A stretch of 64,000 nucleotides of DNA from Porphyromonadaceae bacterium (GTDB lineage Bacteria > Bacteroidota > Bacteroidia > Bacteroidales > Paludibacteraceae), in assembly GCA_012523295.1 (NCBI GenBank), contig JAAYIT010000197.1, positions 1-64,000 of the forward strand, given 5' to 3'. Shown piece after piece: positions 1 through 64,000 of the stretch. A program made the translations under genes and the position numbers. Below the pieces are notes generated by a model. The model was not told the DNA's origin. It saw only the letters and a list, made by a program, of their open reading frames with translations, and did no database searches. The number at the start of each line of letters is the position of its first letter. Position 1 is the stretch's first letter.

Positions 1-1
1 A

Positions 2-106
2 GAAAAAACAAATATTCAAAAAGCAAGCAAAGTGCGTTCTACAAAAGGATTACTTACATTCGTATTTGGCAGAATTGCGGCAGCTTACATTAATCTGATT
101 TATTAA
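2..106 (+). CDS. C-terminal end of an upstream + strand protein (truncated by window start), product unknown
   Basis: Open frame from the window edge to TAA at 104-106: ...EKTNIQKASKVRSTKGLLTFVFGRIAAAYINLIY*; short, so only suggestive. Confidence 0.35.
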   Translation, partial: EKTNIQKASKVRSTKGLLTFVFGRIAAAYINLIY

Positions 107-491
107 TTCAAACCCTGATTCGCATATTATAATAATTTCGATGTTTCTAATAATTAATACTATCTTTAGACAGATTGTATCAAAATAAACATTTTAAAAA
201 TTCAAGGTTAATGGTATTTATTGCTATTTTTCGCTAAAAATATTTTTACTCTAAGGTAATCGTATGCAAATATACGAGATTTTAGCCTGTTCGTGGTGGA
301 CATATTTCCATAAATGGTGGACAAATATTTTTTTAAGTGTATAATTCACACTTTTTCGAAAATTATTTCTATTTTTGTTTCTAATAATACCTGAAAAAAT
401 GAAACCGACACGATTAAAACAATCATTAAGCACTCTTAGAAATGATTATTTGTATCATCAAAGGTTTCATCTGACAATAAGAAAATTAATG

Positions 492-3400
492 ATGAAGCAG
501 TTCCTTTTATTTGGTTTTTTGTTGCTGTCAACAACATCGATAGGCCAAAACTCCATAGAATCAAAATACATTTTCAATACTATTTCTGTTGCCGAGCAAT
601 TGCCTCATAACTTCATTGATGATATCTACAAAGACAGCCATGGCTTTATCTGGATTTCGACCGGTGGCGGCGGTTTGGTACGTTACGATGGGTATGAATT
701 TTTGACATTGAATGTAAACAGCTCACCTATCTATCTAAAAAGCAACTATGTACGTCAGGTTTGTGAAGATAATTTCAATCGGCTTTGGGTGGTTTCGAAC
801 ATGGGAATCGATGTAATAAATCTTCGAACTATGCAAAAATCACCGATTACTACTGAAAAATTAAACTTGGAAGATTTCGAAAACAATGGCGCCCAAAACG
901 TAATCAAAGACAGGAACGGATCGATTTGGATTCTTTCGGTTGAAAACATTCATAAGATTGATTTTGATAAAAAAGGAAACATTACCCGGCTTATTTCTTC
1001 TCAAAACAACCCGAATGCACCTAACAGTTTTTCGACTATTACAGAAATAGACAATAATGTGATAGTAGGAAATAATGGCGCTGTTTACTCTGTTTTCTCC
1101 TCTCAAAACAAATCCTTTACTTTCAGACTTCTAAATGAAAACCTCGATTTTGGTCAAACGACCTACATTTCTTCCATTCTGAAAAAAGACAACACGCTCT
1201 GGATAGGCGCTGACAACGGACTTTATAAATACCTGATAAACAGCAATCTGCTTGAACATTACACCCACAGCGAATCGGATAAAAATTCGATATCGCAAGA
1301 CATGGTCACCAATCTGGCGATATTTGACAACGGAACATTGGTAGTAGGAACATTGCGCGGATTGAGTCTGTACGATGCCGAGAAAAATAATTTTACCCGA
1401 ATTTCGGCCAGAACAGGCAGTAAGACTTATCTCTCAAATGATTTTATCAACAGCCTGATGTCCGATAAAGATGTATTGTGGATCGGCACCGAATCCGGAG
1501 GCATAAATAAAATGATGCTTCCAAAGCTGAAGACTCAAAACTACAAGCACAATGCAGACATAGCCAATACACTTTCGCCGAATCCGGTAAATGCCATTTT
1601 TGAAGATAAAAACGGTGATTTATGGTTAGGGACGGTAGAAGGAGGATTAAACAGAAAGCCGAAAGGGAGCAATTCGTTTATTCATTATACTGCTTCCAAC
1701 ACGAATTTGAGCCACAACTCCGTGAGCGCTATCGAAATGGATGGTAATAATAATATTTGGGCGGGAACTTGGGGAGGCGGTATAAACATAGTCAACTCGA
1801 ATCTTCAGAATAGTCTGGTTTTCACCTACTTGAACCTGCCTACACAGTATATCGGAGTATTGGAATTTGACTCATTAAACAACGGAATGTGGATTGGAAC
1901 AAACCGAGACGTATTCTTTTACAGTATTGATTCACAGCAAATTTCAAACCCGTTAGACCAACAGCTTTTTCCTCGAATCTGGGGGACTTTAGGAAGTTTG
2001 ATAGATAAAAACCAGCTCTATATAGGCACTTCAGAAGGTCTTGCAATAGTGGATTTGGAAAGTCTCGACAAGGCGAGTTCAAAATTTAAAGCACAGAAAT
2101 TTGTAGGGAATAATGAGAAAATCGCACCGCTTTTTATGCGAAACATTACCTGCATTATCAAAGGCAATGATAAATCGATTTGGCTCGGCAGCAATGGATA
2201 CGGTATTTGTAAAATGGTTCGACATGGAGAAAATTTTGAGTTAGATTTCTTCGACAATGAGGATGGATTGGCTCATAATACGGTATATGGAATTCAGGAG
2301 GACGAAAATGGATTGATCTGGATAAGCACCGGACACGGGCTTTCGTGCTATAATCAATCGACCAATTATTTCTCCAACTATACTACCAATGATGGTCTTA
2401 TGAGCAATCAGTTTTATTGGAATGCCTCATACAAATCTCTGTCAAACAAGAATATTTACTTCGGGAGTAATGATGGACTTGTAGAACTGACCGGCACATT
2501 GCAAAACGCTCCTTCCAAAAACGATAAAATCACTTTTACCAAACTTCAGATTTTGAACAAGACGGTCTGGTTTGGTGATAATCGATTTATTAAGAGCGAC
2601 ATAGCTTACGCGAACAAAATTGTGATACATGAAAAAGACAAAACATTTTCCATCGAATTTGCCACGCTGCATTACGAGAATCCTTCCGCTATCACCTATT
2701 CGTACCGTCTTGTCGGATTTGACGATAAGTGGATTACGACAGGCGCGGACAGACGATTTATCACCTATACAAACTTAAAACCGGGCAAATATAATTTTCA
2801 GGTTCGTTCGATGACGCGTGGAAATGACTGGAGCGAGGATATGGCACAAATAGAAATCGTAGTCCGACCCTATTTCTACAAAACATTATGGTTTATCGCG
2901 ATCCTTCTGACACTTATTCTTTGGGCAATTTACAGAGCCTATAAATGGCGGATAAACTCGTTGAAAAAACAACAAATTCTCCTTCAGGAAAAAGTGGAAA
3001 GACGCACCATTGCTCTTCAAACTCAGAAAAAAACACTGGAACAACAGGCAGATGAGCTAATCAAGCAAAATGAAATTCTCGCGGCTCAAAATGAAAAAAT
3101 CGACACGCAGCGGCGTCAGTTAATCGAATTATCTGCTAAAGTACAAGAAGCTATGACTGATCGGATTTCGTTTTTCACCAATATCACACACGAATTCCGA
3201 ACGCCTGTAACACTGATAAACGGGCCGATTGAACGTGCTCTGAAGCTAAGTACAAACCCAAAAGTTATCGAACAGTTGAATTTTGTTTCCCGAAATTCTA
3301 AAAATTTGCTTTCGTTAATCAACCAATTGATGGATTTTAGAAAAGTGGAAAGCGACAAGCTGAATATTCAATTAAAAACGGGAAACATAATCAGTTTTTT

Positions 3401-4694
3401 AGAAGATACCCTTGTCCCGTTTGACACATATACAGCTGAAAGAGGGATAAAAATCCGAAGAATTTACAGACTGATTCAGCCGAAAATCATGTTTGATGAT
3501 GAGGCGATTCGGAAGCTAATCACTAACCTGCTCTCCAACGCAATAAAATTTACGCCTGATAATGGCCAAATCACGCTTTACGTCTGCGAACTAAAAGACA
3601 ACAGGCTCTACATCAGCCTGAAAGACACGGGTTATGGAATTGACGAAGATGATATTGACCAAATTTTCAATCGCTTCTATCAATCGAAACGACACGAGAA
3701 AATTTCTGTTTCGGGACAAAGCGGGACTGGGATAGGACTATATCTTTGTGCTAAAATCGTGGAATTGCTTGGCGGGCAAATCAGCGCTAAAAACAATCGG
3801 GCTGAAGGCGCATCGTTTCGGATAATACTGCCATTGGAGCGAAGCGAAAAATTGAATCAGCCTGTAGAAATCACAAACACAGAATCAGAATCAGCTGATA
3901 ATGATGAAATTACGCATGAAACCAACAGCTATAAAACAAAAAGACCAACGATTTTGGTAGTGGAAGATAATACCGATATGCGAAAATACATCAGCTCGGT
4001 ACTTGCCGATTATTATAGAGTTTTGGAAGCAGAGAACGGGAAAGAGGCTTTGCAAATACTCAGGAACAAATCGGTTGATTTTATAGTGAGCGATCTAATG
4101 ATGCCCGTAATGGACGGTCTGGAGCTCTCAAAACTTGTAAAGTCTGATTTTTCGATTTCACATATTCCATTTCTTATGCTCACTGCCAAATCAAATGTCG
4201 AAACACAAATCAGCAGCTTTAGAGTTGGAGTGGATGAATTCCTATCGAAACCGTTCAACGCGGAACTGTTGCTCGCAAGAATTAAAAATATTCTTGAAAG
4301 CCGTCAAAACTATCAGCGAAGATTCAGCATGAATATGGATGTGAATGAATTGAATATTGTGGAGGAAACGAGTGATGAAAAATTTATCCGTAAAGCATTG
4401 GAAATCGTAAAGGCAAACTACAAAAACCCCGAATTTGAAGTATCCGGTTTTATCAAAAGCATGGGAATAAGCAAAAGTTTGCTTAACAAGAAAATGAATC
4501 ATCTCACAGGCCAGCCAACTGTACAGTTTATCAGAAACTATCGCCTCAGCGTGGCGCGTGAAATGATTTTGAAAAACAAAGACAGCATGACAATCTCCGA
4601 AGTGGCTTTTGAATGCGGATTCAACGATCCAAAGTATTTTTCAAGATGCTTTACCAAACATTTTGGAGAAGCTCCGAGTCTGATTAAAAGTTAG
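492..4694 (+). CDS. Hybrid two-component system (HTCS) sensor/AraC regulator: periplasmic Reg_prop beta-propeller, Y_Y_Y domain, histidine kinase, receiver, AraC HTH
   Basis: 1439-aa ORF (track start 375; more likely start MKQFLLFGFLLLSTTSIG signal peptide at 492). Repeated 'GLWIGT..GG' propeller repeats, 'THEFRTPVTLINGP' H-box, 'GTGIGLYL' ATPase, 'ILVVEDNTDMRKYI...VSDLMMPVMDG' receiver, C-terminal 'SEVAFECGFNDPKYFSRCFTKHFGEAPS' AraC HTH. Confidence 0.95.
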   Translation: MKQFLLFGFLLLSTTSIGQNSIESKYIFNTISVAEQLPHNFIDDIYKDSHGFIWISTGGGGLVRYDGYEFLTLNVNSSPIYLKSNYVRQVCEDNFNRLWVVSNMGIDVINLRTMQKSPITTEKLNLEDFENNGAQNVIKDRNGSIWILSVENIHKIDFDKKGNITRLISSQNNPNAPNSFSTITEIDNNVIVGNNGAVYSVFSSQNKSFTFRLLNENLDFGQTTYISSILKKDNTLWIGADNGLYKYLINSNLLEHYTHSESDKNSISQDMVTNLAIFDNGTLVVGTLRGLSLYDAEKNNFTRISARTGSKTYLSNDFINSLMSDKDVLWIGTESGGINKMMLPKLKTQNYKHNADIANTLSPNPVNAIFEDKNGDLWLGTVEGGLNRKPKGSNSFIHYTASNTNLSHNSVSAIEMDGNNNIWAGTWGGGINIVNSNLQNSLVFTYLNLPTQYIGVLEFDSLNNGMWIGTNRDVFFYSIDSQQISNPLDQQLFPRIWGTLGSLIDKNQLYIGTSEGLAIVDLESLDKASSKFKAQKFVGNNEKIAPLFMRNITCIIKGNDKSIWLGSNGYGICKMVRHGENFELDFFDNEDGLAHNTVYGIQEDENGLIWISTGHGLSCYNQSTNYFSNYTTNDGLMSNQFYWNASYKSLSNKNIYFGSNDGLVELTGTLQNAPSKNDKITFTKLQILNKTVWFGDNRFIKSDIAYANKIVIHEKDKTFSIEFATLHYENPSAITYSYRLVGFDDKWITTGADRRFITYTNLKPGKYNFQVRSMTRGNDWSEDMAQIEIVVRPYFYKTLWFIAILLTLILWAIYRAYKWRINSLKKQQILLQEKVERRTIALQTQKKTLEQQADELIKQNEILAAQNEKIDTQRRQLIELSAKVQEAMTDRISFFTNITHEFRTPVTLINGPIERALKLSTNPKVIEQLNFVSRNSKNLLSLINQLMDFRKVESDKLNIQLKTGNIISFLEDTLVPFDTYTAERGIKIRRIYRLIQPKIMFDDEAIRKLITNLLSNAIKFTPDNGQITLYVCELKDNRLYISLKDTGYGIDEDDIDQIFNRFYQSKRHEKISVSGQSGTGIGLYLCAKIVELLGGQISAKNNRAEGASFRIILPLERSEKLNQPVEITNTESESADNDEITHETNSYKTKRPTILVVEDNTDMRKYISSVLADYYRVLEAENGKEALQILRNKSVDFIVSDLMMPVMDGLELSKLVKSDFSISHIPFLMLTAKSNVETQISSFRVGVDEFLSKPFNAELLLARIKNILESRQNYQRRFSMNMDVNELNIVEETSDEKFIRKALEIVKANYKNPEFEVSGFIKSMGISKSLLNKKMNHLTGQPTVQFIRNYRLSVAREMILKNKDSMTISEVAFECGFNDPKYFSRCFTKHFGEAPSLIKS

Positions 4695-4725
4695 ATCCTG
4701 AAAAAACAAACCGGATCTGATGACC

Positions 4726-6138
4726 CTACTTCACCAATGGATTACTGCTCATCAGCTCTCCATTTATCCGAAGATTATCAAACTTTACATTTTCAATTTT
4801 CCCTGTGAAATGGTTTCCTCTTGCCACTCCGTTAAAAGCGCTGTTGCTGACAAAGATATCCTGAACAGACAGCTCATCGGGAAGCGCGTCGATAAACACA
4901 CCGTACCGGCTTTTCTGTGAAGTCACTTTGTCAATATAGATATTTTTCACTGTCGGGATAAATCCTCTTTCACCCACTTCACGCGGTTCGTAAAGGAGGT
5001 TAATATGCAGCACAGCCTCTTTGCATTCACCAACTTCCACATTTCTCACGAATACATTCTCGATAGTTCCTCCACGTAAAGTATTGGTTTTGATACGGAT
5101 AACTCTATCAAGCAGCGGACTGTCCATTTTGCAGTTTTCGACGAATAAATTATTGTAACCGCCTGAAATTTCACTTCCGATCACAACTCCGCCGTGTCCG
5201 TTTTTCATTTCACAATTTCTTACAATTATGTTTTCACTGGGTCTCGACCAACGTCTTCCATCATTATTTCTCCCCGATTTTATGGCGATACAGTCATCTC
5301 CGGTATTGAAAAAGCAGTTTTCAATCAAGACATTCGTACAAGATTCAGGGTCGCAACCATCTCCGTTTGGTCCATTATTTTCTACATATACACCACGAAC
5401 GATTACGTTGTCGCAAAGCAGAGGATGAATCACCCAGAATGGCGAACGAAGTATTTTTACATCTTCAATCAACACATTATTACATAGATAGAAGTTTATC
5501 ATCTGCGGTCTCATGCCATCATTTTCCGTCAAAATTCGTTTCGAAACAGGTAGTTTTTCATTGTTCCATTGCATCAGTTTCGGACGTCCGGTGCGTTGAG
5601 ATATATCACCTTCCTGCCACCCGAAACGAACAGCTCCGCACTTTTTCCACCAGTTTTCATTGGCCGCATTTCCATCCAGCGTTCCTTTTCCGGTGATGGC
5701 TATATTCGATTCACCGTAAGCATATACCAACGGCTGATGATTGTAGCAGTCCATCCCCTCCCAACGTGTCAAAACAGTGGGGAAATACTTAGGATCGGTA
5801 GTGAAAAGGACAACTGAGCCTTCTTCAAGATGTAGGTTCACATTGCTCTTCAGGGTTAACGGAGCTGTAAACCAAGTTCCGGCGGGGACAATCACTTTTC
5901 CACCTCCATCTCTGCTGCAAGTGGCTATAGCTCTGTTAATTGCTTCTGTATTGAGCACGGTAGTATCGTTCGGTATAGCTCCAAAATCTCTGATGTTGTA
6001 GCTTGCGTTTTTGAATTTTGGCGCCTTGATATTTTTCAGAATTTTCGGATAAGTCTTTTTCCACGCTGTTTTCTGATCTTGTCCGCTCAAAGCGAATGTG
6101 AATAAAATTAGGAATGAAATACTAAGAATTTTCTTCAT
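4726..6138 (-). CDS. Glycoside hydrolase family 28 (polygalacturonase-like), secreted
   Basis: Signal peptide; pectate-lyase-like N-term 'YNIRDFGAIPNDTTVLNTEAINRAIATCS', GH28 motifs 'NGPNGDGCDPESCTNVLIENCFFNTGDDCIAIKSGRN', 'GHGGVVIGSE', 'RIKTNT'. Confidence 0.93.
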   Translation of the reverse strand: MKKILSISFLILFTFALSGQDQKTAWKKTYPKILKNIKAPKFKNASYNIRDFGAIPNDTTVLNTEAINRAIATCSRDGGGKVIVPAGTWFTAPLTLKSNVNLHLEEGSVVLFTTDPKYFPTVLTRWEGMDCYNHQPLVYAYGESNIAITGKGTLDGNAANENWWKKCGAVRFGWQEGDISQRTGRPKLMQWNNEKLPVSKRILTENDGMRPQMINFYLCNNVLIEDVKILRSPFWVIHPLLCDNVIVRGVYVENNGPNGDGCDPESCTNVLIENCFFNTGDDCIAIKSGRNNDGRRWSRPSENIIVRNCEMKNGHGGVVIGSEISGGYNNLFVENCKMDSPLLDRVIRIKTNTLRGGTIENVFVRNVEVGECKEAVLHINLLYEPREVGERGFIPTVKNIYIDKVTSQKSRYGVFIDALPDELSVQDIFVSNSAFNGVARGNHFTGKIENVKFDNLRINGELMSSNPLVK

Positions 6139-6165
6139 TTGAATTGTGTTTTTAATTTATTACTA

Positions 6166-6241
6166 CTGACTGACACCCCCCCAGATAAATCCTGGGGTTA
6201 TAAAAGAAATTGTCCTACAGACAATTTTTAGTCGGTCAGTA
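6166..6241 (-). mobile_element. Short, internally deleted copy of dispersed hairpin element family A
   Basis: Reverse complement ACTGACCGACTAAAAATTGTCTGTAGGACAATTTC..CCCCAGGATTTATCTGGGGGGTGTCAGTCAGT matches the 5' part of copies at 44359 and 46534; flanked by ACTGACCGAC/ACTGACTGAC terminal inverted repeats. Confidence 0.7.
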
Positions 6242-6265
6242 ATGATTTAATGTATTTTTATGATA

Positions 6266-6458
6266 GAAGTCGTCTTAACTAATTTATAATCTGCTATATT
6301 TGGCTGTTTTTAGCTTCAGAGAAGCTTAATATTTGTATTAAAATGAATGATTTTTTAGGTACGACTCCAATTGGGGTCGGATATTTGATGCTTAAATCAA
6401 CTGCAAATATTAAATTCCGCTGGAATTTTCCTTAAAAATCCAAAGTCAAGATAACATC
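6266..6458 (-). mobile_element. Diverged copy of MITE-like family B
   Basis: Reverse complement begins GATGTTATCTTGACTT and ends TTAAGACGACTTC; end structure matches copies at 16572 and 54462; 11/16 terminal inverted repeat match. Confidence 0.5.
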
Positions 6459-6480
6459 AGCTTGTATCTTTCGACTCACA

Positions 6481-8661
6481 CTAATGATTCATCAGTTTGA
6501 CAGTCGCATTCCGGGTTGCAGTACGGATATTGACAATCAATATTTTTTCATTTGAATTCAACGGATATGTGTATTCATTCTGATGAATTTGGCTATTCTG
6601 ATGAATTAATTTTCCTAAAACAGAATAAACGGAAATCGAGCTAATATCTTCTTCGGCAATAACCCGGATATTTCCATTATGAGAAAATACCTGAGCTATA
6701 CTTTTTTCAAAAACAGGACTTACTCCGGTGCCGTTTTCATTGTATCTTATCAGATTAATATCGGGCATAACCAGATTTTCAAGACCGTCACCAATATAAA
6801 ATCCGAGATGAGGTGGTTGGTTATAAGCTGTATTTTGCCAAGCGATTCCAAGTCGGTAAACGGGATCATGCATCAGTGTGTATAGTTTGTGTTGAGTGGG
6901 AATTGTAGTTGTGTAAATTCTCAGACTACTTGAATCATTAGTTGTCCAAAAAATGACCTCCTCTCTCCAGTCGCCTAAAATATCGGCACTTAAATTTGGT
7001 GTAGCTTTCGTACCGTTACATGAGGCAACTCCTGAGGGCGAAAGCAATGTGGTTGTTCCGTTGCCAGTCCATTTCGTGATACGCGTTCTATCCAGTAACT
7101 CATCTTGCAAGTCTCCATCCCAATACACTCGAAAATTGACCGAAGGTCGATTCGTAGAAATCTGAACTCCTTTCGAAGAATAAACACCGGATGCACCTGT
7201 GCTCCACATTTCAAATCCGGGATATCGGGCATCAATATCACCCGCCATTCCGCGTCCCACATCGGTTCCTGTTTTTCCTCCCCATAGAATTTTGCCCGTT
7301 CTCGCATCGTGCAATTCGTACCCGTACGCGGCTGATTTTTCTTCGTGAACTACCCAAACTTCCAATCCGGGATTATCTAAATCCATGTCAGAAACGTGCA
7401 TTGCATCGCCATGCCCAAGCCCGGTACGGTAAAGCAAACTCCCATCATGGTCAATAACGCAAGCGCCATAAATGATTTCATCACGGCCATCTTCATCAAC
7501 ATCGGCTACACTCAAATTGTGATTTCCTTGCCCGAATGCACCGCTATTACTCGTACTCGAATTGTGATGCCAGCGTTCTACAAGCTTTTTGTCCCGGACA
7601 TCATATGCTGTCAGTGTAGTTTTCGCATAGTATCCGCGACACATCACCGCGCTTGCATTTACTCCATCTAAGTAGGCTACACAGGCCAAAAAACGATCAC
7701 TTCTGTTCCCATAGCCATCACCCCATGAGGATAAATTGCCTCTCGGCGGATTATATGGAACTGTATGAAGTTCCGCACCGGTCTTCCCATCAAAAAGTGT
7801 CAGATATTCGGGCCCTTTTAGAACTGTTCCCAGCATACCGGAGCCTGAGATCTGAGTGGTATCGTTGCTTCTGTATTTTGCTAAAGGATCATCGCCGGGT
7901 AAAATCACATAGTTTCCATTTCCATCAATGGTGCCGGGAGCTGTTTTACAAATAACTTCTGCCAGTCCATCGCCATCAAAATCATACACAAGAAACTGCG
8001 TGTAGTGAGCGCCTGCACGGATATTTTCTCCCAAATCAATTCTCCATAAATGTGTTCCGTCTAATTTGTAAGCATCTAAATATACATTTCCGGTGATGCC
8101 GTAGTAAGCGTTGTCTTGTGAGTTTGTAGGATCCCATTTCACAATAATTTCATACTCGCCGTCACCATCTACATCACCCACACTGCAGTCATTTGGACTA
8201 TAGCTATAGGGCTGTCCATTCGGGTAGCTTCTGTTTGCCGCTCTACCCACATTTCCGGTTTTATTTGGCGGAGTAATTCCGCTCGGTGGTCGGTTGAGCG
8301 GAACTGTTTTGAATTGTTGCGCCCAGGTACTGACAGTTTTGACACCAACAGTATCCTCCACGCCATTTATTACCGGCAACACTTTGTATTTACTTGTCAA
8401 TAACCCGCCGACATCTGTGAAATTTGTACTGTTTGTGATTGGTGTTTGATTTAAAAGCAGGTCGTCCCGATAGAGATTAAATCCGATGTCGATATTATCT
8501 GTCCCGAGAAATCGCCAGCTTAAGAATACACCGTTATTTACTTTCACGGCAACTAATCCACGGTCCAAATACTCCATATTTCTTTTGGCGGAGAACATGG
8601 GCAATGCTGACTGTAATAACAAAATCGTAATTAAGACCGACAGGTAGTATTTATATTTCAT
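6481..8661 (-). CDS. PL11 rhamnogalacturonan lyase with T9SS type A C-terminal sorting domain
   Basis: 'RNMEYLDRGLVAVKVNNGVFLSWRFLGTDN', 'DGDGEYEIIVKWDPTNSQDNAYYGITGNVYLDAYKLDGT' PL11 motifs; C-term 'ISSISVYSVLGKLI...' sorting-domain like. Confidence 0.93.
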   Translation of the reverse strand: MKYKYYLSVLITILLLQSALPMFSAKRNMEYLDRGLVAVKVNNGVFLSWRFLGTDNIDIGFNLYRDDLLLNQTPITNSTNFTDVGGLLTSKYKVLPVINGVEDTVGVKTVSTWAQQFKTVPLNRPPSGITPPNKTGNVGRAANRSYPNGQPYSYSPNDCSVGDVDGDGEYEIIVKWDPTNSQDNAYYGITGNVYLDAYKLDGTHLWRIDLGENIRAGAHYTQFLVYDFDGDGLAEVICKTAPGTIDGNGNYVILPGDDPLAKYRSNDTTQISGSGMLGTVLKGPEYLTLFDGKTGAELHTVPYNPPRGNLSSWGDGYGNRSDRFLACVAYLDGVNASAVMCRGYYAKTTLTAYDVRDKKLVERWHHNSSTSNSGAFGQGNHNLSVADVDEDGRDEIIYGACVIDHDGSLLYRTGLGHGDAMHVSDMDLDNPGLEVWVVHEEKSAAYGYELHDARTGKILWGGKTGTDVGRGMAGDIDARYPGFEMWSTGASGVYSSKGVQISTNRPSVNFRVYWDGDLQDELLDRTRITKWTGNGTTTLLSPSGVASCNGTKATPNLSADILGDWREEVIFWTTNDSSSLRIYTTTIPTQHKLYTLMHDPVYRLGIAWQNTAYNQPPHLGFYIGDGLENLVMPDINLIRYNENGTGVSPVFEKSIAQVFSHNGNIRVIAEEDISSISVYSVLGKLIHQNSQIHQNEYTYPLNSNEKILIVNIRTATRNATVKLMNH

Positions 8662-8734
8662 TGGTTTTAAAATGTTTTTCGCTATTTAAAAAATATTTCT
8701 TTAAAAATCATGTGGTTTAGGGCTTCAAGTCTTC

Positions 8735-10573
8735 CTATTGTCCCAGGTAAAACGATGGCACCGGTGACTGCGGATATCCCATGCTACGATGCGTGATATA
8801 ACTTCTGTAAAGCGGATCTTGCAACAGTGTAACACGTCTGTCTTTTGCCGGAATATTTGTTCTGTAAATTCGAATTTCGTCTCCAATCGATGTGATTACC
8901 TCTTCTCTCCAATCACCATCGAGGTCAACGATCATCTGAATACTGCCTTCGATATTTTTTGTCAAATCCTGCTTCGTGTGCCATTTCCAAATGGTCTGCG
9001 AATAACCAAACGAACTTGCTCCCCAGCGATTGTCGTCGCCTTTAAAAGTTTCTCTCAGCAAATCAGCATCCCACCAAACCCAATTTCTCATTCCCGGAAC
9101 TTCATCGTTGGTCGAATTTAGTTTTTCCCCTTTTGAGTTGAAAAGATATTTATCAGTACTTCCGCCTTTCCGATCTTCGGAAGCAAAGCATTCCAATCCG
9201 GGATGAGCAGGGTCAAAATCGGCAACCATACCATCACCGACGTGATATGTAGGTTGGTTTATCGCCCAGATTTGCTTTCCTGTTTTTGCATCAAGCACAC
9301 ATACACCGCGTCCATCGGTTCTGTACGGTTCTATAGCTAAAAACACCTGCATTCCTTCATTATCGGGATGTATCTTAGTCAGATACGCTTTGTCGCTATG
9401 CCCCAATCCGGAAGACCAGAGTAAAGTGCCGTTGTCATCGAGCATACATGAACCTAAGAGAATCTCGTCTCTTCCATCGCCATCCACATCTGTCGCCACC
9501 ATATTATGAGCTCCCATGCTTCTCACGATAGGATTTTCCTCATCACCATCCCACCGCCAAAGTTTTTCAAGTCTATTTCCATTTAGTTGCCACGCGTCTA
9601 CCACCATTAGTTTATAGGTCCCGCGAAGAGCCAGCAGACTCGGTGTCTTGCCATCAAGATAAGCAATCCCGATCTGATTTCGATTTTGTCTGTTCACATC
9701 GCCGTATCTGAAATTTCTTTCCGGCCAATCAACCCGACTTATCACTTTTCCTGTCATTCCATCAAGTACGGTCAAGTATTCACTTCCCCCTGCAATTCGT
9801 CCTCTGTTATTTCTCACATAGTCATCTCCCGCGGTTTTCAAGGCGACTTCGGCTTTTCCATCACCGTTCAAATCGAACACAACAAATGGTGAATACCAAA
9901 CTCCGGGCTCTATACCAAGTCCTAAATCATACGTCCAAAGCCAAGTTCCATCGTGAAGGTAGGCGGAAATTTTATAGGTAATTCCCGTTGTATCGGGTGG
10001 CATTCCCGGATCAACATTGGATGATGGCGTGCGCACAATATAGTCCATGATTCCATCGCCATTTAGGTCGCCGATACCGATTTTGCCAACTCGTTCTTTA
10101 TCTTTTACTCTGAAAGATGTATAATTCTTAAGCGATTGAAAATCAACGTGTAGTTTTTCGGAATTGGGTATCACGGCTTTATTTTTCGAAATAGCCTCAA
10201 CCCAATAGACAGCTTTTGCAGCCGGCTTTGTATCAATGAAATCGTTTGTTTTTACAATCGGTTTCCTGTTTAATTTGGTGATTTTATTGTTAACCTGCCT
10301 GAAAACATTGAATGAAGCGTTCGGATTATCTGTTTCCAATAATCTCCAACTTAAATAAACAGACTTCCCATCTTCAGACAGCACAGCTGACAATCCGCGA
10401 TTAAGTCTGTCTTTGATTCGTTCAGTGGCAAATCCTTCTACTTTTGGTTTAGGCTCGTGCCGCGGCTCTAAAATTTCATAGTAATAATATCTTTCTCTGG
10501 TGTCTTGCGATTTTGCTGTAAAAGCCATCCCTATTACAAAACAGGATATAAGAAAATAGAGTCTTGTTTTCAT
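8735..10573 (-). CDS. PL11 rhamnogalacturonan lyase
   Basis: 'RLNRGLSAVLSEDGKSVYLSWRLLETDNPNASFNVFR', 'GDGKAEVALKTAGDDYVRNN', 'VPSFYLGQ' C-terminus. Confidence 0.92.
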   Translation of the reverse strand: MKTRLYFLISCFVIGMAFTAKSQDTRERYYYYEILEPRHEPKPKVEGFATERIKDRLNRGLSAVLSEDGKSVYLSWRLLETDNPNASFNVFRQVNNKITKLNRKPIVKTNDFIDTKPAAKAVYWVEAISKNKAVIPNSEKLHVDFQSLKNYTSFRVKDKERVGKIGIGDLNGDGIMDYIVRTPSSNVDPGMPPDTTGITYKISAYLHDGTWLWTYDLGLGIEPGVWYSPFVVFDLNGDGKAEVALKTAGDDYVRNNRGRIAGGSEYLTVLDGMTGKVISRVDWPERNFRYGDVNRQNRNQIGIAYLDGKTPSLLALRGTYKLMVVDAWQLNGNRLEKLWRWDGDEENPIVRSMGAHNMVATDVDGDGRDEILLGSCMLDDNGTLLWSSGLGHSDKAYLTKIHPDNEGMQVFLAIEPYRTDGRGVCVLDAKTGKQIWAINQPTYHVGDGMVADFDPAHPGLECFASEDRKGGSTDKYLFNSKGEKLNSTNDEVPGMRNWVWWDADLLRETFKGDDNRWGASSFGYSQTIWKWHTKQDLTKNIEGSIQMIVDLDGDWREEVITSIGDEIRIYRTNIPAKDRRVTLLQDPLYRSYITHRSMGYPQSPVPSFYLGQ

Positions 10574-10671
10574 TTTATTTGTGTGTGTGTGTGTTTAAGT
10601 GAGAATATTGTCTGTTGTGTTTTTTATGAAGTATTTTATAATTCAAATTCCAAGTCGGAATGCTTTAGATT

Positions 10672-11865
10672 TTACTGCCCTAATTCTAATAATCCCATAA
10701 TAAGCGGTCCGGTTGCTTTGGCATCGTTGTCACGTATCTTCTCATTGATATAATACTCAAAGCTCCCGTCACGATAGGGATTTCCTCCCAATCCGCCCAC
10801 CTGACAACAACGGGTCAATGTCAAAGTTCCATCCGGATTTTCTATCAAAAGTTCTTTTTTCAATCCGTTGAAAGCTTTTTCGGCCACTTCCCGATATTTC
10901 TTGTCAAGATAGCCTTTGTTTACAGCTTTCGCGTAAGAATACATAAACTGCGTTGTCACCGATGCTTCAGGATAATTTCCTTCTCGCGTTGGCTGATCAA
11001 GAACCTGGTACCAAAGCCCGTTTTTGTCCTGGTATTTTGGCAGTGTTTCGGCTAATCCTTGAATCCAACCGATAATTGAAGTTCTTCCCGGATGATTTTC
11101 CGGAATAAAATCGAGCACATCGACCATTGCCATATACCACCAGCCAATGCTTCTGCCCCAGAAATTTGGTGAATGTCCGGTTTCAGGATTTGCCCATCGC
11201 TGCGATTTGCTTTCATCCCAGGCATGGTGATAAAGTCCGGTTTTTGAGTCGTAAGTGTTTTTTTGACAAATGGTAAACTGCTTCACAGCTTCGTCAATCC
11301 ATTCCGGCTTGTTGAAAGTTTGACCGTACTGCGCCAAAAAAGGCGATGCCATATATAAACCGTCGAGCCAAATTTGATGCTGATAGATCAGTTTGTGCCA
11401 ATATCCGCCTTCGAGTGTCCGTGGATGATATTTCATCTGATTAACTAACAGATCCATCGCTTTTCTGTACTTTTCGTTTTTAGTTTGATGATATACGTCA
11501 AAAAGAACTTTTCCGGAATTAATGTAGTCAATATTGTATGTTTCAACATGATACAAATGAATCGAACCATCGTCTGAAATCAAAGTGTCTGCCCATTGTT
11601 CCACGTAGTTATAATATTTTTCATCGCCTGTATGCTTCCACATTTTCAGCATAGCGAGCGTGCCTACACCCTGCGCATACCCGAAAAACAACCGCTTACC
11701 ATGATCTAATTGCCAGGCTTCCGGGAATCGTTTCATCTCCGAATCCGCAAACCACCTGGCGTATTTCAGGTAAGTTTCTTTGTCTGTCTTCTTTGCTTGC
11801 ACAGTATTAGCCGGCAATAAAAACGCGATTAAAATTGCCGTTATTATGGTGGTTATTTTATTCAT
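10672..11865 (-). CDS. GH105 unsaturated rhamnogalacturonyl hydrolase
   Basis: 397 aa; 'RFFGYAQGVGTLAMLKMW'-type N-term, 'GHSPNFWGRSIGWWYMAMVDVLDFIPENHPGR', 'GNYPEASVTTQFMYSYAKAVNKGYL' as in YteR-like GH105. Confidence 0.92.
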   Translation of the reverse strand: MNKITTIITAILIAFLLPANTVQAKKTDKETYLKYARWFADSEMKRFPEAWQLDHGKRLFFGYAQGVGTLAMLKMWKHTGDEKYYNYVEQWADTLISDDGSIHLYHVETYNIDYINSGKVLFDVYHQTKNEKYRKAMDLLVNQMKYHPRTLEGGYWHKLIYQHQIWLDGLYMASPFLAQYGQTFNKPEWIDEAVKQFTICQKNTYDSKTGLYHHAWDESKSQRWANPETGHSPNFWGRSIGWWYMAMVDVLDFIPENHPGRTSIIGWIQGLAETLPKYQDKNGLWYQVLDQPTREGNYPEASVTTQFMYSYAKAVNKGYLDKKYREVAEKAFNGLKKELLIENPDGTLTLTRCCQVGGLGGNPYRDGSFEYYINEKIRDNDAKATGPLIMGLLELGQ

Positions 11866-11898
11866 ACGATTAATTTTTATTTTTTACATTAAGGACGT
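11863..11898 (-). repeat. 36-bp leader repeat, copy 1 (contains GH105 start codon and micro-ORF stop)
   Basis: catacgattaatttttattttttacattaaggacgt, 32/36 identical to 11956-11991. Confidence 0.85.
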
Positions 11899-11958
11899 AT
11901 GGAACACGCCATTAACCATTTTCTTGGGTTTAAGAATTATCTCAAATGGCTGTTTCAT
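11884..11958 (-). CDS. Putative 24-aa micro-ORF MKQPFEIILKPKKMVNGVFHTSLM
   Basis: ATG at 11958, TAA at 11884; homologous to micro-ORF at 44274-44351 (MKQP......M.NGVFH..LM), with synonymous differences GTG/GTT, TTA/TTG, TAA/TGA. Confidence 0.55.
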   Translation of the reverse strand: MKQPFEIILKPKKMVNGVFHTSLM

Positions 11959-11991
11959 ACGATTATATTTTATTTTTAAAATTAAGGACGT
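11956..11991 (-). repeat. 36-bp leader repeat, copy 2 (contains micro-ORF start codon)
   Basis: catacgattatattttatttttaaaattaaggacgt, 32/36 identical to 11863-11898. Confidence 0.85.
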
Positions 11992-11996
11992 TTTGT

Positions 11997-13070
11997 TTAT
12001 TTCGTAATTTTAAATACAAATCCGGAAGCCGTTTGATATTTTCCGCCCTGCATTGCGTTAAACATATATGCAGGCTGTCCATCTTTCATCAAAAGTTGTG
12101 GTCTTTCGAACCTGCCGTAACGTTTCAAATGACTTGGCGCCGGTGGTTCTGTAATATAATACTCTGCTCCGAACCAACCGATTTTAGGTTTTCCCCAGTT
12201 GATTCCGTCTTTCGATTCAAAATACAATCCGACTTTGTGATCAAAAAAGCCCATATCACGCATCAACATCTTAAAAGTGCCATTCTCATACCAAACATAC
12301 GCATCTTCAACCTGTCTGTTTTCTCCAAAACCTGAAAAATCAACTATCGGATTGCCTTTATACTTTTTGTATTTCCCGGTTATTTTGTTTGAAACGGCTA
12401 AGCCATATTTTCTATTTCCACGTATCGAACCTTTCTCTGTGACGTACGCACTATCGTTCCATGATTTATAGTAAAGCCGGTTTTGACCATTCGGATGTTT
12501 CAAAAAAGCCGGGTTTGTAGTGCAGTGGTCATCCCAGTTCCCTTTTTCAGAAACATCCAACAGCGGTTTTTCAGCTCGTTTCCAGGGGCCGCTGAGCGAT
12601 TTTGCTACGGCGACTCCGATCCGTTTCGTGTTGGTTTTGCCGTTACTGTTTCCCATATAGAAAAGATAGTATTTCTTCCCAACCTTTTGAATATGCGGGT
12701 TGTGACACGTTGTTGCATCCCAGTATCCCGGGCGGGGCGCCAATACAGTTTCTACAAAAGTATAGGGTCCTTCAGGTTTGTCGGCAACCGCATGAGCAAT
12801 TTCGCATTTATGAATCCATCCGCCCATTCCGTATTTCGATGGCCAACGGGAGTAGAACACATGGACTTTCCCATCGTCACCGTAAATCGGAGCGACACAC
12901 CAGACATAGTAATCTTCCGTTTCAAGAATCCGCCCGATCGGTTTCAGTGTTTTGGAAAACTCAGATATGTCAGCATCGCTGTACTTTGTCCCATTTTCTT
13001 GTGAAAATCCAATCAGAATGGTAATCTGTAAAAATAGGATTAGAAGTGTATTTCTTTGAGAAAAATTCAT
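11997..13070 (-). CDS. GH43-like five-bladed beta-propeller glycoside hydrolase, secreted
   Basis: 357 aa; 'YYVWCVAPIYGDDGKVHVFYSRWP', 'ATTCHNPHIQKVGKKYYLFYMGNSN', 'VEDAYVWYENGTFKMLMRDM'. Confidence 0.75.
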   Translation of the reverse strand: MNFSQRNTLLILFLQITILIGFSQENGTKYSDADISEFSKTLKPIGRILETEDYYVWCVAPIYGDDGKVHVFYSRWPSKYGMGGWIHKCEIAHAVADKPEGPYTFVETVLAPRPGYWDATTCHNPHIQKVGKKYYLFYMGNSNGKTNTKRIGVAVAKSLSGPWKRAEKPLLDVSEKGNWDDHCTTNPAFLKHPNGQNRLYYKSWNDSAYVTEKGSIRGNRKYGLAVSNKITGKYKKYKGNPIVDFSGFGENRQVEDAYVWYENGTFKMLMRDMGFFDHKVGLYFESKDGINWGKPKIGWFGAEYYITEPPAPSHLKRYGRFERPQLLMKDGQPAYMFNAMQGGKYQTASGFVFKITK

Positions 13071-13145
13071 TTTCCGGCTTCAAATATTATAATACAACAC
13101 TCATCAAACGTTCTAACAAATTGATTCAGAGAACCCTATCCGGTT

Positions 13146-16100
13146 TTATCTCTGCAAAGTAACCGCCATAAGTCCTATTACCACATCGTTTGATAATGTC
13201 TCCAATGTCAGGTGGCTTAGCTCCTTTGATTTATCCAACGGGATATCAAGCAAAACTCCCGCGCCGCCTTCAATGGATCGTCCATAAACTCCTTTGATTT
13301 TTAGATCTCTTTCTAAGTTGTTTGAAATCAAACCTGAATTCAAGTGAATTCTGTATGGTCTTTCTCCTTTGATTTTGAAAGCTAAGTCATCGACAAAATA
13401 ATCTTGCTCGATCGGACACCAGTTATCGGGATTTACCAAATTAACGTTTTTAAAACTTCCATCCTTATAAAACACGGTCACAGAACCATTTTCGATATGA
13501 CATTGCATATGATTCGTGCTGCCGGCCATCATGAGGTAAGCGTTGGACGCTTTTCCTGTAAGCTGAATATCTGTTTTAGTCGGATAGTTGTCCCAAAGCG
13601 AAGTGAAAATGATGTTTTTTCCCTTTTTCGGTGTTCTGAAATCAAACCCAAAGGGAGTCTCCAGCAAGTTGTCTTGCACTTCATTTCTCATTCCGGTATC
13701 ATCAATCTCCGCAGTCATTGTCGGGTGGCACCACTCACCTATTCCTTGTGTCGGAAGTTGTAGCGTGGTATAGGGCGATCTGGGTGTAAGATATTGGTTC
13801 CTAAATATATCCGTAACAGAAGAATTGAAATAATTATCAATATTTACAGGCTCACAGTTAGCCGCAATTACATGTTTGAAATGAGGAGAGCGCTCTGTTT
13901 TATCTTGTTCAATTTCAATGTTTACCGGCATCCACCAACGCATCGCGCCCGATTTATTTTTCACAAATACGGAGTGGAACCGTGATTTTCCATTGATTTT
14001 GCCCTTCAAGCTATTGGAGCTCACGACTGTTGCATTTTCCAACACATTTTGAGGGTCAAAAATCTCAACAATTTCGTATCGGCTTTGGAAGTTCAAATTA
14101 TCTCCATTTCGATAAACTTGTTTTTTATTACTATTAGTTTGAATGTTTTCTCCTTCCCATTCAATCTTTATTTCCATCGGGACACCTTGCTTAATCGGCA
14201 ATTTAACGTTAATCATCGCTTTACCGACAGACTTTTCGTTTACTTCCCATTTCAGGTTTTGACCTTTTGAAGCTATGGATTTAATGTTGCTTGATAAGGC
14301 CGGAATCTGCAATTCAAGCAGCTCGATATTAGCTAAATTGCTTTGAATCAGATAAGTTTCTACACGATTTTCACTTCTTCTGTAATCAAAAGAAATATCC
14401 GGAGTTTTCAATTGTGCAAACTCCCACTTCTGAGGAAATCCGGGCTTTACAACCAATGTTTTGTTCAACGCATCGGGCGTAATTCCGTAAAGTCCCTGAA
14501 TGAACACACGTGATGCCACACCGATTGGATCGGCAAAATCACGATAGCTCTCACCCCGAGCGGCATCGTAAAAACTCACTTGTCCGAAATTTCCCGGACT
14601 GCCACCAAGGTACATTCCATCAAGCACAGAACTCTTCAGCAATTTGAATCCTTTTTCATTTCTTCCGGCTTGAAAATAGGATAGCGCGGTGTGCATTACT
14701 TCTGCAAATGCAACGTTATTGATACTCCACGAGTATGGAAACCAGTTTGTCGTGGAAATAGTCTGATAATTATCGTCTTTCAGCCCTTTGGCTACAACCG
14801 GAATGTGAGGAATCTCATTATCAATATATTGTGTAGCCTGATACCAGTGGAAATTATCACCAACTTCACTATCAACGGCATGATAAACAGACCAGACCGC
14901 TGCACTCTTATGTAATCTCTTCAACCCCATAAAATCCTTATATTCAGCCCAATGCCCTCTCTCTTTTAACCAAAGTGTATTTTCAATAGCTTTTCCGATT
15001 TTTTCTGCTTCTTTTCGATAGGGTTCCGGGTTTTCACCTATTTTTTCAGCTATCAACGCAGCCATTTTATTTGAGCGGTAATTATAAGCCGTGGAATGTG
15101 TCACAGCACCGCTGTTGTAGTAAAGCGCATCGCTCGCCCAAATACAGGCATACGCATCATAAAGACCGTCATTATCCGGGTCGTAATTCATTTTCTCCCA
15201 CTTCAAATGACTTGTGATAACAGGCCACATTTTTCGAGCGTAATCCAAATCGCCTGTCCAGTTCAAATGCCAGAGCAACTCGTCAATGTAGCATAAATTC
15301 ATATTATAATGGTGCATTTGATTTGGTCTGTTCGGGTTTCTACAAATGTAACCATTACTGTATTGAGGTGTGCCCCAGGTCTTTACGGAGCGAGCCAGAT
15401 TTAATTCTTTGTCCTGAGCCGGGTGAGGAATTATTTGCGGAACAGTGGTAACCTGACTTCCGGCGTAGTTGTCAAAGTGCGTTCGCGCACGATCGTGCCA
15501 GCCTAAGAAATCGCCTGTATATCCGGCTCGCCAGCCTGTGAGCTGCATTCTCCATCCTATAGCGCCATGCAGCCATACTTCTCCATCCCAAATGGCATCA
15601 GCTGCGACTGCCAAAGCTCCCCCAATGGTATTGAAAAAAGGATCGGGAGTGTTAATTGTAATGCGGGATGCGAGTTCTTTACGAAATTTTTCCGCGTTTT
15701 CAAATTTTGCTTTAAGCTCGTTTTGATTAAGGTTATTTTCTCTCCCAATATAAACATATTGCTCCTTTCGCAATGTCACCGATCCATTTAGTGCAGGAAG
15801 CTCATCAATTGACAACAAGGATTTTTCAGGAAAAACTCCAAATAAATTCAAGCTGTTTTCAGGACCGAAAGTGAGCGAAAATTTATTTTTATTCAGACTG
15901 TATATATTTCCCTTACAATATTGCGGTTTTAGATCAAATGCATCAATCGGGTCAACACCCATATCGCCTTCCCTTGAAAATCGGGTATTTGAAGCGCCTC
16001 CAAATCTCCAATTAAGCTGAATATTCTTAGGCGTTTTTTCGGACGTAATTTTCCAAATGGCTCCTTCGATATCGTACAATGCCAACGCTTCAATAATAAT

Positions 16101-16493
16101 TTTGCCTTTTCCCAGCACAGGATCTGTAATCTCATATATTCTCTTCCCGGGACGATAACGGCTTTCGATTCGCTGTGCATCATTTAGTTTCAATAATGTC
16201 TTATTATTATTTGAAACCGCGAAAGTCAAATTACCTCCCATTCGCGGGAGATAAAATGCGAATTCGGGTACATCGCCGGTTTCGAGCCTGAAACCCGAAT
16301 TTCCTCCATACAATGCCCTGTTGAATTTGTTTTTACCGTTTACAATAACGAAATCCTCTCCATCCGGCGCATACCTCAACGTCCTTTCCTGACGGTGTTT
16401 CCCTTCATTGAGGGAAGAAAGAGGCTGAGCAATTGAAGTGAATGAGATTGCTAAAAAGAAAAAAATTACAGCTGTTTTATATTTAAGGATCAT
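13146..16493 (-). CDS. Large secreted (a/a)6-barrel glycosidase-like protein with DUF4450-type C-terminal region
   Basis: 1115 aa; six-hairpin features 'LHGAIGWRMQLTGWRAGYTGDFLGWHDRAR', 'DLDYARKMWPVITSHLKWEKMNYDPDNDGLYDAYACIWASD', 'TSTTNWFPYSWSINN'; family name from memory of RG PUL proteins. Confidence 0.7.
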   Translation of the reverse strand: MILKYKTAVIFFFLAISFTSIAQPLSSLNEGKHRQERTLRYAPDGEDFVIVNGKNKFNRALYGGNSGFRLETGDVPEFAFYLPRMGGNLTFAVSNNNKTLLKLNDAQRIESRYRPGKRIYEITDPVLGKGKIIIEALALYDIEGAIWKITSEKTPKNIQLNWRFGGASNTRFSREGDMGVDPIDAFDLKPQYCKGNIYSLNKNKFSLTFGPENSLNLFGVFPEKSLLSIDELPALNGSVTLRKEQYVYIGRENNLNQNELKAKFENAEKFRKELASRITINTPDPFFNTIGGALAVAADAIWDGEVWLHGAIGWRMQLTGWRAGYTGDFLGWHDRARTHFDNYAGSQVTTVPQIIPHPAQDKELNLARSVKTWGTPQYSNGYICRNPNRPNQMHHYNMNLCYIDELLWHLNWTGDLDYARKMWPVITSHLKWEKMNYDPDNDGLYDAYACIWASDALYYNSGAVTHSTAYNYRSNKMAALIAEKIGENPEPYRKEAEKIGKAIENTLWLKERGHWAEYKDFMGLKRLHKSAAVWSVYHAVDSEVGDNFHWYQATQYIDNEIPHIPVVAKGLKDDNYQTISTTNWFPYSWSINNVAFAEVMHTALSYFQAGRNEKGFKLLKSSVLDGMYLGGSPGNFGQVSFYDAARGESYRDFADPIGVASRVFIQGLYGITPDALNKTLVVKPGFPQKWEFAQLKTPDISFDYRRSENRVETYLIQSNLANIELLELQIPALSSNIKSIASKGQNLKWEVNEKSVGKAMINVKLPIKQGVPMEIKIEWEGENIQTNSNKKQVYRNGDNLNFQSRYEIVEIFDPQNVLENATVVSSNSLKGKINGKSRFHSVFVKNKSGAMRWWMPVNIEIEQDKTERSPHFKHVIAANCEPVNIDNYFNSSVTDIFRNQYLTPRSPYTTLQLPTQGIGEWCHPTMTAEIDDTGMRNEVQDNLLETPFGFDFRTPKKGKNIIFTSLWDNYPTKTDIQLTGKASNAYLMMAGSTNHMQCHIENGSVTVFYKDGSFKNVNLVNPDNWCPIEQDYFVDDLAFKIKGERPYRIHLNSGLISNNLERDLKIKGVYGRSIEGGAGVLLDIPLDKSKELSHLTLETLSNDVVIGLMAVTLQR

Positions 16494-16571
16494 TTTATTA
16501 TCTTGTTGAAAATCGGTTTCCCAACATCATCGATTAATTTTAATTTTTGGATTTCTCCAACATATAACATC

Positions 16572-16673
16572 GAGGTAGCCTTGACTTTTTCTCGCAATTG
16601 CAAATTGAAAATTCCAATTTATCAGAGCTGAACCTTGCAGTGGCATTTTGCATTTTTAAGCCAAGACGACTTC
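16572..16673 (+). mobile_element. MITE-like family B copy (102 bp)
   Basis: gaggtagccttgactttttctcgcaattgcaaattgaaaattccaattt...ccaagacgacttc; ends are imperfect inverted repeats (12/16); strong similarity to 54462-54623. Confidence 0.7.
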
Positions 16674-16777
16674 AAAAAAACTAAAAAAACAAACAGAATC
16701 AGTTTGACTTAAAGCTTAACATGAGTCACTGCCTAACCTCTTAAAAGCGAGGTGTTTTATGAGAATTTCCTCACACT

Positions 16778-18895
16778 TTATGGCATTTTTTGCAAACCTT
16801 CCCATTTTACTTTCCATTTTCCGTCTTTAGGGAAGCCCGGGTTTTTACCTTCGCTGCCATCCCATCCGGCGCACATCATGGCAACTGCTGTCAACAAGCC
16901 GCCATTTCCGGGTAGATAAACGCGTAGTCTCCCATCCTGATAGTTATGTCCGTTTACCAAATAGGTGTTCGTTCTTTTATCCATCAGTAGCGCCCCGACA
17001 GCTTTTTCCGGTTCACCCAGGCGTGCCGCGCTCATTGCAGTCATAGGATAGTCCCAACCCCAGGTTTTTCCCCAGTTCCAGTTATCCCAGATCCAATTGA
17101 GCGTATTTCGCATATAGTCTTCACGGATTATTTTACTTAACGGTAAAATTCCAACCGCCCCCAAAACTGCCGGATGATCGGAAGTAAAACGGATATCTTT
17201 GTAGGTATCTACAGCATCTTCTGAAGCTAAATACAGCCCATCGGAATTGTACGCGAGAGGAGACAGCTTGTCAATTAATTCATCCCAGTTCAAATTTCGT
17301 TTTTGCCCGGTTCTCTCTCTCCATTCTTGTGCCACAGACATTGCATAATGCCAGTAGGACAACTCAAAGGGCGGATTTATAGTTTCCGATGCGCGTAGTG
17401 TTTCTTGCGCGGGGATAGTTCCTTTGAGAATAAAGCGGCCTTCAAGCTCATCGTATGTTGCAAATGAATACATAAAATTTGCTGTTTCCTCCACTAAGTG
17501 CGCATATTTATCCAAAACTTCCGGCGATGGATTACTCCGATAAATTAATTCAGCCATATAGATAAAATGCGGTTGTTGCCAAATAAGAAAACTTCCCACT
17601 TTTGAAGGCGCTTCCAGAGCCGAAGGATCGGTCATTTTCATCCATCGTATTCCATCAAAACCTTGTCTCTGGGCAATTTCTTTAGCTATCGGTTCTGCTT
17701 TGAAATACCAATTTAAGGTTTTTTCAAGCATTTCAGGCCTGTTCCAAAGCGCGAACTGAACTTGATGCCACCAAATCATTTCGAGGTGAAATTTTCCGTA
17801 CCAAGAGTTGTAAGTCAATCCTGTTTCCTGTGGCGGGGTTGTTCCTGAACACTGAATAGCAAGAAGATACTGACTCAAAACCACTCGTCTTTCTAACTCA
17901 CCGGCTCGCTCGTCGGTGCATTCAGAAAAATCAACCGCAGCGCCCGATGTCCAGAAATTATTCCAATATTTTTCTGCCTCAGCGAATGTAACTGTTGTAG
18001 TTGGATTTTGACTTTCAGCTTGTTCCGCAGTAAAATGTCCTGTAAAATTCAATTCATTCTCTTCAGCCTGAAGTACAAAATAGTTTTTTGATTTTTCAGT
18101 AAGCCGGGCTTCGTTTTCCCATTCTACGTTTACATAATAGATGGTTTCGTCTAATTCTCGTTTTATCAATGCCGAAGATGCTGTCTGTTTTACTATCGTG
18201 GAATTATGTTTATCATTCGCGTCCCAGTTTGAGGCATCATCGGAATGTCCACCTGTAGGATAAGCGAACTGAATTTTTACTGCCGGTTTTTCACCTTCAG
18301 TTTTTATCCGAACGGCGATCATATCCTGACTTGGATGAGCCGAAGTTTCTACTTGATATGAAGTGTTTTTGGCATTGAATTTACTGCTTATTTTTCCCGA
18401 CCACAAATCAAGCGTCTGATCCGGATTTTTGATATCAGACAGTGAAATATCATCCAATTCAAGTCCGATTGAACCCAAATGAAGCCTGTGCGGATTGACT
18501 CTGAAATAATCGGCCGCTTCTTGTTGTCGCCCTTTTTCATTGAATTGTACCGCATAGGGTTCAGCTTTTCCTCTTCCAAAATCATAATCTCTAAGGGTTT
18601 CATCATGTTTGAATCCTTTCACATTCGGGAAACTGTGCCAACCCCACTGGCTTTGAGTGCCGAGCGGCATTCCTTTTCTATATTCAATCGGGAAGGTTTG
18701 CATACCCGTAATGTCCACCGTATAAGCAAATTCTCCATTCCCAACGGAAAGTGAACCAAGCGTGTCAATTTCTGTCAAACGCGGATTGTTTCGTGTTACC
18801 AAGTCATTTCGATCAATTTTAGAATTGCTGCTTGTTCCACAAGAGAGAAAAACAAAAAGGACAAACAGATAGATTGAAGATTTCATTTTTTTCAT
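16778..18895 (-). CDS. Lipoprotein with (a/a)6 glycosidase-like fold (GH65-like/uncharacterised glycoside hydrolase)
   Basis: 705 aa; lipobox 'FVFLSCGTSSN'; 'LGSLSVGNGEFAYTVDITGMQTF', 'YNSWYGKFHLEMIWWHQVQFALWNRPEMLEKTLNWYF', 'WNWGKTWGWDYPMTAMSAARLGEPEKAV'. Confidence 0.7.
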   Translation of the reverse strand: MKKMKSSIYLFVLFVFLSCGTSSNSKIDRNDLVTRNNPRLTEIDTLGSLSVGNGEFAYTVDITGMQTFPIEYRKGMPLGTQSQWGWHSFPNVKGFKHDETLRDYDFGRGKAEPYAVQFNEKGRQQEAADYFRVNPHRLHLGSIGLELDDISLSDIKNPDQTLDLWSGKISSKFNAKNTSYQVETSAHPSQDMIAVRIKTEGEKPAVKIQFAYPTGGHSDDASNWDANDKHNSTIVKQTASSALIKRELDETIYYVNVEWENEARLTEKSKNYFVLQAEENELNFTGHFTAEQAESQNPTTTVTFAEAEKYWNNFWTSGAAVDFSECTDERAGELERRVVLSQYLLAIQCSGTTPPQETGLTYNSWYGKFHLEMIWWHQVQFALWNRPEMLEKTLNWYFKAEPIAKEIAQRQGFDGIRWMKMTDPSALEAPSKVGSFLIWQQPHFIYMAELIYRSNPSPEVLDKYAHLVEETANFMYSFATYDELEGRFILKGTIPAQETLRASETINPPFELSYWHYAMSVAQEWRERTGQKRNLNWDELIDKLSPLAYNSDGLYLASEDAVDTYKDIRFTSDHPAVLGAVGILPLSKIIREDYMRNTLNWIWDNWNWGKTWGWDYPMTAMSAARLGEPEKAVGALLMDKRTNTYLVNGHNYQDGRLRVYLPGNGGLLTAVAMMCAGWDGSEGKNPGFPKDGKWKVKWEGLQKMP

Positions 18896-18898
18896 TTT

Positions 18899-20191
18899 TT
18901 ACTTGACTAATGAATTAAGATATATTTCGATATTTGTATATTCTGTGTGTAAATCGTATTGATTATTATCATTCGGATCGTAAGGATTTAAGCCGTTTTT
19001 TCTTTCCCAGTAATCCGGCATACCGTCATTATCGGAGTCCAGACGAGCTTTTCTGCTCCTTAATTTAGGCCATCCGCCCACCTCATCCGGGTGATCAATC
19101 AATCCTTTATTGCCAACATTTATTTTTCCGGATTTCACCTGTTTTATTGTTTTCTTGTCGTATGAATCCCTTTTGAAACTACAGCCAACGTTTTTTAAGA
19201 CGGAAAAATAGGCGTTTTGTACTGACTGTTCGGAGATAGGTTCAAAATGGAAGGGAACATCGACGCGTGAATTCAAAAAATTCTTGCCACTTACTCCTTT
19301 CCAGTTATCCTCATTAATTAAATTATTGCCCTGCATGATATTACCTTCAAGGAAATATTTTCCCGTACCGTCATCGGCTACATCTAAAAATCTCCGCATA
19401 GTAGAAGCTGGTCCGGGTTTGAAGTAATTTTTCACTATATTTATTTCACCGTATCTGCCTCCACCGTAAGCTGTTTTGTAGCCCCAATTGAAAATGACAT
19501 TGTTTCTGAAATCTACATTTTTTGTATTTTCATATGACGCGAATCTCGGATTTCTGCTTGAGTGATTTGCCAATAAATTATGGTGAAAACTGGCTTTATT
19601 TCCTCCCCAAATTCCACCAAATCCATGACTACCTTTGCTATGAACAGATGCCGTAAGGCTGTGAGAGACAAGGCACCACTGTATAGTCAAATTATCAACC
19701 CGATAAAATGACAAACATTCATCTACTGACCAGCTGACAGACAAATGGTCGAGAATTACATTTTTTTGCCCTGCGCTCCCGCCACTCAGCGCATCGTATT
19801 CTCTGCCGCTTTCATCTCCCATCCGAACCCGAATGTAACGGACTATCACTTCACTGGCATTGATTATCAAGGGATAATCTTTTAAACAAGTCCCGTCACC
19901 GGGAGCAGACTGACCAGCTATGGTTATGCTGTCATGATTGATTCGCAGCGGAGACTTAAGCTCTATCGTGCCATCAATATTGAAAACTACTGTTCGCGCG
20001 CCCGTCTGTTCTACAGCATGTCTCAAACTACCTTCGCCGGAATCATGCAGATTACTAACAATCAACACTTTGCCGCCTCTGCCTCCTGAAGTGTTTTTCC
20101 CAAATCCTTCAGCGCCCGGAAACGCGAGCGTTTGAGATTGAATAGAATAGGCAAGACAAGTAAACGCGAAAACGAGGAAGATTTTTGGCAT
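18899..20191 (-). CDS. PL1 pectate lyase-like protein
   Basis: 430 aa; 'LAFPGAEGFGKNTSGGRGGKVLIVSNLHDSGEGSLRHAVEQTGARTVVFNIDGTIEL', 'VIVRYIRVRMGDE', 'DHLSVSWSVDECLSFYR'. Confidence 0.93.
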   Translation of the reverse strand: MPKIFLVFAFTCLAYSIQSQTLAFPGAEGFGKNTSGGRGGKVLIVSNLHDSGEGSLRHAVEQTGARTVVFNIDGTIELKSPLRINHDSITIAGQSAPGDGTCLKDYPLIINASEVIVRYIRVRMGDESGREYDALSGGSAGQKNVILDHLSVSWSVDECLSFYRVDNLTIQWCLVSHSLTASVHSKGSHGFGGIWGGNKASFHHNLLANHSSRNPRFASYENTKNVDFRNNVIFNWGYKTAYGGGRYGEINIVKNYFKPGPASTMRRFLDVADDGTGKYFLEGNIMQGNNLINEDNWKGVSGKNFLNSRVDVPFHFEPISEQSVQNAYFSVLKNVGCSFKRDSYDKKTIKQVKSGKINVGNKGLIDHPDEVGGWPKLRSRKARLDSDNDGMPDYWERKNGLNPYDPNDNNQYDLHTEYTNIEIYLNSLVK

Positions 20192-20248
20192 AGAACAAAA
20201 AGTATATAATAAATAAAAAAAAATCTTAAACCGAATGGCTGAAAATTT

Positions 20249-20283
20249 AATAACCGTGAGTTGAAATTCAGCTCACGGTTATT
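20249..20283 (-). terminator. Rho-independent terminator downstream of the 621-aa gene (possibly bidirectional)
   Basis: AATAACCGTGAG-t-TGAA-a-TTCA-g-CTCACGGTTATT, 12-bp perfect outer stem with flanking T/A tracts. Confidence 0.85.
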
Positions 20284-20307
20284 TTTTATATTAATCTACT
20301 ATTTTTT

Positions 20308-22173
20308 TTATTTGATAATTTTTTGAGTACTATTATTAAACTGAATGATATAAACGCCCTTTGGTAATGTTGAAACATCGATATTGGCATCTTTAGAAAC
20401 CATAAAATTAACACCGGCCGTATTGAAAATTCTCAAATTCAATTGTTCCGGATTGTAAATTATGTTTCCATCAAAGTAAACTGACGATAGTTTATTTTCA
20501 ACCACACCTGAAGCCGTATAATCATATTTTGTCGTCAGACTCAGCAAGTAAGCAGCGGCATTTTTAATAATATTCAATGTATTGTTGTTGAAATAGGTGT
20601 AATTATTATTCTCCATACTCAAACCAAGCAACAAGAATTTAGCTGCGCTGTTTTCTTGAATTTCATGAATATTGATACCTGTCTCATTGTAAGTAGCAAG
20701 TGTATGTGAAGCGGAAGTCAACGTTTCTAAATCGTTTGCAAACTGAACTGAGTTTCCGTTTGTTTCAGGAAGATTGTCGTAATATGTCAATGTTGTTCCG
20801 TCAAATGTTACGTTAGCGAAAATTGGATGATTTTGGTACTGAAGCGGTACATCTACACTTGTAGTTCCGGCAGTAGCATTTCCCGGATTCGCTGATGACC
20901 AGCCCCAGCGACCTGAATTATAGAAGAAAGCTTTCATATTCAGAATCGGTTTTACACCTACCAATGATTTTGTAGCAACACCTGTAGCATTTGTTCCACC
21001 CACATTAGCATGGAGAACAATCAAATCATAATTTGCATAGAATGCCTGAATATCATCAGGAGCCGTAGTTTCAGCTTTTAAGAATGTAATGTAGTAATCG
21101 CTCAGAGCAGAAAGGAATAGGTCATCATAACTTTCAGCTTTTCCATTGACAGTGAGAATAGCTACATTTTTCTTGGTTGAAACTGTAGGTTTAACCGTGT
21201 AAGTTTTCGTAGATTCATCCTGCGCTGTTACTTTTATTGTGAGCGTATTATTTGTTCCAAAATCGTAATTTGTACCCGAAACAAAATCAGCTGTTGCTGT
21301 AATCGAATTCAATGTAAATTCCACAGGCCAATTTCCAAGCGGACCTTCAAAACTTGGAAATTCATAGGTTATTGCACCGGATGCTTCATCAATCGTAGCA
21401 GTTTTTCCATTGATAGTTAAATCAGTTATTGCTTTATCTGTGTCGGGAGTAGCCCTTACTGTAACTGTAACTGTATAAGGTCTTGGAATCGGAGGAAGTG
21501 CACCAACAGCGTTGTAAACAATCGAACCGCTCGAAAAATCTTGCGCTCCGGTAGGATTATAGCTCGCTGCAGTTCCGCCTATTTGCACTTCAGGAGTAAC
21601 ATTAGTAATGTCTGTTCCATAAGGAAGTTCAAGCTTAATAGTCTGATTTTCTTCGTCAATATCAGCTGCAACTCCGTTAATTATAAACGAAGTAATTTGA
21701 GGAATTTTAGGAGAATACTTAAATGTAAATAGTGAAGTCCAAGTACTTCCGCCCTCTCCTTCCACTTTTATTACTACCGGAGACTCCTGATTGATTGGAA
21801 CTACAAAATCATTACAAGAACCGGTTCCGGCCATTTTAATCGGTTCACCTCCATTTATTGTAATAACCAGCGATCTTGCAGCTGCAACATTCGCAGTGAT
21901 TATCATTTCATCACATTTTGCAAGATGGAATTCGATGGGTCTGCCTGCCTTAATGTCAAATGTTGTAGGAACATCACATCTACCCGCGGTACCGCTATTC
22001 ACATTCATTGTTATCCATCTTTCGTCTTGCTGTTTTGCGTTCTCGGTAGAAGCATAAGCATAATCTACTACTTGAGTTCCACCAACAGCAGTTAAATCAA
22101 AGTTTATTTCAGCTTTTGTACTAAAACTGAAAATTGAAATTAATAAAATTCCAAGTACTGTAATCTTTTTCAT
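20308..22173 (-). CDS. Secreted multidomain protein: repeated DUF5018-like domains, ThuA/GATase-like domain, T9SS sorting domain
   Basis: 'ITSFIINGVAADIDEENQTIKLELPYGTDITNVTPEV' repeated; 'KKNVAILTVNGKAESYDDLFLSAL...YDLIVLHANVGG' ; C-term 'LNLRIFNTAGVNFMVSKDANIDVSTLPKGVYIIQFNNSTQKIIK'. Confidence 0.65.
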   Translation of the reverse strand: MKKITVLGILLISIFSFSTKAEINFDLTAVGGTQVVDYAYASTENAKQQDERWITMNVNSGTAGRCDVPTTFDIKAGRPIEFHLAKCDEMIITANVAAARSLVITINGGEPIKMAGTGSCNDFVVPINQESPVVIKVEGEGGSTWTSLFTFKYSPKIPQITSFIINGVAADIDEENQTIKLELPYGTDITNVTPEVQIGGTAASYNPTGAQDFSSGSIVYNAVGALPPIPRPYTVTVTVRATPDTDKAITDLTINGKTATIDEASGAITYEFPSFEGPLGNWPVEFTLNSITATADFVSGTNYDFGTNNTLTIKVTAQDESTKTYTVKPTVSTKKNVAILTVNGKAESYDDLFLSALSDYYITFLKAETTAPDDIQAFYANYDLIVLHANVGGTNATGVATKSLVGVKPILNMKAFFYNSGRWGWSSANPGNATAGTTSVDVPLQYQNHPIFANVTFDGTTLTYYDNLPETNGNSVQFANDLETLTSASHTLATYNETGINIHEIQENSAAKFLLLGLSMENNNYTYFNNNTLNIIKNAAAYLLSLTTKYDYTASGVVENKLSSVYFDGNIIYNPEQLNLRIFNTAGVNFMVSKDANIDVSTLPKGVYIIQFNNSTQKIIK

Positions 22174-22402
22174 ATGCGTTAGTATTTAAAAATTAATAAA
22201 AAAAACAAATTGATAATCCGCATTCCGTCCTAATAAATTTGCGATAAGGACAAACTTAGAATCTAACGATTTTAAGACGTATGATGTATTTTTATCCTCA
22301 ACGGGTCAAATCGCTTAGAGTGGTTAGACCCTATATCAGATTTGAAGTTTTTGATTTTAGGATACTTCGCGGATAGATATAGAAAACAATTAATTCTGTA
22401 AA

Positions 22403-24034
22403 CTATTTCAAATCATATTTAATAAACCAGTTTTTATCATCTCCTTCCAGTTTTTGTCTGATGGCATCGCCTGCCGGATATTTCGCAGCCACTCTGCCCG
22501 CCCACACTTTTTTCATATCATTGCCCCAGCGTTTATTCATTCTTATCATAGCATAATAACCGGCAGATTCTCCCGCCAATTCAAGGCAAGTTTCTTCCAC
22601 GATCAGTGAATCCAGATACATTTTATCCTTGTTGATATCGGGATTAGGATTTTTCAATACAGATTCGCCGACTTTGCTTAAGTTTACTCTGCCCCTTACA
22701 CCTCTATTGGCTCTATCACCGGTAGAAGAGGTCACATAAAGCGTGGATGGATAATCCTGAAATGGTTCTATAAATTTTCCTTCTTTGCTGTTGTAATAGG
22801 AACCGATACCGTCGTTTAAGAATGCCAAAGCCTCTTCGAATCTGCCCATTCCCACTAACGCCTCTATTAAGAACAAATGGATTTCACCGGCTCTTGTCAA
22901 CGTAATCTGAACATCATTTCTGAAGATTTTATCAGAAGTAGTATGCCCCGACAAAAACTTGTAAAATACCCATTCATTGTTCATAAGTCTGAATGTAATA
23001 TTATTTCCTCTGTATCTGTCACCTAAATTTCCACCTGCCGTGATTTGCGTGTTAAATCTTTCCATAGCAGCTTCACTCGGTCGCATTAGGTATGAGTTTG
23101 GCATTTGATTGGAGAAGTAGTTTATTACATTGTTTGTTTGATTCAGATTGTAGTCGAAAAACGCTACTGTAATCTGCTCTTTTCTGACAAATTGTCGTCC
23201 GAACTGAATCCATTCTCCATTGTATTCGCTCAGATTAAGCTGAAAACTCGCTTCGGTTCCACCTTTTCTAATCAAACTCACACAATTTTCCCAGGCTTTT
23301 TGGAAGTTATTTTGATATAAGTAAATTTCGGCCAAAAGTCCTTCAGGAGTCGGACAAAGACGATTCCACTGTAGATTTTCGGGGGAATCCGCCTGTCCCG
23401 GGAACAACTGAACAGACCAACGGATATCACCTTTTCCGCTTACACCGTTCACTCCTTCTTCCACCAGGAGTCGACATTTTTCAATTATTTGATCGAAACC
23501 AATTGTCGGAAAATTAGACAAATCCCGGTATTCAGTCAACGGATCATCGAGATACACGGCTTCACCGTAAATTTTCGCAATCATAAGATACGCCCACGCT
23601 TTGAACCTCAACGCGCCGCCAATCAAACCATTGTAATTATCTTCGGTCAACGCGGTTGGATTTTTTTCACGATAATCGAAAACGTGCTGGATGTAATCGT
23701 TGCAATTCAAAATGATTCCGTAATAATCTTTCGGATTTGCCAGTTCATTGCCTTCCAAATTTTCACTGTAATTATATATTTCCCAAATCTCACGTTTGGC
23801 ATTGTATGTCGGCTCTAACAAGTCGCTTCTCAATCCTTCCAGATAAATACTTTTATCCGCTACATTTCTGACTGCACCGGCAAGTCCCATGAAACCGGAA
23901 TAAAGCTCAGTATAATCACCGACATAATCTTTTTCGAGCAAAATATCGGTCGAGTCGGGATTGAAAAAGCTTTCACAAGCAACTAAGCTGAAAATTATTG
24001 AAGCTGTGAGGAGTATTTTAGTTAATTTCTTCAT
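22403..24034 (-). CDS. SusD/RagB-family glycan-binding lipoprotein
   Basis: 543 aa; lipobox 'IIFSLVACESFFNPDS'; SusD-like 'RFKAWAYLMIAKIYGEAVYLDDPLTEY', C-terminal 'EETCLELAGESAGYYAMIRMNKRWG'. Confidence 0.88.
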   Translation of the reverse strand: MKKLTKILLTASIIFSLVACESFFNPDSTDILLEKDYVGDYTELYSGFMGLAGAVRNVADKSIYLEGLRSDLLEPTYNAKREIWEIYNYSENLEGNELANPKDYYGIILNCNDYIQHVFDYREKNPTALTEDNYNGLIGGALRFKAWAYLMIAKIYGEAVYLDDPLTEYRDLSNFPTIGFDQIIEKCRLLVEEGVNGVSGKGDIRWSVQLFPGQADSPENLQWNRLCPTPEGLLAEIYLYQNNFQKAWENCVSLIRKGGTEASFQLNLSEYNGEWIQFGRQFVRKEQITVAFFDYNLNQTNNVINYFSNQMPNSYLMRPSEAAMERFNTQITAGGNLGDRYRGNNITFRLMNNEWVFYKFLSGHTTSDKIFRNDVQITLTRAGEIHLFLIEALVGMGRFEEALAFLNDGIGSYYNSKEGKFIEPFQDYPSTLYVTSSTGDRANRGVRGRVNLSKVGESVLKNPNPDINKDKMYLDSLIVEETCLELAGESAGYYAMIRMNKRWGNDMKKVWAGRVAAKYPAGDAIRQKLEGDDKNWFIKYDLK

Positions 24035-24051
24035 ATTTAAGCTCTGTTTTT

Positions 24052-27000
24052 TTAGAATTGTAATTTAAATCCAAGTTTGAACGTGCGCGCGTGTGCTATT
24101 TTCGCATAGTCAAAACCTCTCATTGCTGAGTTGTAAGAATACATGGTTTCGGGGTCTAATCCTAAATAATTAGTGATTGTAAATAAGTTTTCGCCGGAAA
24201 CAAACACGGTTGTTTCATTTAAGAAATCGAATTTATAACTCAGTACCAAGTCTTTGAGTTTCAGATAAGACGCATCTTCTATCCATCTGTCAGAAAATCT
24301 GGAATTGTCCATCGGGTCTCCAAAATTGGCTTTAGGCATATCTGTAACCTGATTTTCTTCAATCCATCTTCTGTTCACAGAGACTAATTGATTTGTGAAG
24401 TCTTTCATTGACTCCATCGATCTGCGGACAGCATTGTACATTTTATTTCCTTTGCTGTAAGCGAAATTCACCGACAAATCAAAGTTTTTATAGTTAAACG
24501 CCGTAAAGAGTGTTCCATAAAAATCCGGGAACGCGCTTCCAAGATTCACTTTATCTCTATCGTCTATAATTCCATCTTTGTTTTGATCTACAAATCGGAT
24601 ATCGCCTGCTTTGAATTCCAATCCGGCTACATTTCTGAGTGGTTCTCCATTATGCGCGGTTTCTGCTTCATTAGTCGAGGCAAATACTCCGTTAGTTTCG
24701 AACCCGTAAAAACTGTATATCGGCGCGCCAATTTCAGAGATTAAAGCCGATCCGTCTTCCATATTCATTATGAGTGAATTTTCAGCGCCTAAATCGGTCA
24801 ACTCATTCTTATTGAATGAGATATAACCTCCTACATACCAATTAAAATCCCTTGTCTGAACCGCCGCGGCTTGAAGTCCCAAATCAATTCCGGTATTTTT
24901 AGATTTTCCAAGATTATCATAGAAATACCCGGTTCCGAATACCGGAGAAATAGGAATTGGCATTATAAGCTTACTATTGGTTGATTGGTAAACATCTAAC
25001 GTGATATCAAATCTGTGGTTGAAGAATGATATGTCAGTTCCGATATTGATTGTCTGCGATAATTCAGGGGAAATATTCGTATTTGGAATTCCCGCACGTG
25101 ATAATCCAGAAAGCTGACGATAAGCTATACTATTGTAATAGTATTTGCTCAGCGAGGATGAGAATCTGCTGTTTCCGGAAGCAAAGTACTCTGCTCTGAT
25201 ATTCAATTTATTAATAAAATCGTTATCGGCGAATAAAGAATTTTTGGCCATCCAGGCTAAGTTTACAGCCGGATAAAGCTGAAAAGTACCGGCATCGGGT
25301 CCTGTCGGAGATGAGGCATCAGCTGTCAATCGCAGTCCGGCGGCAATTGTATTGTTGTACACATAGCGCGTGCTGAGGTTGAAATTCATCCAGTTCCAAA
25401 TATCATTGTAGCCGTAAAATGCTCTTCCGCCGACATTACTCACATAGTTCAACGTTTTGTAGAAGTCTGAACTCGAATTCATCCCCCTACCTCCATCGTA
25501 TTCAGAGCTATTCATAGCGCTTTGAAAACCAACAGATGTTTTGAAGCTATGAATTCCTTCGAAGATTTTGGAGTAAACTCCGTTCAAGTTGAAATAAGTA
25601 TTGAATGTTTCACCCTGTCCTGCCCGAATGGTGTTTTGCGCCACTAAGTCGTTGAGCGGCATGATAGTTTTGTTTGAAAGTCCGGGGATGAAAGCCGATT
25701 GGAAATTCTTGAAATAGTAAAGACCAACGACTCCGTTCAGGGTAATTTCAGATGACAATTTGTAATTCAGTCCAAAATTCATGAATACATCATACAAATG
25801 CTCTTTCATTTTTACATTTCTCACCACTGAAAGCGGGTTACTGACGCTGTTATTTTCAATCAAATCCCCAAACTCATTTCTGATAACAGCTAAGTCAGGC
25901 AACAAATTGTTATCCGCGTCTTTTTCATAGGGAGACAGCAATGGAGCTTTTTTCAAAGAAGCCAACAAAGGATTGGTCTCTTCTAACATCCCTTGTTCAT
26001 GTATTTTATTGTTTATATATGCCATTGACACGGATGAATAAAATGACATTTTCTGTGAAAGATTCACGTCAGCATTCAGTCGAGTGTAGAATTTAGAGTA
26101 TCCATTACCGACTAAGTGTCCATTATTATTCATATATCCCAACGAAATATCGTATTTCGCGATAGCATCTCCACCTTTGATTTTCAGCACATTGTCAGTA
26201 TAAAATCCTGTGTTGTAAATCTCATTCTGCCAGTCTGTATTGTTGTTGTATTTGAATTTATAGTAAAAATTAGGATCGTCAACCAAGTACGGGAAACGAT
26301 CAAGCACATCTGCCATATCCGAGTACTTTGTAAGCGCCACATTGCTGATATAGCTTTTATAATCGGCGACACCCAGCAACGGGAATTTTTTCTGGTTGAA
26401 GCTTGACCCAAATTGAGAAATAAATTCGACTTTGGTATCTAAGTCCACCGCTTTATCTGTTTCAATCAGAATTACGCCATTTGATCCTAATGAGCCGTAA
26501 CTTGTAGCTTCAGAGCCTTTCAGCACTGTGATGTTTTCGATATCACGAGCGTGCAGCGCTCCTAAGACATTCCGAGACCAACCTCCAATTGTTGCAGATT
26601 CATTCATATCGGGCATATAAGGCACTCCATTCACAATGATTAATGGTGTGGAATTAGCAATAAAAGAGTTGGAATTTCGGATGTTGAAATAGTTTCCTTC
26701 GCCCTTCATTCCGCTCTTTCCGATAATCTGAAGACCCGGTATATTGGTTATCGATCCGTCTAAGTCAGATTTATTAATACTGAAGCTATTCTTGGATAAA
26801 GAAGAAATATTTGTAAATTTCTCATCCATAGTCGCCGACTCTTCGAAGGGCAAAATAATCTTCTCTGAGTAATTCAATTTATTAATCGGAATCAGAATGA
26901 ATTTGATATGATTCCTATTTAGAATAGGCTGTGTGTTTGTATGATAATCGGGGCTCCACACGGTAACTTCACCGGTTAGCGAACTCACATCCGCCTCAAA

Positions 27001-27189
27001 CCGACCATTTTCATCAGTCATAATGGAATTTTCGAGATTACTGATATTTACAACTGCACCCTCAATCGGAGTGTTATTGTACGGATCTACAACCTCCCCG
27101 GTAATTTTTGAAGTATTCTGAGCAAATGTTAAGTTAAAGCTAAGACAGGTAATTAATAATATTAGAACTTTATACCTATTCATATTCAT
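24052..27189 (-). CDS. SusC/RagA-family TonB-dependent transporter
   Basis: 1045 aa; CarboxypepD_reg-like N-term, 'PLIIVNGVPYMPD', 'DIENITVLKGSEATSYGSLGSNGVILIETDKA', C-term 'TFKLGFKLQF'. Confidence 0.95.
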   Translation of the reverse strand: MNMNRYKVLILLITCLSFNLTFAQNTSKITGEVVDPYNNTPIEGAVVNISNLENSIMTDENGRFEADVSSLTGEVTVWSPDYHTNTQPILNRNHIKFILIPINKLNYSEKIILPFEESATMDEKFTNISSLSKNSFSINKSDLDGSITNIPGLQIIGKSGMKGEGNYFNIRNSNSFIANSTPLIIVNGVPYMPDMNESATIGGWSRNVLGALHARDIENITVLKGSEATSYGSLGSNGVILIETDKAVDLDTKVEFISQFGSSFNQKKFPLLGVADYKSYISNVALTKYSDMADVLDRFPYLVDDPNFYYKFKYNNNTDWQNEIYNTGFYTDNVLKIKGGDAIAKYDISLGYMNNNGHLVGNGYSKFYTRLNADVNLSQKMSFYSSVSMAYINNKIHEQGMLEETNPLLASLKKAPLLSPYEKDADNNLLPDLAVIRNEFGDLIENNSVSNPLSVVRNVKMKEHLYDVFMNFGLNYKLSSEITLNGVVGLYYFKNFQSAFIPGLSNKTIMPLNDLVAQNTIRAGQGETFNTYFNLNGVYSKIFEGIHSFKTSVGFQSAMNSSEYDGGRGMNSSSDFYKTLNYVSNVGGRAFYGYNDIWNWMNFNLSTRYVYNNTIAAGLRLTADASSPTGPDAGTFQLYPAVNLAWMAKNSLFADNDFINKLNIRAEYFASGNSRFSSSLSKYYYNSIAYRQLSGLSRAGIPNTNISPELSQTINIGTDISFFNHRFDITLDVYQSTNSKLIMPIPISPVFGTGYFYDNLGKSKNTGIDLGLQAAAVQTRDFNWYVGGYISFNKNELTDLGAENSLIMNMEDGSALISEIGAPIYSFYGFETNGVFASTNEAETAHNGEPLRNVAGLEFKAGDIRFVDQNKDGIIDDRDKVNLGSAFPDFYGTLFTAFNYKNFDLSVNFAYSKGNKMYNAVRRSMESMKDFTNQLVSVNRRWIEENQVTDMPKANFGDPMDNSRFSDRWIEDASYLKLKDLVLSYKFDFLNETTVFVSGENLFTITNYLGLDPETMYSYNSAMRGFDYAKIAHARTFKLGFKLQF

Positions 27190-27202
27190 GATAATTAGTT
27201 GA

Positions 27203-28837
27203 TTAATAATTATTTGCAGTTGGTTTTAGTGACCAGTGGTAAGGTCTTAGCCTTTTAGCTCCTCCGGCAGATTCAAGTTTATTGAATACCACTTTTATTC
27301 TAAATGATGCCATTGCATCGCCATCGATATTGACAACTCCTACTAAACCTCCGAGTCCGTCCCATCTCCTCATTCCGCCTGGAATTAGGTCTGCTTCAGT
27401 TTCCGTCACACGGTCAAAGTTCCACGGCGTAGAAAGACTTACTTGCAGATTTTCATTGATTTTTTGGAAAGTGTAATTTCCTGACTCATCGTCATTTGCA
27501 AAATGCACATCGACATACGGGTGTCCGCTACTGTGGAATCCCATATAGAGGTTGTACTCTCCGGGCGGCACTTTTAGCTTCCGAACCACGGTTTTTCCAC
27601 CTTCATCGTATTTTTCAAGTGGCGGGAAACTCACTGAAAATTCAGAGGTGAGCTCCGGATCACCCGTAACGTTTAACACAAGGTAATTTGGTAAAATTTC
27701 AGGTTTCGGTGTAGCAGATTCCACTAAAATCGAAACATTAGGAGAACCATCCGCCCGAAACGTTGTACCTTTGAATTCGTACCAATCTTGTTGCTCAGGT
27801 GAAAGATATTGCCAATATTCTATCAACGATTTTATCCGGGATATAATGACGTTGTTTGGTATTTTTATTTCTGTCACGTAATACAAAATTCCGTTACTAA
27901 GCTCGACCGGATTTGAGGCATCAATTTTCTGAATCGGATCACGCCATATTCTTCCAAATGAGGATCTTGTATCTTTGTCCGTAAAATCGGAAATTATACC
28001 ATCATAAAAAGCCGCTTCTTTGATCCATTGCATAGCGAGCAACGTATCAGCCAATGTAACTTGTTTTCCCATAAGCTCATATTGGGTGTTGAGTTTATTA
28101 AAGCAGCTTTCTATAACCGAGTTATTCGGGACAAGCGCGGTGAATTGCGAGAATTCAGAATTGAACTGAGCCTTCTCAAACAGCGGGTTATAGACATAGA
28201 AAACGGAGTCGTAGAGTGTATTCCCGGTTTTATCTACTCCGATCGGTATGGAATTTACCATATCAAAAACTTTTACGTTCTGAGCAAAAACGGAATCTCT
28301 GAATATAGAATATTCATCGCTCAGGCTATACAAATAATCATACATGTTGATTTTGGATTTCAACATGCTTTCAATGATATGAATCACTCCGTTTTTCAAT
28401 ACGTATGATTTTAGGATTTTCACCTTGTTTACATAAACATTTGCCGATTCGCGGGTAATTTGAAGATATACTCCGTTAAGCGAGCGTATCCTTGTGCCGT
28501 TTTTAAGGTCTGTATTGATAAATGGCAAGTAGTTGATGTGATACTGCATACGAACCGTATCATTCGGCAAAATATCTGAAGTGCCATCAACAGCCTGATT
28601 GTCAGCGACCCAAAGTGTAACTTGCTGATCTTTAACCATCTCTTCATCTATACCCACAGATTTATAAAGATCAAAAAACTTGGAATATTCAGGATGTTTT
28701 TGAAAAAACTCGATTAAAGTCAATGAGCTTTTATCAATTGTCTCCAAATCTCCTTCGCCATAATATTCGTCCCAGGTTTCATTACAACCCCAAAGAACCA
28801 AGCTGAAAATCAGCGATATGAATATTATATTTTTCAT
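27203..28837 (-). CDS. FAS1 (fasciclin) domain surface lipoprotein
   Basis: 544 aa; lipobox 'VLWGCNETWDEYYG'; FAS1-like 'SSLTLIEFFQKHPEYSKFFDLYKSVGIDEEM', 'NGVIHIIESML', 'QFTALVPNNSVIES'. Confidence 0.8.
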   Translation of the reverse strand: MKNIIFISLIFSLVLWGCNETWDEYYGEGDLETIDKSSLTLIEFFQKHPEYSKFFDLYKSVGIDEEMVKDQQVTLWVADNQAVDGTSDILPNDTVRMQYHINYLPFINTDLKNGTRIRSLNGVYLQITRESANVYVNKVKILKSYVLKNGVIHIIESMLKSKINMYDYLYSLSDEYSIFRDSVFAQNVKVFDMVNSIPIGVDKTGNTLYDSVFYVYNPLFEKAQFNSEFSQFTALVPNNSVIESCFNKLNTQYELMGKQVTLADTLLAMQWIKEAAFYDGIISDFTDKDTRSSFGRIWRDPIQKIDASNPVELSNGILYYVTEIKIPNNVIISRIKSLIEYWQYLSPEQQDWYEFKGTTFRADGSPNVSILVESATPKPEILPNYLVLNVTGDPELTSEFSVSFPPLEKYDEGGKTVVRKLKVPPGEYNLYMGFHSSGHPYVDVHFANDDESGNYTFQKINENLQVSLSTPWNFDRVTETEADLIPGGMRRWDGLGGLVGVVNIDGDAMASFRIKVVFNKLESAGGAKRLRPYHWSLKPTANNY

Positions 28838-28843
28838 AATGTT

Positions 28844-30454
28844 TTAATTTATAGGTTTAAAAATTAAACAGTCTAAATAAGATTGATCATCATCACCTGC
28901 AAGAATCCGCAACATGTGAGTCTTGGTTTCGGTAAATTCGATATTACCGATTGTAGTTTCACGATATTGATCAGCTTTGTTGGAAGCACCGGAAGTTGAA
29001 ATCGGATTTCCTACATATTCCCCGTCAAAAATGAACGAAAGTTTAGCTCCCGGAGCACTTGCAAGACGATTATAATGACCTAAAACGACAGAATATTTTC
29101 CTTTTATAATGGCAGGAATTTCCATTTCTATCCATCCAAACATACCAAGCTTAAGAATCATAAAGTCAGTGTAAAGTCCTTTTTTCATTTCCTGAGCATT
29201 TCTATCACCAATGTGGTATCCTACCCCATCCCTGTCTTCCGGAACAGCAAGCCAGGTATAACACTCCTGTCCGTTCACCTCGCTTGGAAGCCATCCTGTG
29301 AATGAACTGGTCATGGTGGTGATTCGATATACATTCGAAAAACGAGCGGCAATGTATGGATAATCTGTAAACTCCCATTTAACTTGAGTCGCAGGTGGAG
29401 CTTCAATAGGCATAATGTCGTCAACAACATGCATAACACCATTTTTACAAGCCAAGTTAATCTCTGCAAGTTGCACAAAGGTGTTGGCTGTTTGATTATA
29501 ATTTATGTACAATTTATTGTCAACTTCCGAGAAATTTACCAATTCATTTTTAGCTAACGTAGCCAAATTCTTCGATTTTACATTTCCGGAAAATGTGGCT
29601 AAAGTGCTGAAAGAAGCCAACTGAGGAAGAATGTGATAAGAGATGTATTTGTACAACAGATTTTCAGGATTTGTATAATCAGCATCCGCACCCAGATAAG
29701 CTGCCAATGATGCCAGATCATTTATTCCGTTAGTTGTATATACAGAATTCGGTACTGCAAAGAGGGTGTATTTATATTTTTTCTGAATAACAGTACCATC
29801 TTGCTGAGTTTCAGAAGTTATGATTCTATCCAACATTTCTGAATATCCTACTGCTTCAACGGCGCTCATGAAAATTGAGAAAGACGGATTGGACAATTTA
29901 TCGGTAATGGTTTCGGTAATGGGAGTTAAAACTTTGTCAATCGTTTGAATTACACCGTTTGTCACAAGCTTATCAAGCCCTACAATAGTAGCTTCATTAT
30001 TGATTGTAATGGCGTTCAATCCTTTATTTTCGATAGTAAGAAAATCTCCGGTTGCTGTTGTGTCCGGCAAAACTCCGTTTTCAAAATTTGAAGAGATATA
30101 CGAGGCGCCCTTTATGGTGTGATACTTAACCAAAATAGTCGCAAATTCTTTATCGATTTCCGATACAGAAGTATAGTTTTTCGAAGAAAGATATTGATTA
30201 AAAGCTTCATTATTAGGCACAAAGCATGTATAATTCGCATTCAGATTAATACTGTTATATAAATTTGTGTATTTTAACAGTTCTACCCAAAGCGAATAAT
30301 TATCGGGATCATTATTCATAAAAGTAGCAGCCGGCAACTCCAAAGCTTCATCCAAGTATGAATCATTTGCAAAAGGATCATCGCAGGAGTAAAGGCTTGC
30401 CGCCAGTAATAATACGGCTAAAATTGAGAGGTATTTACTTAAAGTCTTTTTCAT
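28844..30454 (-). CDS. FAS1 (fasciclin) domain surface lipoprotein
   Basis: 536 aa; lipobox 'ASLYSCDDPFANDSYLD'; 'YTCFVPNNEAFNQYLSSK', 'NGVIQTIDKVLTPI', 'NGVMHVVDDIMPIEAPP'. Confidence 0.88.
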   Translation of the reverse strand: MKKTLSKYLSILAVLLLAASLYSCDDPFANDSYLDEALELPAATFMNNDPDNYSLWVELLKYTNLYNSINLNANYTCFVPNNEAFNQYLSSKNYTSVSEIDKEFATILVKYHTIKGASYISSNFENGVLPDTTATGDFLTIENKGLNAITINNEATIVGLDKLVTNGVIQTIDKVLTPITETITDKLSNPSFSIFMSAVEAVGYSEMLDRIITSETQQDGTVIQKKYKYTLFAVPNSVYTTNGINDLASLAAYLGADADYTNPENLLYKYISYHILPQLASFSTLATFSGNVKSKNLATLAKNELVNFSEVDNKLYINYNQTANTFVQLAEINLACKNGVMHVVDDIMPIEAPPATQVKWEFTDYPYIAARFSNVYRITTMTSSFTGWLPSEVNGQECYTWLAVPEDRDGVGYHIGDRNAQEMKKGLYTDFMILKLGMFGWIEMEIPAIIKGKYSVVLGHYNRLASAPGAKLSFIFDGEYVGNPISTSGASNKADQYRETTIGNIEFTETKTHMLRILAGDDDQSYLDCLIFKPIN

Positions 30455-30463
30455 GATTCAAAA

Positions 30464-31957
30464 TTATTTACCTAATTTTTCATAATAAGGATTTTGTTTC
30501 AACAATGGATTTACAGAAGTTTCTCTTTCATGATACGGCAAATACCAGGAATATACGTCTTCGAGTTTTGATCGGATGATTGCCTGATTGTTTGCTCCGG
30601 TTACTTCCAAAACTTGCTGCGTGAGGAGTTCTCTGTATTTTTGATTATCTCTGATTCCGATTCGCATAATGTCAAACCATGATTTTCCTTCTGCAAATAA
30701 TTCACGCTGACGCTCTTCAAGCAGCATTTTCAACATAAGTTCCTGGTCTGAAACCGAGGAAATTTCGGCTATTCCGGATCTCAATCTGATAAGATTAATG
30801 TATTCTGCAGCTGTCGTGAAGTCTTCTTCGGTGCCGAGCATAATGTATGATTCGGCGGCCATAAGATAAATATCTGCCAATCTGTAGATGATAAAATTTT
30901 GATCATTATCGGTACCCGATTGACGCGCGGTTTGTCCGTCAGCCAATTTTCCGATATATTTCCAAATTGTCAAATCACTTTCTTTGTACGATGCATTCAC
31001 GCCTCTGGAGTCATTTTCATCATCATAAAGCAAAACTTGATAGGGAGAAATCAGGTAGTTTTTATTTCCGCTAAACCAGGTTAAAAAACTGTTTGTTTGT
31101 GACAGATTTCGGCTGTATTGAATCTCAAATATGCTTTCATTGCTGTTTCCGGGAAAGAAATTGGTGAACCAAAACATTTCCTGAATCAACCCGACTCTTC
31201 CTGAGTTGATGATTTTTTCACAATTATCAATACATTCCCGATAATTTCCAAGCCACAAATGAATATCTGCCATGAGCGCGTGTATTGCCCACTTCGTAGC
31301 TCTTCCTTTTGTGTTCATCGGATTCGAGAAATCGGCTTCCGGGAAAAACACTTTTGCAGCTTCCAAGTTTGCCGATAAGTCTTTCAAGCTACTATTCAGA
31401 ATTTCATTCGCATCAGATGCAGCGATTATATACGGCGCTTCATCGTCCACATAGGGCTCTACCACGTATGGAACATCACCAAAAGTTCTTACTAAGTAAA
31501 AGTAGGACAACGCGCGTAAGAAATAGGCTTCCGTAAGTAAAGAATTCATCACATTCACATTGAAAGACTCGTCACGATTAACTACATCGGGTGCATATTT
31601 GATCACAGAATTAGCCATATTTATGATTTTATAAATATCGCCCCATTCTGCCAAATTATTATTCAGCAAAATATCCAACGAGCGTACTCTCTGAGCCGAA
31701 TATTGCAAATCGTTGCTGTATCCCAAGAAAGTGATTCCATTGCCTCTGGCTTCTCCCCACAAAAACAACCGCTCCTGCGCAGATCTGAGACTCACATAAC
31801 CTGCAGCCAGCACTGCTTGCACTTCTTCCTTTGTTTCCCAATAACTTGAACTGTTTTGCTCATTTTCAGGTATTACATCAAGGTAATTGTCGCACGATGT
31901 AAAACCGAAAGTCAACGCGAAAACAAGTATATAAATATAAATTTTTGATCGTTTCAT
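30464..31957 (-). CDS. SusD/RagB-family glycan-binding lipoprotein
   Basis: 497 aa; 'FGFTSCDNYLDVIPENEQ', 'AYFLRALSYFYLVRTFGDVPYV', 'LLEERQRELFAEGKSWFDIMRIG'. Confidence 0.95.
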   Translation of the reverse strand: MKRSKIYIYILVFALTFGFTSCDNYLDVIPENEQNSSSYWETKEEVQAVLAAGYVSLRSAQERLFLWGEARGNGITFLGYSNDLQYSAQRVRSLDILLNNNLAEWGDIYKIINMANSVIKYAPDVVNRDESFNVNVMNSLLTEAYFLRALSYFYLVRTFGDVPYVVEPYVDDEAPYIIAASDANEILNSSLKDLSANLEAAKVFFPEADFSNPMNTKGRATKWAIHALMADIHLWLGNYRECIDNCEKIINSGRVGLIQEMFWFTNFFPGNSNESIFEIQYSRNLSQTNSFLTWFSGNKNYLISPYQVLLYDDENDSRGVNASYKESDLTIWKYIGKLADGQTARQSGTDNDQNFIIYRLADIYLMAAESYIMLGTEEDFTTAAEYINLIRLRSGIAEISSVSDQELMLKMLLEERQRELFAEGKSWFDIMRIGIRDNQKYRELLTQQVLEVTGANNQAIIRSKLEDVYSWYLPYHERETSVNPLLKQNPYYEKLGK

Positions 31958-31967
31958 ATCTGTAAGC

Positions 31968-34900
31968 TTAAAATCTAAGGTTTAATCCCATTGCTATTCT
32001 TAGTGGTTTTGGAGTTGAAGCTTTGTCTAACGCAACTTCGTAAATTCCGTCAACTCTTGACATTGGAACTTCCGGATCCTGTCCCGTATATTTTGAGAAA
32101 GTTAATAAATCGTATCCTGTCAAGTAAACCTCCACTCGCTGGAATGAAGTTTTGCTTATTAAATCTCTTGGCAATGCGTATTTCAGCGTGATCGTTTTCA
32201 TACGTAAGAATGATGCATCTTCTACAAATCGGTCTGAACCAAGATAATTGTATCCTCTGTCAAACAAAGCTCTTGGAATGTGCGTGTCGTCACCTTCATG
32301 TCTCCAGCGCTTAATAACTTGTGTACTCTGGTTGTTTCTGCCATACATGTTCTCCATGTCAATCTGAGCCTGATTGATTGCTTTTTGTCCTAATCGACCG
32401 TGGAAGTTGGCAATCAGACCAAAGGTCTTATAACTGAAATTAATTCCAAACCCGCCAATCATCGTTGGATTTGAGTTTCCTAAATAAACAATATCGTACT
32501 GATTGATTACTCCATCCGAGTTTACATCTAAATATTTGGCATCGCCCGGATATACCTTCATATCATTATTCCGCATAAATACTACATCTCCATTGATATC
32601 GTAAATTTGGTTTCCGTCACCATCTCTGGCAAACGTATCATTTACATTCTGATATACTCCTAAATATTTATACCCGTAGAACGAACCGAGCGGATCTCCT
32701 TCGACAAGCTTATAGGCATACGCGCCATTTTTGAACGCATAGTTGAAGTCAGTTTTATTGCTTGGAAGTTCGAGTACCTGGTTTCTGTTTTGTGCAATGT
32801 TGAAGTTGAAAAGCAGACTCCAGTCTTTGTTTCTTAAGAATTCATAATTGAGGTAAAATTCCCATCCGCGGTTTGACATTTTTCCTGAATTAAACCAGGC
32901 AACCTGTGAATATCCGGTTGAAGATGAAATGGATACGTTTTTCTGAAGCATATTGGTAGTGAGCTTGTCATACAAGTCAAAAGAGAAAGTCAATCTGTCA
33001 TCGAAAAATCCAAAGTCAATCCCGAGGTTGGTTTGTGTCACGATTTCCCAATTCAAGTTGTTGAGCTGCATCTTTACCGGCTCTATCGCTACCATGTCAC
33101 CGTATCCGGGAACAATTGGTTTGAAAGTTCCGAAGTAGAGTGAAGAACCGCTCGGCGCATTACCGCTCTGTCCCCAGCTTACCCTTATTTTGGCTAATGA
33201 AATCGGCTCAATTGATTTGATGAAATTCTCTTCTCCGAGATGCCAGGCGACACCAAGTGTTGGGAATCCACCCCATCTGCTCTTTCGAGACATACTCGAG
33301 CTGGCTTCCATCCGATATCCGACATTAAACATATACTTGTTATATAGCGAATAGTGCGCATTAAGAATTCCACCCACATCACGATTAATTACCCTGCCGG
33401 ATCCTGCTCCGCGTATATTCGCACCCGAAATCGGGTCTATGATACCGCTACTTGCATTTCCGCTGGTGGTACTAGAGTAACTGGAAGTAGTTTGATCGGA
33501 AGTTTGGAAAATACCGCTTAGCAGAAGTTTATGATTTTCATTGAACATCTTATTGTAAATCAACCGGTTTTCAGTTGTTAAATACAATTTATCATCACCT
33601 CTATCTGTACTCAAATTGAATTTCGGATCAATCCAGGAAACTCCCGTTACGCTTTGCGGCAAGAATTGATTTCCTTTTGAAGTCCTTACGTCAAAGCCGA
33701 CAATACCGTAGTAATCCAATCCTTGAATGAAATTGTAATGAAGGTTGAATATCATTCTGTTTGTCGTCGATTTTGTCCTATTCACACTTTCATGCACCAT
33801 GGCTACAGGATTATAAATTTTTGTGCTGTACTGTCCCTGAAAATAAGTATAAGGTGTGAAATAATCGCTTGTCCTCTGCCCATCCGGTCCGATTACGTAC
33901 GGACTCATATTTGGCATTTTCACAATGGCGGCTGCTCTCGCGTTTGGGAAGTCTTTTTCAATAAAGTTTGATTGTCTTTTCCCTTGCGTAAAGCTGAAGT
34001 TGGTTGACAGGTCAAGCTTATTCGAAAACCTGTAGTTTATGTCAAACATGGCGCTTATCCTATCAAAAGCAGTTCCAATGGTAGTTCCCTCTTCACTTAA
34101 GTACCCTAAGGACAAACGATAGTTGGCTCTATCTCCCCCACCCGACATTGAAATTGTATTGTCCCAGGAATAGCCCGTTTGAGAGACTTCTTCTAACCAG
34201 TTAGTGTTTACGTTGTATTCATTAAAATACACCCAGGTCGGGTCAAATGAAATTTCCTTTGTATTGTAAAGTAGCGCTAAGTAATTATTTGCATTTGTTC
34301 CGGTTTCGCCTAAGTCAGTTACCGTGTTCCAGATTGCATCCTGTATCATTGACACATACTGGTTGGCATTCAGTAGCGGCAATGAGCTTCCCTCTTTTCT
34401 GTATTCATATTTTGAATTAAAAGAAAACTGGATTTTTCCTTTTGATCCTTTTTTAGTTTTAATAATCAACACCCCGTTCGATCCTTTTGAGCCCCAAACA
34501 GCTGTCGCGGCGGCATCTTTCAGCACTTCAATAGACTCAATGTCTGCAGGAGATATGTTCAACAATTCTCCGTAATCATCCGAAGTTGCAGTTGCGAAGT
34601 TAAAATCACTTGAAACATCAACCGGCAACGGCACTCCATCAATCACAAACAGCGGCTCCGAAGAGGCGTTTAACGATGAAGTACCACGAATTCTGATCGT
34701 GCTTTTCGATCCCGGATCGGCACCGGTAAGGATATCCACGTTGGATAATGCTCCTTGCAGAGCTTCCGCAATGGTGGTAACAGGCGATGTCTCCAATCTC
34801 TCCATAGAAACGGACTGCGATGCCGACACCTGTTCGCGAGGTGATAATCCGAAATTGTTTTTATCTACTTTTCTTGCTGTTACTTCTACCGTACCCAAGG

Positions 34901-35231
34901 TGTAATCATCGCTTTCGAGCAAGATATTGATTGTTTTTTGGTTGGTGTAAGGTACTCGCTGAGTTTTATAGCCAATAAAAGAAAATACAATGGTCAAATT
35001 GTTTTCCTGTGGAATTGTAATGCGAAATTCTCCATTGATATCCACCATTGCTCCTCCCAAAGAACGATTATTAACGTTCATCACGTTCACATTGGCGCCA
35101 ATCAACGTCTCATTGGTTTCCTTATCGCGCACAGAACCGGTCAGAATAGTTTGACCCAAAATCGATGTTGTTGAGAAAAGGGCTAATACTATCAAAAATA
35201 AATTCAGTTTTTTTGTCATAACTTTTTTCAC
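31968..35231 (-). CDS. SusC/RagA-family TonB-dependent transporter
   Basis: 1087 aa; 'LTGSVRDKETNETLIGANVNV', 'PLFVIDGVPLPVD', 'DIESIEVLKDAAATAVWGSKGSNGVLIIKTKKG'. Confidence 0.97.
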   Translation of the reverse strand: MKKVMTKKLNLFLIVLALFSTTSILGQTILTGSVRDKETNETLIGANVNVMNVNNRSLGGAMVDINGEFRITIPQENNLTIVFSFIGYKTQRVPYTNQKTINILLESDDYTLGTVEVTARKVDKNNFGLSPREQVSASQSVSMERLETSPVTTIAEALQGALSNVDILTGADPGSKSTIRIRGTSSLNASSEPLFVIDGVPLPVDVSSDFNFATATSDDYGELLNISPADIESIEVLKDAAATAVWGSKGSNGVLIIKTKKGSKGKIQFSFNSKYEYRKEGSSLPLLNANQYVSMIQDAIWNTVTDLGETGTNANNYLALLYNTKEISFDPTWVYFNEYNVNTNWLEEVSQTGYSWDNTISMSGGGDRANYRLSLGYLSEEGTTIGTAFDRISAMFDINYRFSNKLDLSTNFSFTQGKRQSNFIEKDFPNARAAAIVKMPNMSPYVIGPDGQRTSDYFTPYTYFQGQYSTKIYNPVAMVHESVNRTKSTTNRMIFNLHYNFIQGLDYYGIVGFDVRTSKGNQFLPQSVTGVSWIDPKFNLSTDRGDDKLYLTTENRLIYNKMFNENHKLLLSGIFQTSDQTTSSYSSTTSGNASSGIIDPISGANIRGAGSGRVINRDVGGILNAHYSLYNKYMFNVGYRMEASSSMSRKSRWGGFPTLGVAWHLGEENFIKSIEPISLAKIRVSWGQSGNAPSGSSLYFGTFKPIVPGYGDMVAIEPVKMQLNNLNWEIVTQTNLGIDFGFFDDRLTFSFDLYDKLTTNMLQKNVSISSSTGYSQVAWFNSGKMSNRGWEFYLNYEFLRNKDWSLLFNFNIAQNRNQVLELPSNKTDFNYAFKNGAYAYKLVEGDPLGSFYGYKYLGVYQNVNDTFARDGDGNQIYDINGDVVFMRNNDMKVYPGDAKYLDVNSDGVINQYDIVYLGNSNPTMIGGFGINFSYKTFGLIANFHGRLGQKAINQAQIDMENMYGRNNQSTQVIKRWRHEGDDTHIPRALFDRGYNYLGSDRFVEDASFLRMKTITLKYALPRDLISKTSFQRVEVYLTGYDLLTFSKYTGQDPEVPMSRVDGIYEVALDKASTPKPLRIAMGLNLRF

Positions 35232-35244
35232 TTTGTGTCAATTA

Positions 35245-37440
35245 CTATTCTGCTTCTAAAATACCATCAATCAAATATGCAGCACCATCGGCATACATTT
35301 TTGGGAAATAGCTTACCACATTGGCTACATTTCCTTTGCCGTCTTTTATTTGCAACCCTGTACCCGTATCAATTAATGTAAGTTTCATTGCTTCTCCGGC
35401 AGTATTTTTCTTAAATGTTATTAATTCTCCGTCAACACCCGCTCCCGGGAATGGATAATCTAACAGATTACTCGCGTTTATATCTATGAAGTAATACTTT
35501 AAAAAATCCATAACAGCACTCGATGGGAACCAAGGAATTTTACCGACCGAAAAGTCAGCTTCCACAACACTTTGCAGTGGAATCAGAGCGATAAAACGAT
35601 TTCCTTGCAAGAAGTTAAAAGGTGGAACTGTTTTGTGAGTTGCCGAGGCTTCTATCAACCAGTTGAATGCTGTGAATTCCGGCGGACATGATGCCGGACT
35701 CGCTACAATGTCTTTGAACTGTGAAGTCTCAGGCACCAAAGCAGATGCTTCACCTTGCAAAGCATATCCTGTTCCGTTTGACCAGGTTCCGATTTCACTG
35801 AATGTCGGAGGTATCATTCCGGCGTTGTAAATAGCAGAAGAATAAATCTCATCGCCTTTTACGTAAATATAATTATAAGGATTTAACGTCCGGTAAATGG
35901 CTTCATCGCCTTTTTGAGACATTTTCTTAATGGCTATGTGATTTCCTGAGAAACTTTTCTTCTGCGTAACCTTCATTCGTTCCATTCCGTCCATTCCTTC
36001 GATTTGAATTTCTTGAGCACCGTATAAATATGGATTCATATTCACATATTGAATCATAGCTCCGCCCATTGTTGTAAATGAACTAATCATTTCATCCGAA
36101 GGATAGAAAACTTTGAATTGATTCTCATCACTGAGCAAAATATTGATATACTCTTGCGACATATCGAGAAACATATTATACGCCGGATTACAGTACATAG
36201 GTGATGTAACCTTTTCAAACATTGGAGGAATTATCGCGTTATCCAAACCATAAATGGCGCCGTTGACACACATTTTTTTCATTTTTGCCTGATACGGATC
36301 AAACACAATCGGTGTTCCCCAAGAAGTTTTGATATCTCCTCCAAGAATAGTTTCCGGGAACAACAAATCTCCGCCACTCACATGATTTGTAAGGAAAGCA
36401 AGCAAGGGTGTGAAATTTACATTTTGAATTCCCGCATCATTATAGTACGGTTGCCAGTATTTATTGTAAAATGCTGTCAGCGCATTGTTATTTGGCGCGA
36501 ATACATTCATCGCGTTTCTTGAAAGATTAGATAACTGCGCATAATCCAACACAGGACTGTTTACATCATTTGTCCACTCAGAAGCAATGGCAGGAAGGAC
36601 AAAATGGTAGTGCAAAAACAACGAATCTCCTTTTCCGTAAGCTGTTGTTGACGCGGCATCGTAACGGAAGTTAATAAATCTATCGTAAATTTCTTTGAAA
36701 TGGTTGTAATCCGGTTCGTTCGAAAGCTGTTTATGAATAGTTTCCAACGGCTCTATTACCTGATTCAACGTGTAAACATAACCGTTATCCGTAACTATAG
36801 CGTATTCATTTACTGTGGCGTTGGACACATTAAAACCATTATCTCCCTGCCAAACAGAATTTGGATAGAAATATTCGTAATTTTGTTTGGCGTTTATCTT
36901 CTTCGTTTTGAACAAATTATGAGAAAATACCGGTAAAAATCTGTCTTTGTGGATAATTTTTTTTGAACCGGCGTTATCAGCTATGTCAATTGCTGTCGAT
37001 ATCGCATCCCGGCTCTTGGTTCGGAATTTATAAAAAAGCCCCGGTTGGTTTGTATTTAGCTCAGCCTCAATACCTCCGGGATGATAATTTTCAAACCGTT
37101 CTTTGCTGAATGAATAATAAACTAAGTGGTAGGCAATTATTTTTTCTAATTCTGCCGCAGACAAATCATTGATAGAGCTGATATTTCTGTCGGCAAAAAA
37201 AGCCTTGAACGCATCGTCAGTTGGGGCCATTACCGTTATCTGCCCTTTCCCTTGCACCAAATCATTGAATGGAGTCTTTGAAACCGCATCTAAAAATATG
37301 GTGAAATTCCCTTTTGCCTCCAACACCTCCCAGGCATTACCTTTCAGATTATCCGGAAGTTTGTAATATTTATCCATTTCAGTTTCACATGCCGTGAATA
37401 TGAACATGAAAAATATCAGAAGATAATTTAGTTTTTTCAT
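35245..37440 (-). CDS. Multi-FAS1 (fasciclin) domain surface lipoprotein
   Basis: 731 aa; lipobox 'FIFTACETEMDKYY'; 'FTIFLDAVSKTPFNDLVQGKGQITVMAPTDDAFKAFFA', 'VYTLNQVIEPLETI', 'NVFAPNNNALTAFYNKYW'. Confidence 0.88.
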   Translation of the reverse strand: MKKLNYLLIFFMFIFTACETEMDKYYKLPDNLKGNAWEVLEAKGNFTIFLDAVSKTPFNDLVQGKGQITVMAPTDDAFKAFFADRNISSINDLSAAELEKIIAYHLVYYSFSKERFENYHPGGIEAELNTNQPGLFYKFRTKSRDAISTAIDIADNAGSKKIIHKDRFLPVFSHNLFKTKKINAKQNYEYFYPNSVWQGDNGFNVSNATVNEYAIVTDNGYVYTLNQVIEPLETIHKQLSNEPDYNHFKEIYDRFINFRYDAASTTAYGKGDSLFLHYHFVLPAIASEWTNDVNSPVLDYAQLSNLSRNAMNVFAPNNNALTAFYNKYWQPYYNDAGIQNVNFTPLLAFLTNHVSGGDLLFPETILGGDIKTSWGTPIVFDPYQAKMKKMCVNGAIYGLDNAIIPPMFEKVTSPMYCNPAYNMFLDMSQEYINILLSDENQFKVFYPSDEMISSFTTMGGAMIQYVNMNPYLYGAQEIQIEGMDGMERMKVTQKKSFSGNHIAIKKMSQKGDEAIYRTLNPYNYIYVKGDEIYSSAIYNAGMIPPTFSEIGTWSNGTGYALQGEASALVPETSQFKDIVASPASCPPEFTAFNWLIEASATHKTVPPFNFLQGNRFIALIPLQSVVEADFSVGKIPWFPSSAVMDFLKYYFIDINASNLLDYPFPGAGVDGELITFKKNTAGEAMKLTLIDTGTGLQIKDGKGNVANVVSYFPKMYADGAAYLIDGILEAE

Positions 37441-37522
37441 CGTAATGAATATCGTATTTAATGCTGTTAATTTTGGATTATATTATTGAAGTCTTCTCAC
37501 TTAATAATTTCGAATTTTTATT

Positions 37523-40366
37523 TTATTTCTTCACAACTAACGAAGACAAAATTCCTGCATTCGTTTTCACCGTACAAATGTAAGTTCCGGAAGGCAGACT
37601 GCTTAAGTCGCTTACTTGAATTTCATTTGTTTCAGTTTTTATCACTGAGTTGTACATCTGCTGTCCGGTAGTTGTATAGAGATTTAGTCTCATCTCTTTT
37701 CCTGTGAAATTATGGGGTAATTCGATTATTAGTTCATTAGAAAACAATGTGGGATACACGGTTAGCTTTTCTGCAATTTGATTTCTAAACACTGAAGTTT
37801 GAAGGGCTGAATCATAAATATTTTTCACATCGTCTGCAGTTAATGCCGATGAATAGAATGAAAGTTCATCTAAACTTCCTTTGAAAGGTGTATTGAAATT
37901 GATATTGCAGTTGCCTATCACAAGGTCTTCTATTTGTGAAATATCTCCTGTATTATCATTAGACTCACCTTTTAATTCTCCATTGATGTACATTCGTATT
38001 TTTTTCGCTTCGGTATCTCTTACACATGCAACATGTGTCCATTCGTTATTGAAATAAACATTTGAACCTGAAATATCTACCGTGGATTTTATGACATCGT
38101 CATCAATCCCAAAGACCAGAATGTTGTTCTTGTATTGAAGTCCGATCCATCTTCCGGTAGTTCCTGCAGCGGTGTTTTTCGCATGGCTTCCTTTATGCAG
38201 CAAGTACCAATCAACTCCTGACCCTCCGCTGGACTTAAACCAAATATCGAATGAGAATGACTGAGTGCTGAGATTCATCAGATCATAATGCGGCTGTACC
38301 ATTCGTTGTGTCGCGGGTGTTCCGGCGAAAACAATGCTGTTATTAACTACTCCGCTTGTCCAGGATGGTGTTAAATCGGCAGCTTCAGCTGAGCCGAAAA
38401 TTTCATTTTTAGCCGAGTTTCCGCTTGTTTCATCAAATTTAAAATAAGCTATTTTCTCTTTCTCAGTCTGTTTAGCAGATGTGAATGACCAAAGATCTCC
38501 AGTTTGAGCGCCGAGAGCATTTTTCGTGTCAACTCTCCAGTAATAAGTGGTTTCGGGTTGTAACTGAACTTTATGGGAGCTTGCCATCGTCTCTTCGACC
38601 ATGAGAGTCAGATTGTCAGCTTCTGTTCCAAAATACAATGTGTAATACAAATCACCTCCCCAGAATCCGGTAGTATTTGTCCAGGAAAGCGTTGTTTCAA
38701 CATACTCACCAATGGTAGAACCATCTGCCGGAACCGGGCTGCTTGCTGCAACCGGCGGGGATGGCACTCCAAATGTCGTCGCATTAAACACATCGGAATA
38801 TAAAGATTCCATTGTTTCAGAAACCACTTTTATTCGATAATAATAGGTTGTAGTGGGCTGGAGATTTTCATTTTTGAATTCTACCGCGGTGGGAGGCAAA
38901 GTAGCGATAACTTCATAGTTTACATTGTCTGTTGAGCTTTCTATAACAATGTTTTTAATGTCAGTTTGATTATTTACCCATTTTAAAAATATGAAGTCAG
39001 AATCTATCGCTTTCACTCCAAGCTGAGTTGGATATCTTAGAAAAGGAATACCGTCTGTAATCGAATTTATATACCTTTCTATGTTCAAATATCCATCAGA
39101 ATGCACTAAAAGCGCATCGGCACTGTTATTTTTGTCAAGTCCGTTTGCATCTTCCCAGAAATCGGGGATACCGTCATTATCCGTATCCAAATGCCCGGGT
39201 CCATTGAAAACATTTCCTACAATTCCCGGAAGTCCTAAATCTACCTCACCATTTATCAGCGTTCCGGTAGTACCTAACGATGTAAGTTCATCTATTAAAT
39301 AAGCATCAACCTGATCACGCTTCGGCAGGCTGGCACCAACATTTTCAACCACCCAATCATATGCTTCAAGCGCGGTTAAATTAGTGGTAATCTCCGGGTG
39401 TAATTTTGGGATACCAACAAATTGAGATTTGTCTGAAATAAAAGTCACAGGCGCCAAGTCAGCATCTTCGGCAGGAATTCCATTCAGCACTCCATCTCTT
39501 GAATAGTCTAAATAATTTCCTTTGTGAAATACCTGAAAATTCAAATTTCCTCTTACAAACGCGTCTGTTCCACCTGTACTGGGTCCTTTAATAAAATAAT
39601 TATCTTCTATCGCGCCCCAGGAAGTTCCCTCTGAATCACCAAGAATATATCCTCCGCCAGAGCCCCAGTTGTAAACCACATTGTTCACATATTGATTCAA
39701 ACCTTTTACTTTTGGATTTCGGGTTTTATTGTCAATGTACAAGTTTCTGTATAATGTCACACCGCCGTTTGTCTGTACCAATCCTCCGGCTGAATGTGTT
39801 TGCAATCCTTGCCCTATTATCGAGTTTTGGATAGTGATGTCACCCGGCTCATTTCCTTTTTTATCCCAGCTGATAGAGAAATTCTCATCTCTTCCCCAAG
39901 TCACTGACACGTGGTCAAAAATCATATTTTTTCCATTCGCGATACCGGCAGCATCTTTCCCTGAATCACCACCGATTCCCATCCTGAATCGCATATACCT
40001 TACAATGATATTATTCGCACCCGAAAATGAAACACCATTTCCATATACTGTAATACCATCACCGGGTGCGGTTTGCCCTGCGACATATAGGTTTGAACTG
40101 AATACTAATCGTGATTTGATTTTTATAACTCCGGCTACATCAAAGATAACAATTCTATTGGGTTGACTGATTGCATCCCTGAGAGAACCGGGTCCCGCGT
40201 CATTTAGATTTGTCACTCGGTAAACTTGCCTCACACCACCTGCGCGAGCGCCAAGCGCATATTTTCCGAAACCTTCTGCTCCGGGAAATGCAAGAACCTG
40301 AGCATCTATTTGAAAAAGAAAAGAGAGAAATATAAAAATAGCTGTAAAGGATAGGAGCCTTTTCAT
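37523..40366 (-). CDS. PL1 pectate lyase with FN3, LamG-like domain and T9SS sorting domain
   Basis: 947 aa; 'VLAFPGAEGFGKYALGARAGGVRQVYRVTNLNDAGPGSLRDAISQPNRIVIFDVAGVIKI', 'NEWTHVACVRDTEAKKIRMYINGEL', C-term 'LSSLPSGTYICTVKTNAGILSSLVVKK'. Confidence 0.93.
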   Translation of the reverse strand: MKRLLSFTAIFIFLSFLFQIDAQVLAFPGAEGFGKYALGARAGGVRQVYRVTNLNDAGPGSLRDAISQPNRIVIFDVAGVIKIKSRLVFSSNLYVAGQTAPGDGITVYGNGVSFSGANNIIVRYMRFRMGIGGDSGKDAAGIANGKNMIFDHVSVTWGRDENFSISWDKKGNEPGDITIQNSIIGQGLQTHSAGGLVQTNGGVTLYRNLYIDNKTRNPKVKGLNQYVNNVVYNWGSGGGYILGDSEGTSWGAIEDNYFIKGPSTGGTDAFVRGNLNFQVFHKGNYLDYSRDGVLNGIPAEDADLAPVTFISDKSQFVGIPKLHPEITTNLTALEAYDWVVENVGASLPKRDQVDAYLIDELTSLGTTGTLINGEVDLGLPGIVGNVFNGPGHLDTDNDGIPDFWEDANGLDKNNSADALLVHSDGYLNIERYINSITDGIPFLRYPTQLGVKAIDSDFIFLKWVNNQTDIKNIVIESSTDNVNYEVIATLPPTAVEFKNENLQPTTTYYYRIKVVSETMESLYSDVFNATTFGVPSPPVAASSPVPADGSTIGEYVETTLSWTNTTGFWGGDLYYTLYFGTEADNLTLMVEETMASSHKVQLQPETTYYWRVDTKNALGAQTGDLWSFTSAKQTEKEKIAYFKFDETSGNSAKNEIFGSAEAADLTPSWTSGVVNNSIVFAGTPATQRMVQPHYDLMNLSTQSFSFDIWFKSSGGSGVDWYLLHKGSHAKNTAAGTTGRWIGLQYKNNILVFGIDDDVIKSTVDISGSNVYFNNEWTHVACVRDTEAKKIRMYINGELKGESNDNTGDISQIEDLVIGNCNINFNTPFKGSLDELSFYSSALTADDVKNIYDSALQTSVFRNQIAEKLTVYPTLFSNELIIELPHNFTGKEMRLNLYTTTGQQMYNSVIKTETNEIQVSDLSSLPSGTYICTVKTNAGILSSLVVKK

Positions 40367-40406
40367 TTTAGTGTTTTTTTTAGATTAAGGTAAATGACAA
40401 GAAGAT

Positions 40407-40439
40407 ATACAGAATAGGCGATTACTGCCTATTCTGTAT
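40407..40439 (-). terminator. Strong hairpin (terminator or mRNA processing/stability element) between T9SS protein and PL1
   Basis: ATACAGAATAGGC-gattact-GCCTATTCTGTAT, 13-bp perfect stem; modest T-run on the minus strand. Confidence 0.65.
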
Positions 40440-40473
40440 TATCTTGAAATTTAAGTTTATGGTTGAAAACTTA

Positions 40474-42420
40474 TTATTTTACTAAGACTTTTTTGGTAAT
40501 ATGGCCGCCTTCAGAGGTTGTGATTTTAACAGGATATAATCCCGGATTAATATCTGAAATTGTCGCTGAATTAGAATTGACAATTCTTGAATTCATCAGC
40601 TGCCCTTGAATGTTGAAAATTTCAACTTTTCCTATTTCATACTCTTTTGATGAAATAGTAAACACTCCGTTTGAAGGATTTGGATAGATGGATATCTTGC
40701 TGTCAAGATCTAAGTTTTTCACGCCGGTTGCACCATGTGCAGTCGCTATGATTTTATAACCGGTTACAGCTTCGGTTTCATCTTTCAATTCTACTTCTTC
40801 GTAAGTCCATGTTACTCCGGCCGGGAAACCAACAAATTCTACATCGTAAGTATCTGTTGCTCCTTTTGCTTTGACAAATGAAATCAGCTCAACCTGATCA
40901 CCGTCAGCAATGGAAAAATCCGAAGTCGGAATTACTCTGATTTTTGGATTGTGGATTACGCCTTCGATTGTATCGGGAAGGAATCTTATCTGATCATTTA
41001 CAATCAATTTATCGTATTTAGTTGCCGATGTAATTTCAAATTCTGCAACTGCGGTTGAGTTTAATCTTACCGGATAGTTATAATTTCCTACATCTCCACC
41101 GGCTCCGATTGTATCAGAAACGATGATGGTACCGATGCCATTATAACCGATTTCTAATTTTCCGGAAACCTCTACAGTCCCCGTAAGTCTTCCGTTTCCA
41201 CCGCCAACTGCGCCTTCATAGATATTAAGCACATTCACTTTACTTCTACCTAAGGCGGTTTTGTTAAGTTCGTTTTCGTCAACATTTACATAGAAACGAC
41301 CTTCTCTTACCTCTACTCCATAAGTTCCCGAAACATCGGTATTACTTGTAAATGTATAAGTACCGGTTCCAACTTTGAATAATCCAACTGAGTTATACCC
41401 CTTTCCGCCTTTATCTCCAAAATTTCCGGGGAATACAACATCAGTATTCAATCCACCAACCATATAGTAAATTTTCGGAGTGGTTGATGCTTTGTAATAT
41501 CCGCATAGCAAGTTATTGGCATCAGTTGCTGTAAGTTCGCCGATCGCGTAGCATCTGTTTCCCGACTCGGCTGTTAAGGCTATATCTTGCCCCAAATGAA
41601 GCTTTTTGTCGTAAAATGTAGAGTCAACTCCCCAAAGAACCGTTGTGTCTTTGTAAGTTTTCCCTGTATTCAATATCAAGCCGTAAAAACCCGGATTGAC
41701 ACCGCTCATTACATATTTTTCAACTGAAATTTTTCCTGTAAAACCTTCCAAATTTGGCGGATTGTTCTTTGTACCAAAATAAGTTCTTTCACCACCGGCT
41801 TTAATCAGGATATCTCCTGATCCGGTAATTTCACTATTCCAATAGCTGTACCTGGAGAGTTCTACTGTTGAAGTAGTTCCGGCTGCAAACTCCATTGGAA
41901 CTGCAATCGATGGATAGCTGCTGCTAGAAGAGGTTGCAAAATTCACAGTTCCTCCTTCCATCAAAATTTTACTGCCAAAGATATTCGGTGACGATTGTTT
42001 TTCCATCGCCAAACGTCCATTTTTTACTACAGAGCCGCCGGTAAGCTGATTTTCAACATCCATTACAAAGTCTCCGGTACCGTCTTTCACGAGCGTACCT
42101 TCACCCTTTATCATGTCTGTTGTTGCTGTTTTTCTAATCAAATAAGGCCTTTTAGCGTTTACTGCAATACCTGTTGTCTGTATTACGCCATCAATTAGTA
42201 TCGTATCTGATCCTTCCGCGGCTGTTTCATCAAATATAGCTTTGGCATCATCGACCCAAGCCTTCGGAATGGGTAGAGCTCCCTCTTGCCAATTGGCAAC
42301 TGCAGTACTCCAAGTCTGATCCACTTGCTTTCCTTTCCAAACATATTCTTGTGCATCTGAAAAAGTAAAAGACCACATAAATATGCCTACAAAAATAACG
42401 GATAAAGTAATTTTTTTCAT
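40474..42420 (-). CDS. Secreted autotransporter-associated beta-strand repeat protein with T9SS sorting domain
   Basis: 648 aa; 'GEGTLVKDGTGDFVMDVENQLTGGSVVKNGRLAM', 'LFKVGTGTYTFTSNTDVSGTYGVEVREGRF'; C-term 'KISIYPNPSNGVFTISSKEYEIGKVEIFNIQGQLM...GLYPVKITTSEGGHITKKVLVK'. Confidence 0.8.
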   Translation of the reverse strand: MKKITLSVIFVGIFMWSFTFSDAQEYVWKGKQVDQTWSTAVANWQEGALPIPKAWVDDAKAIFDETAAEGSDTILIDGVIQTTGIAVNAKRPYLIRKTATTDMIKGEGTLVKDGTGDFVMDVENQLTGGSVVKNGRLAMEKQSSPNIFGSKILMEGGTVNFATSSSSSYPSIAVPMEFAAGTTSTVELSRYSYWNSEITGSGDILIKAGGERTYFGTKNNPPNLEGFTGKISVEKYVMSGVNPGFYGLILNTGKTYKDTTVLWGVDSTFYDKKLHLGQDIALTAESGNRCYAIGELTATDANNLLCGYYKASTTPKIYYMVGGLNTDVVFPGNFGDKGGKGYNSVGLFKVGTGTYTFTSNTDVSGTYGVEVREGRFYVNVDENELNKTALGRSKVNVLNIYEGAVGGGNGRLTGTVEVSGKLEIGYNGIGTIIVSDTIGAGGDVGNYNYPVRLNSTAVAEFEITSATKYDKLIVNDQIRFLPDTIEGVIHNPKIRVIPTSDFSIADGDQVELISFVKAKGATDTYDVEFVGFPAGVTWTYEEVELKDETEAVTGYKIIATAHGATGVKNLDLDSKISIYPNPSNGVFTISSKEYEIGKVEIFNIQGQLMNSRIVNSNSATISDINPGLYPVKITTSEGGHITKKVLVK

Positions 42421-42464
42421 GGTTAAATTTATTTTGTTTTTAAATAATTTCGTTTTTCACTTTT

Positions 42465-42495
42465 CAAAATTACGAAACAAGTCAAAAGCGCCAAC
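42465..42495 (-). promoter_or_regulatory. Candidate Bacteroidetes-type promoter for the 648-aa gene and perhaps the downstream PUL
   Basis: Minus strand GTTG-N19-TAATTTTG; matches the TAnnTTTG -7 element exactly and 3/4 of the TTTG -33 element. Confidence 0.5.
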
Positions 42496-43065
42496 TGTTA
42501 TTTTTGATAAATGAATTAAGATTTTTGATATTTTACGGCCCGAATGTTAACCTATTTAACGATTAAACTTCCGGGTAGTTAATTTTTATATACATATCTG
42601 TCATTGTGTTAACAATCGAGTACGAAATAAAGAGGTTGTTTGATGGTTAAAAGTAGTGTAAAAACAGAAAAAGAATCGAAAAATAAAGCTATTTTCGAAC
42701 AAAACAATTTGATGGACACAATAATAATATTTAAAAACACATATTCCGAATTTGTCGTATTATCCACCGCATTCTGAAACTTGTTAGACCAAAGTGATGA
42801 CAATCGGCAATAATTCATAAGCTTAAAATTAATGAGCAGAGAGAGAGTTTTACCATTATTAATATTATGGTATATAAGCAAACTTATCCGAACTCACATC
42901 AAGCAACCACAAACGCCGCGTTTCAGGCAGAATCCTACATCAATGAGTTATTCTGTCAATAAAAATGGAAATTGACAACTACCTATAGATTAGCAATAAT
43001 ATTGGATATCAGTCTTTGACTTATGTATTTCACAAAATAAACATATTTGTTAAATAATGACAAAA

Positions 43066-43098
43066 TTTGGAATATTTTTAACAAAATCAATACCTTTG
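43066..43098 (+). promoter_or_regulatory. Candidate Bacteroidetes-type promoter of the GntR regulator
   Basis: TTTG-N21-TACCTTTG; both elements match the TTTG/TAnnTTTG consensus. Confidence 0.6.
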
Positions 43099-43125
43099 TA
43101 GTAGAACAGCACAGTACGGTACAGT

Positions 43126-44109
43126 ATGTCATTAAAATTCAATCAATCCAGCACAAAAACTCAGCAATTAGCCGACTATTTACAAAAAGCGATTTCTGAA
43201 AACAACTTGAAGGTGGGAGAAAAACTTCCTTCAATAAATGACTTGAGCAAAAAGTATCACGTCTCGCGTGATACGGTGTTTAAATCTTTTCTGATTTTGA
43301 AAGAAAAAGGCCTGATCGACTCCATGCAGGGCAAGAGTTATTTTGTAGCATCTCACACAACTGAAGTTTTTTTACTGCTCGATGAATATTCTCAATTCAA
43401 AGAATCGTTGTATAGAAGCTTGCGGAATAAACTGCCACTGAACTATAAGATTGATCTTTGGTTTCACAACTACAATGAAAACCTGTTCAACACGATAATT
43501 AAGGAAGAAAAAGGGAAGCATTCCAAATACATTGTAATGAATTACCACAATGAGAAATTTTCAAATATCCTATCGGAAATTGATAAGAAAAAGTTGCTGC
43601 TGCTCGACTTCGGGAAGTTTGACAAAAAAGGATATTCCTATATTTGCCAAGACTTTGATGATAGTTTTTACAATGTACTGTCATCGGTAAAAGACAGATT
43701 GTCTTATTACGAAAAATTGATTTTAGTATTCAACAAATCGCACAAACATCCGCAAAGCAGCATAGATTATTTCATAAAATTCTGTGAAGACAACCTTTTT
43801 CCTTACGAAGTCATGGATGGTTTTTCGGAGGTAGACAACATCGAAGAAAAAAGCCTTTACATAGCCATTAAGCAGAGTGATGTTGTCAATTTAGTAAAAC
43901 GAAGCCGTTTTGAAGGGATGAAAATGGGAAAAGATTTCGGATTAATCGCCTACAATGACAACCCTTTTTATGAAATAATCGGAGATGGAATTTCCACCAT
44001 CAGTATCGATTTTAATGTTATGGGATCTTTAGCGGCCGATTTTGTACTTACCGGAAGCAAAATACAAACTTTTATTCCAACAAACATCAATATCAGGAAT
44101 TCGTTCTGA
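43126..44109 (+). CDS. GntR-family transcriptional regulator (fucose-operon type, FucR-like)
   Basis: 327 aa; 'QLADYLQKAISENNLKVGEKLPSINDLSKKYHVSRDTVFKSFLILKEKGLIDSMQGKSYFV' GntR HTH plus PBP-like effector domain; adjacent to fucIUP. Confidence 0.88.
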   Translation: MSLKFNQSSTKTQQLADYLQKAISENNLKVGEKLPSINDLSKKYHVSRDTVFKSFLILKEKGLIDSMQGKSYFVASHTTEVFLLLDEYSQFKESLYRSLRNKLPLNYKIDLWFHNYNENLFNTIIKEEKGKHSKYIVMNYHNEKFSNILSEIDKKKLLLLDFGKFDKKGYSYICQDFDDSFYNVLSSVKDRLSYYEKLILVFNKSHKHPQSSIDYFIKFCEDNLFPYEVMDGFSEVDNIEEKSLYIAIKQSDVVNLVKRSRFEGMKMGKDFGLIAYNDNPFYEIIGDGISTISIDFNVMGSLAADFVLTGSKIQTFIPTNINIRNSF

Positions 44110-44273
44110 TTTACATTATAGAGTAATATGACTTAGTTTAACATTGCTTTCAAATATAGTTGGTTGATGTTTTCTAATATCGCTGACAATTAACACTATA
44201 ACATTCTAACTTATTTAATCTCTATTCTCGTTTTTTAAAATTGAAATAAAAACAAAACAATACACATTAAGCT

Positions 44274-44351
44274 ATGAAACAGCCATTAAAAGCGAATATT
44301 CACCCAAACCGCATGAAGATGAATGGCGTTTTCCATAAGACCTTGATGTGA
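44274..44351 (+). CDS. Putative 25-aa micro-ORF MKQPLKANIHPNRMKMNGVFHKTLM
   Basis: ATG 44274 to TGA 44349-44351; homologous to the micro-ORF at 11884-11958. Confidence 0.55.
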   Translation: MKQPLKANIHPNRMKMNGVFHKTLM

Positions 44352-44358
44352 AAAAATC

Positions 44359-44680
44359 ACTATTAATCGGCTAAAAATTGTCTGTAGGACAATTCCTTAA
44401 ATAACCCCCGGATTTATCTGGGGGTGAAAGGTCAAAAATATGGCAAAACTCTGTAGGAGTTTTCCCAAAAAATCAGCACCGGGAAACACTTACAGTATTT
44501 GATTGCTAACTTATGGAATCCACCCCCAATTAAAATTGGGAAACTTGTCCGACCTTAGGCGGATTATGAAAATTAAACTTCTACGAAGTAAAAAAACGAT
44601 TCCACAAGTTGTTCACGAGCTACATATAGCTGCATATCAGCAACATATGTTGCGAATTGATATTTTTATAGATCAGTAAT
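44359..44680 (+). mobile_element. Dispersed multi-hairpin element family A, full-length-like copy 1
   Basis: Extended similarity to 46534-46850; serial hairpins AATTGTCTGTAGGACAATT, CCCCCGGATTTATCTGGGGG, AAACTCTGTAGGAGTTT, CCCAATTAAAATTGGG, terminal palindrome GCAACATATGTTGC. Confidence 0.8.
44640..44653. promoter_or_regulatory. Conserved 14-bp perfect palindrome 50 bp upstream of fucI (candidate operator)
   Basis: GCAACATATGTTGC, identical at 46811-46824. Confidence 0.45.
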
Positions 44681-44702
44681 ATTAAAAAATAAAATTTATC
44701 GT

Positions 44703-46475
44703 ATGAAAAATTATCCAAAAATAGGCATTAGACCTACCATTGATGGCCGCCAGGGCGGAGTAAGGGAGAGTTTGGAAGAAACGACAATGAACTTAGCAAA
44801 AGAAGTTGCTAAATTAATCTCCGAAAACCTCAGAAATCCCGATGGATCGCCAGTTGAGTGCGTTATTGCAGACACAACAATCGGACGAGTGGCAGAATCT
44901 GCAGCTTGCGCCGAAAAATTCGAACGTGAAGGAGTCGGATCTTCTATCACCGTGACTTCCTGCTGGTGCTACGGCGCCGAAACAATGGACATGCACCCGT
45001 ATTATCCGAAAGCGGTATGGGGTTTTAACGGAACTGAACGACCGGGAGCAGTATATCTGGCCGCGGTTCTTGCCGGACACGCGCAAAAAGGGTTACCGGC
45101 ATTCGGCATTTACGGACATGATGTGCAAGACGCCGGCGACTTGAACATTCCGGAAGATGTAAAAGAAAAGTTGCTCAGCTTCGCTCGTGCAGCTCAATCC
45201 GTAGCCACAATGCGTGGCAAATCTTACCTTTCAATCGGAAGTGTCTCGATGGGAATTGCCGGTTCAGTAGTTTCACCCGAATTCTTTCAGGAGTACCTCG
45301 GCATGCGAAACGAATCGGTAGATATGTCCGAAATTCTTCGCCGAATCGAAGAGAAAATCTACGATAAAGCCGAGTATGCCAAAGCAATGGCCTGGACAGA
45401 AAAATATTGCAAACCAAACGAAGGAACAGATTTCAACTCAGAAGCAAAAATCAAATCTCGTGAAGGGAAAGACGCCGATTGGGAATTTGTAGTAAAAATG
45501 ACTTTGATTATCCGTGATTTAATGTCCGGAAATCCGAAACTTCGTGAGCTTGGTTTCAAAGAAGAGTCGCTCGGACATAATGCCATAGCTGCAGGCTTCC
45601 AAGGGCAGCGTCAATGGACCGACTTCAAACCAAACGGAGATTTTTCAGAAGCTATTCTCAACAGTTCTTTCGATTGGAACGGAATAAGAAAAGCATATGT
45701 AGTCGCCACTGAAAATGATGCGCTGAATGGCGTAGTGATGCTGTTCGGACATTTACTGACTCAAACAGCGCAGATATTCTCCGATGTTCGTACTTTCTGG
45801 AGCCCGGAAGCAGTAAAGCGGGTAACGGGGAAGGAACTTACGGGTGTGGCTAAAAATGGCATTATCCATTTGATTAATTCCGGATCAACTACCCTCGATG
45901 GCACCGGACAGCAATCCCGTGATGGGAAACCTGCCATGAAGCCATTCTGGGAAATCACAGAGGAAGAGGTCGAAAAATGCTTGGAGGCTACAACCTGGTT
46001 TCCTGCCAATCGCGATTATTTTCGAGGCGGAGGATATTCTTCTAATTTCCTTTCAAAAGGCGGTATGCCCGTCACAATGAGCCGGTTGAATTTGGTGAAA
46101 GGACTTGGTCCGGTTTTGCAAATCGCTGAAGGCTGGACCGTGGAAATTCCTGAAGACATCCACAAAACACTGGATGAACGAACCGATAAAACCTGGCCTA
46201 CAACCTGGTTTGTACCGCGACTCGACGAGACTAAAATCCCGTTCAAGGATGTATATTCCGTCATGAATCACTGGGGAGCAAACCATGGCGCGATCAGCTA
46301 CGGTCATATCGGGCAGGATTTGATCACGCTTGCATCGATGCTGCGAATTCCCGTGAACATGCACAATGTTGAAGATGAAAAAATCTTCCGTCCGGCAGCT
46401 TGGAATGCATTTGGAATGGACAAAGAAGGGGCTGACTACAGAGCATGTCAAAACTTCGGTCCGCTTTATAAGTAG
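44703..46475 (+). CDS. fucI: L-fucose isomerase
   Basis: 590 aa; '[36 protein letters not shown]', '[21 protein letters not shown]', adjacent fucU/fucP. Confidence 0.97.
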
Positions 46476-46483
46476 TTGACTTT

Positions 46484-46517
46484 CCACCTGTATCTCTGAA
46501 ACCTGATATACAGGTGG
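46484..46517 (+). terminator. Rho-independent terminator after fucI
   Basis: CCACCTGTAT...ATACAGGTGG 10-bp stem followed by TTGTTTTAT. Confidence 0.8.
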
Positions 46518-46533
46518 TTGTTTTATAAAAAAA

Positions 46534-46850
46534 CACTACTGACCGACTAAAAATTGTCTGTAGGACAATTCCTTAAATAACCCCCAGATTAATCTGGGGG
46601 TGATAGGTCAAAGAGATGGCAAAACTCTGTAGGAGTTTCCCAAAAAATAAGTATTGGAAAACACATACAGTATTTGATTACTAACTTATGGCTCTCCAAT
46701 TAAAATTGGAGAACTTGTCCGACCTTTGGCGGATTATGCAAAGCAAACTTCTACACAGTTAAAAAAAGCGCTCCAAAAGTTGTTTAGAAACTATATATAA
46801 TTGTATATGTGCAACATATGTTGCGTATTAATATTTTGTCAGTCAAAAAT
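46534..46850 (+). mobile_element. Dispersed multi-hairpin element family A, full-length-like copy 2
   Basis: Extended similarity to 44359-44680; ends CTGACCGACTAAAAAT / RC TTGACTGACAAAATAT; perfect palindrome CCCCCAGATTAATCTGGGGG. Confidence 0.8.
46811..46824. promoter_or_regulatory. Conserved 14-bp palindrome upstream of fucU (candidate operator)
   Basis: GCAACATATGTTGC, identical to 44640-44653. Confidence 0.45.
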
Positions 46851-46895
46851 GAAAAAAAATAGTAACCTTTTATTCTCACTCAAAATCTGAATTCT

Positions 46896-47321
46896 ATGCT
46901 AAAAAAAATCCCAAAAATATTATCACCCGAACTTGTCAAAACCCTAATGGAAATGGGACACGGTGATGAGATAGTCATAGCCGATGCGAATTTCCCTTCG
47001 TGCTCCATTTCTAAGAATGTAGTCCGGGCAGACGGGCTGTCAGGAGCTGACATTCTGAAAGCTGTTTTAGAGCTTTTCCCGTTAGATACGTACGCTGAAT
47101 ATCAGGTCTATTTAATGGAAGTCGTACCCGGCGATGATTACAAACCGGTAATTTGGCATGAGTACAAAAATATTTTGACAGCGTCAAATGAAAGATTTAA
47201 TATCGGATATCTTCCTCGTTTCGATTTTTATGAAAGAGCCAAAACGTCTTATGCCGTAGTAGCTTCAGGAGAAAAGGCTCTGTATGCAAATATTATTTTG
47301 AAAAAAGGTGTTGTAAATTAA
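46896..47321 (+). CDS. fucU: RbsD/FucU family L-fucose mutarotase
   Basis: 141 aa; 'ILSPELVKTLMEMGHGDEIVIADANFPS' typical RbsD/FucU. Confidence 0.95.
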   Translation: MLKKIPKILSPELVKTLMEMGHGDEIVIADANFPSCSISKNVVRADGLSGADILKAVLELFPLDTYAEYQVYLMEVVPGDDYKPVIWHEYKNILTASNERFNIGYLPRFDFYERAKTSYAVVASGEKALYANIILKKGVVN

Positions 47322-47346
47322 TCACTCATATACACTTAAATACCAA

Positions 47347-48657
47347 ATGAAAGAAAACACAGCCGAAACTAAAAAACCAAAAGTAGTTGAGCGAAAATAT
47401 TTAATCCCGTTTATCCTTATAACGAGCCTTTTCGCTCTATGGGGTTTTGCGAATGACATCACCAATCCGATGGTGGCGGCGTTTCAGACAATTATGGAAA
47501 TTCCCGTTGCAGAAGCGGCTTTAGTGCAATTCGCGTTTTATGGCGGTTATGGCACCATGGCTATTCCTGCCGCGCTATTCATAAGAAAATACAGTTACAA
47601 AAACGGGATTCTTCTCGGATTGCTGTTATATGCCTTAGGAGCTTTGCTATTTTGGCCGGCAGCACAATTTGAGCTGTTCTCATTCTTTTTAATCTCACTT
47701 TATATCCTGACTTTCGGATTGGCTTTTCTTGAGACCACCGCCAACCCCTATATCTTGTCAATGGGCGATGCCGAAAGCGCCACCAGAAGACTGAATCTGG
47801 CTCAATCATTCAACCCGATGGGCTCGCTTTTAGGCATGTTCGTAGCGTCAAATTATGTGCTGACCTCACTGCACTCAGAAGCACGCGACAGCGCTGGAAA
47901 CTTGATTTTCAACACGTTAAGCGTTGCTGAAAAAACGGCGATTCGCACACACGATTTAGCTGTTATCCGTAACCCGTATGTTACGCTTGGGGTAGTTGTC
48001 ATTGTGGTATTTATTATCATAGCTGTCACGAAAATGCCAAGAACCCAACTCGAAGACAAGTATAATGACAACGCGCGTGATTCAGCGAAACGATTAATTC
48101 GAATACCAAAATACCGCGAAGGAGTTATTGCTCAACTGTTTTACGTGGCAGCTCAGATTATGTGCTGGACTTTCATAATCCAATACGCTGAAAATATCGG
48201 AATCCCCAAAGCTGTCGGACAACGGTATAATATTCTGGCAATGTCGATTTTCCTTTCAAGCAGATTTATCAGTACCTACTTAATGAAATATGTAAAATCG
48301 AGCATTATGCTGACAGTTTTCGCTTTCGGAGCAATGCTGACTACACTCGGCGTGATTTTTATTGGCGGAATGACCGGATTGTATTGCTTAGTAGCTACTT
48401 CCGCGTTTATGTCGTTAATGTTCCCTACGATTTACGGAATAGCACTTCACGGCATCGGGAGCGACGCGACACTTGGAGCAGCCGGACTTGTAATGGCAAT
48501 CGTCGGAGGAGCTTTAATGCCGCCGCTACAAGGAAGCATCATTGATTTAGGAAAAGTAGGCTGGCTGCCGGCTGTAAACGCTTCGTTCATTTTACCGTTT
48601 ATCTGTTTTATTGTGATATTCGTTTATGGAATGAGAGCGTACAAAAGAAATTATTAG
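47347..48657 (+). CDS. fucP: L-fucose:H+ symporter (MFS permease)
   Basis: 436 aa; 'FALWGFANDITNPMVAAFQTIM', 'FGLAFLETTANPYILSMG', 12-TM pattern. Confidence 0.95.
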   Translation: MKENTAETKKPKVVERKYLIPFILITSLFALWGFANDITNPMVAAFQTIMEIPVAEAALVQFAFYGGYGTMAIPAALFIRKYSYKNGILLGLLLYALGALLFWPAAQFELFSFFLISLYILTFGLAFLETTANPYILSMGDAESATRRLNLAQSFNPMGSLLGMFVASNYVLTSLHSEARDSAGNLIFNTLSVAEKTAIRTHDLAVIRNPYVTLGVVVIVVFIIIAVTKMPRTQLEDKYNDNARDSAKRLIRIPKYREGVIAQLFYVAAQIMCWTFIIQYAENIGIPKAVGQRYNILAMSIFLSSRFISTYLMKYVKSSIMLTVFAFGAMLTTLGVIFIGGMTGLYCLVATSAFMSLMFPTIYGIALHGIGSDATLGAAGLVMAIVGGALMPPLQGSIIDLGKVGWLPAVNASFILPFICFIVIFVYGMRAYKRNY

Positions 48658-48834
48658 AAATAGATTTTTTTAAATCTGAATCACAGGAGTGCAATCCGGA
48701 TAAGCTCAGACTCAAATTAGATAATCAACAAACATAAAAGTGCCAAAATTCATAGTAAATAAATCATTTTTCTCCGGATAAATAGGTTTATTTAGTATAT
48801 TTTTGTATCACAAAACATTAAAATTAAATAACAC

Positions 48835-50184
48835 ATGGCGATACTAATCATCATGCCCAAGCAGGGACAATCCGTAGAAAGTTGTATCATTGGAACAATC
48901 AACAAGCAAAAAGGCGACGAAGTAAAGAAAGGCGATGTGCTGTTTTCTTACGAAACAGACAAAGCTACTTTTGAAGAAGAATCTCCTGCTGACGGCACTA
49001 TATTAGAAGTATTTTACAACGAGGGCGATGAAGTTCCCGTCTTAGAAAACATGATGGTTATCGGAAATCCGGGAGAAGATTTTTCCGATTTAATTGGAGA
49101 CAGCAAAGAGCAAGAAGCTCCTCAAAATCTCGCCAAAGTGGAGGAAACTCCGGAAACAGAAGCACCTTCCCTAAGTGAAACCCAAGATCTGAAACCCGCG
49201 ACTCCAAGCTCAGGACTCGAGACTAAATTCATTTCACCGCGTGCCAAAAATCTTGCTGAAAAATCAGCGTTAGATGTTTCTCAGATCACCGGTACCGGAC
49301 CGAAAGGACGTATCATAGAAAAAGATGTGCAGGAGGCTTTGGCAAATCGTCCTAAGCTGACACCGTTAGCCAAGAAGATAGCAGTTTCAGAAGGCGTTCA
49401 GCCCCAAAGCGCAGGCACAGGATTAGCAGGCACCGCCAAAGCGGGCGATCTGCTTCCGCCACCGATAAACACGACGTACGGTATCGATTTTGAAGATAAG
49501 AAAATCACCAACATGCGGAAGCTTATTGCTAAATCCATGCATGCTTCTCTGCAAAACTCAGCACAACTCACACATCACCTTGGAGCCGATGCGCGTCGTA
49601 TTCTCGAACTCCGAAAACAGGCAAAAGCCAATTTCGAAGCCGGAAAAACAAGCGCGAATATCACCCTGAATGACATGGTCTGTTTCGCCGTTATCAAAGC
49701 GCTGAAGAAATTCCCGAATGTTAACTCCCATTTCTTGGGCGACACGATACGCTATTTCAACAAAATCCATTTGGCATTGGCTGTAGATACAGAACGCGGC
49801 TTAATGGTACCTGTAGTGAAAAACGCGGATGATTTATCCATTGAAGGCCTCTCCAATCAGTTCAAAGAATTAGCAGCTGCCTGCAGGAAAGGAAATGTGA
49901 ATCCCGAAATTCTGGCAGCCGAAGCCGGTACTTTCACCGTTTCAAATCTTGGAAATTACGGCGTAGAGATGTTTACCCCGGTAATCAATCTGCCGCAATC
50001 AGCTATTTTGGGTGTCAATACCATTGTTCCCAGACCCAAAGATCTGGACGATGGAGTCTATGCGTTCGTGCCCTACATTGGACTAAGCTTAACGTATGAC
50101 CACCGCTCATTAGACGGCGGCGAAGCAACAAGATTCTTAAAACAGATTGCCATTGAGATAGAAAATCTCTCTATAGAAGTTTAG
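48835..50184 (+). CDS. 2-oxoacid dehydrogenase complex E2 (dihydrolipoyl acyltransferase; pyruvate dehydrogenase E2-like)
   Basis: 449 aa; lipoyl domain 'SYETDKATFEEESP', peripheral subunit-binding domain 'ISPRAKNLAEKSALDVSQITGTGPKGRIIEKDV', catalytic 'LTYDHRSLDGGEATRFL'. Confidence 0.93.
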   Translation: MAILIIMPKQGQSVESCIIGTINKQKGDEVKKGDVLFSYETDKATFEEESPADGTILEVFYNEGDEVPVLENMMVIGNPGEDFSDLIGDSKEQEAPQNLAKVEETPETEAPSLSETQDLKPATPSSGLETKFISPRAKNLAEKSALDVSQITGTGPKGRIIEKDVQEALANRPKLTPLAKKIAVSEGVQPQSAGTGLAGTAKAGDLLPPPINTTYGIDFEDKKITNMRKLIAKSMHASLQNSAQLTHHLGADARRILELRKQAKANFEAGKTSANITLNDMVCFAVIKALKKFPNVNSHFLGDTIRYFNKIHLALAVDTERGLMVPVVKNADDLSIEGLSNQFKELAAACRKGNVNPEILAAEAGTFTVSNLGNYGVEMFTPVINLPQSAILGVNTIVPRPKDLDDGVYAFVPYIGLSLTYDHRSLDGGEATRFLKQIAIEIENLSIEV

Positions 50185-50305
50185 AATAGAACACAAGAAG
50201 CTCTCGTAAGACATGAAACGAAATACAAGTCTTACAAGCCCGATAAAATTCGCAATATTTCGAAAAAATTAATTTTCAAAACGTAAATCGTAAATAGAAA
50301 ATACT

Positions 50306-51661
50306 ATGATAGATCTAATCATCATCGGAGGTGGTCCTGCAGGCTATGTTGCAGCTGAAAGAGCCGGACACAAAGGACTGAAGGTTCTTTTGATTGAAAA
50401 AAAAGCACTCGGCGGTGTATGTCTGAATGAAGGCTGCATCCCGACAAAAACCATGCTTTACAGTGCCAAAACGTATGAAAACGCGCTTCACGGTGAAAAC
50501 TACGGAGTTTTTGCAGGAAAAGTAAGCTTTGATTACGGAAAAATTGTGTCTCGGAAAGACAAAATTGTCAGGAAATTAGTTGCCGGCGTGAAATCCAAGA
50601 TGAAACAAAACAACGTAACCGTAGTAGAGGGCGAAGCTATGATCAAAGGACGCAGCGACAAAGGAATCGAAGTTTCTGCTAACGGAGAGAATTATTTAGG
50701 AGCCAATTTGCTGATTTGCACCGGCTCGGAAGCTTCCGTGCCACCCATTCCCGGACTGAAAGAAGCAGGAGAGCTTATTCTCACAAATCGGGAAATCCTC
50801 CAACTCAAAGAACAACCCAAATCACTGATTGTCATTGGCGGCGGCGTTATAGGGATGGAGTTCGCGAGTTTTTACAACTCTTTGGGAACAAAAGTAACAG
50901 TAATAGAAATGCTTCCCGAAATCCTCGGCACCACCGACAGCGAGCTTTCAGCCATGCTTCGCTCTCAGTATGCCAAACGTGGAATCGAGTTTAACCTGAA
51001 TGCCAAAGTTACGCGAGTGGACGGCAATAAAGTTATTTATGAAAAAGATGGACAAACCCATACGGCAGAAGGAGAAAAAATCCTTTTGAGCGTAGGTCGC
51101 AGAGCAAACATACAAGGCTTCGGGTTAGAAACGCTAAATGTTGAAACAACCCGTGCCGGAATCAAAGTTGATGAAAAAATGCGCACCAACGTTCCGAATG
51201 TTTATGCAGCAGGCGATGTAACCGGATTTTCGCTCTTAGCGCACACAGCCAGCCGCGAAGGCGAAGTGGTGGTAAATAACCTGACAGGAAAAAGTGATAT
51301 AATGCGTTACAATGCCATTCCGGGTGTAGTTTACACCAATCCCGAAATAGCAGGCGTAGGCGAAACCGAAGAATCAGCCAAAGAAAAAGGAATCGCATAT
51401 AAAGTCGCTAAACTTCCCATGGCTTATTCCGGACGTTTCGTAGCCGAAAACGAAGGCGGCAGCGGAGTCTGCAAAGTGCTAATCGGCGAAAAATACGGTG
51501 AAGTACTCGGTGTCCACATGCTTGGCAATCCAAGCAGCGAGATGATTTACGGCGCATGCATTGCCATTGAAAACGAACTTACGTTAGACGAGATGAAGGA
51601 GGTCGTGTTCCCACACCCCACCGTAAGCGAAATATTCAAAGAAGTGGTGTTCGCATTTTAA
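50306..51661 (+). CDS. lpdA: Dihydrolipoyl dehydrogenase (E3)
   Basis: 451 aa; 'GGGPAGYVAAERAGHKGLKVLLIEKKALGGVCLNEGCIPTKTML', 'VYAAGDVTG', 'HPHPT'-type C-term 'VVFPHPTVSEIFKEV'. Confidence 0.96.
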   Translation: MIDLIIIGGGPAGYVAAERAGHKGLKVLLIEKKALGGVCLNEGCIPTKTMLYSAKTYENALHGENYGVFAGKVSFDYGKIVSRKDKIVRKLVAGVKSKMKQNNVTVVEGEAMIKGRSDKGIEVSANGENYLGANLLICTGSEASVPPIPGLKEAGELILTNREILQLKEQPKSLIVIGGGVIGMEFASFYNSLGTKVTVIEMLPEILGTTDSELSAMLRSQYAKRGIEFNLNAKVTRVDGNKVIYEKDGQTHTAEGEKILLSVGRRANIQGFGLETLNVETTRAGIKVDEKMRTNVPNVYAAGDVTGFSLLAHTASREGEVVVNNLTGKSDIMRYNAIPGVVYTNPEIAGVGETEESAKEKGIAYKVAKLPMAYSGRFVAENEGGSGVCKVLIGEKYGEVLGVHMLGNPSSEMIYGACIAIENELTLDEMKEVVFPHPTVSEIFKEVVFAF

Positions 51662-51896
51662 AGAAAACTCTTACCCAAAATGGGAAATAGAGAGTTTTAA
51701 AAAAAAGTTATAGCTTGACTAAGAACTGATTACAATTAAAAAACTGCATTTAAAGCCTGTTCCATGAGGGTGAGTAGTTACAAAAAAAAGACACTTAATC
51801 TCTAAATAACAATTAATTTTAATTCAATTATTGAATACTAACAAACTTAAATTTCCCCACGATATTCCTCATTAGGGAGTTAAGGGACTTATAATT

Positions 51897-54356
51897 ATGC
51901 CAAAGATACAATTCCTCGATCCAACCGAGACCCGCAAACCAAGTTTCGTAGAATTTCAACCCATTCCGGTCAATCAGTATCAAAAAACCGTAAAAGATGA
52001 GTTGAAAAACTTCACCAAAGAAGACCTCAAGGCCATTTATCATGACATGGCGCTGATACGGGAATTTGAAACCATGCTCAACCTGATTAAGACCAAAGGA
52101 GAGTATAACGGAACACCTTACAACCATCCCGGTCCCGCTCACCTTTCCATCGGACAAGAATCCGCAGCCGTAGGAATGGCATGGACTCTGGGAGTGGAAG
52201 ATTTTATTTTCGGTAGCCATCGTTCGCACGGAGAAATAATCGCGAAAGGAATGTCGGCCATTTACAAGTTAGATGACAAACAGTTGAATGAAATAATGGA
52301 AACATTCTTTGATGGAGCTGTGCTGAACGTGGTAAAAAAAGATTTTAAAGGAACCACTAAAGAGCTGGCCAAAAGATTCCTCATTTACGGAACCTTGGCA
52401 GAAATATTTGCGCGAGAAACCGGCTTCAACAAAGGACTCGGAGGTTCGATGCACGCCTTTTTCACACCGTTCGGAGTCTATCCGAACAACGCGATCGTGG
52501 GAGGTTCAGGCGATATCGCCGTAGGTGCCGCACTCTACAAGAAAGTAAACCGCAAACCCGGCATCGTGGTAGCCAATATCGGCGATGCTTCGATGGCGTG
52601 CGGTCCTGTTTGGGAAGGAATTTCATTCGCCGCTATGGATCAGTTCAAAGAACTTTGGGAAGGCGACATGCAAGGCGGACTGCCTGTGATTATCAACATC
52701 ATGAACAATCAGTACGGCATGGGCGGTCAAACCAGCGGTGAAACAATGGGATACGAAATTGCAGCCCGAATAGGCGCGGGAGTGAATCCGGAACAAATGC
52801 ATGCCGAGCGGGTGGACGGATACAATCCGCTGGCAGTTATCGATGCCTACAAACGGAAACGGAAAATACTGGAAGACAAAAAAGGACCGGTACTTTTGGA
52901 CGTTCTAACCTATCGCTACAGCGGACACTCGCCATCCGATGCCAGCTCATACAGAACAAAAGAAGAAATTGAAGCCTGGGAAGCACAGGACTGTATCATT
53001 ACCTACGGAAAACAGCTGATTGACGCGAAAGTGGCGACAAAAGATGAGCTTGAGAAAATGCAGGAAGATATCAAAGTGCTGATAAACGAGATGTTTCTTA
53101 AAGCTATAGACGATGAGCTTTCTCCGAGAATGAAAAATCCGGAAGTTATCAGCGATATGATGTTCTCAGATGGTTCGGTAGATAGTTTCTCCGATGCTAA
53201 ACCGGATGTATTACAGCCGATTGAAGAAAATCCGCGAGTAAGAAGAATCGCTCAGAAAGAACGTTTCGCTTTCGATAAAGACGGAAAACCTTTCAGCAAA
53301 ATGAAACAGTTGCAGCTTCGCGATGCGCTCTTCGAAGCCATAATCGATCGTTTCTACAAAGATGCTTCCTTAGTTGCCTACGGAGAAGAAAACCGTGACT
53401 GGGGTGGAGCCTTTGCCGTGTACAACGGGCTGACCGAAGCGCTTCCTTACCATAGATTGTTTAACTCGCCCATTTCGGAAGCCGCCATTATCGGCACAGC
53501 TATCGGATATGCCATGTGTGGCGGACGGGTGATTCCGGAAATCATGTACTGTGACTTCCTCGGCAGATGCGGTGACGAAGTATTCAACCAGCTTCCCAAA
53601 TGGCAAGCTATGAGTGGAAATGTACTGAAAATGCCGGTAGTCGTTCGGGTTTCTGTCGGCTCCAAATACGGCGCGCAGCACTCACAAGATTGGACTTCTC
53701 TTGTAGCACATATTCCGGGATTGAAAGTTTGCTTCCCCGTAACACCATACGATGCTAAAGGGTTGATGAACGCTGCATTACAAGGGACGGATCCGGTAAT
53801 TTTCTTTGAAAGTCAACGTATTTATGACATAGGAGAACAATTCCACCAAGGCGGTGTTCCGGAAGGTTATTATGAAGTTCCTTTCGGAGAACCCGATATC
53901 AAGAAAGAAGGAAAAGACATAACTTTCCTCACCGTGGGACACACGTTGTATCCTGCACTTGAAGCAGCCAAAGAGTTGGAGGAAAAATACGGCATGAGTG
54001 CCGAAGTGATTGATGCCCGCTCACTCGTTCCGTTTAACTACGAGAAAGTAATCGAATCAGTTAAGAAAACCGGAAAAATCATTGTGGCAAGTGATGCTAC
54101 GGCACGCGGTTCGTTCCTGAATGACCTGGCAGCCAACATCAGCCAGCTCACATTTGACTACTTAGATGCGCCGGTATGCGTACTCGGTTCACGAAACTGG
54201 ATCACGCCTGCATACGAATTGGAAAGTTCTTTCTTCGCTCAGCCAAACTGGTTCTTAGATATGATCAACGAACGCATTCAGCCGCTTAAAGGCTACATTC
54301 CGACAGAAAACATGACGGATGCGGAATTGGTGAGAAGAAGTAAGAAAGGAGTGTAA
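51897..54356 (+). CDS. Fused alpha-beta thiamine-dependent dehydrogenase E1 (2-oxoacid dehydrogenase complex)
   Basis: 819 aa; alpha half 'GPAHLSIGQESAAVGMAW...GSHRSHGEIIAKGM...KGLGGSMHAFFT...GDASMACGPVWEGISFAAM...NNQYGMGGQ'; beta half 'RDALFEAIIDRFYKDASLVAYGEENRDWGGAFAVYNGL...FNSPISEAAIIGTAIGYAMCGGRVIPEIMYCDF'. Confidence 0.93.
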   Translation: MPKIQFLDPTETRKPSFVEFQPIPVNQYQKTVKDELKNFTKEDLKAIYHDMALIREFETMLNLIKTKGEYNGTPYNHPGPAHLSIGQESAAVGMAWTLGVEDFIFGSHRSHGEIIAKGMSAIYKLDDKQLNEIMETFFDGAVLNVVKKDFKGTTKELAKRFLIYGTLAEIFARETGFNKGLGGSMHAFFTPFGVYPNNAIVGGSGDIAVGAALYKKVNRKPGIVVANIGDASMACGPVWEGISFAAMDQFKELWEGDMQGGLPVIINIMNNQYGMGGQTSGETMGYEIAARIGAGVNPEQMHAERVDGYNPLAVIDAYKRKRKILEDKKGPVLLDVLTYRYSGHSPSDASSYRTKEEIEAWEAQDCIITYGKQLIDAKVATKDELEKMQEDIKVLINEMFLKAIDDELSPRMKNPEVISDMMFSDGSVDSFSDAKPDVLQPIEENPRVRRIAQKERFAFDKDGKPFSKMKQLQLRDALFEAIIDRFYKDASLVAYGEENRDWGGAFAVYNGLTEALPYHRLFNSPISEAAIIGTAIGYAMCGGRVIPEIMYCDFLGRCGDEVFNQLPKWQAMSGNVLKMPVVVRVSVGSKYGAQHSQDWTSLVAHIPGLKVCFPVTPYDAKGLMNAALQGTDPVIFFESQRIYDIGEQFHQGGVPEGYYEVPFGEPDIKKEGKDITFLTVGHTLYPALEAAKELEEKYGMSAEVIDARSLVPFNYEKVIESVKKTGKIIVASDATARGSFLNDLAANISQLTFDYLDAPVCVLGSRNWITPAYELESSFFAQPNWFLDMINERIQPLKGYIPTENMTDAELVRRSKKGV

Positions 54357-54362
54357 ATATTT

Positions 54363-54396
54363 ACTGAATAGCCGTGTTTTATCGCGGCTATTCAGT
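54363..54396 (+). terminator. Hairpin terminator after E1
   Basis: ACTGAATAGCCG-tgttttatcg-CGGCTATTCAGT, 12-bp perfect stem directly after the stop codon. Confidence 0.75.
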
Positions 54397-54461
54397 AGTT
54401 TATAAGGTGATAAACAGCAAATAATATTGAAAAAAAATCACCCGAAATATTTTTTCACCCT

Positions 54462-54623
54462 GAGGTGGTCTTGACTTTTTCTCGTAACTGCAAATTGAAA
54501 ATTCCGATTTATCGGAGCTGACGCTTGTAGCGGCTTTTTGTGTTTTTAAATTACAACGGTCAATTCCGCTGAAAGCGTGAGCGGCCTATTAACTAACAAA
54601 ATTTTTTAAGTTAAGGCGACTTC
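54462..54623 (+). mobile_element. MITE-like family B copy (162 bp)
   Basis: gaggtggtcttgactttttctcgtaactgcaaattgaaaattccgatttatcgga...ttaaggcgacttc; termini GAGGTGGTCTTGACTT / RC GAAGTCGCCTTAACTT (12/16). Confidence 0.7.
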
Positions 54624-54689
54624 ATCATAGATTTGTTTCTTAAAAATTTCAAGCAATATTTTTTCATTTAATCTTACATTTTTTCATCC

Positions 54690-55604
54690 ATGAAGTCACG
54701 AATTATTTTTTTGACAGCATTGATTTGTTTCGTTTCATTCCTTTCGGCACAAGAGATGATTCCCCTTTGGAAAAAAGGCAAAATGCCCAACAGCAAAGGA
54801 TTGGAATTGCAGGACAGTATTGCTCACGAAAGACTTTATCAGGTAGGTGAACCACGTGTATATGCTTTTCTGGCGGATAAAGATAAAAACACCGGCGCTG
54901 CTGTTTTGGTAGTTCCGGGAGGCGGGTATGTGAGACTTCCGTCCGATTATTACAACGATGCGACGATGAAATTCTACCGAGATAGAGGCATTAATGCCTT
55001 TATTGTATGTCACCGCCTACCCACTTCGCCCGATTTAATCCAGCCGGAAATTGCCCCCTTACAGGATATTCAGCGAGCTATGCGCATCATTTACGCGAAT
55101 GCTGAAAAATGGAATATCGATCCATCGCGAATTGGCATTCAAGGCACTTCGGCAGGTGGTCACGGAGCTTCTACCTTAGGAACTCATAAAAACAACGTTT
55201 CAGAAATTGGAGATAAGTACGACAAATTTTCATACAAACCGGCTTTCATGATTTTAATTTCTCCGGTAATCTCATTTGACTTGGATATTGCTCATAAAGG
55301 AAGTCGCGAAAACTTGATCGGGAAAAACCCAACCGAAGAAAAGGTAAAACAGTATTCCAATGAAAACCGGGTAACAAAAGACACTCCTCCTACCCTTTTA
55401 ATTCACGCGGACAATGACCGAGCCGTGGTTCCGCAAAACAGCATCAGATTTTATGAAGCTCTGAATAAAGCCGGAGTTTCAGCATCTATTCATATATTTC
55501 CTTCGGGCGGACATCAGCTGAATGTAAGGAACAATCCGGGAACTGCCGCGATGTGGCCTGAGATTGCTTTGAATTGGTTGAAAGAAAAAGAGATTATAAA
55601 ATAA
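54690..55604 (+). CDS. Secreted alpha/beta hydrolase (acetyl-xylan/pectin acetylesterase-like)
   Basis: 304 aa; 'AAVLVVPGGGYVRLPSDY', 'IGIQGTSAGGHGASTLGTH', 'TLLIHADNDRAVVPQNSIRFYEALNKAG'. Confidence 0.88.
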   Translation: MKSRIIFLTALICFVSFLSAQEMIPLWKKGKMPNSKGLELQDSIAHERLYQVGEPRVYAFLADKDKNTGAAVLVVPGGGYVRLPSDYYNDATMKFYRDRGINAFIVCHRLPTSPDLIQPEIAPLQDIQRAMRIIYANAEKWNIDPSRIGIQGTSAGGHGASTLGTHKNNVSEIGDKYDKFSYKPAFMILISPVISFDLDIAHKGSRENLIGKNPTEEKVKQYSNENRVTKDTPPTLLIHADNDRAVVPQNSIRFYEALNKAGVSASIHIFPSGGHQLNVRNNPGTAAMWPEIALNWLKEKEIIK

Positions 55605-55605
55605 T

Positions 55606-55740
55606 GAGGTCATCGTGGCTTTCTTTGAGATAGCAAACTGAAAATTCCGAATTATCGGAGATGACACTTACAACGACATTTTGCTTTACTAAATAAAACA
55701 TGGTCAATGCGGCTGATAGCGTCAGTGACCTTTGGCTGAA
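55606..55740 (+). repeat. Family B-related partial copy
   Basis: gaggtcatcgtggctttctttgagatagcaaactgaaaattccgaattatcgga...tggtcaatgcggctgatagcgtcagtgacct aligns with 54462 copy; right terminus not clear. Confidence 0.6.
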
Positions 55741-55758
55741 AGGAAGACATAGATTAAT

Positions 55759-57135
55759 TTGGAGAAAACAATGAAAATGAAAAAAATTACATTCTTGCTT
55801 TTCGGCCTGTTGCTTATTGGTAGTCCGGGAGTTGAAGCATCTGTAAAAATCAACAAAGTAAAAGTTGAAGCTCCATTTTCAATGTCCAAAATCAAAACCC
55901 CTGATTTTGAGAAAAGCAGGGAATATCTAATCACAGATTTTGGAGCTGTAAAAGGAGATAAGACAAAAACTTCACAGGCAATTGAAAAAGCGATTTCAGA
56001 AGCAAATAAAGCAGGAGGCGGAACTGTAATAATCCCTGAAGGTGAGTGGCTTACAAAGAAACTACACTTCAAAAGCAACGTAAATCTTCACCTATCAGAA
56101 GGCGCTGTTTTATTGTTTTCAGACAATCCAAATGATTATCTTCCGGCAGTACATACGACATGGGAAGGCTTAGAATGCTACAATTATTCGCCTCTGATAT
56201 ACGCTTATAAATGCAAAAACGTAGCCATTACCGGAAAAGGTGAAGTAAAGGCAAAAATGGACAACTGGAGGCGGTGGGCCGGAAGACCCGCGGCGCATAT
56301 GAATAGTCTTAAAAACCTTTATTATTGGGCGTTTGAGAATAAACCGGCATACGAGCGAAACATGGTAAATGATTCATCAAATCTCCGACCACAGTTTATT
56401 CAATTCAATCGCTGTGAAAATATTTTAATTGAAGATGTAAAAGTAACAAACAGCCCGTTTTGGACTGTACACCTCTATCTTTCTAAAAATATTATAGTAA
56501 GAAACATAAAAGTTTATGCTCATGGTCACAACAATGACGGAATAGACCCGGAAATGAGTCAGAACATACTGATTGAAAATTGTACTTTCGATCAGGGTGA
56601 TGATGCTATCGCCCTCAAATCAGGCAGAAGTCCGGAAGGCTGGCGATCAAAAACACCAACTAAAAATGTAGTTGTACGAAACTGTACCGTCAAAAACGGA
56701 CATCAGCTCGTAGCAATCGGCAGCGAACTTTCGGGAGGTATTGAGAATATTTATGTTTCCAATTGCACCGTAGCGGAAAATGCGAAAATGTTTCACTTAG
56801 TTTTCATAAAAACGAATGAAAGAATGGGTGGCTATGTGAAAAATATTTTTGTTGAAAACGTAAAAGGAGGTAAAATGGATTTCGGAGTGCTGGGCATAGA
56901 GACCGATGTGCTCTACCAGTGGAGAAATCTGGTTCCTACAATCGAAAAACGACTAACTCCTATTCGAAATATTAATCTGACGAACATCGCCGCTACAAAT
57001 GTCCGATTCGTTTCACGTGTTCTCGGACAAAAAGAATTGCAGGTAAAAAACGTGAACTTGACTAACGTTAAAGCTGACACGGTGAGGTCAGAGAAACATA
57101 TACATGAGAACCTATTAGGTTTCTCAGAAAAATAA
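55759..57135 (+). CDS. Glycoside hydrolase family 28 (polygalacturonase-like), secreted
   Basis: 458 aa (start may be 55771, MKMKKITFLL); 'HGHNNDGIDPEMSQNILIENCTFDQGDDAIALKSGRSPEG', 'GHQLVAIGSELSGG', 'FIKTNE'. Confidence 0.93.
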   Translation: MEKTMKMKKITFLLFGLLLIGSPGVEASVKINKVKVEAPFSMSKIKTPDFEKSREYLITDFGAVKGDKTKTSQAIEKAISEANKAGGGTVIIPEGEWLTKKLHFKSNVNLHLSEGAVLLFSDNPNDYLPAVHTTWEGLECYNYSPLIYAYKCKNVAITGKGEVKAKMDNWRRWAGRPAAHMNSLKNLYYWAFENKPAYERNMVNDSSNLRPQFIQFNRCENILIEDVKVTNSPFWTVHLYLSKNIIVRNIKVYAHGHNNDGIDPEMSQNILIENCTFDQGDDAIALKSGRSPEGWRSKTPTKNVVVRNCTVKNGHQLVAIGSELSGGIENIYVSNCTVAENAKMFHLVFIKTNERMGGYVKNIFVENVKGGKMDFGVLGIETDVLYQWRNLVPTIEKRLTPIRNINLTNIAATNVRFVSRVLGQKELQVKNVNLTNVKADTVRSEKHIHENLLGFSEK

Positions 57136-57141
57136 AATCTC

Positions 57142-58485
57142 ATGAAATTTTTTCAAGTCATACTTGCTTTATTCCTCTCTATCGCGTTGTTTCAAGTAGA
57201 TGCACAAGCGCAGATTGGGAAGCGTTTTCCATCGGAGCGAAAAGTAATAAAAGATCCGAAAACGGGTGCGAAACTGATTTTCCTTACCAGCAAACCGATG
57301 GGCGACCGAAAGATTTACCAGACTCATAACCAGTGGACATCGGATGGAAAATGGATTATTTTCTCCTCTAACCGGGTTCGCGGAGAGGCGCTTGCAGTAA
57401 ATGAAGAATCAGGTGAAATTGTGCAGGTGACAGAAGGCGGATACACAGGCATGCTCAATGTCTCCAGAAAAGAGATGAAACTCTATTTTTTTCGGAACAT
57501 GGATGGAAACAGAGATCAAAAAGCAATCGTAGAAGTAAATTTAGCCGACGTATTCCAGGACAGCAAGTCCGGAAAGATGAAGCAAGCAGATCAATACGAA
57601 CGGATTTGCGGCATTATACCGGAAGAATATCTAGCCACAGGAGATTTGACATTGGATGCAAATGACGAATGGGCTTGGTTTCGTGTCGGAAAAAACAAAG
57701 CAATGCGATATTTGCCGGAAGGGACAAAGCTGGAACCGAATTTCGGACCAAGAAATATGGGACAAGGACCCGGCGGAATAGCCGGAATGAATCTGAAAAC
57801 CGGAGAACTGAAGTATGTCGTTTCCACTCCTTTCCAAATCGGTCATATTCAGTCGAATCCTTGGGTAGCCGATCAGATTGTATTTTGCTGGGAAACAGGA
57901 GGTAAAGCTCCTCAGCGCACCTGGATTGTCAAAACTGACGGTACAGGCTTGCGTCCGCTTTATCCTGAATCTTCATTTGACTGGGTTACCCATGAAGCCA
58001 TAATCAGCCCCGATGAAGTTGGGATTGCTATTTTGGGACATCGGAAAATAAAAACAGAAGCTGACACATTAAATCACAAAGGAACTGATCCTTACGGAAT
58101 TAATCCCGGACAGGAAGACGGTTGGGGAAATTGCGGAACGCGAGAAAAACCGACCGGTTTTGGTGTTGTAAACATCAATACGCGCGAAATGAAAATTATC
58201 GGTCAAACTGATTCAGGTAGCGGGTTTTGGCACGTGAGTGGCTCTGCAGACAAAAAATTCGGAGTCGGAGATGATTTTACAAGAAATATTTATCTGATAA
58301 ACAGGCAAACCGGCGAAATGATTTTGCTCTCAGCAGGTCATAAAAGTACTGCCTACGATCATCCTCATCCCACTTTCAATCAAGTAGGAACAAAAATTGT
58401 CATACAGTCCGCCATGCTATCAGAAGACAATCGTTCAATGAACATTTGTGTGATTCCGGTGCCTGACAAGTGGTTAAAGGATTGA
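57142..58485 (+). CDS. Oligogalacturonate lyase-like beta-propeller protein (PL22-like), secreted
   Basis: 447 aa; 'WTSDGKWIIFSSNRVRGEA', 'FDWVTHEAIISPDEVGIAILGH', 'STAYDHPHPTFNQVGTKIVIQSAML' resembles the metal-site region of PL22. Confidence 0.65.
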   Translation: MKFFQVILALFLSIALFQVDAQAQIGKRFPSERKVIKDPKTGAKLIFLTSKPMGDRKIYQTHNQWTSDGKWIIFSSNRVRGEALAVNEESGEIVQVTEGGYTGMLNVSRKEMKLYFFRNMDGNRDQKAIVEVNLADVFQDSKSGKMKQADQYERICGIIPEEYLATGDLTLDANDEWAWFRVGKNKAMRYLPEGTKLEPNFGPRNMGQGPGGIAGMNLKTGELKYVVSTPFQIGHIQSNPWVADQIVFCWETGGKAPQRTWIVKTDGTGLRPLYPESSFDWVTHEAIISPDEVGIAILGHRKIKTEADTLNHKGTDPYGINPGQEDGWGNCGTREKPTGFGVVNINTREMKIIGQTDSGSGFWHVSGSADKKFGVGDDFTRNIYLINRQTGEMILLSAGHKSTAYDHPHPTFNQVGTKIVIQSAMLSEDNRSMNICVIPVPDKWLKD

Positions 58486-58606
58486 TTGAATGAGAGAAAT
58501 TCAACTGTCAAAGTTTGCACAAATAGAAAAACTTAACATTTTTTTTCGCAACTTTACCGGTTCACATTTGAACTTAATTCTAAAAAAAATTGTAACTAAA
58601 AAACAT

Positions 58607-59773
58607 ATGTCTATTCCAAAAATAAACGCTCACCTTCACACACCCTACTCATTCAGCGCATTTCAGGATATTGATGATGCGTTGGACAGAGCTGTTTCTG
58701 AAGGTGTAAAAGTGGTGGGAATCAACGATTTCTACACTACAGAAGGCTATCAAGAATGGTCGGATGGGTGCAAAAAGCGAAATCTTTACCCACTTTTCAA
58801 CATCGAGTTAATCAGCCTGAACGAAGATGATCAAAAAGCAGGTTTACGTGTGAATGATCCCGGAAATCCGGGTCGGATTTACATCAGCGGTAAAGGTTTA
58901 TCGCACCCATTCAAGTTGGAAGAACCCTACGCCTCAAAATTGGCAAATGTGCGTAAAGAAGCGAACAGCCAAGTAGAAGCGATGTGTGAAAAACTAAATG
59001 AAATCCTGACAAACAAAAAAACCGGTTTTTCATTGGATCTTGATTGGATTAAGAAAAACCTGACAAAAGGTTCCATTCGTGAACGCCATTTGGCAAAAGC
59101 TTTACGCCTCAAAGTATATGAAAAATGGAACGGTAATTCTGAAAAAATAAAAGAAGAATTCAAACATCTTTTTGATGGGAAAGAGCTGAAAACGGAAACC
59201 GAAAATATCGCCGGAGTTGAAAATGAAATTCGTGGCAACATGCTTAAAGCCGGAGGTTCAGCGTTTGTACCTGAAACTGCAAACGCATTTCTACCCATGC
59301 AAACAGTATGTGAAATAATTGTCGCAGGTGGCGGAATTCCTACTTATCCCTTTTTGGCAGATGACGCGAACGGAAACTACACCGACTTTGAGAAAGATTT
59401 GGAGCGTGTGGCCGAGCAATTAACTGAACGCGGTTTTCATTCCGTAGAGTTTATCACGACAAGAAATGGATTGGAACTGTTGGAAAAATACGCGACACAC
59501 CTTCATGATCAAGGTTTTGTTGTGACTCTCGGAAGCGAGCACAATTCACCCACCATGGAACCGGTTGAGCTTTTCGCAAGGAATAACACACCACTAACCG
59601 AAAAACTGCTTCAAATAAATTACGAAGGAGCCTGTGTAGTGGTGGCACATCAGCATATGGTTTCACAGGGGCTGAGCGGCTACGTGGATGAAACCGGGAA
59701 AGCGGATCGAAGCAAAAGAGCTGAGTTTGTAAAATTAGGCAAAGAGTTGATAAACAACACAATAACTCACTAA
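58607..59773 (+). CDS. PHP-domain metal-dependent phosphoesterase-like protein
   Basis: Likely start MSIPKINAHLHTPYSFSAFQDIDDALDRAVSEGVKVVGINDF (track ORF begins 58490); PHP motif HLHTPYS, later 'TLGSEHN'. Confidence 0.8.
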   Translation: MSIPKINAHLHTPYSFSAFQDIDDALDRAVSEGVKVVGINDFYTTEGYQEWSDGCKKRNLYPLFNIELISLNEDDQKAGLRVNDPGNPGRIYISGKGLSHPFKLEEPYASKLANVRKEANSQVEAMCEKLNEILTNKKTGFSLDLDWIKKNLTKGSIRERHLAKALRLKVYEKWNGNSEKIKEEFKHLFDGKELKTETENIAGVENEIRGNMLKAGGSAFVPETANAFLPMQTVCEIIVAGGGIPTYPFLADDANGNYTDFEKDLERVAEQLTERGFHSVEFITTRNGLELLEKYATHLHDQGFVVTLGSEHNSPTMEPVELFARNNTPLTEKLLQINYEGACVVVAHQHMVSQGLSGYVDETGKADRSKRAEFVKLGKELINNTITH

Positions 59774-59799
59774 AGAGAATTAATCCTAAAAAAATCAAT

Positions 59800-59937
59800 A
59801 TGATTATCCGTTTTTGTTCCTAAACTTAAATAATGTTTTTTTAGATTGGGACTAACCGCTTCAAATCGGTTTGTCCCGTTTTATAGCGACATAAATAGGC
59901 AACAATCCCGAATATAGGGATAGTTGCGGATAATCAT
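59800..59937. mobile_element. MITE-like element, 138 bp
   Basis: Perfect 11-bp TIRs ATGATTATCCG...CGGATAATCAT flanked by 10-bp direct repeat AAAAATCAAT at 59790-59799 and 59938-59947; two internal hairpins. Confidence 0.7.
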
Positions 59938-59994
59938 AAAAATCAATTAATTAAAAAAATTTTAGCCTTAGTGCCTTTGAGGCAAAAACAAAAA

Positions 59995-61956
59995 ATGAAT
60001 CCAATACAAGATCTTATATCCATTTCCCAATTCTACGGTCGTGACAGTCGATTTGTGATTGCAGGAGGGGGAAATACATCCTATAAAAACTCCGATAAAA
60101 TTTGGGTAAAAGCCAGTGGTTCGTCACTTGCGACGATTAACGAGGAAGGTTTTGCAGTATTAGATCGGGCGCTGCTCAATCCAATGTCTGAAAAACAATA
60201 CAGCAGCAACGCCGATGAGCGAGAAGAACAAGTAAAGAACGACCTTGCCAACGCTAATCTTACCAAAGGGAAACGCCCTTCGGTTGAAACTTCGATGCAC
60301 AATGTAATGGATTACGCTTTCGTAGTTCACCTGCACCCGACTATCGTCAACGGACTGATGTGCGCTCAAAATGCTGAAAATGAATTGAAAAATCTTTTCG
60401 GAGAAAAAGCGCTCTATGTGAAATATACCGATCCCGGATATGTGCTTTTCAAAAAAGTTGACGAAAAAATAAAAGAATACCGTTCAATATATAACGAAGA
60501 ACCGAAAGTAATCTGGCTACAGAATCACGGAATTTTCGTAGCATCGAACAATATAGAAGAAATAAAATCAACTTACAATTCTATTTTCGAAACGCTTGAA
60601 AAAGCGGTAAAAATTCCTTTGCCTGACGGAGAAAGAGCGACCTGCAGATGCACTGAAGAGATACTTCCCGCAGTCAGAATGATGGTTTCAAAAAATGGAT
60701 TAAAAACACTGAAAGTCCGTAAAAATGAACTGATTAAATACTTTTACGATAGTATAGAAAATCAAAAAACCATAGCAAAACCTTTTACTCCGGACGCGAT
60801 TGTTTATTGCAAATCAAACTATCTTTTTTTCAATGATGAAAATCCCGAACAGGTAGTTGCAGAAGCCAAGAAATCAATTCCCGAATTTGAAAATAAGTTT
60901 GGTTATTTACCTAAAGTTTTGCTTATTAAGGGAGTCGGACTTGTTGCGATAGGTGATAACGCGAAGCAATGCGACATTATTTTAGACGTATTTGAAGACG
61001 CGATGAAGATTGCTTTCCTTTCAAAATCATTTGGCGGGGCGCATCCAATGACTCAGGAGCAAATTGATTTTATCGACAACTGGGAGGTTGAAAATTACCG
61101 CCGGAGTGTGGCTGCAGGTAGTGCCTCCGGACGAGCGGAAAACAAAACAATTGTTGTAACCGGAGCTGCACAAGGTTTTGGTGAAGGAATTGCAGAATGT
61201 CTGATTAAAGAAGGTGCAAATATAGTTGTAGCCGATTTGAATGAGGAAGTTGGACAAAAAACAGCGGCAAGATTCAACACGTTGACGAAAAGCAACAAAG
61301 CGATTTATGTAAAAACAAATGTGGCTGAGATTCCGAGCCTTGAAAACATGGTTCATGAAGCGGTTTGTAATTTTGGCGGAATCGACTGTTTTATCAGCAA
61401 CGCGGGTGTACTAAGGGCAGGTGGCCTGGAAGATATGACTCCTGAGAATTTTGACTTTGTTACAAGAATCAACTACAACGCCTACTTTTATTGCACCAAA
61501 GTGGTGAGCAAAATTATGAAATTTCAGACCGAGCATGCATCAGCGGATTATTTCGCGGACATTATTCAAATCAATTCCAAATCGGGACTTCGGGGAAGTA
61601 AAGCAAATTTTGCTTATGCCGGAGGAAAGTTTGGCGGCATCGGTTTGACGCAATCATTCGCGTTGGAGTTAGCCCCGTTTCGGATTAAGGTAAACTCGGT
61701 ATGTCCCGGAAATTATTATGAAGGTCCGCTTTGGAGCGACCCGGAGAACGGACTTTTTGTGCAATATTTAAATGCAGGAAAAGTTCCCGGCGCAAAAACA
61801 GTTGAGGAGGTAAAAGCGTTTTATTTAGCGCAAGTTCCTATGCAAAAAGGGTGCACACCCGAAGATGTTACCAAAGGAGTATTATACCTTATGGAACAAT
61901 GCGGCGAAACCGGACAAGCGCTGCCCATTACAGGCGGACAGGTGATGTTGAGCTAA
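59995..61956 (+). CDS. Bifunctional class II aldolase / short-chain dehydrogenase (rhamnulose-1-phosphate aldolase/lactaldehyde dehydrogenase type, RhaEW-like)
   Basis: Aldolase half 'FVVHLHPTIVNGLMC', 'WLQNHGIFVAS'; SDR half 'NKTIVVTGAAQGFGEGIAECLIKEGANIVVADLNE', 'ISNAGVLRAGG', 'YAGGKFGGIGLTQSFALELAPFRIKVNSVCPG'. Start MNPIQDL. Confidence 0.92.
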   Translation: MNPIQDLISISQFYGRDSRFVIAGGGNTSYKNSDKIWVKASGSSLATINEEGFAVLDRALLNPMSEKQYSSNADEREEQVKNDLANANLTKGKRPSVETSMHNVMDYAFVVHLHPTIVNGLMCAQNAENELKNLFGEKALYVKYTDPGYVLFKKVDEKIKEYRSIYNEEPKVIWLQNHGIFVASNNIEEIKSTYNSIFETLEKAVKIPLPDGERATCRCTEEILPAVRMMVSKNGLKTLKVRKNELIKYFYDSIENQKTIAKPFTPDAIVYCKSNYLFFNDENPEQVVAEAKKSIPEFENKFGYLPKVLLIKGVGLVAIGDNAKQCDIILDVFEDAMKIAFLSKSFGGAHPMTQEQIDFIDNWEVENYRRSVAAGSASGRAENKTIVVTGAAQGFGEGIAECLIKEGANIVVADLNEEVGQKTAARFNTLTKSNKAIYVKTNVAEIPSLENMVHEAVCNFGGIDCFISNAGVLRAGGLEDMTPENFDFVTRINYNAYFYCTKVVSKIMKFQTEHASADYFADIIQINSKSGLRGSKANFAYAGGKFGGIGLTQSFALELAPFRIKVNSVCPGNYYEGPLWSDPENGLFVQYLNAGKVPGAKTVEEVKAFYLAQVPMQKGCTPEDVTKGVLYLMEQCGETGQALPITGGQVMLS

Positions 61957-62117
61957 GCCTCTAAAAAAATCCATCACAAAGGCATTTTTGGGGAAGAACT
62001 GAGAGAATGAGATGATAATAAAATAGTTTCAAGAGAAAATTTAGAAAATTAACAACAAAAATTAATAAATAGGGAGTCTCGAAAGTCCCCTTTCGGGGAA
62101 CCAGAGGGTTGATTATT

Positions 62118-63389
62118 ATGAAAACAAGAGCAGTACGTCTTTACGGCAAAAAAGATCTTCGGTTGGAAGAATTTGAATTGCCGGCAATCAAAGACAATGA
62201 GATTTTAGCAAAAGTAGTTTCCGATTCAATTTGTATGTCATCATACAAAGCTTCATCACAAGGAGCTGACCACAAGCGAGTTCCGGATGATGTGGCTGAA
62301 AATCCGATTATCGTGGGTCATGAGTTTGCCGGAGAGCTATTGGAAGTAGGGAGCAAATGGGCGCACAAATTCAAAGCAGGGGATAAATTTTCTATTCAGC
62401 CCGCGCTCTACTACAAGGATGGGCCTGTCGGCATTTTAAGTGCTCCGGGATACAGCTACAAGTACATTGGAGGCGATGCCACGTACGTTATCATTCCGAA
62501 TGAAGTTATGGAAATGGACTGCTTGTTAGTGTATCGAGGTGAAGGTTTTTATCCGGCTTCATTAGCTGAACCGCTTTCATGCGTTATAGGCGCGATGCAT
62601 GCCAACTACCACACTACACCGGGAAGCTACAAGCATAAAATGGAAATTGTGGATGGCGGGAAAATGGCGCTACTTGCCGGTGTTGGGCCGATGGGATTAG
62701 CAGCGATTAACTACGTACTCCGTCGTGAGGATATGAAGCCATCATTGTTTGTAGTAACAGACATTGACCAGGCACGTCTTGACAGAGCGGCTTCGATTTA
62801 TACAGTTGAATTTGCCAAATCGCGCGGAATTGACTTGCGATACATCAACACCGGAAAAATGGAAAATCCGGTTGAAGCGCTTCGCGAAATAAGCGGTGGA
62901 ACGGGCTATGACGATGTGTTTGTATTTGCACCGGTTCGCCCTGTAGTTGAACAAGGTGATGCAATCCTCGGATTTGATGGATGTTTGAATTTCTTTGCGG
63001 GTCCTGACAATACAGATTTCAGCGCGACTCTCAATTTTTACAACGTCCACTATGCATATACCCACATAGTAGGGACAAGCGGCGGAAACAATGACGACAT
63101 GATAGAAGCGCTTGATATAATGAGCAAAGGACTTGACCCGGCAGGATTGGTGACACATATCGGCGGACTGAATGCTGTGGCAGAAACAACCAACAACCTA
63201 CCTAATATTCCTGGAGGTAAAAAACTGATTTATACGCATATTGAAATGCCGCTAACCCCTATTTCTGACTTTGCAGAATTAGGAAAAACAGATCCGTTCT
63301 TCAAAGAATTAGCAGAAATTTGTGATCGGCATAACGGGTTGTGGAGCGTAGAAGCCGAGACCTATTTATTGGAGAAAAAAGCAATCTAA
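62118..63389 (+). CDS. Zinc-dependent MDR alcohol dehydrogenase (L-sorbose-1-phosphate reductase/sorbitol dehydrogenase-like)
   Basis: 'MKTRAVRLYGKKDLRLEEFELPAIKDNEILAKVVSDSICMSSYKA', 'IVGHEFAGELLEVGSKW', 'MALLAGVGPMGLAAINYVL'. Confidence 0.85.
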   Translation: MKTRAVRLYGKKDLRLEEFELPAIKDNEILAKVVSDSICMSSYKASSQGADHKRVPDDVAENPIIVGHEFAGELLEVGSKWAHKFKAGDKFSIQPALYYKDGPVGILSAPGYSYKYIGGDATYVIIPNEVMEMDCLLVYRGEGFYPASLAEPLSCVIGAMHANYHTTPGSYKHKMEIVDGGKMALLAGVGPMGLAAINYVLRREDMKPSLFVVTDIDQARLDRAASIYTVEFAKSRGIDLRYINTGKMENPVEALREISGGTGYDDVFVFAPVRPVVEQGDAILGFDGCLNFFAGPDNTDFSATLNFYNVHYAYTHIVGTSGGNNDDMIEALDIMSKGLDPAGLVTHIGGLNAVAETTNNLPNIPGGKKLIYTHIEMPLTPISDFAELGKTDPFFKELAEICDRHNGLWSVEAETYLLEKKAI

Positions 63390-63448
63390 CCTTTGATTTC
63401 TTTGATAAATTTGTTCCGTTATTTTAGAAAAGTCCATTACTAACAAAT

Positions 63449-63473
63449 CCCTGCTCCTGATTCGGGAGCAGGG
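63449..63473 (+). terminator. Hairpin terminator after the MDR dehydrogenase
   Basis: CCCTGCTCC-tgattcg-GGAGCAGGG then gcacattttatat. Confidence 0.75.
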
Positions 63474-63486
63474 GCACATTTTATAT

Positions 63487-64000
63487 ATGAAACAATTAGA
63501 TATTCAATTAATGCATCCGGTGGAGCAAATCAATATCATCATCGGACGAATCTACAGAAGTGGCATGACAACCACTTCGGGTGGAAATATTTCCATTAAA
63601 GATACAAACGGCGATATTTGGATTACGCCTTCAGGCGTGGATAAGGGAAATCTGACAACTAACGACATTATGTGCGTAAAGCAAGATGGAACAATCGTCG
63701 GACCTCACAAACCATCTTCAGAATTTCCATTCCACAAAGCGATTTACAATTCGAGACCCGACATTACGGCGATAATTCACGCGCATCCGCCTGCATTAGT
63801 AGCTTTCAGCATAGCACGGATTGTCCCGGACACCAAGCTTGTACCGCAATCACATAATATAATCGGTGATGTAGGTTTTGCTCCTTATGGCACACCCGGA
63901 AGCGAAGATCTCGGGAAAAAAATAGCAAAAGAATTTTTGAACAAAAACTATAAGGCTGTTATCATGGAAAACCACGGTGTTGTCCTTGGCGGAAGTGACA
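63487..64000 (+). CDS. Class II aldolase/adducin-family protein (L-fuculose-phosphate aldolase-like), truncated by window end; absent from the supplied ORF track
   Basis: Translated by eye: MKQLDIQLMHPVEQINIIIGRIYRSGMTTTSGGNISIKDTNGDIWITPSGVDKGNLTTNDI...AIIHAHPPALVAFSIA...ENHGVVLGGSD. Confidence 0.9.
   Translation, partial: MKQLDIQLMHPVEQINIIIGRIYRSGMTTTSGGNISIKDTNGDIWITPSGVDKGNLTTNDIMCVKQDGTIVGPHKPSSEFPFHKAIYNSRPDITAIIHAHPPALVAFSIARIVPDTKLVPQSHNIIGDVGFAPYGTPGSEDLGKKIAKEFLNKNYKAVIMENHGVVLGGSD

Follow-up and report, generated by a model that had tools for sequence, protein, structure and literature searches.

Subclass 1.2 of the Y1 proteins is marked by the signature Y---Q--HH, has a median length of 148 aa and occurs in Cyanobacteria and Bacteroidetes; its members are described as relatives of IS200 transposases that have neither the properties of an insertion sequence (IS) nor a REP, the REP column for the subclass reading 'no' (Quentin and co-workers, PMC6006769). 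Among other Y1 genes, those of subclass 2.6 in Bacteroidetes are flanked by unusual hairpins (PMC6006769), and within the Bacteroidales, Porphyromonas gingivalis carries the BrickBuilt MITEs (PMC4596501). Here we describe a dispersed, hairpin-rich family from a Bacteroidales draft genome (4.0 Mb, 417 contigs). It is very likely, in our judgement, that its members are non-autonomous MITEs of the IS4 family, whose transposase combines DUF4372 and DDE domains, and that they carry the hairpin module of a different system, that of the subclass 1.2 Y1 proteins. As IS4 ends and a Y1-type module lie in one element, two transposition systems would share it.

The window, that is, the whole stretch of 64,000 nucleotides that was analysed, holds the three copies reported by a sequence-only reading, with ends refined as listed. 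In the list, TIR stands for terminal inverted repeat and H1 to H6 for the hairpins; R1, a covariance model, and L072, a locus of the same draft, are described below.

4726-6138, minus strand: GH28 gene; the short copy lies 22 bp upstream
6161-6244, minus strand: short, internally deleted copy with both TIRs; only H1 (6208-6226) and H2 (6179-6197) are present; R1 match, E=0.017
44349-44357 and 44682-44690: 9-bp flanks of copy A, TGAAAAAAT and TTAAAAAAT, 8/9 identical
44358-44681, plus strand: full copy A, 21 bp upstream of fucI
44374-44468, plus strand: half-unit 1 of copy A; R1 match, 40.9 bits, E=1e-5
44478-44594, minus strand: half-unit 2 of copy A, inverted; R1 match, 25.4 bits, E=0.008
46525-46533 and 46852-46860: left and right target-site flanks of copy B, ATAAAAAAA and AAAAAAAAT, 7/9 identical
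46534-46851, plus strand: full copy B, between fucI and fucU; TIR, H1 to H6, tail, TIR
46534-46549, plus strand: left TIR of copy B, CACTACTGACCGACTA; matches the left end of the L072 IS4-family IS (CACTACTAACCGACTA)
46550-46644, plus strand: half-unit 1 of copy B; R1 match, 37.3 bits, E=4.8e-5
46552-46570, plus strand: H1, AATTGTC-TGTAG-GACAATT; hairpin 1 of half-unit 1
46581-46600, plus strand: H2, CCCCCAGATTAATCTGGGGG, CCCCC..GGGGG; hairpin 2 of half-unit 1
46622-46638, plus strand: H3, AAACTC-TGTAG-GAGTTT; hairpin 3 of half-unit 1
46660-46674, plus strand: H4, AACACATACAGTATT; inverted counterpart of H3
46694-46711, plus strand: H5, CTCCAATTAAAATTGGAG, CCAATT-AA-AATTGG; inverted counterpart of H2
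46715-46737, plus strand: insert beside H5, TTGTCCGACCTTTGGCGGATTAT; in genome G005 reversed, at the mirror position beside H2
46746-46760, plus strand: H6, AACTTCTACACAGTT; inverted counterpart of H1
46761-46851, plus strand: 3' tail, common to TIR-bearing copies only; ends in the degenerate right TIR, GTCAGTCAAAAATG

The six hairpins follow a symmetric plan, in which H1-H2-H3 is followed by an inverted H4-H5-H6. All the hairpins listed from the letters alone are there, TCCG..CGGA included, but H4 (consensus AACAC-WTACA-GTRTT) and H6 (consensus AACTT-CTACG-AAGTT) had been missed, and these two are important because they make the second set of three an inverted counterpart of the first. The full window elements, 318-324 bp long, are without coding capacity, and no ORF of at least 100 aa lies within 46534-46851. 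The neighbouring genes fucI, fucU and GH28 were confirmed with Pfam.

A BLAST search with the second copy as query returned 53 matches in the host draft (E <= 1e-3; 2e-96 for the best second copy), about 10 of which are near full length with 72-84% identity, and the TIR pattern was matched 59 times in the host genome against 15 times for the reversed control pattern. The element family is not due to chance, and the earlier description of a dispersed element with imperfect TIRs, many hairpins and further copies in the genome is correct. Elsewhere, the exact TIR-to-H1 pattern was matched in a single named MAG, Bacteroidales bacterium AS08sgBPME_385. Parts of the element are inverted between copies (L012, L025, L037, L040 and, in G005, L064 and L067-L069), with a reversed H1 loop, CTACA in place of TGTAG, and with the TCCGCCAAAGGTCGGACAAG segment at mirror positions, as expected of hairpin-mediated strand switching. 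At L015, L017, L024, L027 and L032, CAACGTTCGGCGTAGCCAATAA replaces or adjoins H2, a common insertion or replacement.

Both ends of the element read CAYTACTGACCGAC(T/A)AAAAAT inward, with CAYTACTGACCGAC as the TIR. A genome-wide search with the TIR pattern led to contig C156 (L072), where the same sequence forms the left end of an IS (CACTACTAACCGACTAAAAAT) that encodes an IS4-family transposase (NCBIfam IS4, 1.6e-62; Pfam DUF4372 and DDE_Tnp_1). This IS is interrupted by the contig end, and its right end is absent from the assembly. Its closest complete relative, at L091 in another genus of the same family (63% identity), has TIRs with this sequence at its two ends, at 1185 and 2595 (TACTATTAACCGACA and CACTACTGACCGACA); a clear target-site duplication (TSD) was not seen at this complete copy. 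A link to a transposase with matching ends, raised earlier from the letters, is thus borne out by an IS in the same draft and by its relative. In a curated set of 27 elements, the two flanks were most alike at a length of exactly 9 bp (identity 0.67 versus 0.48 in shuffled flanks, z=6.2, 0/5000), and 8 of the 27 were within one mismatch of a perfect 9-bp duplication against 0.7 expected, numbers to be read with the AT-richness of the flanks in mind, which produces more chance matches and is corrected by the shuffles only in part. None of the other lengths from 5 to 13 rose above z=2.3 in these elements, and the initial, uncurated list gave the same 9-bp peak. On the basis of its TIRs, its 9-bp TSD, its shortness, its lack of coding sequence and its many copies, the outer frame is a MITE of an IS4-family IS.

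The interior leads to another system. Hairpins of the same kinds flank two Y1 genes of the host (PF01797), those of L048 and L050, and the Y1 loci of this genome have no IS4-type TIRs. At L048 the order is half-unit, gene, inverted half-unit, and then a second half-unit with the first Y1 codons only. The last of these (1030-1170 of the locus; C323:38431-38534, minus strand), a half-unit with the first dozen codons beside the intact locus, is an internal deletion remnant. The L048 protein has 148 aa and the motifs NDHIH and YIKNQKEHH; in NCBIfam, the Y1 proteins match the IS200 model only, above its cut-off. We searched 295 genomes of the order, found relatives in 159 and examined the 30 best loci, where the Y---Q--HH signature was present in all 30 proteins. 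Perfect hairpins within 250 bp of these genes averaged 2.1 upstream and 2.5 downstream, compared with 0.27 and 0.35 beside other genes. Strict triples (a first hairpin, 6-22 nt, a second, 8-60 nt and a third), a count independent of R1, were found in 30/58 Y1 flanks, in 1/580 shuffled flanks and in 0/54 distant windows. R1 was built from an alignment, A3, of 17 Y1-gene flanks from outside the genus, in other families. In A3, 18 of 20 pairs showed two-sided change, with a covariation score of 0.60 versus 0.21 when shuffled (0/500); since its sequences were chosen for their hairpins, the pairing percentage is biased upward, and the triple counts are the selection-free evidence.

R1 finds both full window copies and, in copy A, also the second half-unit, which is inverted. 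The Y1/RAYT link considered in the sequence-only reading proves relevant as well, in one element with the matching transposase ends. The model is weak or absent on the second half of copy B and on several decayed copies; it gave 40 matches in loci of the host genome and 27 in loci of G005. Adjacent plus and minus matches, i.e. inverted pairs, were seen in L036, L065, L058, L154-L158 and others. By manual count, half-units lie on both sides and inverted at 20/30 Y1 loci, and on at least one side at 28/30; for the 16 loci outside the training set, the corresponding counts were 8/16 and 14/16. Matches occurred in 16 of 20 Y1-bearing genomes outside the training set (2-82 each) against 3 of 20 genomes without a Y1 match (one each), a co-occurrence with Fisher p=9e-5, a statistic that ignores the kinship of the genomes. 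No R1 match was found at L049, a gene with the subclass signature, and G005 has many units, yet no Y1 protein closer than 35% to the query. Judged by sequence comparison, the interior is shown to consist of two inverted three-hairpin half-units homologous to Y1-gene flanks. Position, structure and co-occurrence suggest that a Y1 protein may act on this module. As units without TIRs we counted L059, L062, L065, L066 and the Y1 loci; free-standing status was rejected for L060, L063, L043 and L035/L036/L041 (host genome and G005), where the TIRs are degenerate or different. At L047 (contig C50, 1094-2061), a Y1 gene with YINNQKERH lies amid very different hairpins (GCCCTTTCAGGGC, AACGCCAACGGCGTT, CATAGGGCATCGCCCTATG), and R1 still matches. 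A weak match in the window (20223-20298, plus strand; 19.1 bits, E=0.13) is probably due to chance.

The module also lies within other frames. In the host genome, a second TIR, AATGTCATTAAGYTAAG, surrounds four further complete six-hairpin units (L154, L155, L157 and L158, on contigs C158, C394, C53 and C74); three of the four have both ends, 324-328 bp apart, and the flanking duplications are about 10 bp long. The same TIR occurs in G296, a genome of another family (L170, L180). Most dispersed units of G296 lie between GTAAGTTCAAACTGATTTCAGA repeats (87 occurrences versus 0 for the control), with 8-bp duplications, many of them perfect. The GTAAGTTCAAACTGATTTCAGA-ended elements (L164-L183, L210, L229, L233) hold either the Y1-type module or, in some cases, a different hairpin set, with CGTAGGG/CCCTACGGG hairpins, as if the cargo of these MITEs were exchangeable. 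Further frames were seen in G066 (GAGGCTGTCCCAAAAGT), in G053 and G295 (beginning TTCTACTTT) and perhaps in G229 (GGYTCTATAACG). The GTAAG and GAGGCTGTCCCAAAAGT ends are reminiscent of IS66 and IS1182, and no transposase was identified for them. No frame was detectable around the units of G125 and several others. In G129 and G229 (L192-L199), the dispersed half-units are paired minus then plus, opposite to the host genome, G005 and G296.

The three window copies lie in the sense orientation 21-44 bp upstream of fucI, fucU and GH28, as had been pointed out. Retention of the copies as a structured RNA in 5' leaders, for example one that controls the expression of these catabolic genes, would account for this arrangement and for a modest bias in the family as a whole, 20 of 27 copies being co-directional with the gene on their 3' side (p=0.019). 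The arrangement is confirmed but does not set these three apart: every one of the 29 elements examined is intergenic, and host copies adjoin many kinds of genes in both orientations, many of them internally deleted. The change from CCCAATT..AATTGGG to TCCAATT..AATTGGA, from which selection on structure had been proposed, does exist in the letters but amounts to a single cell in 16 copies, and across these 16 TIR-bearing copies covariation is at the level of chance (2 pairs versus 2.0 +/- 1.1 shuffled). With stems that covary no more than expected by chance, the copies of the window family offer in themselves no support for such selection. Covariation did exceed that of shuffled alignments (0/500) in 12 units of two species, 3 clear TIR-bearing copies and 9 others. 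No Rfam family was matched, the best being a chance-level rox2 (E=2.9), and on this and the chance-level covariation among copies a structured RNA was rejected; we regard the leader RNA as quite unlikely. RNAalifold gave a different fold for the 16 copies, with H3 joined to H4, which we set aside because half-units that are inverted relative to one another will pair as a matter of course.

Hairpins are common in MITEs, and TIRs with a TSD suffice for dispersal, so that the family could be an ordinary MITE of the IS4 type, with internal hairpins that are native to it and unrelated to the Y1 system. However, R1, built from Y1-gene flanks only, matches the interior, and the module is found without these TIRs around the host Y1 genes and in the four TIR-less loci named above; its presence inside other TIR frames counts further against an explanation already disfavoured, which we think has little chance of being correct. 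That the interior is Y1-related, and that Y1 genes are present in the genome, would also fit movement of the whole element, TIRs included, by a Y1 protein (RAYT or TIRYT), the IS4 likeness of the ends being convergence. Against this stand the 9-bp target duplication, a product that Y1 transposition is not known to yield, the lack of such TIRs at the host Y1 loci and the match of the TIRs to an IS encoding a DDE transposase; movement by a Y1 protein is thus extremely improbable.

If the family is an IS4-family MITE with a Y1 module inside, the element would have been mobilised in its entirety by the IS4 transposase, through cut-and-paste transposition, and the hairpin module would have travelled as a passenger. 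The module itself may be, or descend from, a single-stranded Y1 substrate, REPIN-like and equivalent to a Y1 locus minus the gene; once inside the MITE it would have decayed, without constraint on its structure. Its uptake by MITEs might reflect chance capture, a preference of Y1 units for insertion into such elements or some advantage to the MITE. More broadly, we incline to the view that in Bacteroidales the Y1 proteins of subclass 1.2 make up a REPIN-like system with inverted three-hairpin modules of its own, and that unrelated MITEs of the DDE type have repeatedly picked up these modules as cargo. The MITEs would represent at least four to five TIR types, IS4-like ends and one type with 8-bp duplications among them, and the resulting elements would carry signals for two mechanistically different transposases. 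Proteins described as orphans would then have a candidate for their DNA substrate, one whose structure is defined and covaries. The arrangement also suggests how non-autonomous units whose enzyme is rare or lost could spread, namely as passengers in MITEs that belong to other families. Should the nesting recur as often as it seems to, many MITEs in Bacteroidales would be composites of two systems, and for this phylum the numbers of REP-like repeats and of MITE repeats would have to be interpreted jointly. Provisionally, and with reference to open papers, there appears to be no precedent for a MITE that carries a module of the Y1 system, nor for a candidate substrate of this Y1 subclass, which had been described as having none.

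Among known systems, the BrickBuilt elements are likewise Bacteroidales MITEs with repeated internal sequence, but by description their interior is a minisatellite rather than an inverted three-hairpin pair (PMC4596501). The TnpA-Y1 genes of subclass 2.6 resemble the loci described here in their genome-recurrent flanking hairpins, termed 'atypical secondary structures', but have the Y motif YIH[QN]NP instead of Y---Q--HH (PMC6006769). With IS200/IS605 (TnpA subclass 1.1) the likeness lies in the Y1 family, in subterminal hairpins and in an NCBIfam IS200 score above cut-off, whereas the motif here is Y---Q--HH and not Y[IV]ENQ, the copy number is low and each side has three inverted hairpins. 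REPIN/BIME systems with RAYT (TnpA-REP) share inverted hairpin pairs, units that flank a Y1 HUH gene, dispersed non-autonomous copies and covarying stems. They differ in that one half is a single REP, compared with three hairpins (about 95 nt) here; no GTAG/GTGG foot is present here, GTAG occurring in the loops of H1 and H3 and other loops elsewhere, and the associated Y1 gene belongs to subclass 1.2, with no REP reported (PMC6006769). The closest likeness in the outer frame is to IS4-family MITEs, with which the family shares the TIRs of an IS4-family IS, a short non-coding sequence, a 9-bp TSD, intergenic position, multiple copies and internal deletions; the interior here, however, is a hairpin module related to Y1-gene flanks rather than an IS4 remnant.
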